Assembly: GCA_937904325.1 (NCBI GenBank)
Contig: CALGTK010000134.1
Location: forward strand, 1-54,779
Direction: 5' to 3'
DNA length: 54,779 bases
Source of the DNA: an uncultured Planctomyces sp.
GTDB lineage: Bacteria > Planctomycetota > Planctomycetia > Planctomycetales > Planctomycetaceae
The position numbers were made by a program, and so were the translations under genes. Shown in pieces: positions 1 to 54,779 of this stretch (position 1 is the stretch's first letter; every line of letters begins with the position of its first letter). Below the pieces are notes generated by a model. It had not been told where the DNA came from and searched no databases. It was given only the letters and a program-made list of their open reading frames with translations.

Positions 1-545
1 GACGCGCTGGTCGTCATGTCGAGAACCAGCGATGAGTCTCCCCACGGTGCGGACATTGAAATCGGATTCGTCCCAAGTTTTCGCTCGATGCCGCCGAACG
101 GTGCAACGCCGCCAGGTCCGGGAGCGTTGACTGCCATCGTGGTTGTGCAACCTTGCTCGGCAGCTTTCTTCGAGTACGACCCCAGCCGACCAACATGATT
201 ACAGTTGCGGATCATGACCGTCGCCGTGCCGGCATTTCGCGCAAGTTCAACTCCTCGTTCAACGGCGAGATTCGCCGCGACCTGTCCGAAGTTGAAGTTG
301 GCATCCAGGATTGTGAAAGAACCTCCAGACCGCACGGTCTCAACCTCAGCTCCCAACTTCACGAAACCGTCATCGATAAACTGCACATACTGCATGAGCC
401 GCATCACGCCGTGACTGTCGTGTCCGACAGCGTTGGCTTCGGAGAGCTCTTTCGAAACGATTTCCGCATCAACATTCGGAACTCCGGCTGACTCAAGAAC
501 GCGTTGTGCGAGAGTCTGAAGATCCAAAACTGAGAAAACGGGCAT
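1..545 (-). CDS. Ldh_2-family (malate/L-lactate/ureidoglycolate-type) dehydrogenase, 3' part missing
   Basis: The gene reads leftwards off the window edge, so only about 181 N-terminal residues are visible. The product belongs to the Ldh_2 NAD(P)-dependent dehydrogenases (malate, sulfolactate, ureidoglycolate and similar 2-hydroxyacids), unrelated in fold to Rossmann malate dehydrogenases. Family marks visible are GHDSHGVMR near residue 48, the NHVGRLG motif near residue 130 and the PFGG motif followed by GTNPIS shortly after. The frame stays open from the ATG at 543-545 to the edge. An SD-like CCGGAG lies about 10-15 nt upstream. Substrate cannot be told from this fragment. No neighbour on the same strand is visible. 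Confidence 0.85.
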   Translation of the reverse strand, partial: MPVFSVLDLQTLAQRVLESAGVPNVDAEIVSKELSEANAVGHDSHGVMRLMQYVQFIDDGFVKLGAEVETVRSGGSFTILDANFNFGQVAANLAVERGVELARNAGTATVMIRNCNHVGRLGSYSKKAAEQGCTTTMAVNAPGPGGVAPFGGIERKLGTNPISMSAPWGDSSLVLDMTTSA

Positions 546-1045
546 GGCAGGTCGACTCCGGAGGCAGATTGATGAGTAGGGAAAATGTGCGGCTTAGGTC
601 TCTGCTTAGCGACGAGAGTAAGAGGCGAGGCTTTAATACCGCCACCATTCGACATCCGAACAATTTCAGACTCCGAATTACTCCACCATCAATCAACACA
701 TCCACATTCGTAGATTTCTGTTAGGGCATTCAACAACCAGTAATCTAAACAAGCGTCATTTTAACTCTATATAACCTTATGTAACTTCCTTGAACATATT
801 TAATCAAACGTACGTATGCCAATTTGAGCCATTTCCAGCAGCTTCCCGTCACATCGCGGCGTGCAGAAAACTCCCTAATCAGAATAATCGGCACATCCGG
901 TCTATTACAGGAAATCCTATTGTCGTAACCAGTTGCCTCTTTCACAAGAAGTTGACACTCAAATCAAACCGCCACTACAGTCTCGACACTGCAGCACGAG
1001 GGATCGTGAACATACGTCTAGTCACAGAGCGTCAGGGAGGGCGCG
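546..1045. other. Divergent intergenic region with one candidate promoter
   Basis: About 500 bases separate the leftward dehydrogenase from the rightward amidase. The stretch is more AT-rich than its flanks and holds no convincing gene; the open frames crossing it have no family resemblance. TTGACA at 952-957 followed after 18 bases by TACAGT at 976-981 is a plausible sigma70-like promoter for the amidase, about 65 bases ahead of its start. This is motif matching only. Confidence 0.35.
952..981 (+). promoter_or_regulatory. Candidate sigma70-type promoter for the amidase gene
   Basis: A perfect TTGACA -35 box (952-957), an 18-base spacer and a TACAGT -10 box (976-981; 4 of 6 consensus positions) precede the start codon at 1046. 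Planctomycete promoters are poorly characterised, so this is a candidate only. Confidence 0.3.
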
Positions 1046-1741
1046 ATGGACAAAGCTATTGGATTTTCCTTACCGGTGATGGCTGCTGGGCTGCTGGCCG
1101 GCTGTATGCCATCACCGATGCAGTCAACGGTTGGTTCTATTCCGACGGTCCAGGCCCCGGCCCAGCAACCAGCATTCAGTCCTGCCTCACCTGTAGTCGT
1201 TCAAAATTTGTGGAAGCCCGATGCTCCGGCTCGAAAGTGGCGTCACATCGTGCTTCACCATACGGCGTCGTCTGCCGGTTCTGTTGAAAGCGTTCACGAA
1301 GCTCACATCGATCGTGGATGGGACGGGATTGGCTATCACTTTCTCATTGGAAACGGGAAAGGGATGGGCGATGGCGAGATTCAATCCACCTTCCGCTGGC
1401 GAGAGCAGATACACGGTGCTCACGCCAAAAGTCCAAATAACGAATACAACGAGTACGGCATTGGCATCTGCCTTGTCGGGAACTTTGAGGAAACTGATCC
1501 GTCAGACGCTCAGCTGGCGAGTGTCAAACGTCTGGTTAGCGTCCTCAAGCACGAATACCAACTGACTGAGTCTCAGGTGATCGCTCATCGAGACGTAAAA
1601 GCGACCGCCTGTCCGGGGAAAAAATTTCCCATCGGAGAAATCAGTCGAAGTTCGGTGTTTGCTGGTCAGTCTGGAACTTACGTTACGGAACTGCCTGCCG
1701 CATTTCAGATCGTGACAGTTGAACGGAGCAACTTGCGATGA
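1046..1741 (+). CDS. Lipoprotein N-acetylmuramoyl-L-alanine amidase (amidase_2/PGRP family)
   Basis: 231 residues. The N-terminus has a hydrophobic stretch ending in a lipobox-like LLAGC (Cys about 20), so the protein is probably a membrane-anchored lipoprotein facing the periplasm. A short Pro/Ala-rich linker leads into an amidase_2 domain (about residues 60-200) that should cleave the amide bond between MurNAc and L-Ala of peptidoglycan. Zinc-ligand candidates are the first His pair in IVLHHTASS, His in IAHRDV and Cys in TACPGKK, matching the H-H-C set of type-2 amidases and PGRPs. The start is supported by an AGGGAGGG stretch just upstream. Its stop overlaps the start of the next gene (ATGA), suggesting translational coupling. 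Role inferred: murein turnover or recycling. Confidence 0.88.
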   Translation: MDKAIGFSLPVMAAGLLAGCMPSPMQSTVGSIPTVQAPAQQPAFSPASPVVVQNLWKPDAPARKWRHIVLHHTASSAGSVESVHEAHIDRGWDGIGYHFLIGNGKGMGDGEIQSTFRWREQIHGAHAKSPNNEYNEYGIGICLVGNFEETDPSDAQLASVKRLVSVLKHEYQLTESQVIAHRDVKATACPGKKFPIGEISRSSVFAGQSGTYVTELPAAFQIVTVERSNLR

Positions 1742-2526
1742 TGCATCCCAGAAATGATTTGCCATCACAGCCGAACGATCTTCGTGATTCCTCACGCCGC
1801 GATTCGGAATTCTCTCCTGCCGAACCCTGGACGGCCGCCCCCGAGCCACAAAGCGACGTTCAGTTCTGGCAGGTCAACGATTTTTCGGCCGGAACAATTC
1901 CGGAAAGCTACGAGCCGCGATACGCGTACCCGCTCGTCGTGTGGCTGACGAGCAAAGGCTACGGCGTCGACGACTCGCTCGACCACATCGCTGCGATGAG
2001 TCCACAAAACTATCTGGGACTGGCCGTTGATGAGTGCCTGTTCAAAAAAAACGAATCCGATCAAGACGACTTTGACATGCCCGTCGAGTTTCTGAAACGG
2101 CTGGTCGATGTCGAGAACCGAGTTGTCAACGCCGTGCGATCCGTCCGGCAAGTTTTGAACGTTCACACCGAGCGAATCTTCCTGGCCGGAGCGGGCGACG
2201 CCGCATCTGTCGCACTTCTTCTGGCAATGCATCAGCCCGAGTGGTTTGGAGGCTGCATCGCGTTCGGCGGATCGCTTCCTTCGGCGGCGAAGTTACTCGC
2301 TGACAAAGCCAAACTTAACGAGAAGCGATTCTTCCTTGCAGCATCGGGCGGGCGATCTGCCTGGCAAACGACAAGCAGTGTTCGCAACAACGCCCGACAG
2401 TTGATCGCCGCCGGCGCCGACGTGTCCGTTTCTGTAAATGCATCGGAAACCGACTCTCTGGTCAATAAGCTTACACTTCGCGAAGTCGACCAGTGGATCA
2501 TTTCCGGAATTCTCGCGGACGCGTAG
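1738..2526 (+). CDS. Alpha/beta-hydrolase-fold protein lacking the catalytic serine
   Basis: 262 residues, starting in an ATGA overlap with the amidase stop, so the two are very likely co-translated. The C-terminal 180 residues resemble the phospholipase/carboxylesterase branch of alpha/beta hydrolases: PLVVWLTSKGYG as strand and oxyanion region, ERIFLAGAGDAA as the nucleophile elbow and GGCIAFGGSLP after it. Where active esterases read GxSxGG, this protein reads GAGDAA, so the nucleophile Ser is a Gly. No acid-base His is obvious near the C-terminus, where LVNKLTLREV replaces the usual His loop. No signal peptide is evident; the first 45 residues are polar and Pro-rich. I infer a pseudoenzyme, perhaps a binding or regulatory partner of the amidase. 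Confidence 0.75.
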   Translation: MMHPRNDLPSQPNDLRDSSRRDSEFSPAEPWTAAPEPQSDVQFWQVNDFSAGTIPESYEPRYAYPLVVWLTSKGYGVDDSLDHIAAMSPQNYLGLAVDECLFKKNESDQDDFDMPVEFLKRLVDVENRVVNAVRSVRQVLNVHTERIFLAGAGDAASVALLLAMHQPEWFGGCIAFGGSLPSAAKLLADKAKLNEKRFFLAASGGRSAWQTTSSVRNNARQLIAAGADVSVSVNASETDSLVNKLTLREVDQWIISGILADA

Positions 2527-2717
2527 AACCTCGGATCGATCGCGGGGATCAATAACTGGCCGTTTGACGACCGTCCCGCAGATTCGAGCCAGATTACGAT
2601 CATGCTTCCGGCAGCGTCACGGCCAGCCTAGAATCCCGCCCTCGCGATCGCATTATTTCCGTGCGACAACTATCCGTGCGGTTCTCAATTTCTTAAAGAC
2701 GACGTCAGGAATCCACC

Positions 2718-4466
2718 GTGCGCTGGAGCAAAACTCTCATTCCGACCCTCAAGGAAATTCCGTCAGATGCCGAAGTCCCTTCGCACCAGTTGATGCTTCG
2801 AGCCGGTCTGATTAAGCAGTTAATGGCCGGAGCGTACTCATACCTGCCGCTCGGCTATCGTGCTCTTCGCAAAGCCGAAGCGATCGTTCGAGAAGAAATG
2901 GAACGAGCGGGAGCCATCGAGATTCACATGCCGGCTCTGCAGCCGATTGACCTGTTCGAGCGAACCGGGCGTAAGGACGCGTTTGGCAACGTGCTGATCA
3001 ACTTCGAAGTAAAACGCGGAGACCGCAAGATCCACATGGCTCTGGGGCCAACTCACGAAGAAGTCATCACCGACCTCATTTCGAAAGTCGTTACGACTTA
3101 CAAGCAGCTCCCATTCACGCTGTTCCAGATTCAGACGAAATTCCGCAACGAAGAACGTCCTCGCTTCGGCGTTCTACGAACCAGTGAATTCCTGATGAAG
3201 GATGCCTACAGCTTCAGTACGAGCGTCGAGCAACTCGACGAGGCTTACACCGCGATGTACGCAGCTTACTGTCGAATCTTCGCCCGATGCGGACTGGAAT
3301 ACTTGCCGGTCGAAGCCGAAAGCGGTCCGATCGGCGGTGACGCATCCCACGAATTCATGTGTCCTGCCGGCAACGGTGAAGACGAAATCGTGCGATGTCC
3401 GAAGTGTTCTTACGCTGCGAATCTCGAACGAGCTGACACCGGCCGCGGAGCTGCCACGATCGCTCAACCAAATTCGTGCGCAGATCTGACGAAGGTTGAC
3501 ACGCCGAAAATCACGACGATCGATCAGGTGAGCCAGATGCTCGGCTGCGAAACGCAGCAGATGATCAAAACGTTGATCTATCAGGCCGACGACAAACCAG
3601 TCGCCGTACTCATCCGCGGCGACCACGAAGCCAACGAAGGCAAGATTCGTCGAACCCTCGACGCGACGAACGTAGAACTGGCTGACGACGCGACCGTTCT
3701 GGCTGTGACCGGTGCTCCTACGGGATTCGCCGGACCGGTCGGTATCAAGTGTGACATCATCGCCGATCACGACGTCGCTCAGATCGTCGACGCCGTCACC
3801 GGAGGCAACGAAGCCGACAAACATTACACCGGTGTCAATGTCGATCGAGATTACGAACTATCGACCACGCACGACCTCCGCAACGCTGGCAGCGGTGATG
3901 CCTGCCCGAAGTGCGAAGGAACTCTCGAAATCGTCAACGGCATTGAAATCGGGCACGTCTTCAAACTCGGAACGAAGTACTCGGAATCGCTCGATGCCAA
4001 CTACATCGACGAGACCGAAAAGAAGCATCCGATCATCATGGGTTGCTACGGAATAGGTGTGAACCGAATCATCGCCTCGCTCTGTGAAACAAAATTCGAT
4101 GACAATGGCCTGGTATGGCCGCTGTCGATCGCTCCGTACGAACTGCTGATCGTTCCGCTGAACATCGCTGACGAAGAAGTCATGAGCGTCGCCAATCGGT
4201 GTTACGATGAACTGATCGCTGCTGGCGTCGACGTATTAATGGATGATCGAAAAGCTCGGCCGGGCTTTAAGTTCAAGGATGCCGATCTGATCGGAATTCC
4301 GCTAAGGCTGGTCATCGGCGGCAAAGGCCTGAAAGAAGGCAACGTCGAAATAAAATGGCGAACCGGCGACGGGCCGGAACTGGTTACGGTCGAGAGTGCA
4401 GTTTCGGGAGTCCTCGAACGATTAAACGAACGACGTGCGGCCGAAGCAGCGAGCGTTCCCGAGTAG
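2718..4466 (+). CDS. proS: Prolyl-tRNA synthetase (bacterial type with YbaK editing insert)
   Basis: 582 residues, the usual length for the bacterial ProRS that carries an editing domain. It charges tRNA(Pro) with proline in the cytoplasm. The class II core is clear: the N-terminus begins [18 protein letters not shown], motif 2 contains [10 protein letters not shown] followed by [11 protein letters not shown], and motif 3 includes [12 protein letters not shown] YbaK/INS domain for hydrolysis of mischarged Ala-tRNA lies between motifs 2 and 3 (about residues 260-385; [15 protein letters not shown]). The C-terminal anticodon-binding domain follows ([11 protein letters not shown] onward). The start is a GTG; an SD-like TCAGGA precedes it by 7 nt, and the first residues match family N-termini, so no longer start is needed. 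Confidence 0.97.
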
Positions 4467-4584
4467 CAACCGTTACTCGGAACTCGGCGCTTGCTTGTCT
4501 GAATCTCCCGTCGCTACGATCGGTGGACGACTTGTTCGCGACCGTAAATCATGTTTTCGACAATGCACCGAGGAGTTTTCAGAG

Positions 4585-4878
4585 ATGCCGCTCTACGTCT
4601 ACCAAGTAGTTCGCGAGGACAGACAGCCGGGCGAACGTTTTGAAATCATGCAGGGCATTCGTGACGACGCGCTGACCGAGCATCCAGAAACCGGCGAACC
4701 GGTCAAACGAGTCGTCGTCGCCCCGTTCGTCGCCGGCAGCCACTCACAAACAGCCATCGAGCGAAAACTGAAAGACCCTCACCAGCTCGAAAATATGGGC
4801 TTCACGCGGTACGAAAAGCAGGGCAGCACCTACGTCAAAACCGCTGGCAAAGGCCCCGACCAGATCAACCGGGATTAG
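4585..4878 (+). CDS. FmdB-like small protein without zinc-ribbon cysteines
   Basis: 97 residues. The opening MPLYVYQVV, then RFEIMQGIRDDALTEHPETG and KRVVVAP, follows the layout of FmdB-type zinc-ribbon regulators (MPxYxYxC..C...FE..Q.I.D.PL..CP.CG..v.R). Every Cys of the two CxxC knuckles is missing here; the protein contains no cysteine at all. The start at 4585 is chosen because AGGAG (4571-4575) lies 9 nt upstream and the residues from here match the family; the open frame extends further upstream without support. It follows proS by 118 bases and its 3' end overlaps the convergent FHA gene by 14 bases. Function unknown; metal binding by the usual ligands is excluded. Confidence 0.75.
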   Translation: MPLYVYQVVREDRQPGERFEIMQGIRDDALTEHPETGEPVKRVVVAPFVAGSHSQTAIERKLKDPHQLENMGFTRYEKQGSTYVKTAGKGPDQINRD

Positions 4879-6484
4879 CGACCAATTCGATCAGCAGTTC
4901 ATTAGGGCCTTCTTCGGTAATCTCTTTCAAAATACCGCTGGTCTGAATCGATCGGCTGGTCAGCGGGATCGTCGTTCCCGGGAGTTCGAAAGTTTCTTCT
5001 TCCGGCTCTTTTGAGGAATCGCCTGGTCGGTAGCCTGATTCATCTTCTGCCATCATCATCTCCTGGGTGTGCATGCCGACGTCTTGAGATTTCGCGAACT
5101 GACGCTGAAGTTCGCTGACAACTTCGGGGGACTCAGGTTTTAGAGGCATGATGGCAACACTGTACATGCCCGGTTTCATTCCACCTTTCAGAGTGACGAC
5201 TTCAAACGTTCCATCCGAGCCGACAATGGCACTGGCGCCGAATCCGTTCTTCAGATCCGTGAACGAGATCGTTGCATCAGTGAGCGGTTGACCGTTGAGA
5301 GTGACTTTTCCGGAAACGGCTGCACCTTCGTAAGACGGACTCATCATGAAAAACATGAGTAGCACTACTGCAACCACCGCCGCAACTCCCGGCCACGTCT
5401 GCAGGATCGGGACACGAGTAAGAACTGGTTCCAGAACATTTTCGTAAACAACGTCGAGCCATGAATCGGACCGGCCAACCTTGGGGATGTTGATCGGGGG
5501 CGAGGTTTGCGGGATCGTCTGTGGCGACGCTTTTAGTGGAGGCGGAACTGACAATGGTGACAGACTGTTGCCAGTCAAAGCAGATACGGACGGTTCTTCC
5601 TCCTGGATCGCGGCCGCTTCTTCTGTCGACGAATCTTCCAGGCGCCATGCTGCATCATCGCCACTCTGTTCCTCGTTGCTGCTCAAAACTGGTGCTTGAT
5701 TTTCACTGTCGTCGATCGGCGGCTCGCTCAACCTGAACGTCTTGGCTGACGTCGCCATTTCATTGAGCAGATCAGTCGCGGTATCTGCCAGCGACTTGCC
5801 GTCATGCATTGATGAGTCCAACGAACCATCTTTGGACTCTAAGTCCGAAAATTCAAATTTCACCGTTGCAGATTGATCGTCGCTGTCATGACTGCCGGAT
5901 TCGGCAGTCAGCTCGGGGATGCCTGCAGCGCGAGACTCTGCCGGCCGTTGCACTGTCGATTCTTGCGCCGGCAAATCGGCATCTTTCACTTTTACGCAGA
6001 ACAAGCCATCGGCCTCGACCGCCGGGCGCCACAGGAGTTGCCTGCTCCAACGAACCTCGTCGGTCTCAGTCAGCTCGCCTCGTTGAACCATGAGCGACAA
6101 CTCAGCCCACGGCATCGGTCCAAGTTCGAGACCGACCAGACGAACGAACCAGTCGTTATCGCTCGATAATTTCGACGTGTTCGGATGGCTTGGATCGCCC
6201 TCCATCAGAACTCGATACTTCATCCGTGCAATTTCGAAGTCGTCGCCATCACGCAGCACACCTTCGTCACGCTTCTGTCCGTTAATGCGGATTCCGTTGC
6301 GGCCGCGGTTGCGAACCTGCAGGCAGTTTTCGCCGATTTCGATCTCACAATGAACGGCAGAAATCGACTGGTCCTCTATGCGAATATCAGACCGACGGCG
6401 AGACCGACCCACGACGATTGCCGGGCGATCGATGACGATATTTTTCCGATCGTCTTCGGCGATGAGGATGGGGACGGTGGACAT
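4865..6484 (-). CDS. FHA / GYF-like / membrane-anchored protein with C-terminal transthyretin-like domain
   Basis: 539 residues with an uncommon domain order. Residues about 1-92 form a forkhead-associated domain (IVVGRSRRRSDIRI, then SAVHCEIE, then RNGIRINGQ), expected to bind phosphothreonine. A GYF_2-like segment follows at about 105-165 (WFVRLVGLELGPMPWAEL). A long acidic, Ser/Pro-rich linker reaches about residue 350. One membrane helix lies at about 364-384 (VAAVVAVVLLMFFMM). The C-terminus (about 388-450) resembles a carboxypeptidase-regulatory/transthyretin-like domain of the type common in planctomycete lipoproteins (VSGKVTLNGQPLTDATISF). Topology inferred: FHA in the cytoplasm, C-domain outside. 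A sensor or scaffold linking Ser/Thr phosphorylation to the envelope is plausible. No kinase gene is adjacent. Confidence 0.85.
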   Translation of the reverse strand: MSTVPILIAEDDRKNIVIDRPAIVVGRSRRRSDIRIEDQSISAVHCEIEIGENCLQVRNRGRNGIRINGQKRDEGVLRDGDDFEIARMKYRVLMEGDPSHPNTSKLSSDNDWFVRLVGLELGPMPWAELSLMVQRGELTETDEVRWSRQLLWRPAVEADGLFCVKVKDADLPAQESTVQRPAESRAAGIPELTAESGSHDSDDQSATVKFEFSDLESKDGSLDSSMHDGKSLADTATDLLNEMATSAKTFRLSEPPIDDSENQAPVLSSNEEQSGDDAAWRLEDSSTEEAAAIQEEEPSVSALTGNSLSPLSVPPPLKASPQTIPQTSPPINIPKVGRSDSWLDVVYENVLEPVLTRVPILQTWPGVAAVVAVVLLMFFMMSPSYEGAAVSGKVTLNGQPLTDATISFTDLKNGFGASAIVGSDGTFEVVTLKGGMKPGMYSVAIMPLKPESPEVVSELQRQFAKSQDVGMHTQEMMMAEDESGYRPGDSSKEPEEETFELPGTTIPLTSRSIQTSGILKEITEEGPNELLIELVANPG

Positions 6485-6913
6485 CTAATAAGCCTGCGAC
6501 TGACATGTGTCTCTGAAAATCTGACTCGATCCATAACCAGGAATTGATGGATCGACCACAAGCTGCAATCCGGTTCCGAATCGAACCATGATTGCTTCGC
6601 TCCGAAGTCGTTTTTTGGCTTCACACCCGTATTTAGACGCATTTATCAGCACCGAATCTACATGCTTCGCACAAATCAGTCAGGACCGAGGCGTTCCCAG
6701 GTGCCGCCACATTGTCCGAAACAGACTGAAAATACGTGTTTCAAATCAATTCTCTTTTCCGGATGTGCTTGCCGGAGTTCGCAGCGGCGGTTTGAGTTTT
6801 CACGGCGGCTCCGTTTTACTACCGCCCTTTGCCGCCGGAAGCTCGGCGAATTTCCCGCTTAAATTTGGGCATCGTCCCAGTCATACACTCGTACTCTGCA
6901 AGGATTTCTGACC
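6485..6913. other. Divergent intergenic region, no gene seen
   Basis: About 430 bases between the divergent FHA-domain gene and dapL. It should hold both promoters, but I see no strong -35/-10 pair, no riboswitch-like fold and no open frame with family resemblance. AAGGA at 6900-6904 is the likely ribosome site for dapL. Confidence 0.5.
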
Positions 6914-8152
<1,239 letters not shown>

Positions 8153-8170
8153 TAAACCATTGAAAATAAA

Positions 8171-8261
8171 GTAGAACCGGAGCGAAGTGCCGCCGTTCCG
8201 GCATCAAAGACCTCACAAAGAGTTTTAGATTGCCGGAGCGCCGCTTCGCTTAATCTGGCCT
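8171..8261. repeat. Inverted pair of REP-like palindromes between convergent genes
   Basis: Two related GC-rich palindromes face each other: one at about 8171-8202 (contains CCGGAGCGAAG and ends TTCCGGC) and one at 8232-8261 (begins GCCGGAGCG, ends TCTGGCCT). A further copy of the second, 27 of 30 bases identical, lies at 44517-44546. Placed between the 3' ends of dapL and putA, the pair may also serve as a two-way terminator. Read directly from sequence; REP-like naming is by layout only. Confidence 0.75.
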
Positions 8262-8304
8262 CAGCCAGTCATGCGGAACCTTCCAGTCAACGGAAAAAAA
8301 GCCG

Positions 8305-11300
8305 TTATTCAGCTTCCGGAGCGAAGCCTCGACGGAGCGTGTTTTCGGTAACGTTGACCGGAAGGATGAACTGCGCGAGGTAGTCCGGGCCGCCGGCCTT
8401 CGTTCCAATTCCTGACATGCGGAAGCCACCGAACGGCTGGCGGTTGACGAGGGCCCCGGTCGTGCCGCGGTTGAGGTAGAGATTGCCGACTTCGAGTTCC
8501 TCGACACAACGTTTCAGATTGCCGGGGGATCGACTGAAAACTCCGGCAGTCAGTGCGTAATCAGTGTCGTTAACGACTTCGATCGCTTCCGAAAGATCGT
8601 CGACCGGCAGGACAGCCAGCACTGGGCCAAAGATTTCTTCTTGAGCAAGCCGGCTGCTGGGATCAACATCGGCGAAGACCTGTGGACCAATAAAGTAACC
8701 TTCTTCGGCAAGACCTTCCGGCAGCGGATACTCGAGGACCAGTCGGTTTTCTTCTTTTCCAATTTCAATGTGCTTCTGAATTTGTTCCAGCGACTTTTCA
8801 TCGATGACTGGCCCGACGGTTGTTCCGGCAGTTTCGGCGTAGCCGACTTTCAAGCTGCGAATCGCCGCGACCAGTCGCTTAACGAAGTTAGAATAAATGC
8901 TCCGCAGAACGACAACGCGAGAACATGCCGAACACTTTTGCCCGGCGTAGTTGAATGCACTTTCTATGACTCCCTTAACGGCTTCATCAAGATCGGCGTC
9001 GGCGTCAACGATGATGGCATTCTTGCCGCCCATTTCGGCAACGACTTTCTTGACGTGCGTTTGTCGCGGATCGGTTTCTGCGGCGGAGCGGTTGATCTCA
9101 AGGCCGACGTCTCGTGAACCGGTGAAGGCAACAATATCGACTTCGTGACTTCCGACCAGAACTGGACCAATTTCTTCTCCGACGCCGGGAAGGAAGTTGA
9201 CGACGCCGTCCGGCAGATCGATGTCCTGGAAAATTTCCATCAGTTTGGCAGCGATGACGGACGATTGCTCGGCCGGCTTCATGATCACGGTGTTACCAGT
9301 GACGATTGCGGCGGCTGTCATGCCGGTCAGAATCGCCAATGGAAAATTCCACGGAGCGATGACGGCAGCGACACCTCGCGGACGGTAGTAGTAAGTGTTT
9401 TCTTCGCCAGCCAGATTCACTTCGCGCGGAGCCAGCAGATCGATGGCCTGTTGCGAGTAGTAAACGCAGAAGTCGACCGCTTCAGCGACGTCGGCATCGG
9501 CTTCCTGCCAGGTTTTGCCGCATTCGTGAACCTGCCAGGCTGCGAGTTCGTACCGGCGTTCTCGCAGCGAGTTCGCAAGGAGATTCAGGTATTCGGCGCG
9601 GTAGTTGACGTCGAACTTCGCCCAGGATTTGAAGGCCTTTTCGGCAGCATCGATCGCATCCTGAGCGTCGTCAGGCGAGGCCGCGCCGACTGTGCCAACG
9701 ATCTGGTTCTTGTGAGAGGGGTTTCGACTGACGAGCTGTCCTCGAGTTTCAACGCGTTTGCCGTCAATCACGACGAAGTAGTCACGACCAAATTCTTCAG
9801 CAACCGAATCTACAGCGGCCTGAAATTCTTCCCGCACTTCTCCATTGCTGAAGTCCAGCGGCGGTTCGTTTGTGAAAACTGGAGCATCAGTGGTGGCGAC
9901 CGATGCTTTGTCAGTCGCCTGGTCTGTACTGAGCGTGGCAGAAGGTTTTGCCATGAGTTTCTCCCGGGGAATATCCTCAGCGAGGCTGTGCCTCAGGAAT
10001 GAGTCGTTAGATGTATTTTCGAGCAACCGGCGGACGAGATACGCCATGCCAGGAATCAATTCGCCAAACGGCGTGTAAATGCGGACACGGTGTCCAAGCT
10101 CGCGGAACAGTTGAGCCTGGTCTTTCGCCATGCCGTACAGCATTTGAATTTCGTAGGCACTCCTGGGCACGTCCAGCTTGCGGCCCCAGGCAATCGCGTG
10201 CGACAGGCTTCGCAGATTGTGACTGGCGAATGCCGGTCTCAGCGCCTGGTAATTTTCCAGCAGAAATCGGCTGAGTCGTTCGAAGTTTTCGTCCGACTGC
10301 CACTTCTTCTTGAAGACAGGAGTCGCCCAGCCCTTCTGTTCGGCGTTGACCGTTTCGTAATCCCAGTACGCTCCTTTGACGAGTCGTACGGTGATCGGTG
10401 TGCCTCGCTCGGCAACCCACTGACGCAGTTTAAACAAATCGCTTTCGGCGTCCCGAAGGTACGCCTGGATGACAATGCCGACATCCGCGAAGTCTCGAAA
10501 TTCGTCTTCCATCAGGATGTCTTTGAAGATGTGCAGCGTCAGGTCTTTGTAAGCGTACTGCTCCATGTCGACGTGGACGTACGCCATATTCCTGCGAGCT
10601 CGCCGCAAAATCGTCCGCAGTCTTTTCTTGACGACTTCTGTCGTGCCGATGGGATCGACCGGACTGAACTGGCTGTACAGCGCCGACAGTTTGACCGACA
10701 CATTGAGCCGCGGAATCGGACCTCGGTCATCGTGATCAATCTGAGTGTCTTCCGACCAGCCATTAACGTCATTGGCCAGACTGTCGATCAGTTCGCTGTA
10801 AGAATTACGGTAGCGGTTGGCTTCAGGCTCCGACACCACCGCTTCCCCAAGAAGATCAAGCGAAAACGCGAAACCCTGTTTCCTCAGCTTTGTGACAGAA
10901 GCCAGCACTTCTTCGGACGTGCTGCCAGAGATGAACCGTTCGGCCATTCGCACAGCGTTGCTACGAGCGTTCATCGACAACGCTCGACCGAGCACCGTAT
11001 TCGGTCCGGCATGATCGACAACCATGCGAACGGCGCCGGGAAAATGATCGTTGACTTCCTCGAAGTATTCCTGGAGATGTCGCGAGACCGCTTGGTGGTC
11101 CTTCAGCATCGGTAGAACGTCAACGAAGCGAAACATCTGAACTTTGACCGACTCGTCAGCCATCGCCCACGACAGAATTCGATCGTCCCACCAACGACGT
11201 TCGAAAATTGACGGCTGGCGACGTTTGTTGTGCTGCTGCAGCCAGTCACCGATCGCTTGAGTTTCCGTTTCGACATCCGGAATCAGCGAAGCATTTTTCT

Positions 11301-11700
11301 CGTCCAGTTTAAACTCGACCGGAGCAGTTCTGGCTGATGCTTTGGTCGGCTTTTCCTTCTTTGATGCATCGGGTTGCTGTACAGCCGACTCCGCAATCGT
11401 CACTTCAGGATCGGCTTTCTTTGCAGCAGGCTTCTTCGGCGTTGCCTTTTTACTCGCCGCTTTCTTGCGAGTGGGGGCAGCGGCCGTTTTCTTCGCCAGC
11501 GCAGCAGGCTTCTTCACCTCTGTTTTCGCGGTGGACTTCTTCGGCGTTGCCTTTTTACTCGCCGCTTTTTTACGAGTGGGGGCAGCGGCCGTTTTCTTCG
11601 CCAGCGCAGCAGCTTTCTTCTTTGCAGCTTTCTTCTTCACCGCTGTTTTCGCGGGAGAATCGCCGGTCGCTGCTTTCTTAGTTGCTTTCTTCTTCGCCAC
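8305..11700 (-). CDS. putA: Bifunctional proline dehydrogenase / glutamate-semialdehyde dehydrogenase with histone H1-like N-terminal tail
   Basis: 1131 residues. PutA oxidises proline to P5C with FAD, passing electrons to quinone, then oxidises glutamate semialdehyde to glutamate with NAD+. The PRODH barrel (about 150-600) shows VSVKLSALYSQFSP, VHVDMEQYAYKD, QAYLRDAESDL, RLVKGAYWDYE and YEIQMLYGMAKDQ. The ALDH domain (about 630-1131) shows APWNFPLAI, FTGSRDVG, the general-base Glu in VAEMGGKNA and the catalytic Cys in GQKCSACSR. Oddly, the first 95 residues hold 33 Lys and 30 Ala in KKAA/TPKK patterns like H1 tails, with a perfect 25-residue duplication (31-55 and 66-90). The tail is probably translated: the GTG start at 11700 has GGAGG 10 nt upstream. 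No ribbon-helix-helix domain, as in E. coli PutA, is present. DNA binding by the tail is inference. Confidence 0.95.
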   Translation of the reverse strand: MAKKKATKKAATGDSPAKTAVKKKAAKKKAAALAKKTAAAPTRKKAASKKATPKKSTAKTEVKKPAALAKKTAAAPTRKKAASKKATPKKPAAKKADPEVTIAESAVQQPDASKKEKPTKASARTAPVEFKLDEKNASLIPDVETETQAIGDWLQQHNKRRQPSIFERRWWDDRILSWAMADESVKVQMFRFVDVLPMLKDHQAVSRHLQEYFEEVNDHFPGAVRMVVDHAGPNTVLGRALSMNARSNAVRMAERFISGSTSEEVLASVTKLRKQGFAFSLDLLGEAVVSEPEANRYRNSYSELIDSLANDVNGWSEDTQIDHDDRGPIPRLNVSVKLSALYSQFSPVDPIGTTEVVKKRLRTILRRARRNMAYVHVDMEQYAYKDLTLHIFKDILMEDEFRDFADVGIVIQAYLRDAESDLFKLRQWVAERGTPITVRLVKGAYWDYETVNAEQKGWATPVFKKKWQSDENFERLSRFLLENYQALRPAFASHNLRSLSHAIAWGRKLDVPRSAYEIQMLYGMAKDQAQLFRELGHRVRIYTPFGELIPGMAYLVRRLLENTSNDSFLRHSLAEDIPREKLMAKPSATLSTDQATDKASVATTDAPVFTNEPPLDFSNGEVREEFQAAVDSVAEEFGRDYFVVIDGKRVETRGQLVSRNPSHKNQIVGTVGAASPDDAQDAIDAAEKAFKSWAKFDVNYRAEYLNLLANSLRERRYELAAWQVHECGKTWQEADADVAEAVDFCVYYSQQAIDLLAPREVNLAGEENTYYYRPRGVAAVIAPWNFPLAILTGMTAAAIVTGNTVIMKPAEQSSVIAAKLMEIFQDIDLPDGVVNFLPGVGEEIGPVLVGSHEVDIVAFTGSRDVGLEINRSAAETDPRQTHVKKVVAEMGGKNAIIVDADADLDEAVKGVIESAFNYAGQKCSACSRVVVLRSIYSNFVKRLVAAIRSLKVGYAETAGTTVGPVIDEKSLEQIQKHIEIGKEENRLVLEYPLPEGLAEEGYFIGPQVFADVDPSSRLAQEEIFGPVLAVLPVDDLSEAIEVVNDTDYALTAGVFSRSPGNLKRCVEELEVGNLYLNRGTTGALVNRQPFGGFRMSGIGTKAGGPDYLAQFILPVNVTENTLRRGFAPEAE
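11431..11610 (-). repeat. 75-bp direct duplication inside the putA tail
   Basis: Bases 11431-11505 and 11536-11610 are near-identical direct copies, differing at two positions, and encode the same 25 residues twice. The spacer is 30 bases. This points to recent expansion of the basic tail by tandem duplication, as in other low-complexity H1-like tails. Confidence 0.9.
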
Positions 11701-12164
11701 GCCGCAGCCGCCTCCATTCGTCCGGGATGGGGTCCGTTTCGCGTCAATTCACCTTCTGTCACGCGCAGAAGGGCCGAAATCCGACCGTGTAACCGCTCTC
11801 AGAGCGGCGGATCAGCGGATTCAGGAAATTATGCTCGTCTGGGTAAAACGCGCACGGACGTGTGTACGATAACACAGTCTTCGCAGGAGTCGACGCAGTG
11901 GCGATATCCCCTCTTTCTGGCCATCAAGGTGCAGAATTCTGCATCGGGCAGTGAATTACCTGGAACGGCAAACTTGCGGCCCCGACGAGTTTCGTTCGTC
12001 GACTCATGAGTTTTCCCTGAAATTGATGAACGGCAATGGTTTCGCAGGTCTCTGTAGATTCGCTGGCACGCCGGCGCTACGCTTGTCGCGTGATATTCGG
12101 TGACGGATGAATTTCGAGCATGATGCGGGCTGCTCCGCATGACTAATAATCAGGGAAGCAGATC
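11701..12164. other. Divergent intergenic region upstream of putA
   Basis: About 460 bases between putA and the sulfatase-fold gene. It contains the palindrome at 11793-11807 listed separately and a hairpin-forming ATGCGG/CCGCAT pair at 12123-12140, just ahead of the next gene. No credible coding region was found on either strand. Confidence 0.55.
11793..11807. promoter_or_regulatory. Candidate operator palindrome upstream of putA
   Basis: CCGCTCTCAGAGCGG is a perfect 7-base inverted repeat around one central base, 93 bases before the putA start. Size and position fit a dimeric repressor or activator site. Because this PutA lacks the RHH autorepressor domain, another regulator would be needed. 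No regulator gene is nearby. Inference only. Confidence 0.4.
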
Positions 12165-13571
12165 TTGAAGGCAGTTGTACTTACGTTTGATCGTCTGCCG
12201 ACGCATCTGCTGGGTTGCTACGGCAACGAATGGACAGAAACGCCGGGTTTCGATCGCCTGGCAGCACTCGGCAGTGTATTTGATCAACACTTTGCCGAGG
12301 TTCCTGGTCCAGTCGGGCCAAACCATTCCTGGTGGACGGGACAGTTCGAGTATTTCTCGGCTCCGGAAAAAAAAGACAAAACTAGTAACCAGACGGCTCA
12401 GAACTGGATCCAGAAGCTGGTTCGGGATGGTGTGAAATGTAAGTTGCTGGCTGAGAATACCGAAGGGCTGCCGACGGAACTGTTTAATTCCAGCGAAGCG
12501 GTTGGCGGAGTCACCGGTCTGAACGCAGCCCATGATGATGTCCCGATCGCGCGGCTTGTTCAGCGCGGGATCGAGATTCTGAAAAATCGCGGCTCTGTAG
12601 CCGAATCACCAGTCGAAGAGTCTCAGCCGGAACTAATCTGGCTGCATTCGGCGGGCGTGCCGTCTCCCTGGCTCCCGCCGCGGCTGTTTGCGGAGCTTTA
12701 CCTGGACGAGCTGGAAGAAATCGTCGATGGCGAATCCGGAAGAGATATCGCCAGCGATATCGTTGGCCAGTTCGAAAATGATCCCGACCTGGTGCGGTTG
12801 CTGCTGTCCGACTGGCGGCGGGAAGCGGAAGCGTGCGCTGATTTAAAAGACGACTCCCGGCCGACGACGGAATCCGACGCTGAAGAAATCGAGTCGCCAG
12901 AACTCGAGCGGCAAATCAGCCGCCTGGTGTTTGCCGGGTACGTTTCGATGATCGACCGGTGGCTACTGAAACTGCTCGAAGCCGTTGAAACTTGCGACGA
13001 CCACATTCTGCTCGTTGTGTCAACAAACCAGGGACATTCGTTTGGTGAAACGGTTGATCTCGTGCCTGACGCGCGGGGAGCGGTCGCGTCTGGAGGCGAT
13101 GATCAGAGAATGCTCCATGATTCGGAAGTGAGGACGCCGCTGTTGATGGCTGAGTTTTCTGATTCGGCAGATGGCCAGGAATTCGGGAGTCGGCATGCGG
13201 CTTTAGTTCAGCCGGTTGATCTCGCCGCGACACTGGAAGAGTGGATTGCACGAGGACTTGCTGGAAACTCTCTCCTGCAAACAACTTCGGCCGGAGCTAG
13301 CCTGCTAACGGCCCTTAAAGGTGGCACTCCGAAGGGGCGGACGACCGCGTTTTCGCTCGGTGCGGACGGTCAGCTTGGCGTTCGAAACCGCAATTGGGCA
13401 CTGGCGGCTTCTACGAATGCTTTCGACGAGGACGATTCGGCCGAGGCAGACATTCAGCTCTTCGCGAAACCCGACGACCAATGGGATATCCACGACGTTT
13501 CTTCTCAATATCGCGAAGAAGTCGGATCGCTGCTGGACAGTTTGCGGAGGTTCAGATGTGGCACTCGCTGA
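12165..13571 (+). CDS. Sulfatase-fold (alkaline phosphatase superfamily) protein lacking the sulfatase active-site motif
   Basis: 468 residues. The N-terminus follows sulfatases closely: VVLTFDRLPTHLLGCYGN, then TPGFDRLAALGSVFDQHF. At the place where sulfatases carry the formylglycine motif C/S-x-P-x-R, this protein reads VGPNHSWWTG, so the modifiable Cys/Ser and the Arg are absent. Later parts keep the fold (ILLVVSTNQGHSFGE resembles the metal-site strand; LMAEFSD and LVQPVDLAATLEEW follow sulfatase order). A long acidic insert sits at about residues 225-250. No signal peptide is seen, so it is probably cytoplasmic. The start is TTG with AGGGA about 9 nt upstream; residues from here match the family start. 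Inferred: a non-sulfatase member or pseudoenzyme. Confidence 0.8.
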   Translation: MKAVVLTFDRLPTHLLGCYGNEWTETPGFDRLAALGSVFDQHFAEVPGPVGPNHSWWTGQFEYFSAPEKKDKTSNQTAQNWIQKLVRDGVKCKLLAENTEGLPTELFNSSEAVGGVTGLNAAHDDVPIARLVQRGIEILKNRGSVAESPVEESQPELIWLHSAGVPSPWLPPRLFAELYLDELEEIVDGESGRDIASDIVGQFENDPDLVRLLLSDWRREAEACADLKDDSRPTTESDAEEIESPELERQISRLVFAGYVSMIDRWLLKLLEAVETCDDHILLVVSTNQGHSFGETVDLVPDARGAVASGGDDQRMLHDSEVRTPLLMAEFSDSADGQEFGSRHAALVQPVDLAATLEEWIARGLAGNSLLQTTSAGASLLTALKGGTPKGRTTAFSLGADGQLGVRNRNWALAASTNAFDEDDSAEADIQLFAKPDDQWDIHDVSSQYREEVGSLLDSLRRFRCGTR

Positions 13572-13868
13572 TGGCTATGTGACCCGAATTTTCCGGTAAA
13601 AGCGGAATTGCCACGGCTTTCATACCTGCCTGAATTGCCCGTTCTTGATCAACGGGTTTCGATGTTTCCAAGTCACCTCTGACAGCAATTCGGGCCGGTT
13701 TACTTTTGGAATCTGAGCCGATACTTTGACGGCCCGAATTACTCGGTAATCTGGAGTTCTGAACGATTCTGAAAGCAGGCTGTGCATTCCACCAGTCGCT
13801 TTCCAAACATCGATTTGTTCGGCCTCCATTCGCACAAACCTGGGGTCGCTGTTCAGCGAATTACGACC
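13572..13868. other. Intergenic stretch of about 300 bases, nothing assigned
   Basis: Lies between the sulfatase-fold gene and the cupin gene. Two overlapping leftward open frames cross it (about 13552-13835) but have no recognisable motifs, no good ribosome site and no signal peptide. A decayed gene is possible but not supported. Confidence 0.4.
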
Positions 13869-15092
13869 ATGGCTAATGTCGCCACACTTGCATCTGCTGC
13901 TCTGTCAGAATCGAACGGTATTTTCCGACTTGCTCCAAACTGGGTGCCGCGGTCATTCCTGCAGCCCGGACGTCGGCTCAAGCTGAACCCTAACCACTAT
14001 TACGCGCTCGGCATGAACCGAGGCGGTATCGATGAGCGGTGGTTTGGCTCGACGACCGAAGCGGCTAACGACAACCGTAACTGGGACGAAGGCCTTAGTT
14101 ACTGTGTTACTCCGAACGGTGAAAAATTTCAGTTGAAGGAAGCGGTCGACGAACTCAAAGGCGAGATTATCGGCGACGCAATCTGGGACAAGTATGGCAA
14201 GTGGCCTGTGTACTCGAAGTTCTTCGACAACATGGGCCCAATTCCTCACCATATGCACCAGAATGCCGAGCAGGCGAAGCTGGTCGGTCAGGAAGGCAAG
14301 CCAGAATCCTATTATTTCCCTCCGCAGCTCAACCCGACCGGCAACAACTTTCCCTACACGTTCATGGGTCTTGAGCCTGGCACGACTAAAGAGCAGGCCG
14401 TACAGTGTCTCGCCGACTGGAACAAGGGCGATAACGGGATACTTGATCTGTCAAAAGCCTACCGTTTGAAGCCAGGCACAGGGTGGTTGATTCCACCATG
14501 CGTGCTGCACGCTCCGGGCAGCTTGCTGACATACGAGCCGCAATGGGGCAGCGATGTCTTCGGCATGTATCAGAACCTGGTAGAAGGTCGCGAAGTTCCA
14601 CGAGCGTTGCTCACCAAAGATTTTCCGGAAGAATTTCACGACGACAATGAGTACTTAATCGATTCACTTGACTGGGAAAAGAACGTAGATCCCAACTTCA
14701 AAGACAACAACTACCTGGAGCCGGTAATCTGCTCACAAGGCGACGGCTGGGCTGACCGCTGGATCGTCTACGGCACGGTCGATGGCGAGCAGCTCTTCAC
14801 GGCTAAAGAACTCACCGTTGATCCAGGTGCCAGGTGCTCGATTCAGGACAGCGGAGCTTACTCCTGGATAACAACACAAGGTCTGGGCAGCATCGGCAGC
14901 ATGCGACTGCAGACTCCAGCCATGATCAACTTTGGCGACCTGACTGACGACGAAGTTTTCGTCACTGCCAGGCGAGCTGCCGAAGGCGTCGAATTTGAAA
15001 ACACCGGAGACGAGCCGCTCGTCGGGCTTCGTTACTTCGGCCCAAACGCTCAACCGGATGCTCCGGCAATGGGCGCGTATAAGAATCAGTAA
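13869..15092 (+). CDS. Class I mannose-6-phosphate-isomerase-like cupin protein
   Basis: 407 residues from the ATG at 13869. Cupin-fold features resemble type I phosphomannose isomerases: the metal-binding segment PIPHHMHQNAEQAK (His 127, 128 and 130), and a later GWLIPPCVLHAPGSLLTYE segment with a His expected near the metal. The C-terminal third (about 300-400) looks like a second cupin half (FTAKELTVDPGARCSIQD). The protein is longer at the front than needed and the upstream frame extends to 13782, but the sequence MANVATLASAALSES reads as a natural start. It heads three consecutive genes with a sugar-phosphate-isomerase-like protein and a Gfo/Idh/MocA oxidoreductase, so a sugar or cyclitol substrate is likely. 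The exact substrate is unknown. Confidence 0.75.
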   Translation: MANVATLASAALSESNGIFRLAPNWVPRSFLQPGRRLKLNPNHYYALGMNRGGIDERWFGSTTEAANDNRNWDEGLSYCVTPNGEKFQLKEAVDELKGEIIGDAIWDKYGKWPVYSKFFDNMGPIPHHMHQNAEQAKLVGQEGKPESYYFPPQLNPTGNNFPYTFMGLEPGTTKEQAVQCLADWNKGDNGILDLSKAYRLKPGTGWLIPPCVLHAPGSLLTYEPQWGSDVFGMYQNLVEGREVPRALLTKDFPEEFHDDNEYLIDSLDWEKNVDPNFKDNNYLEPVICSQGDGWADRWIVYGTVDGEQLFTAKELTVDPGARCSIQDSGAYSWITTQGLGSIGSMRLQTPAMINFGDLTDDEVFVTARRAAEGVEFENTGDEPLVGLRYFGPNAQPDAPAMGAYKNQ

Positions 15093-15107
15093 ATGGTCAA
15101 TTCGCAG

Positions 15108-15171
15108 GGCGCGTCTTGACGCACCTTAATTTTCACAGGCAATAGATTTCAGTGGTGTGTCGAGACGCACC
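15108..15171. repeat. Inverted pair of 18-base elements
   Basis: The element at 15108-15125 (GGCGCGTCTTGACGCACC) and that at 15154-15171 (GGTGTGTCGAGACGCACC) are inverted copies, matching at 15 of 18 positions. Each is partly palindromic itself (GCGTC-tt-GACGC). They flank a 28-base AT-rich loop and sit 17 bases before the next start codon. Could be a REP-like element, a terminator or an attenuating hairpin. Confidence 0.7.
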
Positions 15172-15188
15172 CGACGGAAGGCTTCAAG

Positions 15189-16202
15189 ATGGCTTTGAAA
15201 CTGCACAACGCAATGTGGCCGGGACTTGTTGGCAAGGGCGATGACGAAGGTCAGGAGCCACCGATCAGTCTTGAGCGGATGCTCGAATTGACCGCTGCCG
15301 CCGGCGTCAACGGCCAGAAGTACGACGGTATTGACTACTTCCTCTTTCTGCCGCATACCAACCCTGAAGCAACCGACGACGAACTGCGAGAAATCGCTGA
15401 CCTTATCGCGTCGCACAACTTCACGGTGGGTTCGCTGGTCGCTCCGATCTGGCCGGGAACGGTCGGTGATTCGGCGATGGGCGACGATGCCGCTCGCGAG
15501 AAGTTTCTTTCAGCCGTCACGATGGCCTGCCGAATCGCTCGAATATTCGAAGACCACGGTGTGCGGAAGTACGGCGTGATCCGAATCGATTCGGCTGAGT
15601 TCGGTGTTGAAAAGTGGCGTGAGAACGCGAAAGCCAACACAAGTCGCATTGCCGATACGTTCCGCGAAGCAGCGAAGATTGCCGCCGATAACGGTCAACG
15701 GCTTGCTGCCGAAGGTGAAATCTGCTGGGCAGGAATGCATTCCTGGAAGGACATGCTGGACCTTCTTGAAGAAGTCGGCATGCCGGAATCACTCGGTTTC
15801 CAGGCGGACCTTGCTCACACCTACCTTTACACGCTGGGGTACAACGCTCCGGAACATGCACTCGTCAAGGAAGGCTACGGCGACGAAGAATTCTACGCCG
15901 CCTACGAGCAGATGACCGACAAGCTTCGTCCCTGGACGATCGACTTCCACGTCGCTCAAAACGACGGCGAAGTTCATGGAGCAGGTTCGCACGACAAGAC
16001 CGGCAAGCACTGTCGGGCTGACGATCCAAACGGCAAGCTCGACATCACAAAGTGCTCAAGCTACTGGCTGAAGGATTACGAACAGCGAGGTATTCAGCAC
16101 ATCTGCTGGGATGGCTGCATGTTCCCGAACGCAACACTCGAAAACGGCGATACCTGGAATACGATCCTCGACGCCATGATCAAAGTCCGAGACGCAAACT
16201 GA
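15189..16202 (+). CDS. Sugar phosphate isomerase/epimerase (xylose-isomerase-like TIM barrel)
   Basis: 337 residues of the AP_endonuc_2/xylose-isomerase-like TIM-barrel family. Likely metal ligands are the Glu in [12 protein letters not shown], the Asp and His in [11 protein letters not shown] and the His in [11 protein letters not shown], in the usual E-D-H order of the family. No signal peptide, so cytoplasmic. It follows the PMI-like cupin by 97 bases and precedes the Gfo/Idh/MocA gene by 101 bases on the same strand. In planctomycetes this pairing typically belongs to oxidation and isomerisation of sugars or inositols. The protein is longer than many relatives (about 280), mostly through the loop around [14 protein letters not shown]. 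Specific substrate not determinable. Confidence 0.85.
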
Positions 16203-16303
16203 CGCCAGGCTGCTTAACGGTGGCATTGCGAAAGCGTTAAAGCGATTTTCACATTGCGATTTGGATCAAATTTTAAATTGAACAACTCCAGGGAGAACTC
16301 ACA

Positions 16304-17443
16304 GTGGCGAAGAAACCATTGAATATCGGTCTGGTCGGTTATGGATTTATGGGCCGAACTCATTCGAACGGTTACAAACGGGTCAACGACTTTTTTAATG
16401 AGCTGGAATACCGTCCCGTCCTGAAGGCGATCTGCGGCCGCAACGAAGAACGCACGAAACAGTTTGCCGAACAGTGGGGCTACGAATCGACCGAGTCTGA
16501 CTGGAAAGCTCTGATCGCTCGAGACGATATCGACGCGGTTGACATCTGCACGCCGAACAACACACATGCAGAGATTGCTATTGCGGCTGCCGAAGCAGGC
16601 AAGATGGTACTTTGTGAAAAGCCACTCGCTCGTACCACAGCAGAAAGCCTGCCGATGGTTGAAGCCATTGAAAAGGCCGGCGTTGCGAACACTGTCTGGT
16701 ACAACTATCGCCGCGTTCCGGCCGTCACGCTTGCCAAGCAGATTATTGACTCCGGCAAGCTCGGCAGAATCTTCCACTACCGAGCCAACTTCCTGCAGGA
16801 CTGGACGATTTCGGAAGACCTGCCGCAGGGTGGTGAGGCGTTGTGGCGTCTCGATGCCAACGCAGCGGGTTCGGGTGTGACCGGTGACCTGCTCGCTCAC
16901 TGCATCGACACCGCAATCTGGTTAAACGGTGGCATTAAAGATGTCTCGGCCATGACCGAAACATTTATCAAGGAACGAGTTCACCAGGCCACTGGCGAAA
17001 AGCAGGCCGTCACAATCGACGACGCATGCATTTTCCACTGCCACTTCGACAACGGCTCGCTCGGCCTGTTTGAATCAACTCGTTACGCCCGTGGTCATAA
17101 GGCGCTTTACACGTTGGAAATCAATGGCGAGCACGCTTCGATCCGCTGGGACCTTCACGATCTGAACCGTCTTGAATTCTTCGACCACAGCGATGAAAGC
17201 ATCGTTCGCGGTTGGCGTAGCGTCCATGTTTCAGACGGTGATCAGCCTTACCTCGACAAGTGGTGGGTGCCGGGACTCTGCATTGGCTACGAACACACCT
17301 TCGTGCATCAGGTGGCCGATTTTCTGGCTTCTCTGTCAAGCGGCGAGCCTTGCAAGCCAACGTTCCGCGATGCTCTCGAAACGGCAAAAGTCTGCGACGC
17401 CGTTCTTGCAAGTGCCGCAAACAAAGCCTGGGCCAACGTCTAA
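16304..17443 (+). CDS. Gfo/Idh/MocA-family NAD(P)-dependent oxidoreductase
   Basis: 379 residues. The N-terminal Rossmann domain begins [18 protein letters not shown], and the family signature EKPLAR falls at about 105-110, with Lys106 as the substrate-orienting residue. The C-terminal alpha/beta domain contains [21 protein letters not shown], matching the GG..D.G.H..D region that carries the catalytic His. It probably oxidises or reduces a sugar or cyclitol hydroxyl. GTG start at 16304 with AGGGAGA 8-10 nt upstream. No Tat signal, unlike many planctomycete members, so cytoplasmic and probably catabolic. It is the third gene of the sugar cluster. Confidence 0.9.
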
Positions 17444-17608
17444 AGCAAGTGCTTTGCGGTTGTCGCGAGCGAGTTGCAACACAATACTGAGATGACTAAT
17501 AAAGTTTACCACTGGCGGTTGTGGCGTGTTTCAAACTCGCTGCTGCCGCCAGTTCCTGTTGTGCCCGAAGGTTTAGCCGGGCCTCATCTGACTGTCAGGA
17601 GCTGTTCG

Positions 17609-18088
17609 ATGGCCAATCCGATCTCACGAGAAGGTTACGATAAGCTGACGGAAGAGATTCGGAAGCTTGAAGAAGACGTCATGCCTGTCATCGTGGAAGC
17701 AATCGCCGAAGCACGTGCCGAAGGTGATCTTAAGGAAAACACCGAGTACCACGGGCAGCGTGAAGCTCAGGGAATGACTCAAGCGAAGATCAACCAGTTG
17801 AAAACAAAGCTCGCAGCCTGCGAGATTGTCGACAAGTCGAGCCTGCCGAAAGGTATCGTGACATTTGGTTCGACGGTCACGGTTAAAGATCTCGATATGG
17901 GTGACCTTGAGACGTACGAGTTTGTCGGACCGGGCGAAGAAGATTACACCGGCGACGTCATGAAGATTTTAACAAGCAGCCCACTAGCCAGTGCTCTGGC
18001 TGGTAAGAAAGTTGGCGATCAGGTTGAGGTCGAAGTTCCAAGAGGAACCCTCAAGTTGGAAGTTGCTGAAATTGTTGACTGCGAATGA
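17609..18088 (+). CDS. greA: Transcription elongation factor GreA
   Basis: 159 residues, typical GreA length. GreA binds RNA polymerase and stimulates cleavage of backtracked transcripts. The N-terminal coiled coil shows [17 protein letters not shown] and the tip carries the acidic pair in [15 protein letters not shown], matching the D41/E44 region of E. coli GreA. The C-terminal FKBP-like domain includes [12 protein letters not shown] and ISSPLA-like [16 protein letters not shown]. Start ATG 17609 has CAGGAG about 8 nt upstream; the frame is open further upstream but lacks family resemblance. Confidence 0.95.
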
Positions 18089-18139
18089 GAACTGCCTGAC
18101 AACTTTTGTTTGATCACGCGAAGACAGGAGCGTTGATAG

Positions 18140-19405
18140 ATGCGAACTTCGATCACAGCGGTATTGGTGCTTGCGATTCTGGCAGTTGCGGAAACGCAAT
18201 CATCGGCCGAGGACTGGCCTGAGTTTCGTGGACCGTTGGCCAACGGGCATTCGACTGCCGACGGCCTGCCGGTCAAGTGGACCATCGATCAGAACGTTGT
18301 CTGGAAAAAAGCGATCGACGGTCTGGCCTGGTCATCACCCATCGTTCTTGGAGACCGGATTTATCTCACCACGTCTGTCGCAGACAGTGAAGAACTTGGC
18401 CCGGAACAATCGTTGAGAACGTTGTGTCTCGATGCAGAATCCGGAGCAGTTCAGTGGGACGTTGAAGTTTTCCGGCAAACAAAATCTACCGCGGCCAGGG
18501 ACAAAGTTCACAAGAAGAACAGTCACGCCAGTGCAACGCCGATTACGGACGGAAAGCACCTCTTCGTGCATTTTGGCGTGCATGGAACGGCTTGCCTGAA
18601 CCTGGATGGAACAGTTGCCTGGAAGAATCAGGAATTGAAATATGCACCCGTTCACGGCAACGGTGGATCGCCAGTCCTTGTGGGCGGGTTGCTGGTGCTT
18701 TCGTGTGACGGAGGTGACGTCGAATTCATCGTTGCGATGGATCAGGCCACCGGAAAAATTCTGTGGAAGACTGACCGGACAGCAAAGCACCTCAAGAAGA
18801 AGTTTGCATTCGGTACTCCGTTGTTGATCTCAGTTGACGGGAAGACCCAGATCGTTTCGCAGGGCGCGGGAGCCGTCTACGGATATCGCCCGAAAGACGG
18901 CGTCATGATCTGGAAAGTGGATTATGCAGACGGCTATTCGGTCGTTCCACGTCCCGTCTTTTCCCACGGCCTGCTTTATGTCTCCAGCGGATTCAATCAG
19001 GCAAAGATTTTTGCCATTGACCCGACCGGCCAGGGGGACATCACAAAGTCGCACGTTCGCTGGATCATGACAAAAGGCGCTCCGCACACGCCATCTCCAC
19101 TGGTCGTCGGCGACGAGTTGTACATCGTCAGTGATCGAGGCATCCTGACATGCCTCGATGCAGTTTCAGGAGAAGAGCATTATCAACAGCGTCTCGGAGG
19201 CAATTACTCGTCTTCGCCATTATTCGCTGACGGCAAAATCTATGTGCAGGCCGAAGGAGGCGAGGCCATCGTGGTTCGTCCCGGTAAAGAATATGAAGAG
19301 CTGAGCAGAAACGAACTGGAAGCACGAACCTTCGCCTCTTATGCCGTCTATGGGTCGTCCCTGCTGATCCGTAGTGAGAAGCATCTTTATCGCATATCGA
19401 ATTGA
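18140..19405 (+). CDS. Secreted PQQ-like beta-propeller repeat protein (copy 1)
   Basis: 421 residues with a signal peptide (MRTSITAVLVLAILAVAE, cleavage near QSSAED). The mature protein begins DWPEFRGPLANG, the DWPxFRGP motif common to planctomycete exported propellers, and runs through repeated strands of the GKILWKTD, YYGYRPKDGVMIWK and CLDAVSGEEHYQ type, the W-motif repeats of PQQ/BamB-like 8-bladed propellers. No PQQ-dehydrogenase catalytic residues could be verified, so it is more likely a structural or binding protein than a dehydrogenase. It lies 51 bases after greA. Two further members are in this window at 29132 and 46456. Confidence 0.85.
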   Translation: MRTSITAVLVLAILAVAETQSSAEDWPEFRGPLANGHSTADGLPVKWTIDQNVVWKKAIDGLAWSSPIVLGDRIYLTTSVADSEELGPEQSLRTLCLDAESGAVQWDVEVFRQTKSTAARDKVHKKNSHASATPITDGKHLFVHFGVHGTACLNLDGTVAWKNQELKYAPVHGNGGSPVLVGGLLVLSCDGGDVEFIVAMDQATGKILWKTDRTAKHLKKKFAFGTPLLISVDGKTQIVSQGAGAVYGYRPKDGVMIWKVDYADGYSVVPRPVFSHGLLYVSSGFNQAKIFAIDPTGQGDITKSHVRWIMTKGAPHTPSPLVVGDELYIVSDRGILTCLDAVSGEEHYQQRLGGNYSSSPLFADGKIYVQAEGGEAIVVRPGKEYEELSRNELEARTFASYAVYGSSLLIRSEKHLYRISN

Positions 19406-20057
19406 GAAAATCTCTGGACGGCTAGGAAACTGTCGATGAGTGCAAATTGCTAAGATTAGGCAATGTCCAAGTTGTCATTGATGAGCCGTCAGCCGGACAG
19501 GTATCACTTCATTCAGACTTGCTGCTCCACGGTTAATAAACAAACGCCCCAATAAACAAGCGTTCAGATCGCCGACGATGTGGACTCACACTGAGACATG
19601 GCATACCGGACGTGGTCGCCGCTTCAAATTGGCATGACAAGGACGTCGTTGTCGCAGGGAATGACGCCTCCGGAAACTGGGCTGATCCGGCGCGTCCGGC
19701 ATCTGAAGACTCTCATGACTACTGTCTTCAGAAAGTGACAAACACGAATTTCATGGCACTGGCGTGGAGTGCGTTAACTTGTTGCCGAATCGTGGATCCG
19801 CAACCGAGTATCCCAGGCCCTTTCTGATTGGAACCTGTCAATCTCCAACAATCCTATCCACATGCCGGAAAGTCATGATGTTCAGCCAGTTGCGCCGATT
19901 GAAAGTTGGCCGAAAGGCCGAAATACTCTTTGACGGAACTGGAGAATCGAGGTTAGAGTCTTAAGTGAAGCAATGGATGCGTAGCCTGTGGGCGCTGTAA
20001 AGTAGCGTCAGCTCTCTCTCTCACACTATCGGTAGCTGTTTCAAGACAGGTGTTTTA
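19406..20057. other. Long intergenic region without a recognisable gene
   Basis: About 650 bases between the propeller and the unknown secreted protein. No open frame has motif support. Small structures seen: an approximate tandem AATAAACAAACGC / AATAAACAAGCGT near 19533-19565, and a GGCC-GAAA-GGCC hairpin with a GNRA-type loop near 19909-19920. A promoter for the downstream gene or an unrecognised small RNA could lie here, but nothing decides it. Confidence 0.5.
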
Positions 20058-21836
20058 ATGCGAAGATTAATTCTCACAAGCGCTCTTCTGGCTTTGGCTG
20101 TCTGCCTCATACGTCCTGTATCCGCGCAGCAGGTTGTGCCGACTGACATCAGCAATCCGGCGTCTGATGCCGGGGTACCGGACCTTCTGGACACCGTCAT
20201 TCTGCCAGACGTGCAGTTTATCTTTGACGGTCTGCTGGATCCTGATCGCGTATCGCTGATCGAGCAGATTACAAACGCAAATCTGGATGACGCGAGACTG
20301 ACCGCAGCGGCGCAGAGCCTTATTCGCAATCATCTGGTCGCCATGCAACAGGTCGAACTGGCTATTCAATTCCTGCAGACAAACCGTGACTCAATCCTGG
20401 CAGGGGGCAACTCAGAATTTAATAATGTATTCGGAAACCCTGGCGAACTTCGTGATGTCGCCGTCGTCAATCCAACTCCGCTGTCAGGGACAGCCACAGT
20501 TCAAACAAGTATCGACGGACTGATCGAACTGGAATTCGAAGACGATGAGATGCCAAATTTACCTGGCCAGCTCAACGTTGGAGATTTTGTATTTGTTGGC
20601 GACGCTCCCAATAACGACCCGGATGGATTCGTCATGGAAGTAGAGCAAGTGCTGTTTGATGCCGACGGCTCGAATCAGTCTGCACTCGGAACAAGCACTT
20701 TTGGTGGTGCATTAGTGACAGCAAACAGGGGTAACATACCCGTTCATAAAATCATCAGCTTCGAGCAACAGACTGACCCGGCAAGATTCGAACGCGTCGT
20801 CCAAACGTTTGCTGCCATTCGAGATGCACTTCAAGGAACTGATCCAAGTTTGCCGCCAGATTTACAGGGACTTCAAAATACGATTACGTACCAAAGATCG
20901 TTTGAGGATATCAATAATGTCTGGGCGCCAGGAGTGGCGCAGTTTTCTTCACTGGATGAAGTTGTCCGTCGTGAGCTGGATCGGACTGGACTCACTTCGA
21001 CACGTACCGCTGACCGATTGGTCCGTCAGGCTGGTTTCTCAAATTCCGATTCGCACTTCCATATCGACCGATTGGATGATCAGGGATTTGGCCAGACAGT
21101 GGACTATCTACCAAACGGAGGACCCGGACATGGAGAGACGTTTCCATTATTGTGGACCGAAGATAACGAACTGCCGCTGAACTTCAGTGCAAATACGCCT
21201 GTGGCTGGATCAACAGATGAGGATCGCGCATTCTTTCGAGATCGTCAGACGATCTTTGGAGAGCCAGATAATCCGTTTACACAGTACATCGGTCGGGCAT
21301 TTCTCGAGGAAACGATTTTTCACCAAAGCGACTTCTTCGACGATACCATCGTGGTGACCGAAGACACTATTACCCAGACTTTCCAACAGCCTATCTTTGA
21401 CAATACTGGCCGTTTGGTTGGATTTCAGAACGTCACCGTTTCCTCTCCTTTAGAGCTTGCTCAAACAGACCGCCGGCGCCCCGTACGTGGCGATCTGACC
21501 TCGCAGAATGGCAATGATCTGGATGTTCGCCAGGTACCTGAGTCAGGGACACCGGTTACAGCACAGACGGAAAGAAGAAAGTGGCAAATGATCATCGAAT
21601 CGTTTGCCGAGCATTCAACGGACCTGGACGCTTTGAATGTCGCAGCAATTGGTGTAGCTGCCATGTTCGGGGATTTCGTGCCGACTGATTTACTAGCCAG
21701 AGATGCTGGCAGCTACGCTGATTTTGCCGCACTTATCGGCAACTCCGCTTCGCTGAACGGAATTAATGTGTCGAGGGTTGAGCCGTTTGGTAAACGCGCG
21801 ACTGCGGGTTTTAATCCGATAGTTCCACGGAATTAG
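20058..21836 (+). CDS. Secreted protein of unknown function
   Basis: 592 residues. A clear signal peptide (MRRLILTSALLALAVCLIRP, cleavage after VSA) leads to a mature protein without cysteine. I recognise no domain. Visible traits: an acidic, Asn/Asp/Gln-rich composition; helical stretches around residues 55-120 (EQITNANLDDARLTAAAQSL); a strand-rich part at about 135-215 with SGTATVQTS and LNVGDFVFVGDAPNN; and His-containing segments SDSHFHIDRLDDQ and GGPGHGETFPLLW near 330-365. No C-terminal sorting motif is evident. It stands alone, with a strong terminator just after it. It could be a surface or extracellular enzyme, but nothing in the sequence assigns one. Confidence 0.8.
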   Translation: MRRLILTSALLALAVCLIRPVSAQQVVPTDISNPASDAGVPDLLDTVILPDVQFIFDGLLDPDRVSLIEQITNANLDDARLTAAAQSLIRNHLVAMQQVELAIQFLQTNRDSILAGGNSEFNNVFGNPGELRDVAVVNPTPLSGTATVQTSIDGLIELEFEDDEMPNLPGQLNVGDFVFVGDAPNNDPDGFVMEVEQVLFDADGSNQSALGTSTFGGALVTANRGNIPVHKIISFEQQTDPARFERVVQTFAAIRDALQGTDPSLPPDLQGLQNTITYQRSFEDINNVWAPGVAQFSSLDEVVRRELDRTGLTSTRTADRLVRQAGFSNSDSHFHIDRLDDQGFGQTVDYLPNGGPGHGETFPLLWTEDNELPLNFSANTPVAGSTDEDRAFFRDRQTIFGEPDNPFTQYIGRAFLEETIFHQSDFFDDTIVVTEDTITQTFQQPIFDNTGRLVGFQNVTVSSPLELAQTDRRRPVRGDLTSQNGNDLDVRQVPESGTPVTAQTERRKWQMIIESFAEHSTDLDALNVAAIGVAAMFGDFVPTDLLARDAGSYADFAALIGNSASLNGINVSRVEPFGKRATAGFNPIVPRN

Positions 21837-21872
21837 CCAGCACGACTTATAACTTAGCCAGTCAACGTATGA

Positions 21873-21915
21873 ATCAGCCCTCGTCAGTTCACTCTGACGA
21901 GGGCTGATCTCGTTT
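21873..21915. terminator. Strong intrinsic terminator after the secreted protein gene
   Basis: A perfect 15-bp stem (21873-21887 with 21894-21908) closes a 6-base loop and is followed by CTCGTTTTG. It lies 37 bases after the stop codon at 21836. The stem is long and GC-rich in its core, making this the clearest terminator in the window. Confidence 0.9.
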
Positions 21916-22073
21916 TGTCGCCGAGAGCATTGAAAATGCATTAGACTTCGTTGCTTGCCTGTCGACTTCATAACTAACATCCCTCAAAAGGGATCATATG
22001 TGTCGATGCGAAGCAGAGGCTTCCACGATCGCTAATCGTGTATTTCATGTTTTGAGTTACGGAGTTTGTGAAG

Positions 22074-23984
22074 ATGGCTACCGAGACGGCACCGCAAGAG
22101 TTCACTTTCCAGGCAGAGATTTCACAGCTTCTGCACCTGCTTTCTCATTCGTTGTATCAGAACAAAGAGATTGCGATTCGAGAACTCGTCTCCAATGCAT
22201 CGGATGCGCTCGACAAGTTTCGGCACATTTCGTTGACTCAGAAAGAGTACGAAGATGATGCAGAACTCGGAATTTCGCTTGAGCCGGATGAAGAGAGTCG
22301 CGTACTGACGATTCGTGACAACGGCATCGGCATGACGCAGGACGAGTTGATTCAGAATCTTGGAACGATTGCCCACAGCGGATCACTTGAGTACTTGAAA
22401 AAGCTCGGTGAAGGTTCAAAAGATGACGTGTCACTGATCGGTCAGTTCGGCGTCGGATTCTACTCGGCGTTCATGCTGGCTGATCGTGTCGAAGTGCTGA
22501 CGCGAAGCTACCAGGAAGAATCCGGCTGGCGATGGGAATCTGACGGGAGTGGCCAGTTCACTATTGAGGCTGCCGATGACCTTGAGCGAGGTTCGCAGAT
22601 CCGCCTTCACTTAAAGGAAGACCTGACTGAGTTCACGCAAACCACACGGCTCAAACATATTCTGACTGAGTATTCGACTTTCGTTCCGTACGCAATTCGA
22701 CTTGGCGACGAACATGTCAACGACCAGACGCCAATCTGGGTTGAGCCGAAGTCGCAGGTCACCGACGAGCAGTACAAAAACTTCTATGGGTACCTCTCGA
22801 AGCGGACTCACGAAGAGCCGCTTTGGCATCTGCATTTAACGAGCGACTCGCCGTTTCAGTTTCACGCCCTGCTCTACTGCCCGGCTTCTAACTTCGAACT
22901 GATGGGCTTCGGCAAGGACGAGCATGGCCTCAGCCTGTGTGCCAAGCGAATTCTCGTGCAGAACAATTGCCGCGAACTGCTTCCGGAATACCTGCGGTTT
23001 ATTTACGGCCTCGTCGACTCAGCAGACCTGCCGCTCAACGTGTCACGTCAGGCTCTGCAGGACGACACAGTGTTTCGAAAGATTCGCAAGGTCCTGGTCA
23101 AGAAAGTGTTCAATCATCTCGAAGGGGTCGCCAAAGGCTCTCCCGATGACTACGCCAGTTTCTACGAGCAGTTCGGCTCAACACTGCGGGAAGGCGTTGC
23201 CAGCGATTTTGAAAACAAAGACACGCTAGCAAAGTTGCTGAGATTCCGGTCTTCGCACGGCGATGACCGGGCAGCAGTGATTTCACTCGGCGATTACGTT
23301 TCGCGAATGCCCGAAACGCAGAAACAGATCTTTTACGTGAGCGGCGAGTCGATCTCAACGATCGAGAAGAATCCAAATCTGGAAGCCTTTCGATCTCGGA
23401 AACTGGAAGTTCTCTATCTGATCGATCCTGTCGACGAATTCGTGCTTAATCACGTTCACAAGTTCGAGGACAAAGATCTGGTCTCTATCGACTCCTCCGA
23501 AGTCGATCTCCCGGAGCCGGAATCTGCCAGCGATTCGAACGACGGTGAAGAGTCAGATGACAAAAAGAAGTCCGGTCCCCCAGAAGGGTTTGGAACGGTC
23601 CTGAATCTCTTTCGCGAAGGACTTGGCGACTCCGTCGAAGACGTGCGGGAATCGAAACGTCTGACTGATAGCGCGTGCTGCCTGGTCAATCCCGAAGGGG
23701 CAATGAGTGCTCAATTGCAGAAAGTCATGAGCAGAGCCAGCGATGATTTTGAATTGACGAAACGAATTCTTGAGATCAATCCGTCACACCCGCTGGTTCA
23801 GCATCTGGCTGGTCTGTCTGTCAACGATGAACACGCGGCATTCATCAAGACGTGCGGTCAGCAATTCTTCGCCAACGCAATGCTGGCGGAAGGCGTCGTT
23901 CCCGATCCGCATGAAACGTCACAACGAATGATGGGTTTCATGCAGGAGCTCGCTCAACAGCGTTCGCCGATTGCCGATGCCTAG
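22074..23984 (+). CDS. htpG: Molecular chaperone HtpG (Hsp90)
   Basis: 636 residues, normal length for bacterial Hsp90. The N-terminal GHKL ATPase domain shows LLSHSLYQNKEIAIRELVS, NASDALDKF, DNGIGMTQDEL and GQFGVGFYSAFM. The middle domain has LPLNVSRQALQDD. The C-terminal dimerisation domain carries an acidic, Asp/Ser-rich insert (SDSNDGEESDDKKKSG) before it. An ATP-dependent cytoplasmic folding and stress chaperone. The start is taken at ATG 22074, 9 nt after GGAG; the GTG at 22068 would be only 3 nt from that site. No heat-shock CIRCE element was noticed in the 165 bases after the preceding terminator. Confidence 0.96.
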   Translation: MATETAPQEFTFQAEISQLLHLLSHSLYQNKEIAIRELVSNASDALDKFRHISLTQKEYEDDAELGISLEPDEESRVLTIRDNGIGMTQDELIQNLGTIAHSGSLEYLKKLGEGSKDDVSLIGQFGVGFYSAFMLADRVEVLTRSYQEESGWRWESDGSGQFTIEAADDLERGSQIRLHLKEDLTEFTQTTRLKHILTEYSTFVPYAIRLGDEHVNDQTPIWVEPKSQVTDEQYKNFYGYLSKRTHEEPLWHLHLTSDSPFQFHALLYCPASNFELMGFGKDEHGLSLCAKRILVQNNCRELLPEYLRFIYGLVDSADLPLNVSRQALQDDTVFRKIRKVLVKKVFNHLEGVAKGSPDDYASFYEQFGSTLREGVASDFENKDTLAKLLRFRSSHGDDRAAVISLGDYVSRMPETQKQIFYVSGESISTIEKNPNLEAFRSRKLEVLYLIDPVDEFVLNHVHKFEDKDLVSIDSSEVDLPEPESASDSNDGEESDDKKKSGPPEGFGTVLNLFREGLGDSVEDVRESKRLTDSACCLVNPEGAMSAQLQKVMSRASDDFELTKRILEINPSHPLVQHLAGLSVNDEHAAFIKTCGQQFFANAMLAEGVVPDPHETSQRMMGFMQELAQQRSPIADA

Positions 23985-24032
23985 CTGGTGTGCAGTAAGC
24001 GTTTGCTGAATCGATTTTCGGAGATGTAAGAA

Positions 24033-24254
24033 ATGCCGGTCGTGGTTTTGGTAGAGACGTCTGACAACAACCGCGGCCGGTTCCTTGCTGCTTCACACGG
24101 TGAGGCTATTGAGGTGCTCAGTCGTCACTATCCAGTTGGTTCAAGCGTTGCCCAGAAGCTGAGCCGTGGCGAAAAGATCTCGACGGACTCCTACGCGCTG
24201 AAGATTTGCTCACTGGAAACAGCTCCGCCGAAACGCCAGAAGGCTTTATTTTAA
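24033..24254 (+). CDS. Small hypothetical protein downstream of htpG
   Basis: 73 residues: MPVVVLVETSDNNRGRFLAA, then EAIEVLSRHYPVGSSVAQKL and a basic C-terminus. GGAG lies 9 nt before the ATG, and the frame is compact with a credible start, so I treat it as real. No signal peptide, membrane segment or known motif. It follows htpG by 48 bases and may share its transcript. Function unknown. Confidence 0.6.
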   Translation: MPVVVLVETSDNNRGRFLAASHGEAIEVLSRHYPVGSSVAQKLSRGEKISTDSYALKICSLETAPPKRQKALF

Positions 24255-24276
24255 GCCGTTGCGAGAGTTCGCACTG

Positions 24277-25098
24277 TTATCGCAAAGATGGTCTGATAAC
24301 ACCTGTTTCGGGGCTTGAGGCCGTTGCGTAAAGCTTCTTCGCGATGCGACCCGCGCGGTACGACTGGCGACCGGCCAGGCAGGCGTGCTTCATTGCTTCA
24401 GCCATCATTGCCGGTTCGGTCGCGCTGGCGATGGCCGTGTTGAGCAACACTCCATCGCAGCCGAGTTCCATCGCGAATGCAACGTCACTGGCAGAACCGA
24501 CACCCGCGTCGATGATCATTGGGTAATCGGGGTCGTCACCCTTCAGATACTCAAGGCAAATCCGAATGTTATTCGGATTGAGAACTCCCTGACCGCTGCC
24601 GATCGGGCTACCAGCCGGCATAACAGAGGTTGCACCCGCGTCTTTTAAACGCTTGGCCGTAATCGGATCGTCGGTTGTGTAACAAAGAACCTGGAAACCT
24701 TCTTTGACGAGAGCTTCGGTGGCCTGCAAGGTCGCAACCGGATCGGGCAGCAGTGTCTTCGTGTCGCCAAGTACTTCCAGCTTGACCCAGTCGGCTCCTG
24801 AATTTTCGAGGCCATCCAGGATTTCACGCCCCAGCCGAGCGACGCGAATTGCGTCTTCGGCGTTAAAGCAGCCGGCCGTGTTCGGCAGAATCGTGTACTT
24901 ACTCAGATCGATAAAGTCGAGAATGTTTCGACCTTCGGCGTCGATCAATCGCTCACGCCGGACAGCAACGGTAATCACCTCCGAACCGCTGATCTCAAGG
25001 CACTGCTGCATCATGTCGAAGGTCGAATACTTGCCCGTGCCGACGATCAGCCGAGACTGCAAAGTGTGAGTTCCCAGAACCAGTGGTTTGTCCGACAT
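24277..25098 (-). CDS. thiG: Thiazole synthase
   Basis: 273 residues. ThiG is a TIM-barrel enzyme that condenses 1-deoxyxylulose-5-phosphate, dehydroglycine and the sulfur of ThiS thiocarboxylate to form the thiazole of thiamine. Visible signatures: [38 protein letters not shown], the DXP-binding Lys in [12 protein letters not shown], and [13 protein letters not shown] toward the phosphate site. It lies 79 bases after thiS on the same strand, as in many thi operons. No TPP riboswitch consensus was found ahead of thiS. No thiO/thiH or thiF is in view. Confidence 0.96.
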
Positions 25099-25177
25099 TC
25101 AGAGATACGCTTTCTCAATTGATTTAGAATCGATGACGTCGGAACGAGTATTTCCGACCTGAAGTTGACCGCGCAAA

Positions 25178-25378
25178 CTATCCACCACCAACCAGTGTGA
25201 CGACTTCCAGTTTGTCGTTTTCAGCCAGTTCACATTCGGCGTGGCGTGCTCGAGGGATGAGCTCGAGGTTTCGTTCGACGGCAACGAACTTTGGTCGCAG
25301 CCCGAGTTCTTCCAGCAGATCCGCAATGGTCGAGCCAGCAGTGACTTCGCGAGCTTCGTCGTTCACCGTGATCTGCAC
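25178..25378 (-). CDS. thiS: Sulfur carrier protein ThiS
   Basis: 66 residues, a beta-grasp ubiquitin-like sulfur carrier. The C-terminus VVTLVGGG supplies the Gly-Gly end that is adenylated and converted to a thiocarboxylate, then used by ThiG for thiazole formation. The N-terminal part (ITVNDEAREVTAGSTIADLL) matches ThiS. The start is GTG with AAGGAGAG just upstream. It precedes thiG on the minus strand. Confidence 0.93.
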   Translation of the reverse strand: MQITVNDEAREVTAGSTIADLLEELGLRPKFVAVERNLELIPRARHAECELAENDKLEVVTLVGGG

Positions 25379-25679
25379 CGAAGTCTCTCCTTTATAAGTT
25401 CTGAATATTCGGCAGGCCTGCTGAACCCTTCAAAACGTCGAAATTCGTCGTATCGGCGCGAGTTTAGGAGCGTTGCGACAAGACCGTCAAGGAGCTGAAT
25501 TCGATCGTTTGATGTTGCCGATCAAGTAAACATGCTTTGATCTGTTTTGTGATGAGCCGTACAATCTCTCACTCCCGGCACCGAACTTTGTCAGCCTCAA
25601 TGTTCAATATCTGACAAATTCGTCCGAACAAACTGCCGTCCTTCCCAACCCTCCAAATTTCCCGCCCTGGAGTCCTGCA
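25379..25679. other. Divergent intergenic region between thiS and the DUF1501 gene
   Basis: Three hundred bases that must contain the promoters of both divergent units. I looked for the thi-box core (CTGAGA and the ACCTGA-type segment) on the minus strand and did not find it. No open frame with support. Confidence 0.5.
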
Positions 25680-26999
25680 ATGCTCGATCTGCTTTCCGGA
25701 ATGGACCAGACGTGTGAAGGGCTGTCTCGACGCAGCTTTCTTCAGCTCGGAACACTCGGAGGCCTTGGATTAAGCCTGCCGACTCTGCTGGCTAGTCAAG
25801 GTGCAGCGAACAGCTCCGCACCGAGCGACGTCAACTGCATCCTGATCTGGACTCGCGGGGGAACCAGCCATCACGACACAGTCGACCCAAAACCGGAAGC
25901 ACCGGTCAGCATCCGCGGAGAGTTTGGCGTCATCGACACGGCCGTTCCTGGAGTTCAATTCACAGAGATCGTTCCGAATCTGGCGAATGAGCTGAATCGA
26001 TTTGCCGTGCTCCGAGGCTGGAATCCTCAGAACGGAAGTCACGGTTCTGCAGATCAGTTTGTCATGTCGGGGCGAAGGTTCAATCCGGCGCTGGCCTATC
26101 CGACGTACGGGTCGGTCGTCAGCTATGTCAAAGGTTTCAAGTCGGCGCTGCCACCGTTTATCCAACTTGGCAGTCAGGTGGATCGACGATTTGGTGGCGG
26201 TACGCCAGGCATCCTCGGTCTGGAACATAGCCCATTCGAAATGCTTGAAAATCCAAATTCCGAAACGTTCAGTGTCCGCGACATCAGCCCGGCCAAAGGA
26301 ACCACGATGGCTCGCGTTGATCGTCGACGTCAGATGTTAGCAAAACTCGACGAGCTACAGAAAAAAGCCGATCTGCAGCCCGCGAAGTTTGAAGCTCTCG
26401 AGGAAAACTTCCAGGCAGCATTCAATATGATCACGTCGCCCGCGACGAAGAAGGCATTCGCGATCGATGAAGAGGATGCGAAACTTCGAGACGCCTACGG
26501 CCGGCATCAGTTCGGGCAAAGCTGTCTGTTAGCGCGCCGCTTAATCGAATCCGGAGTTCGATTCGTGACGGTCACCGACGGAGGCTGGGACACGCACGCC
26601 AACAACTTCAAATCACTGAAAGACAGCCGGCTACCACCGATCGACCAGGCGCTCCCGCAATTGTTGGCTGACCTCGAAGACAAAGGGATGCTCGATACGA
26701 CACTCGTTTGCTGGCTGACCGATTTCGGAAGAACTCCAAAGATCAATTCAGCCAGTGGACGCGATCATTGGGCGAGTTCAGGATTCGGCATCATGGCAGG
26801 AGCCGGAGTCCCTGGCGGACACATCCTCGGTGAGACCGACGGTGAGGGCGGAACCGTGGCGAAGGACGAGTACCACAGCGCGGACATTGCCGCGACGGTA
26901 TACTCAAAGCTTGGCTTGCCACTCGATCTGATCGCTCAAGCTCCAGACGGTCGCCCGGTCAAACTACTTGAAGGACGTCCAATCAAAGAGTGGATGTAA
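25680..26999 (+). CDS. DUF1501 (alkaline-phosphatase-fold) protein with Tat signal
   Basis: 439 residues. The N-terminus carries a twin-arginine signal (LSRRSFLQLGTLGGLGLSLP), so the folded protein is exported. The rest is DUF1501, a sulfatase-like family very abundant in planctomycetes: NCILIWTRGGTSHHDTVDPK, GVQFTEIVPNLANELNRFAV, SHGSADQFVMSGRR, VTDGGWDTHANNF, GMLDTTLVCWLTDFGRTPK and GRDHWASSGFGIMAGAG are the typical landmarks. Conserved Asp/His residues in these segments fit a metal site, but the activity of the family is not established. CTGGAG lies about 9 nt before the ATG. Often paired with a DUF1549/DUF1553 cytochrome-like gene; none is adjacent here. Confidence 0.93.
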   Translation: MLDLLSGMDQTCEGLSRRSFLQLGTLGGLGLSLPTLLASQGAANSSAPSDVNCILIWTRGGTSHHDTVDPKPEAPVSIRGEFGVIDTAVPGVQFTEIVPNLANELNRFAVLRGWNPQNGSHGSADQFVMSGRRFNPALAYPTYGSVVSYVKGFKSALPPFIQLGSQVDRRFGGGTPGILGLEHSPFEMLENPNSETFSVRDISPAKGTTMARVDRRRQMLAKLDELQKKADLQPAKFEALEENFQAAFNMITSPATKKAFAIDEEDAKLRDAYGRHQFGQSCLLARRLIESGVRFVTVTDGGWDTHANNFKSLKDSRLPPIDQALPQLLADLEDKGMLDTTLVCWLTDFGRTPKINSASGRDHWASSGFGIMAGAGVPGGHILGETDGEGGTVAKDEYHSADIAATVYSKLGLPLDLIAQAPDGRPVKLLEGRPIKEWM

Positions 27000-27053
27000 C
27001 GTCGTGCGGTTCGTATATCCGGACCAGGCGTCACATCGAATTCCGAAAACTAG

Positions 27054-27089
27054 AACAGCCGGCTCATGGCGAGCCGGCTGTTTTCTTTT
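27054..27089. terminator. Bidirectional intrinsic terminator
   Basis: A perfect 12-bp stem (27054-27065 with 27071-27082), loop ATGGC, followed by TTCTTTT. It lies between the converging DUF1501 gene and the small secreted-protein gene at 27125, and could end both transcripts. Confidence 0.9.
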
Positions 27090-27124
27090 GTCCATACAGT
27101 CAGTGAAAACTGCTTCAGAGTGTT

Positions 27125-27448
27125 CTAGTTGCTACGGAACAGTCCAAGAACGAACTGTCGATCCAACAGGCCGACGCTTTCGGCGATCTGAGCACCCGGA
27201 CTGAGGTTCATGTAAAGCTCAGCGACGTTGCCAGCCGTTTCACGAACCGGCTGCAACAAATCAGCTTGAGGCTGCTCTGGCTGAGGGTGGCGTCCAACCG
27301 GTTGTGGTTCAGGTGTGTCGTAAGTCGGCTGCGAGTACGAGTGGCTGTCTTCGAAATGGAAGAACAGGAAATCCCCTGCGGATGCACTCTGAGCCGTCGT
27401 CAAAACAAGCCCTGCAAGCAGAGCAAATAAAGCACTCATCTTTTTCAC
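27125..27448 (-). CDS. Small secreted protein of unknown function
   Basis: 107 residues. A signal peptide (MKKMSALFALLAGLVLTTAQ, cleavage near SASAG) is followed by a His/Phe/Tyr-bearing stretch, a Pro/Gln-rich middle (TPEPQPVGRHPQPEQPQ) and a helical C-terminal part (NLSPGAQIAESVGLLDRQFV). The start is GTG at 27448 with AGGAG 8 nt upstream. The AT-rich leader suggests its own promoter. No known domain. Confidence 0.75.
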   Translation of the reverse strand: MKKMSALFALLAGLVLTTAQSASAGDFLFFHFEDSHSYSQPTYDTPEPQPVGRHPQPEQPQADLLQPVRETAGNVAELYMNLSPGAQIAESVGLLDRQFVLGLFRSN

Positions 27449-28229
27449 AGTTAAATCTCCTAAAACGGAAGACGGTCGAATCTATCTGATCATCGCTCCA
27501 GATTTGAAGGTTTGCCAGACGCAATTCTTCCTTATCATCTTGTGCTTCAAACGGGATGCGGGCTGAATCGACTGACAGGTTGCGACGGTTGCTCGCAGTT
27601 TGCGGCGTTGCTATCAACGATCGGCGTACAGAACGCATCAGCCCACAAAACGCCGGTCGCAGGACACGATCATTCTTACTGACCCGATGCTCGTCGGCGT
27701 TTCGCGTCAGTCGGCGGAGGCGAAACCGAAGTAGAGGCCTTACGCCAGGTCGAATTTGAGGTGGCGGCAGGTTTCAGCTGAGAATCCGATGCTTTCAGCA
27801 AGTCACGAGATGCCAGAGTCACGGACCATTTCTATGAGTGTCCGGACCATCTTGCGCCGCTTTGGCAATGCGTTGTTGATGTTTCGAACGAGCGAAATAT
27901 CGAACTTCAGTAAGTCGGGATACACTTCGACAAGTGTCCAGTATCCGATCCTGTCAGGCACCGAAGTCATCGCAAGCGATTTTGATGATACATCGCAGCA
28001 GCGGAAAAAATCGACTGTTGACCTGCATATCCATTCATAAATTATGTAATAGAATGCGGTTTATAGAAACGATTCTTGATGATCCATACCTTTTGCAAAC
28101 TGATGTTCGTCGCGATCATTTCGAAACGGCGGCTCGCCAGAATCGCCCGAATGAAGTCGTACAATTGCAGTCTGACCATGCCTGACAGAATCGCCATCAC
28201 GTATCGATACCCTTTGCGAAACCAGTCCG
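27449..28229. other. Long intergenic region, no gene supported
   Basis: About 780 bases between the small secreted protein and the PhyH gene. Several short rightward open frames (for example 27756-28040 and 27934-28185) lack motifs and ribosome sites. The region may hold a decayed gene or regulatory sequence; I see no repeat, RNA or promoter I can defend. Confidence 0.45.
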
Positions 28230-29135
28230 ATGTTTGATTGCCGCGTTCAAGGAAAATCAGTCCCGACCGACGTCCTCGGAGAATTCCGAGACAGCACTGA
28301 GTGGATGGCCAACCCGGCGACCTTGCAGACGCGGATGACGGAAGATGGTTACGTTTTTCTACGAGGCGTTATCAGCCCGTCACCGATCGCGATGGCACGT
28401 CACGAAGTGTTTTGCCGTCTGGCTGACGCAGGCGAAATTGGTGAACCGCCGCGCGATGGCATCTTTACGGGGCAAAGCGAGCGAGCGACCATGCATCCTG
28501 ACCCTGGGAGTTTCTGGCAGTCTGTCAGCGAAGGCCCGGCACTTCGGCGAGTGACTCACGGACCGGAGATCCAGCACACGCTCGATACGCTCTTTGGCGA
28601 AACCGCATGCGGTTATAATTTCATCTTTCTTCGCCCCGGCGTCGTTGGCCGATTCACGTTCCTGCATTACGACTTACCGTTTTTTGCTCGCGGCACAAAG
28701 AACGTCATTACAGCCTGGACGGCAATCGGTGACATCCCCACCATGGACGGTCCGCTGTTTGTACTCGAGAATTCGCACCGTTTTGACGATCTGATCGAGC
28801 CGATTCAGCAGATCGACTATAATTCAAAAGAATCGCCCCAGGTTCAAATGATGAGCGACGCCGTCGAATTTGCTCGCAGTCGCGGTTCCCGACTGCTGAC
28901 GGCAAACTTTGAGCCTGGCGATGTAATTCTGTTCGGCATGACGACGATGCATGGTTCCTTTGATAATTGCTCGCCGATTGGTCGGACAAGGCTGTCTGTT
29001 GACGTCCGCTGGCAGCCAGCATCGGAACCAATCGATGATCGATACTTCGGATCAAATCCAGCCGGCACAACGGGCATCGGATATGCCGAATTGAACGGTG
29101 CAAAACCACTGACGGAACCGTGGCATACTCGATGA
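28230..29135 (+). CDS. Phytanoyl-CoA dioxygenase (PhyH)-family Fe(II)/2-oxoglutarate oxygenase
   Basis: 301 residues of the PhyH family, non-haem iron 2-oxoglutarate-dependent hydroxylases. The facial triad is visible as His-x-Asp in FLHYDLPFF and the distal His in MTTMHGSFDN. The 2-oxoglutarate-binding Arg is in GRTRLSVDVRWQP. The N-terminal EDGYVFLRGVISPSPI is also family-typical. Soluble, cytoplasmic; substrate unknown. The start at 28230 lacks a clear ribosome site, and ATG 28303 is an alternative. Its stop overlaps the next gene's ATG (ATGA at 29132-29135). Confidence 0.85.
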   Translation: MFDCRVQGKSVPTDVLGEFRDSTEWMANPATLQTRMTEDGYVFLRGVISPSPIAMARHEVFCRLADAGEIGEPPRDGIFTGQSERATMHPDPGSFWQSVSEGPALRRVTHGPEIQHTLDTLFGETACGYNFIFLRPGVVGRFTFLHYDLPFFARGTKNVITAWTAIGDIPTMDGPLFVLENSHRFDDLIEPIQQIDYNSKESPQVQMMSDAVEFARSRGSRLLTANFEPGDVILFGMTTMHGSFDNCSPIGRTRLSVDVRWQPASEPIDDRYFGSNPAGTTGIGYAELNGAKPLTEPWHTR

Positions 29136-30496
29136 TCAGCTTCTGGAATTCGGCAATGTGCAACTCTTTCACTCGCCTGTGTGTGTGCGTAATTCTGCCG
29201 ATACTCCACCTGAGTGTGGGTACTTCGAGTTTCGCTCAGACAATGGACACTGACTGGCCATCGTGGCGCGGTCCTCGAGGTGACGGAAGCTGGAACGCAC
29301 CTCGTATTACAGACAAATGGCCGACTGAAGGACTTACCACTGAGTGGTCCCTGGAGATCGGTGGTGGTTATTCCGGAATATCGGTTTCGGCAGACCGAGT
29401 TATCACGATGGATCGCCGAGTCGTTGAAGATTCTGACACGGCAACCAACAAAGAAGCCCCTGCGACTTCCAAATTGGCGTTTGAACGTGTTCTCTGTCGG
29501 GATCTGAAAACGGGACAAGAGATATGGACGTTCGAGTACGAGCAACCGTACGACGATCTTGACTACGGCAACGGCCCCCGAGCTGCTCCGACGATTCACG
29601 GCAACGTCGTTTTGACAATCGGCGCGCTCGGCAAGTTGAACTGTCTGAATACCGCAGACGGATCGGTAGTCTGGGCACGCGATCTCGTTAAGGAGTTCAA
29701 CGGTCGACCACCGATGTGGGGCTATGCGGCGTCGCCATTGGTTTACAACGGAGCAGTCATCGTAGTCGCAGGCGGCCCGGACGGCTTCTGCATCCTGGCG
29801 TTTGAACTGCAGAGCGGCCAACTGAAATGGCATTCGCTGAGTGATGAGGCCGGCTATTCGTGGCCGGTGCTCGTTCAGCGGCAAGACCACTTGCAACTCG
29901 TCTGCTGGACGCCTTCGCACATTCGAGGAATCAACGCGGCTGATGGACGATCACTCTGGAACGTTCCCTACGAAGTGACATACGGTGTCTCAATTGCAAC
30001 ACCTATCGTTCACGAAAACGTTGTTCTGGTGTGCGGATACTGGGCAGGCTCACGAGCGATCAAGCTTGGTGAAAAACCGGAAGACGCGACGCTTCTCTGG
30101 GAAGAGAATCGCTATCTTCGGGGCCTGATGTCTCAACCGCTTTACCGAGACGGTCACGTCTACCTGCTCGATAAGCAGTATGGACTGACGTGTTTCGAAT
30201 TTAAAACCGGCAAGAAGCTGTGGGATGACAAAAACACGCTGACTCCCCGAGGACGTAATCCGCAGGCGAGTATCGTCTGGCTGAACGAAGAGGGTCGCGC
30301 GAATCGCAACCGCATCATTGCTCTCAACTCCGAAGGAGAACTTGTATTGGCGACGATCACTCCCGACGGATTCACAGAGCAAGCCAGAAGTAAAATCATC
30401 GATCCAACGTGGTCCCATCCGGCATTCATTGGGCATCGAATATTGGCACGCTCTGATCAGAAACTGGTTTGTGTTCGGTTGCGGGCAGCGGACTGA
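29132..30496 (+). CDS. Secreted PQQ-like beta-propeller repeat protein (copy 2)
   Basis: 454 residues from the ATG overlapping the PhyH stop. The signal peptide runs through RLCVCVILPILHLSVG with cleavage likely after SFA; an internal ATG at 29156 could also start it. The mature part begins TDWPSWRGPRGDG and continues with propeller repeats (VLCRDLKTGQEIWTFEY, LNTADGSVVWARDL, INAADGRSLWNVPY, FEFKTGKKLWDDKN). Translational coupling to the dioxygenase is suggested by the 4-base overlap, although one product is cytoplasmic and the other exported. Convergent with the FAH gene, with only 9 bases between stops. Confidence 0.85.
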   Translation: MISFWNSAMCNSFTRLCVCVILPILHLSVGTSSFAQTMDTDWPSWRGPRGDGSWNAPRITDKWPTEGLTTEWSLEIGGGYSGISVSADRVITMDRRVVEDSDTATNKEAPATSKLAFERVLCRDLKTGQEIWTFEYEQPYDDLDYGNGPRAAPTIHGNVVLTIGALGKLNCLNTADGSVVWARDLVKEFNGRPPMWGYAASPLVYNGAVIVVAGGPDGFCILAFELQSGQLKWHSLSDEAGYSWPVLVQRQDHLQLVCWTPSHIRGINAADGRSLWNVPYEVTYGVSIATPIVHENVVLVCGYWAGSRAIKLGEKPEDATLLWEENRYLRGLMSQPLYRDGHVYLLDKQYGLTCFEFKTGKKLWDDKNTLTPRGRNPQASIVWLNEEGRANRNRIIALNSEGELVLATITPDGFTEQARSKIIDPTWSHPAFIGHRILARSDQKLVCVRLRAAD

Positions 30497-30505
30497 AATT
30501 AGCTG

Positions 30506-31492
30506 TCACACTACGACACGATTTCGCAGAATACCCAATGGCTCGGCTTCCAGTTCGACGGTGTCACCTGGTTGAAGCCAGCGGTCGAGTTCCAGGCCGC
30601 AGCCTCCGGGGACGGTTCCGGAGCCGATGAAATCTCCCGGATACAGTGTTTCGTCACGGGAGATGTATTCGATAATCTCGGCGAAGCTGAAGTGCATCTC
30701 TGAACTTGATCCGCAGCTCCATTCTTCGCCGTTGACGCATGCCCGCAACGTGATTTCGTCGGAAACTTCGTCCGGCGTGACAAGCCACGGGCCGATGGCG
30801 TTGCCCGTGTCGAAGTCTTTACTCTTGGCGGGTCCGAGGCGGCCGGTCATTTCTTCGGCCTGAGTATCTCGCGCGCTGAAGTCGTTGAAGAGGCTGTATC
30901 CGGCGATGTGTTCTGCAACCTTGCTGGCTGCGATATTGCGACCTGCTTTCCCGATGAAGATTCCAAATTCGAGTTCAAAGTCGAGACGCTTAGAAAACGA
31001 CGGCCATCGAACATCCACCTCGTGGCCAACCACGCTGTTAGGATTTCCTTTGTAATAGATAGGGCGTTCGTACCAAACCGGTGGAGGTCGCAGAAAACCT
31101 TTGCCAAACAGCCGCTCCATCCCTCTGTCCAGAAACACCAGCGTCGGAGCTTTCCAACTGGCGATTGTGCGGGTTGCCTGGATGAGGTGCCGCTCAAAGG
31201 CCAGGCAGTCACGGATGGACCGTGGGCGAGGAACGGGTGCCAGCAGCGTTACCTCGCTGAGTGGAATGATCGAGTCTGAGTTTCCATCGGATTCTGATTC
31301 TTTCGCCAGATCACGCGCAAGATCAAACGCTTCTTCGCCAGCTTCAAGCATTGCCATTGTCGAGGCAAGCATCTGTGGTTGTTCGTCGGCAAAATGCTGA
31401 GCTGCAGCCTGGAGATCGACAAGGCCAGCCCCTGACAACGTGATCACACCCGTCTTTGGATCGTCGCCCTGGCTGAACGTGACAAGTTTCAT
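30506..31492 (-). CDS. Fumarylacetoacetate hydrolase (FAH)-family protein
   Basis: 328 residues. FAH-family enzymes hydrolyse C-C bonds of acylpyruvates or decarboxylate/hydrate related dienoates. Landmarks are PRPRSIRDCLAFERHL, VGHEVDVRWPSFSKRLDFE, where the two Glu of ELEFGIFIGK bind metal, YSLFNDFSARDTQ, and the closing GDFIGSGTVPGGCGLELDR with LQPGDTVELE. The ATG overlaps the stop of the upstream cyclase pseudogene (TCATGA), so the two were translationally coupled. Context is an aromatic or heterocycle catabolic run with molybdo-hydroxylase genes further upstream. Substrate unknown. Confidence 0.9.
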   Translation of the reverse strand: MKLVTFSQGDDPKTGVITLSGAGLVDLQAAAQHFADEQPQMLASTMAMLEAGEEAFDLARDLAKESESDGNSDSIIPLSEVTLLAPVPRPRSIRDCLAFERHLIQATRTIASWKAPTLVFLDRGMERLFGKGFLRPPPVWYERPIYYKGNPNSVVGHEVDVRWPSFSKRLDFELEFGIFIGKAGRNIAASKVAEHIAGYSLFNDFSARDTQAEEMTGRLGPAKSKDFDTGNAIGPWLVTPDEVSDEITLRACVNGEEWSCGSSSEMHFSFAEIIEYISRDETLYPGDFIGSGTVPGGCGLELDRWLQPGDTVELEAEPLGILRNRVVV

Positions 31493-32261
31493 GAAGAGAC
31501 CTCGTCGATCATCGCAACCGCTCGCGTGGGGTCAGCGGAACCGCCCTTAACTTTCAACGGGAACGCACAAACGGTAACTCCAGTCGATGGTAACTGATCC
31601 AGGTTGGCGAGACGCTCCATGTGGCAGTATTCCTTCTCGACGCCAACGTAGTGGGCCGCCCGGAAGACGTCGGAACGGTTCGAAGCTCGTGCGTTCTCTG
31701 CCTGTACGGCCAGTGGAGCATCCCAGCCCCAGGCATCGATGCCCATGACCTTGATCCCCTGAACGATGAGCCAGGAGTTGCTTCGGCGTTCACTCCTGGT
31801 CCAGACGAAAAGTAGTCACGTTGTCCCCACTTCTGATCATTGTCCGTCCTGATAAGAACAATTTCACCGGGAGAAAGCGTATGGCCGATGCTGGTCATGG
31901 CCGACTGAACATCGTCCAGCGTTGCCGACGACTTTGTGTCGACATCCCGAATATCCAGAACGACGCCCCGCCCGTGGCACCACTCCAACGGGATCTGGTC
32001 AATCGCCTTTGCCGGTCGACCTTCGCACTCCGGACCGTAGTGCCAGGGAGCATCCATATGAGTCGTGCCGTGCGTCGATAACGCGATATTTTCGTTTGCC
32101 CATCCGAGCCCCGTCTTCCAATGTTGCTTCTTCGCACCGCATAGAAATCGGATCACGAACGCACCGAACTTGTGTCCCTGGTACGTCACCCGATTGCGAG
32201 CCCACCACGGCGACCAGGCATCGTCGTTTTCCAGCGGCAAACTCAGGTCGACACACTTCAT
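31489..32261 (-). pseudogene. Cyclase-family (kynurenine-formamidase-like) gene broken by a 1-base frameshift
   Basis: Two frames together give one cyclase-family protein. The first (32261 down to about 31775) has KCVDLSLPLENDD, the metal motif STHGTTHMDAPWHYG, and LIRTDNDQKWGQRDYFSSG. The second (about 31770 down to 31489) continues GIDAWGWDAPLAVQ to MERLANLDQLPSTG. At 31771-31778 the minus strand reads ACTCCTGG, where ACT CCC TGG would keep the frame and give TPWLIVQGIKVMGIDA. The intact paralogue at 47884 reads VLWLIEQGIKVIGIDA at the same place. So one base is missing, either a true mutation or a sequence error. Cyclase relatives hydrolyse N-formyl or cyclic amide bonds. Coupled to the FAH gene. 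Confidence 0.88.
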
Positions 32262-32290
32262 ATAAGAAGTAACCTTGCGACGACTGCAGG

Positions 32291-32348
32291 GTGGGCACTA
32301 ACCACCAGAATACAAAAAGCGTTTAACTCACTGATGGGCAGTGCCCAC
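32291..32348. repeat. Inverted repeat pair, GTGGGCACT type
   Basis: GTGGGCACT at 32291-32299 is repeated inverted at 32340-32348 (AGTGCCCAC), separated by 40 bases. Each arm sits in its own small palindrome (GGGCA-GTGCCC at the right arm). It lies between the tdk stop and the cyclase start on the minus strand, so it could form a transcript hairpin or be a REP-like pair. Confidence 0.65.
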
Positions 32349-32365
32349 TCTATCAAATCGCGACC

Positions 32366-32974
32366 TCAGTCTTTGAATGGAAGTTCGTTCGTCTGCCGCG
32401 TGACGATACCTTCTTTAAAGTGCCGCCGACAGACAGACATGTAAGTCTCGTTGCCGCCGATCTTGACCTGTGCACCGTCGCGAAGCGGTTTGCCATCCTC
32501 GCCAAGTCTCAGCACCATTGTTGCTTTGCGGCCGCAATGACAGATCGTCTTGATTTCGGTCAGGCTGTCAGCCCAGGCAAGCAGGTTCTCGCTACCTTCG
32601 AACAGGTTGCCCTGGAAGTCGGTTCTCAGACCGTAGGCCAGAACAGGAATATCCAGTTCGTCAACGACGTCACTGAGTTGCCGCACCTGCTGCTTTGTCA
32701 GGAATTGGGCTTCGTCAACAAGTACGCAGTGGACGGGGCTTGCCTGGTGCAGTTCTTTGATTCGGTCCAGCAGGTTGTCGCTCTGGACGAAGGTCGTTGC
32801 TTCAGCGTTGAGCCCAATGCGCGATTCCACTTTGCCTTCGCCACTGCGGTTATCCAACTGAGGAGTCAGCACGAGCGGATTCATCCCCCGCTCTTTGTAG
32901 TTGTAGCTCGACTGCAGGAGAGTCGTGGACTTCCCTGCGTTCATCGCCGAGTAGTAGAAGTAAAACTTCGCCAT
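32366..32974 (-). CDS. tdk: Thymidine kinase (type II)
   Basis: 202 residues, the length of bacterial Tdk. It phosphorylates thymidine with ATP in the salvage pathway. Walker A is [14 protein letters not shown] near residue 8, the catalytic Glu is E88 in [12 protein letters not shown], and the zinc ribbon is formed by CHCGRKA and the later VCRRHF (C-x-C and C-x-x-H). It starts 10 bases after the stop of the molybdopterin subunit gene, so it is probably on the same transcript, though functionally unrelated. Confidence 0.96.
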
Positions 32975-32984
32975 AACGGTCGCG

Positions 32985-35255
32985 TTACTTCTTCAGGATT
33001 TCGGCGCACACCTTGTGAGGTGCCATCGGCAGATCTCGCATTCGCACGCCGACGGCGTCGTAGATGGCGTTGGCGATGGCGGCCGGCGGAGGGCAGATCG
33101 GAACTTCGCCCACGCCTCGGACTCCGTAAGGATGTCCGGGATCGGGGACTTCAACGAGGATCGTTTCGATCATCGGCACGTCGTAGATCGTCGGAATTCG
33201 ATAGTCCAGGAACGACGCGTTTCGCATCGAACCTTCTTCGCCGTACCAGTATTCCTCGTTCAGTGCCCAGCCAATTCCCTGGACAGCTCCGCCTTGCAGT
33301 TGGCCTTCGACGTAGCTCGGGTGAATGGCTGTCCCAACGTCCTGGGCAACGGTGTAACGCAGGATCTGAACCTTGCCGGTGTCCGCGTCGACTTCCACAT
33401 CGGCACAGTGAGTCCCGAACGCTCCCGCCTGAGCCTCTTCGCTGGCTGTGCCTCGTCCAGCGATCGGTCCACCGGTCGCGTTGATCTTTGCCGCGAGTTC
33501 TTTGAATGTGAACCGGTTGTCGCCTGAGCCGATGATACAGCCGTCTTCGTAGCGAACGTCGGTTTCGTCGCAGTCCCAGATCATCGCCGCGCGATCACAC
33601 ATTTGTTGCTGGATATCTTTGCCAGCGTTGATGGCGGCGATGCCCGTTGCAAAGGTGACCCGACTTCCGCCGGTGACGTCGGTGTAGCCGACGCTGTCGG
33701 TGTCGACGACGGCCGGTTTGACTTCTTCAGCTGTGATGCCCAGGCATTCGGCAAGCTGCATGGCAAGTCCCGCTCGCGAGCCACCGATGTCTGTTGAACC
33801 CTCGACCAGAGAGACAGTTCCGTCTGGATTCACGGTCGCGGTCGCGGCTGACTTCAGGCCGCAGTTGAACCAGAAGCCGGTGGCAATGCCGCGTCCCTGA
33901 AACTTGCCAGTCAGCGGCGTCTGGTAATGATCGCTGTCCCTGATGGCCTGTACGGTTTCGATCATGCCGACCTTGCCATAGACCGGACCGTCGACTCGGC
34001 GGACACCTTCCTGGGCGGCGTTGTTCAATCGAAATTCGGCGGGCTCAATGTCGAGTTCTTTGCAGATTTCATCAACGATCGTTTCCGTCGCGAAGCAGAC
34101 CTGCGTCGAACCCGGAGCCCGGTAGGCGTTAGTTCGAGGCTTATTCACGCAAACGTCGAAGCCATCGACCTTGGCGTTCGGGACGTCGTAACACGAGAAA
34201 ACGCACATGCAGCCAGGGGCGATCGGTGAGCCTGTGTACGCTCCCGCTTCAAAGGCGATCCATGCTTCTCCAGAGGTGATCTTGCCGTCTTTGGTCGCTC
34301 CAATTTTCACCTTCATGTGCGAACCTGGCGTCGGGCCGGTTGCTTCGAAAACGGCGGCACGATCCATGACCAGCTTGACCGGCTGTCCCGTTTTCTTTGA
34401 CAGGCCGGCTGCGACCGGTGGCAGGTAGACTGAAATCTTTCCGCCAAAGCCGCCGCCGATTTCCGTCGGGATGACTTTGACATCGGAGATGGGAACGCCG
34501 CACAGTTCGGCGGTCTGGTGTCGAACGCTGAACGTACCCTGGGTGCAGGTCCAGACGGTGATCTTGCCGTCGGCATTCCAGTGAGCGGTCGAGGCGTGCG
34601 GCTCGATGTAGCCCTGGTGGACCGTCGCCGTATCGAACTCTCGCTCGACGACGATGTCCGCTTCTTCGAACCCTTTGACGATGTCGCCTTTCTCGAAAAC
34701 AAAGTGCTTGGCGACGTTGGTGTTTTTCGAAGCGTCGTCAGATGCCGGATGAGAACCCAGCGACTCCGTGCGAATATCGTCGTTGAGAACTGGCGCGTCG
34801 TCGGCCATCGCCTTCACAACGTCGAGGACTGGCTCAAGGACTTCGAAGTCGACTTCGATCAGCTGGCAGGCTTCCTCGGCAATGTGAATTGTGTCGGCGG
34901 CAACGGCAGCGATCGCGTGGCCCTTGTAGAGCACTTTTTCCTTAGCCAGAACGTTGGCATTGAGATGCCGCATGTTGACCGCACCTTCGCCGAGTTCGAC
35001 GATTCGATCGCCCTGCTCTGGCAGGTCGGCGTTGGTCAGGACTGCTCGCACACCAGCCAGTGCTTCAGCCCTGGACGTGTCGATCGATTTGATATTGGCA
35101 TGAGCGTGCGGGCTGCGGAGCGTCGCCCCGAAGAGCATGCCCGTCAGTTGAGTATCCGCGCCGTATTGAGCTCGGCCAGTGACTTTGTCGACGCCATCGT
35201 GGCGGACAGGTCGAGTTCCGATAACTTTGTATTGGGGCTTTTCAGCAGTAGCCAT
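32985..35255 (-). CDS. Xanthine-dehydrogenase-family molybdopterin-binding subunit
   Basis: 756 residues, the large subunit of a three-subunit molybdenum hydroxylase. These enzymes hydroxylate N-heterocycles, aldehydes or aromatic CoA thioesters using water. The N-terminal domain shows [20 protein letters not shown]. Pterin-binding parts include [15 protein letters not shown] and [16 protein letters not shown]. The catalytic base is E717 in [14 protein letters not shown]. The [17 protein letters not shown] segment is typical of the family. No CO-dehydrogenase AYRCSFR loop is seen, arguing against CoxL. AGGAGG lies 5 nt before the ATG. It follows the 2Fe-2S gene by 75 bases. Substrate unknown; a purine, nicotinate-like or aromatic compound is likely. 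Confidence 0.93.
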
Positions 35256-35301
35256 AATCGCCTCCTGGGGTTTGCCCGGGATGTGTTGTGTCTTGAAAAC
35301 T

Positions 35302-35325
35302 TGAGAACCTGAGAACCTGAGAACC
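35302..35325. repeat. Three tandem copies of an 8-base unit
   Basis: TGAGAACC occurs three times in a row in the 75-base gap between the 2Fe-2S and molybdopterin subunit genes. On the mRNA strand this reads GGTTCTCA. Too short to assign a role; a slippage product. Confidence 0.8.
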
Positions 35326-35330
35326 TGAAC

Positions 35331-35816
35331 TCAGGCGTTAGCGGTCTGCCGTTGTTCGGCGGCGTCCTGTACGGCTTTGACGATCTTGTCGTAGCCAGTG
35401 CAACGGCAAAGGTTGCCGGAGAGGTAGAAGCGGATTTCTTCTTCGCTGGGCGTCGGGTTTTCTTCGAGCAAAGATTCTGTCTGCATGATGAAACCCGGTG
35501 TGCAGATGCCACACTGCAGAGCCGCGCCTTCCAGGAAAGCGCCTTGCACTTCGTCGAGATGATTTCCGCAGGCGACACCTTCGATGGTCTTCAGCTCGGC
35601 GCCCTCGACTTCGACGGCCAGGACCAGGCAACTGTCGACCGGGCGACCATCCATCTGCACAGTACACGCTCCACAGTTGCCGTTGGAACAACCCTCCTTC
35701 GTGCCGGTCAGGCCGAGCACGTCGCGCAGCGCTTCCAACAGCGTCTGTTGAGGCTTGCAGAGGAAATCGTGTGTGTCCCCGTTGATCGTCGTGGTGACGA
35801 CTCGCTTTTTCGCCAT
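35331..35816 (-). CDS. Xanthine-dehydrogenase-family 2Fe-2S subunit
   Basis: 161 residues, the usual small subunit length. Two [2Fe-2S] clusters carry electrons from the molybdenum centre to FAD. The plant-ferredoxin-like N-terminal cluster is bound by KEGCSNGNCGACTVQMDG, with a fourth Cys in VDSCLVL. The second, C-terminal helical cluster is bound by LQCGICTPGFIM and GNLCRCTGYDKI. GIC replaces the more usual GFC. Middle gene of the FAD, Fe-S, Mo order on the minus strand. Confidence 0.95.
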   Translation of the reverse strand: MAKKRVVTTTINGDTHDFLCKPQQTLLEALRDVLGLTGTKEGCSNGNCGACTVQMDGRPVDSCLVLAVEVEGAELKTIEGVACGNHLDEVQGAFLEGAALQCGICTPGFIMQTESLLEENPTPSEEEIRFYLSGNLCRCTGYDKIVKAVQDAAEQRQTANA

Positions 35817-35834
35817 GATGAGTCCGCCTGTCTG

Positions 35835-35940
35835 TAGGTCAGGCTGTGCCTGACAAAATTGACGTTTATGTTTTTAAGTTTGCGTTTTGAACAAGAGAAA
35901 ACACTGCAATAAACTACTTCGTCAGGCAGAGCCTGACCTA
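35835..35940. repeat. Inverted pair of GTCAGGC palindromes inside the molybdo-hydroxylase operon
   Basis: GTCAGGC-tgt-GCCTGAC at 35838-35854 and GTCAGGC-aga-GCCTGAC at 35921-35937 are each perfect 7-bp hairpins. With their TAG/CTA flanks they are inverted copies of one 20-base element (35835-35854 against 35921-35940). They bracket 66 AT-rich bases between the FAD and 2Fe-2S subunit genes. They could stop or attenuate transcription or protect the mRNA end. Layout is that of a REP/BIME pair. Confidence 0.85.
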
Positions 35941-35947
35941 CGGAAAA

Positions 35948-36844
35948 TTAATGTCCGGGCTTGTAGCAGATGGCTTCGCCGCGAGCCTGAGACACCGCCG
36001 CGTTGATCACTCGTTCGATGAGAACGCCGATCAAGTGTGTTCGGTATTCCGCCGTGCCTCGCATGTCTGTAATCGGTGTGGCGATTTCCTTTGCAGCGGC
36101 AGCCGCATTTGCGATTGATTCCGCGTTGACTGGCTGCCCCGCCAGTGCGTCGCTGGCTGCCTGAGCGAACAATGGTGTCGCCGCGACAGCTCCCAGAGCA
36201 ATTCTGGCCGAGCCGAAGTTCTGCTGGTTTTCGTCCAGCTCGACCGACGCACCCACGCTGACAACGGCGATGTCCATTTCGTTTCGCGGGATGAAGCGGC
36301 GATAGTGGGATCCGCTGTTGGCCGCTCGTGCCGGGAACTTGATCTCGACGAGCAATTCACCAGCTTCCAGGACGTTCTTGCCCGGTGCCGTGCAAAAGTC
36401 TTCGGCAGCGACTTCGCGAGTTCCGTTCGGCCCCGCGATGACACAGACGCCGCCCAGCACGATGAGGCTCGGAATTGAATCAGCAGCCGGGCCGGAGTTG
36501 CACAGGTTTCCACCAACGCTCGCTCGGCTTTGAATCTGAATGCCGCCGATAATGCGACAACTGTCCGTCAAAGCGGCATACTGCTGCGAAATTTCAGGCG
36601 TGCCGTAGATTTTGTAACACGGCACGGCTGCTCCGAGGCGAAGTCCGTCTCCGTTGAGCTCAAGCACGTTGAGCTCGTTTATCTTCTTGACGTCGATCAG
36701 CAGATCCGGTTCGAGTCGACCGGTTCGAACGTGGTCGATGAGGTCCGTTCCTCCAGCCAGCGGTTTCGCGGATCCGTCCTGCTGAGCAAGAAGCTCGATC
36801 GCCGTGCTGAGGGTGGTGGGGGCTTCGTATTCAAAGTCGCGCAT
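35948..36844 (-). CDS. Xanthine-dehydrogenase-family FAD-binding subunit
   Basis: 298 residues of the CoxM/HcrB-like family. The FAD-binding loops are LAGGTDLIDHVRTG near residue 30 and IQIQSRASVGGNLCNSGPAADSIP near residue 105, both standard. The C-terminal CO_deh_flav_C domain follows (MDIAVVSVGASVEL). It accepts electrons from the 2Fe-2S subunit. First gene of the minus-strand molybdo-hydroxylase unit; separated from the 2Fe-2S gene by the palindrome pair at 35835-35940. Confidence 0.93.
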   Translation of the reverse strand: MRDFEYEAPTTLSTAIELLAQQDGSAKPLAGGTDLIDHVRTGRLEPDLLIDVKKINELNVLELNGDGLRLGAAVPCYKIYGTPEISQQYAALTDSCRIIGGIQIQSRASVGGNLCNSGPAADSIPSLIVLGGVCVIAGPNGTREVAAEDFCTAPGKNVLEAGELLVEIKFPARAANSGSHYRRFIPRNEMDIAVVSVGASVELDENQQNFGSARIALGAVAATPLFAQAASDALAGQPVNAESIANAAAAAKEIATPITDMRGTAEYRTHLIGVLIERVINAAVSQARGEAICYKPGH

Positions 36845-37050
36845 AACTGTTTCTCACTGGTGCCGTCAAAGCCGTCTTTGATGATCAGTTTAGAGTAACG
36901 GCACGGCACGACCGAGCAACCCATCAGAGGTCTCTGGTTTGATCTTGCTGACCGACCGCGGATAACTCGGATTAGTCCAGATGGCGGAGGATGCTCCAGA
37001 AAGCCATCCGCACTTATCGATGTAATCCGTCGTTAATATCTTCTGAACGG

Positions 37051-37127
37051 GAACGCAGAGATCACACAGGCCGCGTCGAGAATCATAAGGAATCTCCGTG
37101 TACTCTGCGTTTTTCGCCTCTGCGTTC
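37051..37127. repeat. 77-base element with perfect 10-base inverted ends
   Basis: GAACGCAGAG at 37051-37060 is matched by CTCTGCGTTC at 37118-37127, and a further ACTCTGCG lies within (37102-37109). The pattern of 'ACGCAGAG' blocks plus CACGGAG is one I know as a recurring intergenic repeat in many environmental bacterial genomes, often misread as a small gene. The leftward open frame over it (36890-37129) is therefore not annotated. Confidence 0.65.
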
Positions 37128-37208
37128 AAAAAAAAACATCCTGCTGCTGAAATTCGCGTGAAAAGGATCTGCTCGTTGAACTGTACTGGTCTGTTCGGTG
37201 CTCGCTGG

Positions 37209-37467
37209 ATGAGTGAATCACCGACAACAAGGTATCAGCCTGCGGGTCTGGCTGGCGTGGGAGCAGTTTGTCGGGCTGTACGCGCCGCGGGTGTACGGTT
37301 TCGCTCGGCAGAATGGTCTGCAGGATGCCGACGCGGCCGACATCGCTCAGGACGTGCTGAGGTCGGTCGCTCAGCAGATGCGGCAGTGGCAGTTCGATCC
37401 GCAGCGAAGTTCCTTGCGCGGCGGGCGGGCTTCGAGTGAGCCGATGGATGCGTCGCGACAGCGGTGA
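37209..37467 (+). pseudogene. Remnant of an ECF sigma-70 family gene
   Basis: The frame from about 37213 reads SLRVWLAWEQFVGLYAPRV, then YGFARQNGLQDADAADIAQ and DVLRSVAQQMRQWQFDPQR. This is region 2 of planctomycete-type ECF sigma factors, covering core binding and -10 recognition. The probable original start MSESPTTR (ATG 37209) lies in another frame, and about seven residues typical of the R-D linker before AWEQF are missing, so a small deletion with frameshift is inferred. After SSLRGG the homology stops; region 4 is absent and the frame ends at 37467. It cannot encode a working sigma factor. Confidence 0.75.
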
Positions 37468-37550
37468 GTGTGCAACCCTGGAACTGGTCGCGGTTAAGGG
37501 GGCAGGCACAACCTGAGGTGACTCCCGGAGGTTCCGGCACGTATTTGCAC

Positions 37551-38240
37551 TCAGCATGAAAGTCCGACGAAGCTGACCATCCTTTGCAGGTGAAGGCTGA
37601 TTGTCGAGCCGAATATGTGGATGCCTTCGAAGCCTCCCCAGGCAAAAGCCAGAACAACTCCGTGACTGGCAAGGACGGCCGTGGGTAGGAACATCACGCT
37701 GAAGAGGTATCCGACCTGTTGGATGTCCGTCTGCCCGCCGTGAGTTTCTCTCATGGTTGACGTGATATGGTAAACAAAGGCTCCTCCGACGATGGCGTCG
37801 GCGACGTTGGTCGGAACGACGGTCAGCAGTCGAAAGACTGGAATCAGGACAAAGCAGACCGTCGGGAAGAAATACGGTGCGATGGTGATCAGCCAGTTAC
37901 CCTGCCCCTCGATGCGGACATGCCCTCCACTTTTCCAGGTTGCCTTAAAATCGGTCACACGGTGCAGCGTCAAAATGGCGAACAGAGCGTGGGTGAACTC
38001 GTGCTCGCAGGTTGAAAGAAAAGTGGCTCGCCAGCGACGGATCGTCCACAACCAGACAAGTAAGTAAAGGCCTGCTCCGCCGATGAAAGCCAGGATCGTT
38101 TCCGGGGTACGAGCACAGGCGACGATCAGATCTACGCATCCCAGCAGAGACGGAACAAGCAGCACAAGCGACGCGATGGCAACCGGCCACGTGAACCAGT
38201 TCACGAATCGATCAACGCGATTCGAAATATGATGGAGCAT
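37551..38240 (-). CDS. Membrane metalloprotease-like protein (M50B-like)
   Basis: 229 residues with about five hydrophobic segments (for example VAIASLVLLVPSLLGCVDLI and ILAFIGGAGLYLLVWLW). A HExxH zinc motif is present as STCEHEFTHALFA near residue 85. A second region, VADAIVGGAFVYHITSTMRET, may supply the Asp-type ligand. The layout fits M50B-like integral membrane peptidases, a site-2-protease relative with few characterised members. The gene stands alone beside the ECF sigma remnant. Site-2 proteases often release sigma factors, but a link here is speculation. Confidence 0.7.
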   Translation of the reverse strand: MLHHISNRVDRFVNWFTWPVAIASLVLLVPSLLGCVDLIVACARTPETILAFIGGAGLYLLVWLWTIRRWRATFLSTCEHEFTHALFAILTLHRVTDFKATWKSGGHVRIEGQGNWLITIAPYFFPTVCFVLIPVFRLLTVVPTNVADAIVGGAFVYHITSTMRETHGGQTDIQQVGYLFSVMFLPTAVLASHGVVLAFAWGGFEGIHIFGSTISLHLQRMVSFVGLSC

Positions 38241-38353
38241 CTGCCGGGGTCCGACTTCTTTGTGAATGGAGGCTGAGTGTTCAATCGCGAATTGCGATAC
38301 ATCGTCGCCTGGTGGCTTTGCAGATGCTAACGCCCAGGCATCATACTGGATTC

Positions 38354-39013
38354 ATGGCTCAGCGATTTCGCATTATCGACGGTTATAACCTGATGCATTC
38401 AGTCGGGTATGCGCGCGAGCGTTACGGTCAGGGCGGACTCGAACGAAGCCGCAATCGTCTGCTTCGCTTTTTGATCAACCGACTTGATCTCGAAGAACGC
38501 CGCCGGACGACCATTGTGTTTGACGCTCGGACGATTCCGTTCGAGGGAGTGCGTGAGCAGAAACTGGAAGAGATGACGATTCTCTTCAACAAGGCCGGCA
38601 GCGACGCGGACACTCTTATCGAGGAATTGATTCTGGAGCATTCGGCTCCGAAGCAGTTGGAAATAGTGTCGGGAGATCGCCGTCTGCAGAAGGCGATCAA
38701 ACGTCGCAAAGGCATTGCCGTTGAAAGCGAAGATTTTGCGAGAATATTGCGAGATCGAGAAAGTGTCGTGCCGGGTAGTTCGCAGGATTCTGATTTACCA
38801 CCCGAATCCAAAGAGAAGCCCGAGAGTGCTACACCGTCTCAATCGGACACGGAGTTCTGGCTGGGCGTCTTTGGCGAGGTGAATGTTTCTGAGGAAAAAT
38901 CGGGGACAATCCAACAAAAGAAGCCGGTTGATCGGAATCTGCCGGCAAACTGGGATGCTCACGTGAAGAAGCTGATCGACGATCTCGGTAAGGATAGTTC
39001 GACCGAGCAGTGA
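38354..39013 (+). CDS. NYN-domain (YacP/Rae1-like) RNase
   Basis: 219 residues. The N-terminal 150 residues form a PIN-like NYN domain: FRIIDGYNLMHS with the first metal-binding Asp, TTIVFDART with the second, GSDADTLIEELI with the third and VSGDRRLQKAIKRRK with the fourth. Bacillus Rae1/YacP is a ribosome-associated mRNA endonuclease; the same metal site is kept here. The C-terminal 70 residues are low-complexity, Ser/Glu-rich, ending in a short helix. Start ATG 38354 is chosen because homology begins at AQRFRIIDGYN; the frame extends to 38312. Confidence 0.85.
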   Translation: MAQRFRIIDGYNLMHSVGYARERYGQGGLERSRNRLLRFLINRLDLEERRRTTIVFDARTIPFEGVREQKLEEMTILFNKAGSDADTLIEELILEHSAPKQLEIVSGDRRLQKAIKRRKGIAVESEDFARILRDRESVVPGSSQDSDLPPESKEKPESATPSQSDTEFWLGVFGEVNVSEEKSGTIQQKKPVDRNLPANWDAHVKKLIDDLGKDSSTEQ

Positions 39014-39181
39014 TTCTGGCGGGTGGCTGTGTCGACGAAATCAGAACTGGCGAACGCGGCAATACTCCCTACATTGAAGAACCGGCGGACACTCCTATAA
39101 TCCCGATCGGAATTCTCGTCGGGGTGCTCTCCTGGCGTGTGACTGGCACCTGTGATGTGTGATAGCGTGAAGGAGCCGACC

Positions 39182-39847
39182 TTGAACTGGTTGCGCTGCG
39201 CCCTGTCTTCTTCCGTTGGGAAGAAGTTTTTGATGGCGATAACTGGCCTGCTTTTATGCGGGTTTCTTGTCGTGCATCTAGCTGGAAATCTGCTGCTGTT
39301 CGCTGGCGCCGAGGCCTACAACGCCTACGCACACAAACTGCATGACAACGAGGATCTGCTGCATGTTGCCGAAACTGGCCTCGCACTGATCTTCTTCACG
39401 CATCTGTACCTGGCGTTCAAACTGTCTGCTGAGAACAGAATTGCTCGTGGCCGCGGTTATGCCGAGAATCAGTCGAAACGCCAGGACCTGATCAGCAAAG
39501 TTCGTCCGGAATCATGGATGCTGGCGACCGGGTTGGGACTACTGGCATACATGATTCTGCATCTGGCCGACTTCACGCTCGAATTCCGAGACACCTCGCA
39601 CTACGAAGGTCTGGCACCGTTCGACAAAGCAGTCTCGCTGCTGAATGATCCGATTTCGATCATTGGCTACCTGGTGGGATTCGCGTTTCTCTTTGCTCAT
39701 CTCTCGCACGGTATTTCGAGTGCTTTTCAGAGTCTCGGCCTCAACCATCCCAAATACAACGCAGTCATTAAGTGGAGTGGACTGGCTTTCGCTCTGGCTC
39801 TGGCCATCGGTAACGCAAGCCTCGTCTTCTGGGCACAGAGTCAGTAG
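39182..39847 (+). CDS. sdhC: Succinate dehydrogenase cytochrome b subunit (B-type)
   Basis: 221 residues from a TTG at 39182, preceded by AGGAG (39171-39175) with 6 nt spacing. Longer starts at 39152 exist, but family N-termini correspond to MNWLRCALSSSVGKKFLMAI. Five membrane helices are predicted (AITGLLLCGFLVVHLAG; LIFFTHLYLAF; LGLLAYMILHLADF; IIGYLVGFAFLFAHLSHG; ALALAIGNASLVFW). His residues in VVHLAG, THLYLAF, LHLAD and AHLSHG are haem b ligand candidates. The five-helix single anchor and the C-A-B gene order fit a di-haem, menaquinone-type SQR/QFR. Confidence 0.9.
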   Translation: MNWLRCALSSSVGKKFLMAITGLLLCGFLVVHLAGNLLLFAGAEAYNAYAHKLHDNEDLLHVAETGLALIFFTHLYLAFKLSAENRIARGRGYAENQSKRQDLISKVRPESWMLATGLGLLAYMILHLADFTLEFRDTSHYEGLAPFDKAVSLLNDPISIIGYLVGFAFLFAHLSHGISSAFQSLGLNHPKYNAVIKWSGLAFALALAIGNASLVFWAQSQ

Positions 39848-39931
39848 ACGGGCCAACAACGGTCGCACATTAAGTCCTCACGGGCACACATGAATCACCC
39901 TCCTGTCGATGTCGACGAAGGAGTTTCCGGA

Positions 39932-41868
<1,937 letters not shown>

Positions 41869-41869
<1 letters not shown>

Positions 41870-42639
41870 TGAGCGGTCAGGGAATGAATCTGACGCTGAG
41901 AGTCTGGCGACAGGCCGGCTCAGAAGACAAAGGCGAGTTTCGGTTTTACCAACTGAACAACGTCTCTGAGCACATGTCGTTTCTCGAAATGCTGGACGTC
42001 CTCAACGAGCAGCTAATCAAGCTCGGCGAAGAACCAGTCGCCTTCGACCACGACTGCCGCGAAGGCATCTGTGGCATGTGCAGCCTGATGATCAACGGTC
42101 AGGCGCACGGTCCAGACAACGAAACAACCACCTGCCAGCTCCACATGCGGCGTTTCCGCGACGGAGACACGATCACGATCGAACCGTGGCGAGCGAAGGC
42201 GTTCCCCGTCATCCGCGACCTCGTCGTCGACCGAACATCCTTCGACCGAGTCATTTCTGCCGGCGGCTTCGTCTCCGTGAACGCCGGCAACGCTCCGGAC
42301 GCCAACTGCCTGCCCGTCCCGAAGCAGGATCAGGAAAAGGCCATGGACGCCGCGGCGTGCATCGGCTGTGGAGCCTGCGTCGCCGCCTGCAAAAATGCCT
42401 CGGCCATGCTGTTTACCAGCGCCAAGGTCTCACAAATGTCACTGCTTCCTCAGGGCAAGCCAGAACGAGCACGTCGAGTCCTCAACATGGTCGCCCGGAT
42501 GGACGAAGAAGGCTTCGGCTCCTGCACCAACACCAGCGAGTGCGAAGCCGCCTGTCCGGCCGGAATTTCCGTCGACAACATCGCCCGTCTGAACCGCGAA
42601 TATCTGAAAGCGGTTGTCTTCAGCGACGAGGGAATTTGA
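41869..42639 (+). CDS. sdhB: Succinate dehydrogenase iron-sulfur subunit
   Basis: 256 residues. The N-terminal ferredoxin domain binds the [2Fe-2S] cluster through [18 protein letters not shown] and a further Cys in TTTCQLHM. The C-terminal domain binds the [4Fe-4S] and [3Fe-4S] clusters through [13 protein letters not shown] and [15 protein letters not shown]. The second motif has the ordinary CP ending. It links SdhA to the haem-bearing anchor. The start overlaps the sdhA stop and CAGGAG lies about 10 nt upstream, so sdhA and sdhB are translationally coupled. Confidence 0.96.
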
Positions 42640-42875
42640 TCCAATCGTCCAAATCGCATGCTGAAAACAGTCCAACATCCCGGCAGCGAATCTTGCTTTC
42701 GGGTTGTTTTCTGGTTCAATGTTAAGCGGAGATATCGAGTTTGCGAATGTGTGTGTCTGTCCTTTTCATGCACGAAATTGGCAACTCGTAGCCGTTTACA
42801 GCCAAATTGGAGATTCTTGCAATGCTAATGACAGGCCAGCCGCAAGAGCCTCAGTCGCCAAATAGATGAAACTAT

Positions 42876-44155
42876 TTGAAGCGATCAGGACTGTCCTGGT
42901 TAAATCTTGTTCTGCCCATAGCACAGGTGACGACCATACCAGGAGCTGAACCCAAACTCATTCCGGTAAAGAATTATAGAAGCAATCGGGCAGACGGGCG
43001 GTTTCAAAGTTCACTCGGATTTGCCCATCAGTACATTGAAGCGACGACTCCCAGGTTAAGTCTGCCAGATTCGCTGACTGAGGCAACATTTGCTGAATGA
43101 CGATTGAACGTTCGGGTAAAGCTACAGGATTTGATGGCCTTTCCGGAATCTCCTCCACAACCCGATCCAAAGAAGCTTTGGTCGAAACCCAGAGAAGGTT
43201 ACACGCTTGAGAAGTGGGAGATTTACCCGGCTCCCGCCAGCGTCGTTCCGATTCTGATGTTGATCCCCGAAGGGACATCCAGCGAATCACCCAGGCCGGC
43301 AGTGTTCTGTTTTCCAGGCTCAAGCGGAACCAGGGAATACCTGGCCAATGAACCTTGCAGCACACCCTCAGCTCAAGGTCGCAGCCCACGCTGAGAAGAA
43401 CCGAATTGCCTTTCAGTTTGCAAAGGCCGGCATGATCGCCATTGCCATGGATCATCCTGGCAGTGGCGAATTATCGCTGCGACAGGCCTGCAAGATACTG
43501 GGTGGAGGAACGCGGGATAAACTTAGCCGGGACCTGCTCTACATGGGGTGGAGTTTTGTGGGACTGTCCACCTTTGAAAAATACCAGGCTCTGCAATGGG
43601 TCAAGACACTCGACTACATCGATGCCAATCGAATCGCTCTCTGCGGGCATTCCCTGGGCACAGAGCCCGCCATAACCCTGGCAGTTCAGGATGAAGGTGT
43701 CTCGGCTGTGATCCTCAATGATTTTGTTCATGGAAAACGGGGGCAAGACTTTAGTATGACGCCGAGCTTGGACGGGAAGCGGGTGTTCTATACCGGCGGA
43801 ATGTGGCACACTGTTGCCGACACTGTGGCAGTGGTTCGATCTTCCTGACTTGGTGACTGCCATCGCACCTCGCGCTGTTCTGGCGACAGAAGGCGGTGTC
43901 AAACATTCATTGGATGACGTCAAAAGGGCGTTTGCTCTCAGTGGAGCACCGGGGAATTTTCATGTCCGGTACATGCCGAGCTTTGATCACATTTCCAAAC
44001 GGCCCCACGATTTGGAACCCGTCAAGAACGGACTCCACATCGCCGACTACTACCGTCGGTCTAACACCAACCCGGCAGAACATTACTTTAAGGGGCATCA
44101 CGCGATTCCGTGGCTCAAGGAGCGATTGAGAATGCCAGCGAAATCACCCGAATGA
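42876..44155 (+). pseudogene. Secreted-type alpha/beta-hydrolase (acetylxylan-esterase-like) gene with one stop and two frameshifts
   Basis: Four pieces read as one esterase. Piece 1 ends SLPDSLTEATFAE then TGA (43098-43100), and the same frame continues RLNVRVKLQDLMAFPE; a TGG-to-TGA change restores AEWRLNVRVK. Piece 2 ends GTREYLANEP, and one extra T near 43354 shifts to AAHPQLKVAAHAEKNRIAFQ (piece 3), which holds MDHPGSGE and the nucleophile elbow ALCGHSLGTEPA. Piece 3 ends FYTGGMWHTV, and one extra base near 43814 shifts to PTLWQWFDLPDLVTAIAPRA (piece 4), which holds the catalytic-His region PSFDHIS. The start is uncertain and no clear signal peptide remains. Three independent lesions make decay much likelier than sequence error. 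Confidence 0.88.
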
Positions 44156-44617
44156 TCACAACCGCAGTAGCCAGTCTTGCCGCAGAGGCAGTTGATCCCA
44201 CCGGAGCGTACTTTGCCTGACGATGAATGCCCGCTGAGGGCCTTCGGGCATACCGCCCATTTGCTTTGACGGGCGTCCCGATTTCTACGCGTACGTTGCT
44301 GTTTTCCCGCCTTCGCGGGAGTGACGCTGTGAAATGTCGAATACAGCAACGTCAAATGGCTTGCCGATCCAAGGGACTGTAAGTCAGACTGTATGTTCGA
44401 CGAGGTGGTGATAACTCACGGGGGCGTTGTCAGTCCGTTGAAAAATCGCAGGCCGGACCGAGGAACGCAGCGACAATGTTCCGGCACCAATCGATATCCG
44501 TTATGAATCTGGCGTAGCCGGAGCGGCGCTTCGCTTCATCCGGCCTACCTGTTGCATTTTCTAACTGCCTGCGATCTGTGATCATCTTTTTTGCGATGTG
44601 TTTGTTCTGAGGTTGAT
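44156..44617. other. Intergenic region with two palindromic repeats
   Basis: About 460 bases between the esterase pseudogene and the next secreted protein. CCCGC-cttc-GCGGG at 44306-44319, followed by AGTGAC, is a hairpin of the same type as the pair at 46354-46430. The 30-base palindrome at 44517-44546 is listed separately. No coding sequence seen. Confidence 0.6.
44517..44546. repeat. REP-like palindrome, second locus of the GCCGGAGCG element
   Basis: Begins GCCGGAGCG and ends ATCCGGCCT; the arms GCCGGA and TCCGGC close over an inner AGCG/CGCT hairpin. It matches 8232-8261 at 27 of 30 positions, 36 kb away, showing that this is a dispersed element and not a local hairpin. Flanked by GTA and AC, similar to the flanks of the other elements. 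Confidence 0.8.
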
Positions 44618-45472
44618 ATGTTTGCTTTTCGTTGTTCGACGATGATCGTTGTTACCGCCGTTTGTTTGCCAGCTTTGCCTGCAGCCGCAGACGGAATGAA
44701 CTATCCGCTCGGAGCGATCCGCTCTGACGATGGAAAGGTCTCCGTAGTTGATTTGCGGCTGCCGGGAGTCTGGCAGGGCAGCGACGGAAAACTCCATCAC
44801 TTCTTCAAAGCGTCGAAGAAGTTCCGCACACCGCTCAACGCCGCCAGGTGTATCGCCTTTGACAAAAATGGCAAAGTTCTGGTCGGAGACACATCGACTC
44901 GGCAGATATATCGATTCAGTGATGACGGAAAGCCAACAAAGCTGGCCGGAGACGGAGTGGGTATCGGTATGCCAATGGCGATGGCCGTTGATGCCGAGGG
45001 AACAATCTTCGTCGCCGACCTTGAACTTCACCGCATCTTTAAGATTCCTCACGAAGGCGGCGAGCCTCTCGAGTTGGCCGTCGTCTCCGCACCTCGCGGA
45101 CTGGCTTTCGACAGCGAAGGAAATCTCATTGTTGTTTCTACGACGAAGGATCAACTTCTGAAAGTCACGATGAAGGGCGAAGTGTCAGTACTCGTCGCCG
45201 GGCGACCGTTCGACTTCCCCCACAACGTCACCATCAGCAAGGACGGCACAAAGTTCATTACCGACGGCTACGGAAAATGTGTGTGGCAAGTCGGCACAGA
45301 CAACAAGCCAGCAAAACTGATCAGTGGCGAGCCATTCGTCAATCCGGTTGGCATTTCGATCGCTGGCGACGTTCTGCTGGTGACCGACCCGCGAGCCAAC
45401 GCCGTCTTCGAGGTGACACTCGACGGCAAGCTGAAAAATCTCAAGCTGCCCGCCGAAGCTCCTGCGAAATAG
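44618..45472 (+). CDS. Secreted SMP-30/NHL-type beta-propeller protein
   Basis: 284 residues. The signal peptide MFAFRCSTMIVVTAVCLPAL is cleaved near PAAADG. The body has NHL/SMP-30-like six-bladed repeats: ARCIAFDKNGKVLVGDTSTR, AMAVDAEGTIFVADLELHRI, GLAFDSEGNLIVVSTT, VTISKDGTKFITDGYG and VGISIAGDVLLVTDP. The regular spacing of D-x-x-G-x-[IL] turns supports a propeller. Lactonase-type metal ligands could not be verified, so it may be a binding protein. Start ATG 44618 has GAGG 5 nt upstream. Its mRNA end carries the 22-base tandem repeat array. Confidence 0.82.
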   Translation: MFAFRCSTMIVVTAVCLPALPAAADGMNYPLGAIRSDDGKVSVVDLRLPGVWQGSDGKLHHFFKASKKFRTPLNAARCIAFDKNGKVLVGDTSTRQIYRFSDDGKPTKLAGDGVGIGMPMAMAVDAEGTIFVADLELHRIFKIPHEGGEPLELAVVSAPRGLAFDSEGNLIVVSTTKDQLLKVTMKGEVSVLVAGRPFDFPHNVTISKDGTKFITDGYGKCVWQVGTDNKPAKLISGEPFVNPVGISIAGDVLLVTDPRANAVFEVTLDGKLKNLKLPAEAPAK

Positions 45473-45488
45473 CTTGTGCCAGGAAACT

Positions 45489-45598
45489 ACTCGCAGTGCT
45501 CTGCCTCTCTACTCGCAGTGCTCTGCCTCTCTACTCGCAGTGCTCTGCCTCTCTACTCGCAGTGCTCCGACTCTCTGGTCGCAGTGCTCCGACTCTCT
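45489..45598. repeat. Five tandem copies of a 22-base unit
   Basis: Units run 45489-45510, 45511-45532, 45533-45554, 45555-45576 and 45577-45598. The first three are identical (ACTCGCAGTGCTCTGCCTCT plus CT). The fourth has CCGA for CTGC and the fifth also has GG for AC at its start. The array begins 17 bases after a stop codon. The unit is not a multiple of three and there are no spacers, so it is neither coding nor CRISPR. The graded divergence indicates stepwise duplication. Confidence 0.95.
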
Positions 45599-45622
45599 GG
45601 GTGAAAAGCCTCAGTTAGGCTA

Positions 45623-45639
45623 ACGCGACAGAGTCGCGT
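45623..45639. terminator. Hairpin after the tandem array, possible terminator
   Basis: ACGCGAC-aga-GTCGCGT forms a perfect 7-bp stem with a 3-base loop. No U-run follows, so termination would be weak or factor-dependent. A second small stem (GCCT/AGGC) lies at 45609-45620. It may end the propeller transcript or be another REP-like palindrome. Confidence 0.45.
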
Positions 45640-45725
45640 GTCAGTGAAAACGAAAATCGGTTTCAAACACAATCCACAGTGACATTTCTGACTTGTTGTT
45701 CATTTCTCCTTCGGAGGATTTCAGA

Positions 45726-46331
45726 ATGCCATCCGAAGTTGATGCCGCTCATGAAGAAAACGATCTGGTCTCGCAGACCCTGCTCGAGTTTCAGACACTC
45801 GCCGAACGAATGCGCAAAGAGACAGCCAGGTCAATCACCAGCGCTGCGGAACTGGTTCACCTCGCAATCAAGTCAGGCAACAAGGTACTGGCCTGCGGAA
45901 ATGGTGGCAGCGCCGCCGAGGCTCAACATTTCATTGCCGAGCTGGTTGGACGGTTTCTCACGGAGCGTGATCCCCTGGCTGGGATCGCCCTGACAGTCGA
46001 CACCTCAGTTTTGACTGCCGTCGGAAATGACTACGGCTACGACGAAGTGTTCGCTCGGCAGGTAAAGGGAATTGGAAAACCCGGCGATGTACTGTTGGCT
46101 ATCTCGACAAGCGGACGTTCGCCGAACGTACTGAAGGCTCTTGCCGCTGCCCGGGAATGCGGCCTGGTAACCATTGCTCTGGTCGGTGCTGATTCAAGCT
46201 CCGAACTTGATATCTGCAACCTGGTCATCACGATCCCCGATCCCAGTACGCCGAGGATCCAGGAGATGCATCTGGTCGTGCTTCACCTGATTTGCGAGCT
46301 GGTCGACAATGCCCTCGCCGCCGCCAAATGA
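45726..46331 (+). CDS. gmhA: SIS-domain protein, probable D-sedoheptulose-7-phosphate isomerase
   Basis: 201 residues, matching GmhA length. GmhA converts sedoheptulose-7-phosphate to heptose-7-phosphate for LPS inner core or S-layer glycans. The SIS fold shows LACGNGGSAAEAQHFIAEL, with the phosphate-binding loop and catalytic Glu region, GRFLTERDPL, TVDTSVLTAVGNDYGYD, AISTSGRSPNVLKAL and the C-terminal RIQEMHLVVLHLICELVD, all near-diagnostic. DiaA-like SIS proteins are the alternative. ATG 45726 has GGAGG 7 nt upstream; the frame is open to 45693. No other heptose genes nearby. Confidence 0.88.
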   Translation: MPSEVDAAHEENDLVSQTLLEFQTLAERMRKETARSITSAAELVHLAIKSGNKVLACGNGGSAAEAQHFIAELVGRFLTERDPLAGIALTVDTSVLTAVGNDYGYDEVFARQVKGIGKPGDVLLAISTSGRSPNVLKALAAARECGLVTIALVGADSSSELDICNLVITIPDPSTPRIQEMHLVVLHLICELVDNALAAAK

Positions 46332-46353
46332 CTGGACGTGGAAAATCTCACCC

Positions 46354-46430
46354 GGTCATCCCCGCGCAGACGGGCAACCATTCTCCAGGATCTGATTGTG
46401 AAACCGGGTCCCTGCCTGCGTGGGATGACC
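46354..46430. repeat. Inverted pair with GGTCATCCC ends between convergent genes
   Basis: GGTCATCCC at 46354-46362 pairs perfectly with GGGATGACC at 46422-46430, and pairing continues imperfectly inward through CGCGCAGACGGG and CCTGCCTGCG. It lies between the 3' ends of gmhA and the third propeller gene. It could act as a two-way transcript end, and resembles the CCCGC-cttc-GCGGG hairpin at 44306-44319. Confidence 0.75.
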
Positions 46431-46455
46431 AAATCCGTAACTTCTGACAGCTTCT

Positions 46456-47733
46456 CTACTCGATGCAGTACAGAGCCTTGTCAGACCGCAGGAACATCTG
46501 CTTACCGCTGATCGCAGGCGTTCCGTTGAAGTCGCTGTCGTCGCCTTTGAATTTGTTCTGCGCCAGCAGTTTGAACTCTGGGCTGGCATCAAGGACGAAG
46601 ACGCCTTCCCTGCGGCTGGGGACAAACAGCTTATCGTCGCACAAAACTGGCGAAGCATAAACGGGTCGCCCGCCACCTCCGACAAGCCGTTCTTTGTAGA
46701 CGGTCTCGCCGGTTTCGGCGTTCATGCAAAATGCGATGCCTTTGTCATTGATCCAGTAGAGGTGTCCTTCGTGCAGAACAGGTGATGCCACATACGACGC
46801 GTCCCGCTTTTTCCAGGCGATATTCGATGTGATGTCGCCTTTTCCTTCAGCTTTGAAAGCCACACTTCCGGTCCCCGGATAGCCGCCCGTAACGTAGATC
46901 ATCCCGTCGGCAAAGTTGACGCTCGGCGAGACGTTGCCAGGCAACTGTGTCTCGCAATACCAGGCGAGTTTTCCATTCGCAGGATTCAAAGCCCAGACTT
47001 CCTGTGGGACTGCGAGGACGAGCAATTCACGATCGCCGCTTTTGATAAGCCGGGGCGTTCCGTAGGCGAGTTCGAGCAGGTCGGCTTCCGTCTTCCAGTT
47101 TTCTTTGCCGGTCTTCTTGTCGAGCGAAATGACCGAGCGGGCTTCTTCTGACGCATTCACGATGACCGCGTCACCGTGAAGGATCAGACTGGCGGCGGAA
47201 CCCCAACGTCGATTGCTCGAACCTGTGCCGACATTGACGGTCCAGAGGTTATTGCCGTGAACGTCGTAGGCGGAAACGCCTGACTTGCCGAAGAAGGCGT
47301 AGACATTTTCACCGTCGGTCACCGGCGTCCCGCTGGCATAGCCGTGCTCAGTAATGAACCCCTGATAGCGATCCTCGCTGGCGTTGTTCTTAACCCCCTG
47401 TGTCCACAGAATCCCGCCGGACGGTTTGTCAACGCAAACCAGATGTCGAGTCAGCCTGGCATCGTCGCCACCGGAAGCTTCGCCGTAGCCTGAGTAACAC
47501 GTCACGAAGACTCGTTCACCCACGACAATCGGTGACGACGACCCTTTTCCGGGCAGGTCAACCTTCCATTTGAGATTCTTTGCCGCATCCCACTTTGCGG
47601 GAATCGGCCCGTCGGTGCTGATTCCGTCGCCGTTGGGACCTCTAAAACGAGGCCAGTCGCCAGCATTGACCGAAGCTTTAGACAGAGCCAGAAGAACGAG
47701 CAACACGCCTGATATTTGATACGACAATTTCAC
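46456..47733 (-). CDS. Secreted PQQ-like beta-propeller repeat protein (copy 3)
   Basis: 425 residues from a GTG at 47733, with GGAGG (47740-47744) 6 nt upstream; this start gives a clean signal peptide (KLSYQISGVLLVLLALSKAS, cleavage near VNAG). A TTG at 47769 is possible but unneeded. The mature part begins DWPRFRGPNGDGIS and continues with WKVDLPGKGSSSPIV, VCVDKPSGGILWTQ, ISLDKKTGKENWKTE and LNPANGKLAWYCE repeats of the PQQ/BamB-like propeller. Related to the copies at 18140 and 29132. Divergent from the intact cyclase gene at 47884. Confidence 0.88.
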   Translation of the reverse strand: MKLSYQISGVLLVLLALSKASVNAGDWPRFRGPNGDGISTDGPIPAKWDAAKNLKWKVDLPGKGSSSPIVVGERVFVTCYSGYGEASGGDDARLTRHLVCVDKPSGGILWTQGVKNNASEDRYQGFITEHGYASGTPVTDGENVYAFFGKSGVSAYDVHGNNLWTVNVGTGSSNRRWGSAASLILHGDAVIVNASEEARSVISLDKKTGKENWKTEADLLELAYGTPRLIKSGDRELLVLAVPQEVWALNPANGKLAWYCETQLPGNVSPSVNFADGMIYVTGGYPGTGSVAFKAEGKGDITSNIAWKKRDASYVASPVLHEGHLYWINDKGIAFCMNAETGETVYKERLVGGGGRPVYASPVLCDDKLFVPSRREGVFVLDASPEFKLLAQNKFKGDDSDFNGTPAISGKQMFLRSDKALYCIE

Positions 47734-47883
47734 CAGAAGCCTCCACAATCGTTGTATTTTACTGAACAAGCCGTCTCGCTACGCTGCCGCAAGATGACAA
47801 CACGGAACGAGACTGCCTTGGGATCCGCGATCAAAATCGAAATTTCACTGGTAATCTCCGCTACGTTCGCAAGAGGTGAGAGC

Positions 47884-48663
47884 ATGTTTCCGAATACGCG
47901 ACTGATCGATTTGAGCGTCCCTTTGGAAAACGAAGCGGTGAGCGAACCGCTGCCTGGAACAATCCACTATGTCGAACACCAAGCTGAAGGTCGGGCTCAG
48001 ATGGAGCAGTTCTTCGGAGTGACTCCGGACGATCTCGTCTGGTCGAACGGCGAGGGCTGGGCGATCGAAGAAGTCCGCATGATCACTCACACCGGGACGC
48101 ATGTGGATGCTCCGTACCACTACGGCCGGACATCTGCCGGGCAACCGGCAAAAACAATCGACAAAGTGCCTCTGGAGTGGTGTTTCGCGCCCGGGGTCGT
48201 GATGGATGTTCGCCATATTGAACCAGGAGCGGAAATCACCGTCGACGATCTGCGAGGAATACTTGACCGAATCGAATATTCGCTCAAACCTGGCGACATC
48301 ATTCTGCTACAGACGGGAGCCGACAAACGAATTCACTCAAAGGAATACTTCCGTCAGCCTGGGCTTGGTCGTGACGGAGTGCTGTGGCTGATCGAGCAAG
48401 GGATCAAGGTAATCGGCATCGATGCTTACACTCTCGATCGGCCATTCGCGGATATGGTCGGAGACTTCAAACGAACGGGCGACGGTCGTCACATCTGGCC
48501 GGCTCACTTTGCCGGATTGACCAGCGAATACTGCCAGATTGAAAAGCTGGCAAACCTTGATCAGATTCCTCGGCCGCACGGTTTCATGGTCTCGTGCCTG
48601 CCGATCAAAATCAAAGCGGCGAGCGCTGCCTGGTGCCGGGCCGTCGCGATAGTCCCAGAGTGA
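47884..48663 (+). CDS. Cyclase-family (kynurenine-formamidase-like) hydrolase
   Basis: 259 residues, intact paralogue of the broken gene at 31489. The family metal motif is THTGTHVDAPYHYG (H-x-G-T-H-x-D), N-terminal LIDLSVPLENEA is typical, and LKPGDIILLQTGADKR plus VIGIDAYTLDRPF follow the cyclase order. Enzymes of this fold hydrolyse N-formylkynurenine, isatin or cyclic amides. Start ATG 47884 has a GAGGTGAG site just upstream; the frame is open farther back without homology. It precedes the UPF0173 hydrolase gene by 91 bases on the same strand. Confidence 0.85.
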   Translation: MFPNTRLIDLSVPLENEAVSEPLPGTIHYVEHQAEGRAQMEQFFGVTPDDLVWSNGEGWAIEEVRMITHTGTHVDAPYHYGRTSAGQPAKTIDKVPLEWCFAPGVVMDVRHIEPGAEITVDDLRGILDRIEYSLKPGDIILLQTGADKRIHSKEYFRQPGLGRDGVLWLIEQGIKVIGIDAYTLDRPFADMVGDFKRTGDGRHIWPAHFAGLTSEYCQIEKLANLDQIPRPHGFMVSCLPIKIKAASAAWCRAVAIVPE

Positions 48664-48754
48664 TGTTTCACGCTCGCAAGTCAAACCGCAGTCCGGCAGA
48701 TTATCGTGCCACAGTTAATGGCGGCGTCACTTTTCAGCAAACACGAGTAATACA

Positions 48755-49438
48755 ATGAGCACAAGAATTATCTGGCTGGGACACGGAACATTTTCCATCG
48801 AGACCGGAGGAAAGACCGTCATTATAGACCCGTTTTTCACGGGCAACCCGGCAGCAACGACAACCGCCGAGGCCGTTTCGCCTGACGCGATGATCATTTC
48901 ACATGGACACGGTGATCACGTCGGCGATGCTGTCGAAATCGCAAAACGCTCGGGGTGCCTGGTCGTTGCGAACTACGAAATTACGGAATGGCTGACTAAG
49001 CAGGGTGTCGAGAACGTGCATCCTCAGCACATCGGCGGTTCACACAAGCATGACTTCGGAACCGTTAAGCTGACGATCGCTCATCACGGCTCGTCCTTGC
49101 CCGATGGTTCAAACGGTGGAAATCCCTGCGGCATCATTCTCAAGACAGACGACGGCACAATCTATCACGCCTGTGACACTGGCCTGTTCTACGACATGAA
49201 GCTGATCGGCGAAGAAGGCATCGATATCGCGATCCTCCCAATCGGCGACAACTTCACAATGGGCCCCGAAGACGCTTTGCGAGCGGTCAAACTGATTGAA
49301 CCAAAGCGAGTCATCCCTGACCACTTCGGAACCTGGCCACTGATCGATCAGGACGTCGCCGCCTGGGCCGAAAGCGTCCGCAACGAAACTTCGACAGACC
49401 CCGTAGTCCTCAAAACGGGACAGTCCGTCGAGTTATAG
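48755..49438 (+). CDS. UPF0173 metal-dependent hydrolase (metallo-beta-lactamase fold)
   Basis: 227 residues, full length for UPF0173. The di-zinc site is visible as SHGHGDHVGDAVE (H-x-H-x-D-H), then AHHGSSLPDGS, the bridging Asp in YHACDTGLFYDM and the terminal His in VIPDHFGTWP. Relatives include UlaG-like lactonases. No signal peptide. Substrate unknown. It follows the cyclase gene, so joint action on a lactone or amide is possible but not shown. Confidence 0.9.
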   Translation: MSTRIIWLGHGTFSIETGGKTVIIDPFFTGNPAATTTAEAVSPDAMIISHGHGDHVGDAVEIAKRSGCLVVANYEITEWLTKQGVENVHPQHIGGSHKHDFGTVKLTIAHHGSSLPDGSNGGNPCGIILKTDDGTIYHACDTGLFYDMKLIGEEGIDIAILPIGDNFTMGPEDALRAVKLIEPKRVIPDHFGTWPLIDQDVAAWAESVRNETSTDPVVLKTGQSVEL

Positions 49439-49496
49439 CGGTATACCGAAATCAGCTGATGGACAACGAAGACGCATCGAATTCACATCACGCAGA

Positions 49497-50954
49497 TCAT
49501 CGAATTTTCACCGGAGGCTTCTGCCCCTTCGGTATCAGCGATGTATACTTACGATCTGACATCCGTTGCTTCCAGTCAGCCCTGGCGGCTTGCACCAGTT
49601 CAGGATTCTCGAACAGGTCGATCGCGCTAATCGCCAACACTTTCGCCGCGTAGTCGATACCCTTCTCGCCAATCGTTGATCCGATACAGGCGACGTTCTG
49701 CCAACTGTGGCCCGGGCTTTCGGCTGCCATACAGGTTGTGCGAATCCCACCAGTCGGAACGTACCATGAAATGTCTCCAACGTCGGTCGAACCTTTGCTT
49801 GGTGTGTTTGATTCTTCGAGCGATTTGATTTCACTGGAGATCGCTTGCGGGAATGTCGTACCGAACTCTTCCACAAGTGGTTGTTGAATTCGCCGCGCAA
49901 ACACACGCTCGTCATCTGTGAATTTCGGAGGGCCGATCCGAGTCAGATTTTCGAACAAGAGTTCGGATAGCGGCGTGTTTTGAATCAGCTCGTGACAATC
50001 GGTGTCAATCTGAACGCTCAGCTTTGTCCGAGTCATCTTCTCGGCACCTTCCGCGATGTCTCGTACCCACTTGAAGTAATACTCGACGTCTTCGTGCTTG
50101 TCGGCTCGTACGAAGTACCAGACGGTTGCCTTTGGAGGCACAACGTTCGGCGCACCGCCGCCATTCGTGATCACGTAGTGAAGTCGAGCGTCTTCTTTCG
50201 TGTGCTCTCGCATGAAGTTGACGCCGACGTTCATTAGCTCAACGGCATCAAGTGCGCTACGGCCATTTTCAGGACTTCCCGCTGCGTGTGCAGAAATTCC
50301 GTCGAAGGTAAACTTCGCAGAAATAAGAGCCTTCGAACTTCCTGCCCAGACGTTGGTCCTGGTCGAAGGATGCCAGTGCAGGCAGACATCGAGATCATCA
50401 AACTGCCCGTCGAGCAGCATGTAGACCTTGCCAATGACCGTTTCTTCAGCGGGCGTTCCGTAGAGTCGGAGCGTTCCCTTCAGGTTGTGCTTCTCCATTG
50501 AAGCCTTCACGGCGAGCGCCGCTCCGAGTGCTCCCGTACCGAGTCCGCTATGCCCGCAAGCGTGACCAGCGGCTCCTTCCTGGAGTGGCAGCCGCTCAGG
50601 CTGAACTTTCTGGGACATACCGGGAAGCGCGTCGTACTCGGCGAGAATTCCGATGATCGGTTTACCGGAACCGTAGCTCGCCACGAACGCCGTCGGCATG
50701 TCAGACACGCCGTGCTCAACCTCAAAACCATTCTGCTTCAATTTTGAAACCAGCAAACTCGCCGACTGATGCTCTTCCAGACCGACCTCGGCAAAATTCC
50801 AAATCGCCTGATTGACTGCCTTCAACTCGTCGCTGCGTGCTTCGACATCGGCAATCGCCGTTTGCTGACTCGATCGAAAATGCTCATCGCATTCTCCACT
50901 CGAAGCCGCTGCGACGACCGCTCCAGCAACCGATAGAAGAATTAGTGACCTCAT
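49497..50954 (-). CDS. Exported M20-family amidohydrolase (AbgB-like)
   Basis: 485 residues from ATG 50954, with AAGGAG 7 nt upstream (a GTG sits directly before). A signal peptide, RSLILLSVAGAVVAAASSG, precedes the catalytic part. Peptidase M20D landmarks are ILAEYDALPGMSQ, the metal-binding GAAGHACGHSGLG (Cys and His), GTPAEETVIGK and the second-shell His in CLHWHPSTRT; the dimerisation insert contains GISAHAAGSPENGRSALDA. The closest named branch is AbgB, which cleaves p-aminobenzoyl-glutamate. Related M20D enzymes remove acyl groups from amino acids. It is on the cdsA side, 65 bases after cdsA, and convergent with the UPF0173 gene. Confidence 0.88.
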   Translation of the reverse strand: MRSLILLSVAGAVVAAASSGECDEHFRSSQQTAIADVEARSDELKAVNQAIWNFAEVGLEEHQSASLLVSKLKQNGFEVEHGVSDMPTAFVASYGSGKPIIGILAEYDALPGMSQKVQPERLPLQEGAAGHACGHSGLGTGALGAALAVKASMEKHNLKGTLRLYGTPAEETVIGKVYMLLDGQFDDLDVCLHWHPSTRTNVWAGSSKALISAKFTFDGISAHAAGSPENGRSALDAVELMNVGVNFMREHTKEDARLHYVITNGGGAPNVVPPKATVWYFVRADKHEDVEYYFKWVRDIAEGAEKMTRTKLSVQIDTDCHELIQNTPLSELLFENLTRIGPPKFTDDERVFARRIQQPLVEEFGTTFPQAISSEIKSLEESNTPSKGSTDVGDISWYVPTGGIRTTCMAAESPGHSWQNVACIGSTIGEKGIDYAAKVLAISAIDLFENPELVQAARADWKQRMSDRKYTSLIPKGQKPPVKIR

Positions 50955-51019
50955 CACGCCACTCCTTATTTAACTGAGTTGTGAAGCCGTTGGGACTGAT
51001 CGTTTGCCAGTTTTCAGCA

Positions 51020-51925
51020 CTAAAGCCACGTCGCCAACGGAAGCACTTTCCATAGCAACAGGGCGACGGGTCCGGAATAGAGGACACTGTCAAGAAGGTC
51101 GAGCAATCCGCCGAAGCCGGGCATCAGAACCGCGGAGTCCTTCTTACCGACGTCTCGCTTGATCAAGGATTCGGCAAGATCACCAACAAGACCGACCACG
51201 CCAATGATCGCTCCGTAGATCAATGACCAGACAATGTTGCAGGGTGTGCCGTTGTCGAAGAAGTATCCAGGTGCGAAATGCAGCCATGCAGTGACAGCAA
51301 TGCTCGATCCAAGCAACGCTCCGAAAGCGCCCATCCAGGTTTTGCCAGGACTCAGCGTTGGAACCAGTTTCTTTTTTCCAAAGAGACGCCCAAGAGTGTA
51401 GCCGCCGATGTCTCCGCACTTGGCGCCGATGACCAGCGAGGCCAGAACCAGATACCCTGCCTGCACGCCGGCTACCCACCTCAGTTGAGTCGTAACGCTG
51501 ATCAGAATTCCTAGATATGCGATTCCCAGAATGTCCGCACCGAGCGTTTCCATTGTTGTACCGGGTTCACGATAGCGGATTGCTCCTCGCAGAAACGCCG
51601 CAAGGATCGACAGACCGAATACGAGCATCGGCAGATCAAAGCAGCCTGGCTTTAGCAGCAAAGTGACGTCGTCCCCCTGCGATACAAGATGCGGCAGCCA
51701 GGTGGCAGCAACGATAAGCGTCGAGCAACTGCCGATCAGGACGAACGACGGACTGAACGATCGAGTCTTCAGCAAATCTGAGAATTCATAAGAGGCTCGC
51801 CAGACCAGCAACAACGACAGACCAAACAGGTACGGCGCCGTCTCACCTGCTCGATGATCAAGCACAAAGATTCCGATAAGAATCGGAACCAGAATGACGG
51901 AAATGCCAATTCGCCAGCCGAGCAT
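51020..51925 (-). CDS. cdsA: Phosphatidate cytidylyltransferase
   Basis: 301 residues with about eight membrane segments. CdsA makes CDP-diacylglycerol from phosphatidate and CTP for phospholipid synthesis. The C-terminal signature is VGDLAESLIKRDVGKKDSAV, then PGFGGLLDLLDSVLYSGPV, where the Asp pair of the S-x-x-K-R-x-x-x-x-K-D-x.. pattern is intact. The cytoplasmic loop GRLFGKKKLVPTLSPGKTW is also typical. It starts 6 bases after uppS, a very common bacterial pair. Confidence 0.95.
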   Translation of the reverse strand: MLGWRIGISVILVPILIGIFVLDHRAGETAPYLFGLSLLLVWRASYEFSDLLKTRSFSPSFVLIGSCSTLIVAATWLPHLVSQGDDVTLLLKPGCFDLPMLVFGLSILAAFLRGAIRYREPGTTMETLGADILGIAYLGILISVTTQLRWVAGVQAGYLVLASLVIGAKCGDIGGYTLGRLFGKKKLVPTLSPGKTWMGAFGALLGSSIAVTAWLHFAPGYFFDNGTPCNIVWSLIYGAIIGVVGLVGDLAESLIKRDVGKKDSAVLMPGFGGLLDLLDSVLYSGPVALLLWKVLPLATWL

Positions 51926-51931
51926 GTTCGA

Positions 51932-52660
51932 TCAGCCTTTCAATCCGCCGTAACGTCGGTCTCGTGAAGCAAACGCGTGAAAAGCTTCGATCAGATCCGA
52001 CCGTCGAAAATCCGGCCAGAACTTCTCGGTGACCCACAGCTCGGCATAGCTGATCTGCCAGAGTAGATAATTGCTGATTCGCAATTCGCCCGCCGTTCGA
52101 ATCAGCAGATCCGGATCGGGCATCCCCACCGTGTAGAGGTTGTCGGCGACCGTGGTTTCGTCGATTTCGTCGAGGCTGAGTTCGCCCGAATGGACCTTGC
52201 GGGCAATCGCGGCCGCTGCATCCGCGATTTCGCTGCGTGCTCCGTAATTTAGAGCCAGGCACAAACGCATGCCGTTATTCTCGCTGCTCATACGGACGGT
52301 CTTGTCGATTTCATGCAGAACACCATCGCTTAATCCTTCCCGCCGGCCAATCGTCGCGAATCGAAGACCTTCTCGCATAATTGTCGAGCGTTCTTCGACC
52401 AGAAACTGCTCAAGAAGATTCAACAGTCGCCGTAATTCGGCCTCTGGGCGTTTCCAGTTTTCGCTGCTCAGGCAGTAAAGCGTAAGCTGCTCCAGCCCGA
52501 GGTCGGCACCAGCCTCGACCATCGCCCGAACGCTCTTGACTCCGCGTCGGTGACCTTCGATCCGGGGCAGTCCGCGCCGCTGAGCCCAACGGCCATTGCC
52601 GTCCATAATGATGGCGACATGGCGAGGAATCGTTTCAGGAAGTTGCTCAGACTGACTCAT
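51932..52660 (-). CDS. uppS: Undecaprenyl diphosphate synthase
   Basis: 242 residues from the ATG at 52660. It makes the C55 lipid carrier for peptidoglycan and O-antigen by adding isopentenyl units to farnesyl diphosphate. The catalytic Asp and P-loop are in AIIMDGNGRWAQRRGLPR, followed by GHRRGVKSVRAMVE. YCLSSENWKRPEAEL and PDPDLLIRTAGELRISNYLLW complete the cis-prenyltransferase pattern. The frame is open to 52747, but homology begins near PRHVAIIMDG and the shorter start is preferred. Downstream of csrA; two hairpins lie in the gap. Confidence 0.96.
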   Translation of the reverse strand: MSQSEQLPETIPRHVAIIMDGNGRWAQRRGLPRIEGHRRGVKSVRAMVEAGADLGLEQLTLYCLSSENWKRPEAELRRLLNLLEQFLVEERSTIMREGLRFATIGRREGLSDGVLHEIDKTVRMSSENNGMRLCLALNYGARSEIADAAAAIARKVHSGELSLDEIDETTVADNLYTVGMPDPDLLIRTAGELRISNYLLWQISYAELWVTEKFWPDFRRSDLIEAFHAFASRDRRYGGLKG

Positions 52661-52697
52661 CAGGGACCGTCGCCAGCGGCTACAGAACGGAAGCGAA

Positions 52698-52752
52698 GGA
52701 GGAATGGGTTCCTCCGTAATGCTCGTTGTACGGAACCCAGGTTTCAACCTGG
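52698..52752 (-). promoter_or_regulatory. Two hairpins in the csrA-uppS gap
   Basis: CCAGGT-ttca-ACCTGG (52737-52752) and GGAGGAA-tggg-TTCCTCC (52698-52715) are perfect 6- and 7-bp stems. On the minus-strand mRNA the second reads ACGGAGGAAC and lies 38 bases before the uppS start. GGA-containing hairpins are what CsrA binds, and csrA is the gene just upstream. The structure is seen; the regulatory role is inference. Confidence 0.4.
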
Positions 52753-52810
52753 AACTGACAGTTGATTACCCGACGAATAAGTCGCCGCGAGACTTCAACA
52801 ATCGAAACAA

Positions 52811-52993
52811 TCAGTTTGACTGGAGCTCGGCGAACTCAGATTCCAGATGGATCACTTCCTCACGATAAGATGGCTCTTGGTGTGGCGACTCGATCGCCAG
52901 TCTTACGAAGTCATCCTCGAATTCGAGCACCGTTACGACGATGTCATTGTCGATGACGATTGCTTCGTTTTCGCGACGGGAAATGATTTGCAT
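52811..52993 (-). CDS. csrA: CsrA-like RNA-binding regulator
   Basis: 60 residues, the size of CsrA. It would bind GGA motifs in mRNA leaders and change translation or decay. MQIISRRENEAIVIDNDIVV matches the first strands (canonical MLILTRRVGE..I). The RNA-contacting end reads ESPHQEPSYREEVIH, keeping the R-E-E of VHREEI. Start ATG 52993 has GAGG 7 nt upstream; the frame extends to 53026 without homology. CsrA commonly controls carbon metabolism, biofilm and motility. It is more diverged than enteric CsrA. Confidence 0.85.
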   Translation of the reverse strand: MQIISRRENEAIVIDNDIVVTVLEFEDDFVRLAIESPHQEPSYREEVIHLESEFAELQSN

Positions 52994-53496
52994 CGCTGAG
53001 CCTCGTAATGAGAGAAAGACCCACATAGAAAAAAGGCGGTCGAATAAACCAGTAAAACGATAAAAAAGAGGTGAGCGTCTATCGAAGTTGGATTACTCCG
53101 TTCGGCAACAGACTGCCGAGCCTTCCAACTCTAAAGATTAAGAGTTGAAAGTTTATTGTAAAGATGGTCTTCACGACGGCAACTTGAAAAAAAACTTCTT
53201 TTTGAAGTCACTTCTTCGCCGTCGACTTTGTTGACATTCGCGTCGCGGAAGTCTCCGCTGAATTGTCGCATCGCCTGAAAAAAGAAAACACAAACAGTCT
53301 CGCGGCTCAACATCCCGATTGATCGACGCTGCGCATATCGTCAGGACTCAAGCAAGTATGTCTGCGTTGTCGCAGTCAGTTGCGGATCACTTAAAGGCTC
53401 GCCATTCTAGAAGTTTACTGGTCCCATGACGATCACGTAAATAAGTTCGTCACCCCACTCCAAACTTACACCTTCGTCTCCGCGAGACTGAATCTC
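52994..53496. other. AT-rich intergenic region with two hairpins
   Basis: About 500 bases between divergent csrA and the SGNH/PVC gene. CAACTCT/AGAGTTG at 53126-53147 forms a 7-bp stem. At 53187-53208 the minus strand reads ACTTC-aaaaa-GAAGT followed by seven T, the form of a weak intrinsic terminator for a leftward transcript. No gene has been identified that would use it, so a short leftward RNA starting within 53210-53490 is possible. The leftward open frame 53131-53313 lacks support. Confidence 0.5.
53187..53208 (-). terminator. Possible minus-strand intrinsic terminator
   Basis: A 5-bp stem (ACTTC/GAAGT) with a 5-base A loop, then seven T on the minus strand. The stem is short and AT-rich, so strength is doubtful. 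It has no assigned upstream gene on that strand within the window. Confidence 0.35.
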
Positions 53497-54779
53497 ATGA
53501 CGCAACAACACTGGATAATCCGTCGATTGGCAAATCCGATTGTGGCCTTAGTTCTGCAAATGTCGGTGTTCCCTGCGGCGAACAGCCAGGGCGCAGAGCC
53601 AACGCTGCAGATCAACAAGGGTGACCATGTCGCCTGCATCGGCAACACTCTGGCCGATCGGATGCAGCATCACGGGTGGCTCGAAACTTACATTCAGGCT
53701 TTGTTTCCCGAGCATAACCTGACGTTTCGAAACCTTGGCTACTCAGCGGACGAAGTGAAACGCCGAGACCGCGCCAACAATTTCGGCAGTGCTGATCAAT
53801 GGCTGACAAAAGTCAAAGCCGACGTTGTTTTCTGCTTCTTTGGTCGCAACGAAGCGTTGAATGGCGACGATGGGCTGGAAGGTTTCAAAAATGATCTCGC
53901 GGCGATGCTCGATGGAATGCGCGGACAGAAATACAACGGCAAGACTGCACCGCGAATTGTCGTCTTTTCACCGATCGCTCATGAAAATGTAAAGAGCCCG
54001 CACCTGCCTGACGGGTCGATCCAGAATGTAAATCTTGAGAAATATACCGCCGCGATGCAGGACGTTTGTAGTGACAAGAGTATTCAGTTTGTCGACATTT
54101 TCACTCCAACCAGAAGCCTCTATGCAACTGCGGAAAAACCGCTCACGATGAACGGCATCCACTTGCTGGACCATGGCAACAAGGCTCTGGCCGAAGTCAT
54201 CGTCAACAAAATATTCAAAAAGGATGCTCCAGCCGATGTCGCGAAACTTCGCGAAGCAGTGCTCGACAAAAACCTGCACTGGTTCAGTCGGTACCGGGTC
54301 GTTGATGAGTACAACGTTTTCGGTGGTCGCTCGAAGCTGAACTGGGACGGATTCTCCAACGCGGACGTCATGGGTCGCGAAATGGAGATCTTCGATATCA
54401 AAACGACCAACCGGGACGTGCGAATCTGGTCGTTGGCTAAAGGCAAAGATCTTCAGGTCAAAGATGACAACCTGCCAGATCAGGTGATCGTTCCGGCCAA
54501 CAGGCAGAGTCAGTTTCAGAAGGCGCTGGGAGACTACCTGGATGGTGAAGTTGCCATCTCGAAAATGACCGTCCACAAAGGCATGGAAGTAAATCTGTTC
54601 GCAACCGAACAGGATTTTCCGCGACTCGTCAATCCCGTGCAGATGGCCGTCGACACGGATAGCCGAGTCTGGGTCTCCGTCTGGCCGTCCTACCCACATT
54701 GGAATCCGGCAGAACCTCGACGCGACGCCCTGCTGATCTTACCGGACGACGATCAGGACGGAGAAGCCGACAAGTGCAT
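53497..54779 (+). CDS. SGNH-hydrolase / PVC-type membrane-bound dehydrogenase fusion, 3' part missing
   Basis: The gene runs off the right edge after about 427 residues. The N-terminus (MTQQHWIIRRLANPIVALVL, then MSVFPAANSQGAE) looks like a signal peptide. An SGNH/GDSL-like domain follows at about 30-250: INKGDHVACIGNTLADRMQH holds the block-I region, though with GNT in place of GDS, FCFFGRNEALNG fits block III, and MNGIHLLDHGNKALAEV supplies the Asp-x-x-His-like block V. From about residue 345, GMEVNLFATEQDFPRLVNPV and QMAVDTDSRVWVSVWPSYPH match the start of the large planctomycete PVC-type dehydrogenase family. The complete protein would normally continue with a propeller and a CxxCH haem domain; that part is not visible. 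Confidence 0.82.
   Translation, partial: MTQQHWIIRRLANPIVALVLQMSVFPAANSQGAEPTLQINKGDHVACIGNTLADRMQHHGWLETYIQALFPEHNLTFRNLGYSADEVKRRDRANNFGSADQWLTKVKADVVFCFFGRNEALNGDDGLEGFKNDLAAMLDGMRGQKYNGKTAPRIVVFSPIAHENVKSPHLPDGSIQNVNLEKYTAAMQDVCSDKSIQFVDIFTPTRSLYATAEKPLTMNGIHLLDHGNKALAEVIVNKIFKKDAPADVAKLREAVLDKNLHWFSRYRVVDEYNVFGGRSKLNWDGFSNADVMGREMEIFDIKTTNRDVRIWSLAKGKDLQVKDDNLPDQVIVPANRQSQFQKALGDYLDGEVAISKMTVHKGMEVNLFATEQDFPRLVNPVQMAVDTDSRVWVSVWPSYPHWNPAEPRRDALLILPDDDQDGEADKC

Follow-up and report, generated by a model that had tools for sequence, protein, structure and literature searches.

The spacer between a propeller gene and a SIS-domain gene

The window, which is the whole stretch of 54,779 nucleotides that was analysed (an uncultured Planctomyces sp., contig CALGTK010000134.1), encodes on its forward strand an NHL/virginiamycin-B-lyase-like beta-propeller protein (44627..45472, with hits to Pfam PF24684 at E 2.4e-13 and PF01436 at E 5e-13), which ends in a TAG stop codon at 45470-45472. 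It is followed on the same strand by a SIS-domain protein (45726..46331, Pfam PF13580, E 8.6e-31) that we take to be phosphoheptose isomerase-like. Orthologs of the propeller gene are present in all five congeneric genomes (G001-G005, 84-94% identity), and a SIS motif follows the propeller gene in all six genomes of the genus, the window's included; the two genes are a probable two-gene operon. The distance between the propeller stop and the first ATG that keeps the SIS frame open is 253 nt in the window, 198 nt in G005, 133 nt in G001, 75 nt in G004 and 44 nt in G002. The earliest in-frame SIS ATG of G003, at 115 nt, falls inside the homologous protein, and so the start in that genome is probably an earlier non-ATG codon.

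The spacer of the window contains five 22-bp units in tandem on the forward strand (45489-45598, with unit starts at 45489, 45511, 45533, 45555 and 45577). Units 1-3 (45489..45554) are identical and of a derived type, unit 4 (45555..45576) is parent-like and differs from them at 2 positions, and unit 5 (45577..45598), which differs from them at 4 positions, doubles as the left arm of a dispersed element, lying within a full-length model match at 45579-45649. The initial annotation had described a tandem array of five 22-base copies, three of them identical, that begins 17 bases after the propeller gene, and this description is borne out in each part: 84 of the 88 bases compared at a lag of 22 match, versus at most 42 at any other lag between 10 and 199 (multiples of 22 set aside) and at most 46 at lags 10-59 in 500 mononucleotide shuffles of the surrounding 2 kb, and unit 1 begins at the 17th base past the TAG. 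Tandem Repeats Finder reports the same array (45487-45598, period 22, 5.1 copies, 95% matches, score 182). Short tandem arrays are not rare in this genome, with 16 Tandem Repeats Finder rows in a sample of 242,365 bases that includes the window, one of which is a 16-bp repeat of 4.6 copies (in L100). Elsewhere in the window, a 105-bp repeat (1.8 copies, 95%) and then a 15-bp repeat, possibly coding, are found at 11431-11637, and an 8-bp tandem repeat, TGAGAACC, is found in 4.4 copies at 35294-35328.

The array is confined to this genome as far as pattern searches reach. It is absent from all five congeneric spacers, each read for 330 bases past the propeller stop, and thus occupies this site in one of the six genomes of the genus. 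A 28-nt unit-junction pattern allowing up to 3 mismatches was matched in one of the 170 family genomes, namely this one, and in none of the 169 others, on which ground a dispersed array family in its own right was rejected. Within its own genome, a 20-nt pattern of the unit, with 3 mismatches allowed, was matched at 5 places beyond the array, all with 3 mismatches and all single (the reversed pattern gave 2 places), and 2 exact 12-mers were found outside the array, also single. The 20-nt pattern had no match in a wider contig collection from which this genome itself was possibly excluded. An origin from phage was likewise rejected: one exact unit occurs in one viral contig, not in tandem, which is about the chance level by estimate for so large a collection. 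Its presence at this site in one of six genomes, together with the three identical units, makes the array a plausible candidate for a variable-number repeat, judging from sequence comparison.

The dispersed palindromic element

Comparison of the spacer with the genus by BLAST matched 45579-45675, from unit 5 onward, to a copy elsewhere in the same genome (G000:C324:17410-17506, 74% identical, E 6.9e-9), and 45582-45670 to a copy in G003 (C7, 73% identical, E 9.5e-5). With the G003 copy as the query, 16 places in the window's genome (G000), among them the window, and 29 places in G003 were matched at E ≤0.1. An alignment of 33 copies (A1) was made, from which the copy in the window (L126) and the copy at the corresponding site of G005 (L109) were held out on purpose; L105, L145, L147, L149, L151, duplicates, and loci without a hit or a recognizable right end were also left out before alignment, and L107 was dropped in the making of A1 for its internal duplication. 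The consensus of A1 is a 71-nt core with a closing stem (GTGGC/GCCAC), a left hairpin of either of two types (TCCGCAC-TCC-GTGCGGA or ACGACAC-TCC-GTGTCGT), a middle hairpin (AGCC/GGCT) and a right hairpin (CGCGAC-GGA-GTCGCG).

Drawn as a cloverleaf of 25 pairs, the alignment has 86.3% of its cells paired versus 79.9% in shuffles, and a covariation of 0.232 versus 0.129 in shuffles (neither reached in any of 500), as against at most 0.076 in slid controls, a comparison that favours the cloverleaf because it was drawn while viewing the same alignment. Cells changed on both sides of a pair number 61, versus 30.2 in shuffles (0 of 500 as high), although related copies can beat shuffles even without structure. 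Two other measures stand out less clearly: shuffles reached the number of pairs changed on both sides in 73 of 500 cases, and that of further pair types in 21 of 500.

The covariance model built from A1 (R1) recovers the held-out copy of the window at 45579-45649 on the forward strand (model positions 1-71 of 71, 42.7 bits, E 2.7e-10) and matches nothing else in the window. This core of a MITE-like element consists of a degenerate left arm, a middle hairpin and a perfect right hairpin. The adjoining 45650..45676 is possibly an eroded right outer arm: the BLAST alignment with the C324 copy reaches 45675, and 13 of 24 positions agree, a score that is weak by itself, being reached by 344 of 5800 shuffled flanks.

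In the window's genome, R1 has 41 rows that merge across strands into at least 28 distinct loci, 14 of which are rows of A1; 28 is a lower bound because only 125 of 2467 candidates were scored. Matches at E ≤0.001 are found in five of 40 relatives (G000, G002, G003, G005, and G011 of another genus), and congeners G001 and G004 have none at this threshold. Under stricter filters (E ≤1e-5), 22 of the 170 family genomes, in 12 of 58 genera, have matches, G114 and G115 having strong ones that reach 79.3 bits; the weaker matches beyond the genus are possibly other palindromes.

The propeller-SIS spacer of G005 (L019, G005:C296) contains the held-out copy of the element, at 42.8 bits, without the array; the spacers of the other four congeners have neither the array nor an R1 match. 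The end motif GTGCCACTG also occurs in a perfect inverted repeat of 23 bases in the same G005 spacer. G003, the congener with the most nearly identical propeller, has no copy of the element in this spacer, and therefore an insertion shared with G005 would require either a loss or two insertions. One gene further on, however, G003 has a well-kept copy of 93.4 bits (L018, C6:645173-645243), 22 bases past the SIS stop at 645151. Clusters of several copies together with partial ones were observed in G003 at C17:513400-523900 (L222) and C8:182700-185800 (L223).

The element spans 122 bp between its outer ends in three copies with the 71-nt core. Ends of the AGGAACGTGTCCGAAATAACTTCC type, at 16 or more of 24 positions, are present on the left of 16 of 29 copies (15 in register), on the right of 14, on either side of 20 and on both sides of 10, and shuffled flanks reach 16 of 24 in 2 of 5800 cases; the copy in the window falls below this threshold at both ends (left 8 of 24, right 13 of 24). 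As to a target-site duplication, TA by eye often stands beside an end of the element, and the flanks are mixed. In the search for an autonomous partner bearing the same ends, among 18 end pairs listed, 82-173 bp apart, 15 lack the core motif as searched, and no longer end pair was found up to 3000 bp, within loci of about 3 kb around 30 matches taken as loci in fragmented genomes. The family thus has the small size and many dispersed copies of a MITE (a 71-nt core at 28 or more loci of one genome) and also, through its AGGAACGTGTCCGAAATAACTTCC-type ends, the terminal inverted repeats.

The GTAG tag of REP sequences occurs in 2 of the 33 rows of A1 and CTAC in 3, and PF01797, the RAYT-type Y1 transposase, has no match in the window's genome versus matches in 5 of 14 control genomes; membership among the GTAG-type REP sequences was rejected on these two grounds. 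For the CGTC tag of REP sequences, 32 of the 33 rows contain its reverse complement GACG, which lies at the foot of the right hairpin in the consensus and is partly paired there; the published REP tags are unpaired (PMC3733652). A known Rfam RNA was also rejected, as all three Rfam matches at E ≤5 in 45300-46500 fall below the gathering score. A description of this element family was not found in the literature on repeats in Planctomycetes, element-derived tandem repeats and MITEs at stop codons, at the level of titles and abstracts among the matches listed, a body that mostly excludes subscription papers.

Stop codons were surveyed at the 27 copies in the window's genome besides that of the window, taking frames of at least 100 codons that point at the element, which are mechanical frames rather than proven genes, and placing the edge of the element 24 bases from the core. 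Of 43 frame-closing stops from -150 to +59 of the edge, 15, in 15 different copies, lie at -8 to +1, ten positions that were picked after viewing the list and to which an even spread would assign about 2 of the 43; in the preset range of -4 to +1, 9 of the 27 copies have at least one stop. Around 42 ends of any such element (loci L105-L190, an overlapping set), 8 of the 18 stops from -80 to +59 are at -1 or -2. Were insertions into genes selected against, this could sharpen the peak. The copy in the window fits this stop-adjacent habit, given that the 17th base past a stop is the first of unit 1, though the left end of the copy itself is not recognizable (8 of 24).

Origin of the array

The array is very probably a young, species-level minisatellite that was born inside the remnant of a non-autonomous palindromic mobile element. 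Units 4 and 5 share CTCCGACTCTCT, and only 2 and 5 of 2000 shuffles match the left arm of the C324 copy as well as they do; units 1-3 share CTCTGCCTCTCT, and 39-46 of 2000 shuffles match that arm as well. The match depends on the arm chosen: with one consensus arm, 15-16 of 2000 shuffles are as good for units 4 and 5 and 59-67 for units 1-3, and with the ACG-type consensus the figures are 126-143 for units 4 and 5 and 1221-1228 for units 1-3, the latter being no match. By these comparisons, units 1-3 look derived and homogenized and units 4 and 5 look parent-like. The array had been read at first as three identical units followed by progressively diverged ones, and the counts of 0, 2 and 4 differences agree with that reading, but its polarity is probably reversed, units 4 and 5 being closest to the parent element. 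Parent-like units nearest the element and identical, derived units near the gene point to a probable expansion of the array in the direction of the gene. As a candidate eroded outer arm, the 18 bases ahead of unit 1 match the left outer repeat at chance level (358 of 2000 shuffles as good), scoring 4 versus 2-4 in element-free congeners.

In the order of events that we infer, a MITE-like element of about 120 bp would have inserted between the propeller and SIS genes near the propeller stop, a frequent site for the family, and the copy would then have decayed, so that its left outer arm is unrecognizable and its left hairpin little paired. The array would have expanded toward the propeller gene via slippage or unequal crossing-over, which are given as minisatellite mechanisms in a published review (PMC6947457), and it would be transcribed as untranslated spacer within the probable two-gene operon. 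Small tandem duplications in other copies of the element (14 bp x 2.4 in L107; 13 bp x 2.2 and x 2.0 in L222; 136 bp x 2.0 in L223) suggest that the family is prone to small internal duplications; none of the other copies examined has a 22-bp array. Most likely the array has no selected function of its own, neutrality being argued here from absence only.

A bolder proposal takes the parent to be a MITE family of planctomycetes, as yet undescribed, whose core is a covarying cloverleaf and whose insertions fall exactly at stop codons, the ends leaving or restoring the stop. The family would thus keep landing in the 3' ends of transcripts, where its arms could bud into arrays, the present one included, with the role of tunable 3' elements of mRNA; taken as a whole, this is unlikely. 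Also unlikely is that the array has been co-opted for RNA-level control of the propeller-SIS pair, as a C-rich run for the loading of Rho or as hairpins of paired units that guard the 3' end, with copy number tuning the downstream gene. The array is indeed rich in C (44 C versus 22 G over its 110 bases), a skew found in 0.23% of 110-base windows on both strands of the 242,365-base sample (window included), the genome has a match to the Rho RNA-binding domain (118.6 bits), and the order of the two genes is kept in all six genomes of the genus. A Rho loading site, however, is unlike well-paired RNA, and the predicted fold of the array RNA is a well-paired one (-35.2 kcal/mol, z -4.0, with none of 200 shuffles as stable), a z value that is no proof of selection because shuffling destroys the repeat. 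The spacer as a whole does not fold better than its shuffles (z -0.60), and five congeners have a spacer between the same two genes without the array. An effect of the array on the transcript end, which the initial annotation had entertained, is unsupported by the sequence, as an intrinsic terminator was sought and rejected on the forward strand, with no terminator-like site in 45300-45800; two overlapping terminator-like sites are on the reverse strand at 45762-45779.

It is highly improbable that the array is an artefact of assembly: the genome is a draft in 488 contigs, but the differences among the units, only some of which are identical, follow an order, and usual sequencing reads are longer than the 110 bp of the array. 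Hardly credible is a row of sites for a DNA-binding protein, for although five units in phase at 22 bp (about 2.1 turns of B-DNA) recall the earlier suggestion of protein binding on one face at a spacing of two helix turns, no support for this was found: the duplicated arm accounts for the length of 22 bp, and the patterns reveal no second array in this genome or in the 169 other family genomes, hence no sign of a regulon.

Comparison with known repeats and mobile elements

Read as a minisatellite born inside an element remnant, the array is real but ordinary; what sets it apart is that its founder can be named. It provides a traced case of a bacterial minisatellite whose founding sequence is one arm of a mobile-element remnant. 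The search has also brought out, within this bacterial family, a dispersed element family whose edges meet stop codons above an even spread, a testable target preference, and this parent family and its stop-codon edges merit more attention than the array.

The nearest parallels to the array are the minisatellites and satellites derived from transposable elements, MITEs included, in which a piece of a dispersed element likewise becomes a tandem unit; the review that describes them (PMC6947457) deals with eukaryotic genomes, whereas the present founder, of about 120 bp, belongs to a bacterium. Among bacterial elements, QMITE2 of Coxiella burnetii (150-190 bp) is, as described, alike in being small, non-coding and located mainly in 3' untranslated and intergenic regions, and it is described once at a stop codon; by the same description it differs in carrying a GTAG REP and direct repeats of 7-11 nt (PMC5896051). 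REP elements, reported for Planctomycetes too, are similar as short palindromic hairpins that lie mostly downstream of coding regions and sometimes form arrays (PMC3733652). The present element differs from them in the lack of a Y1 transposase match in the genome, its longer three-hairpin core and its outer inverted repeats.
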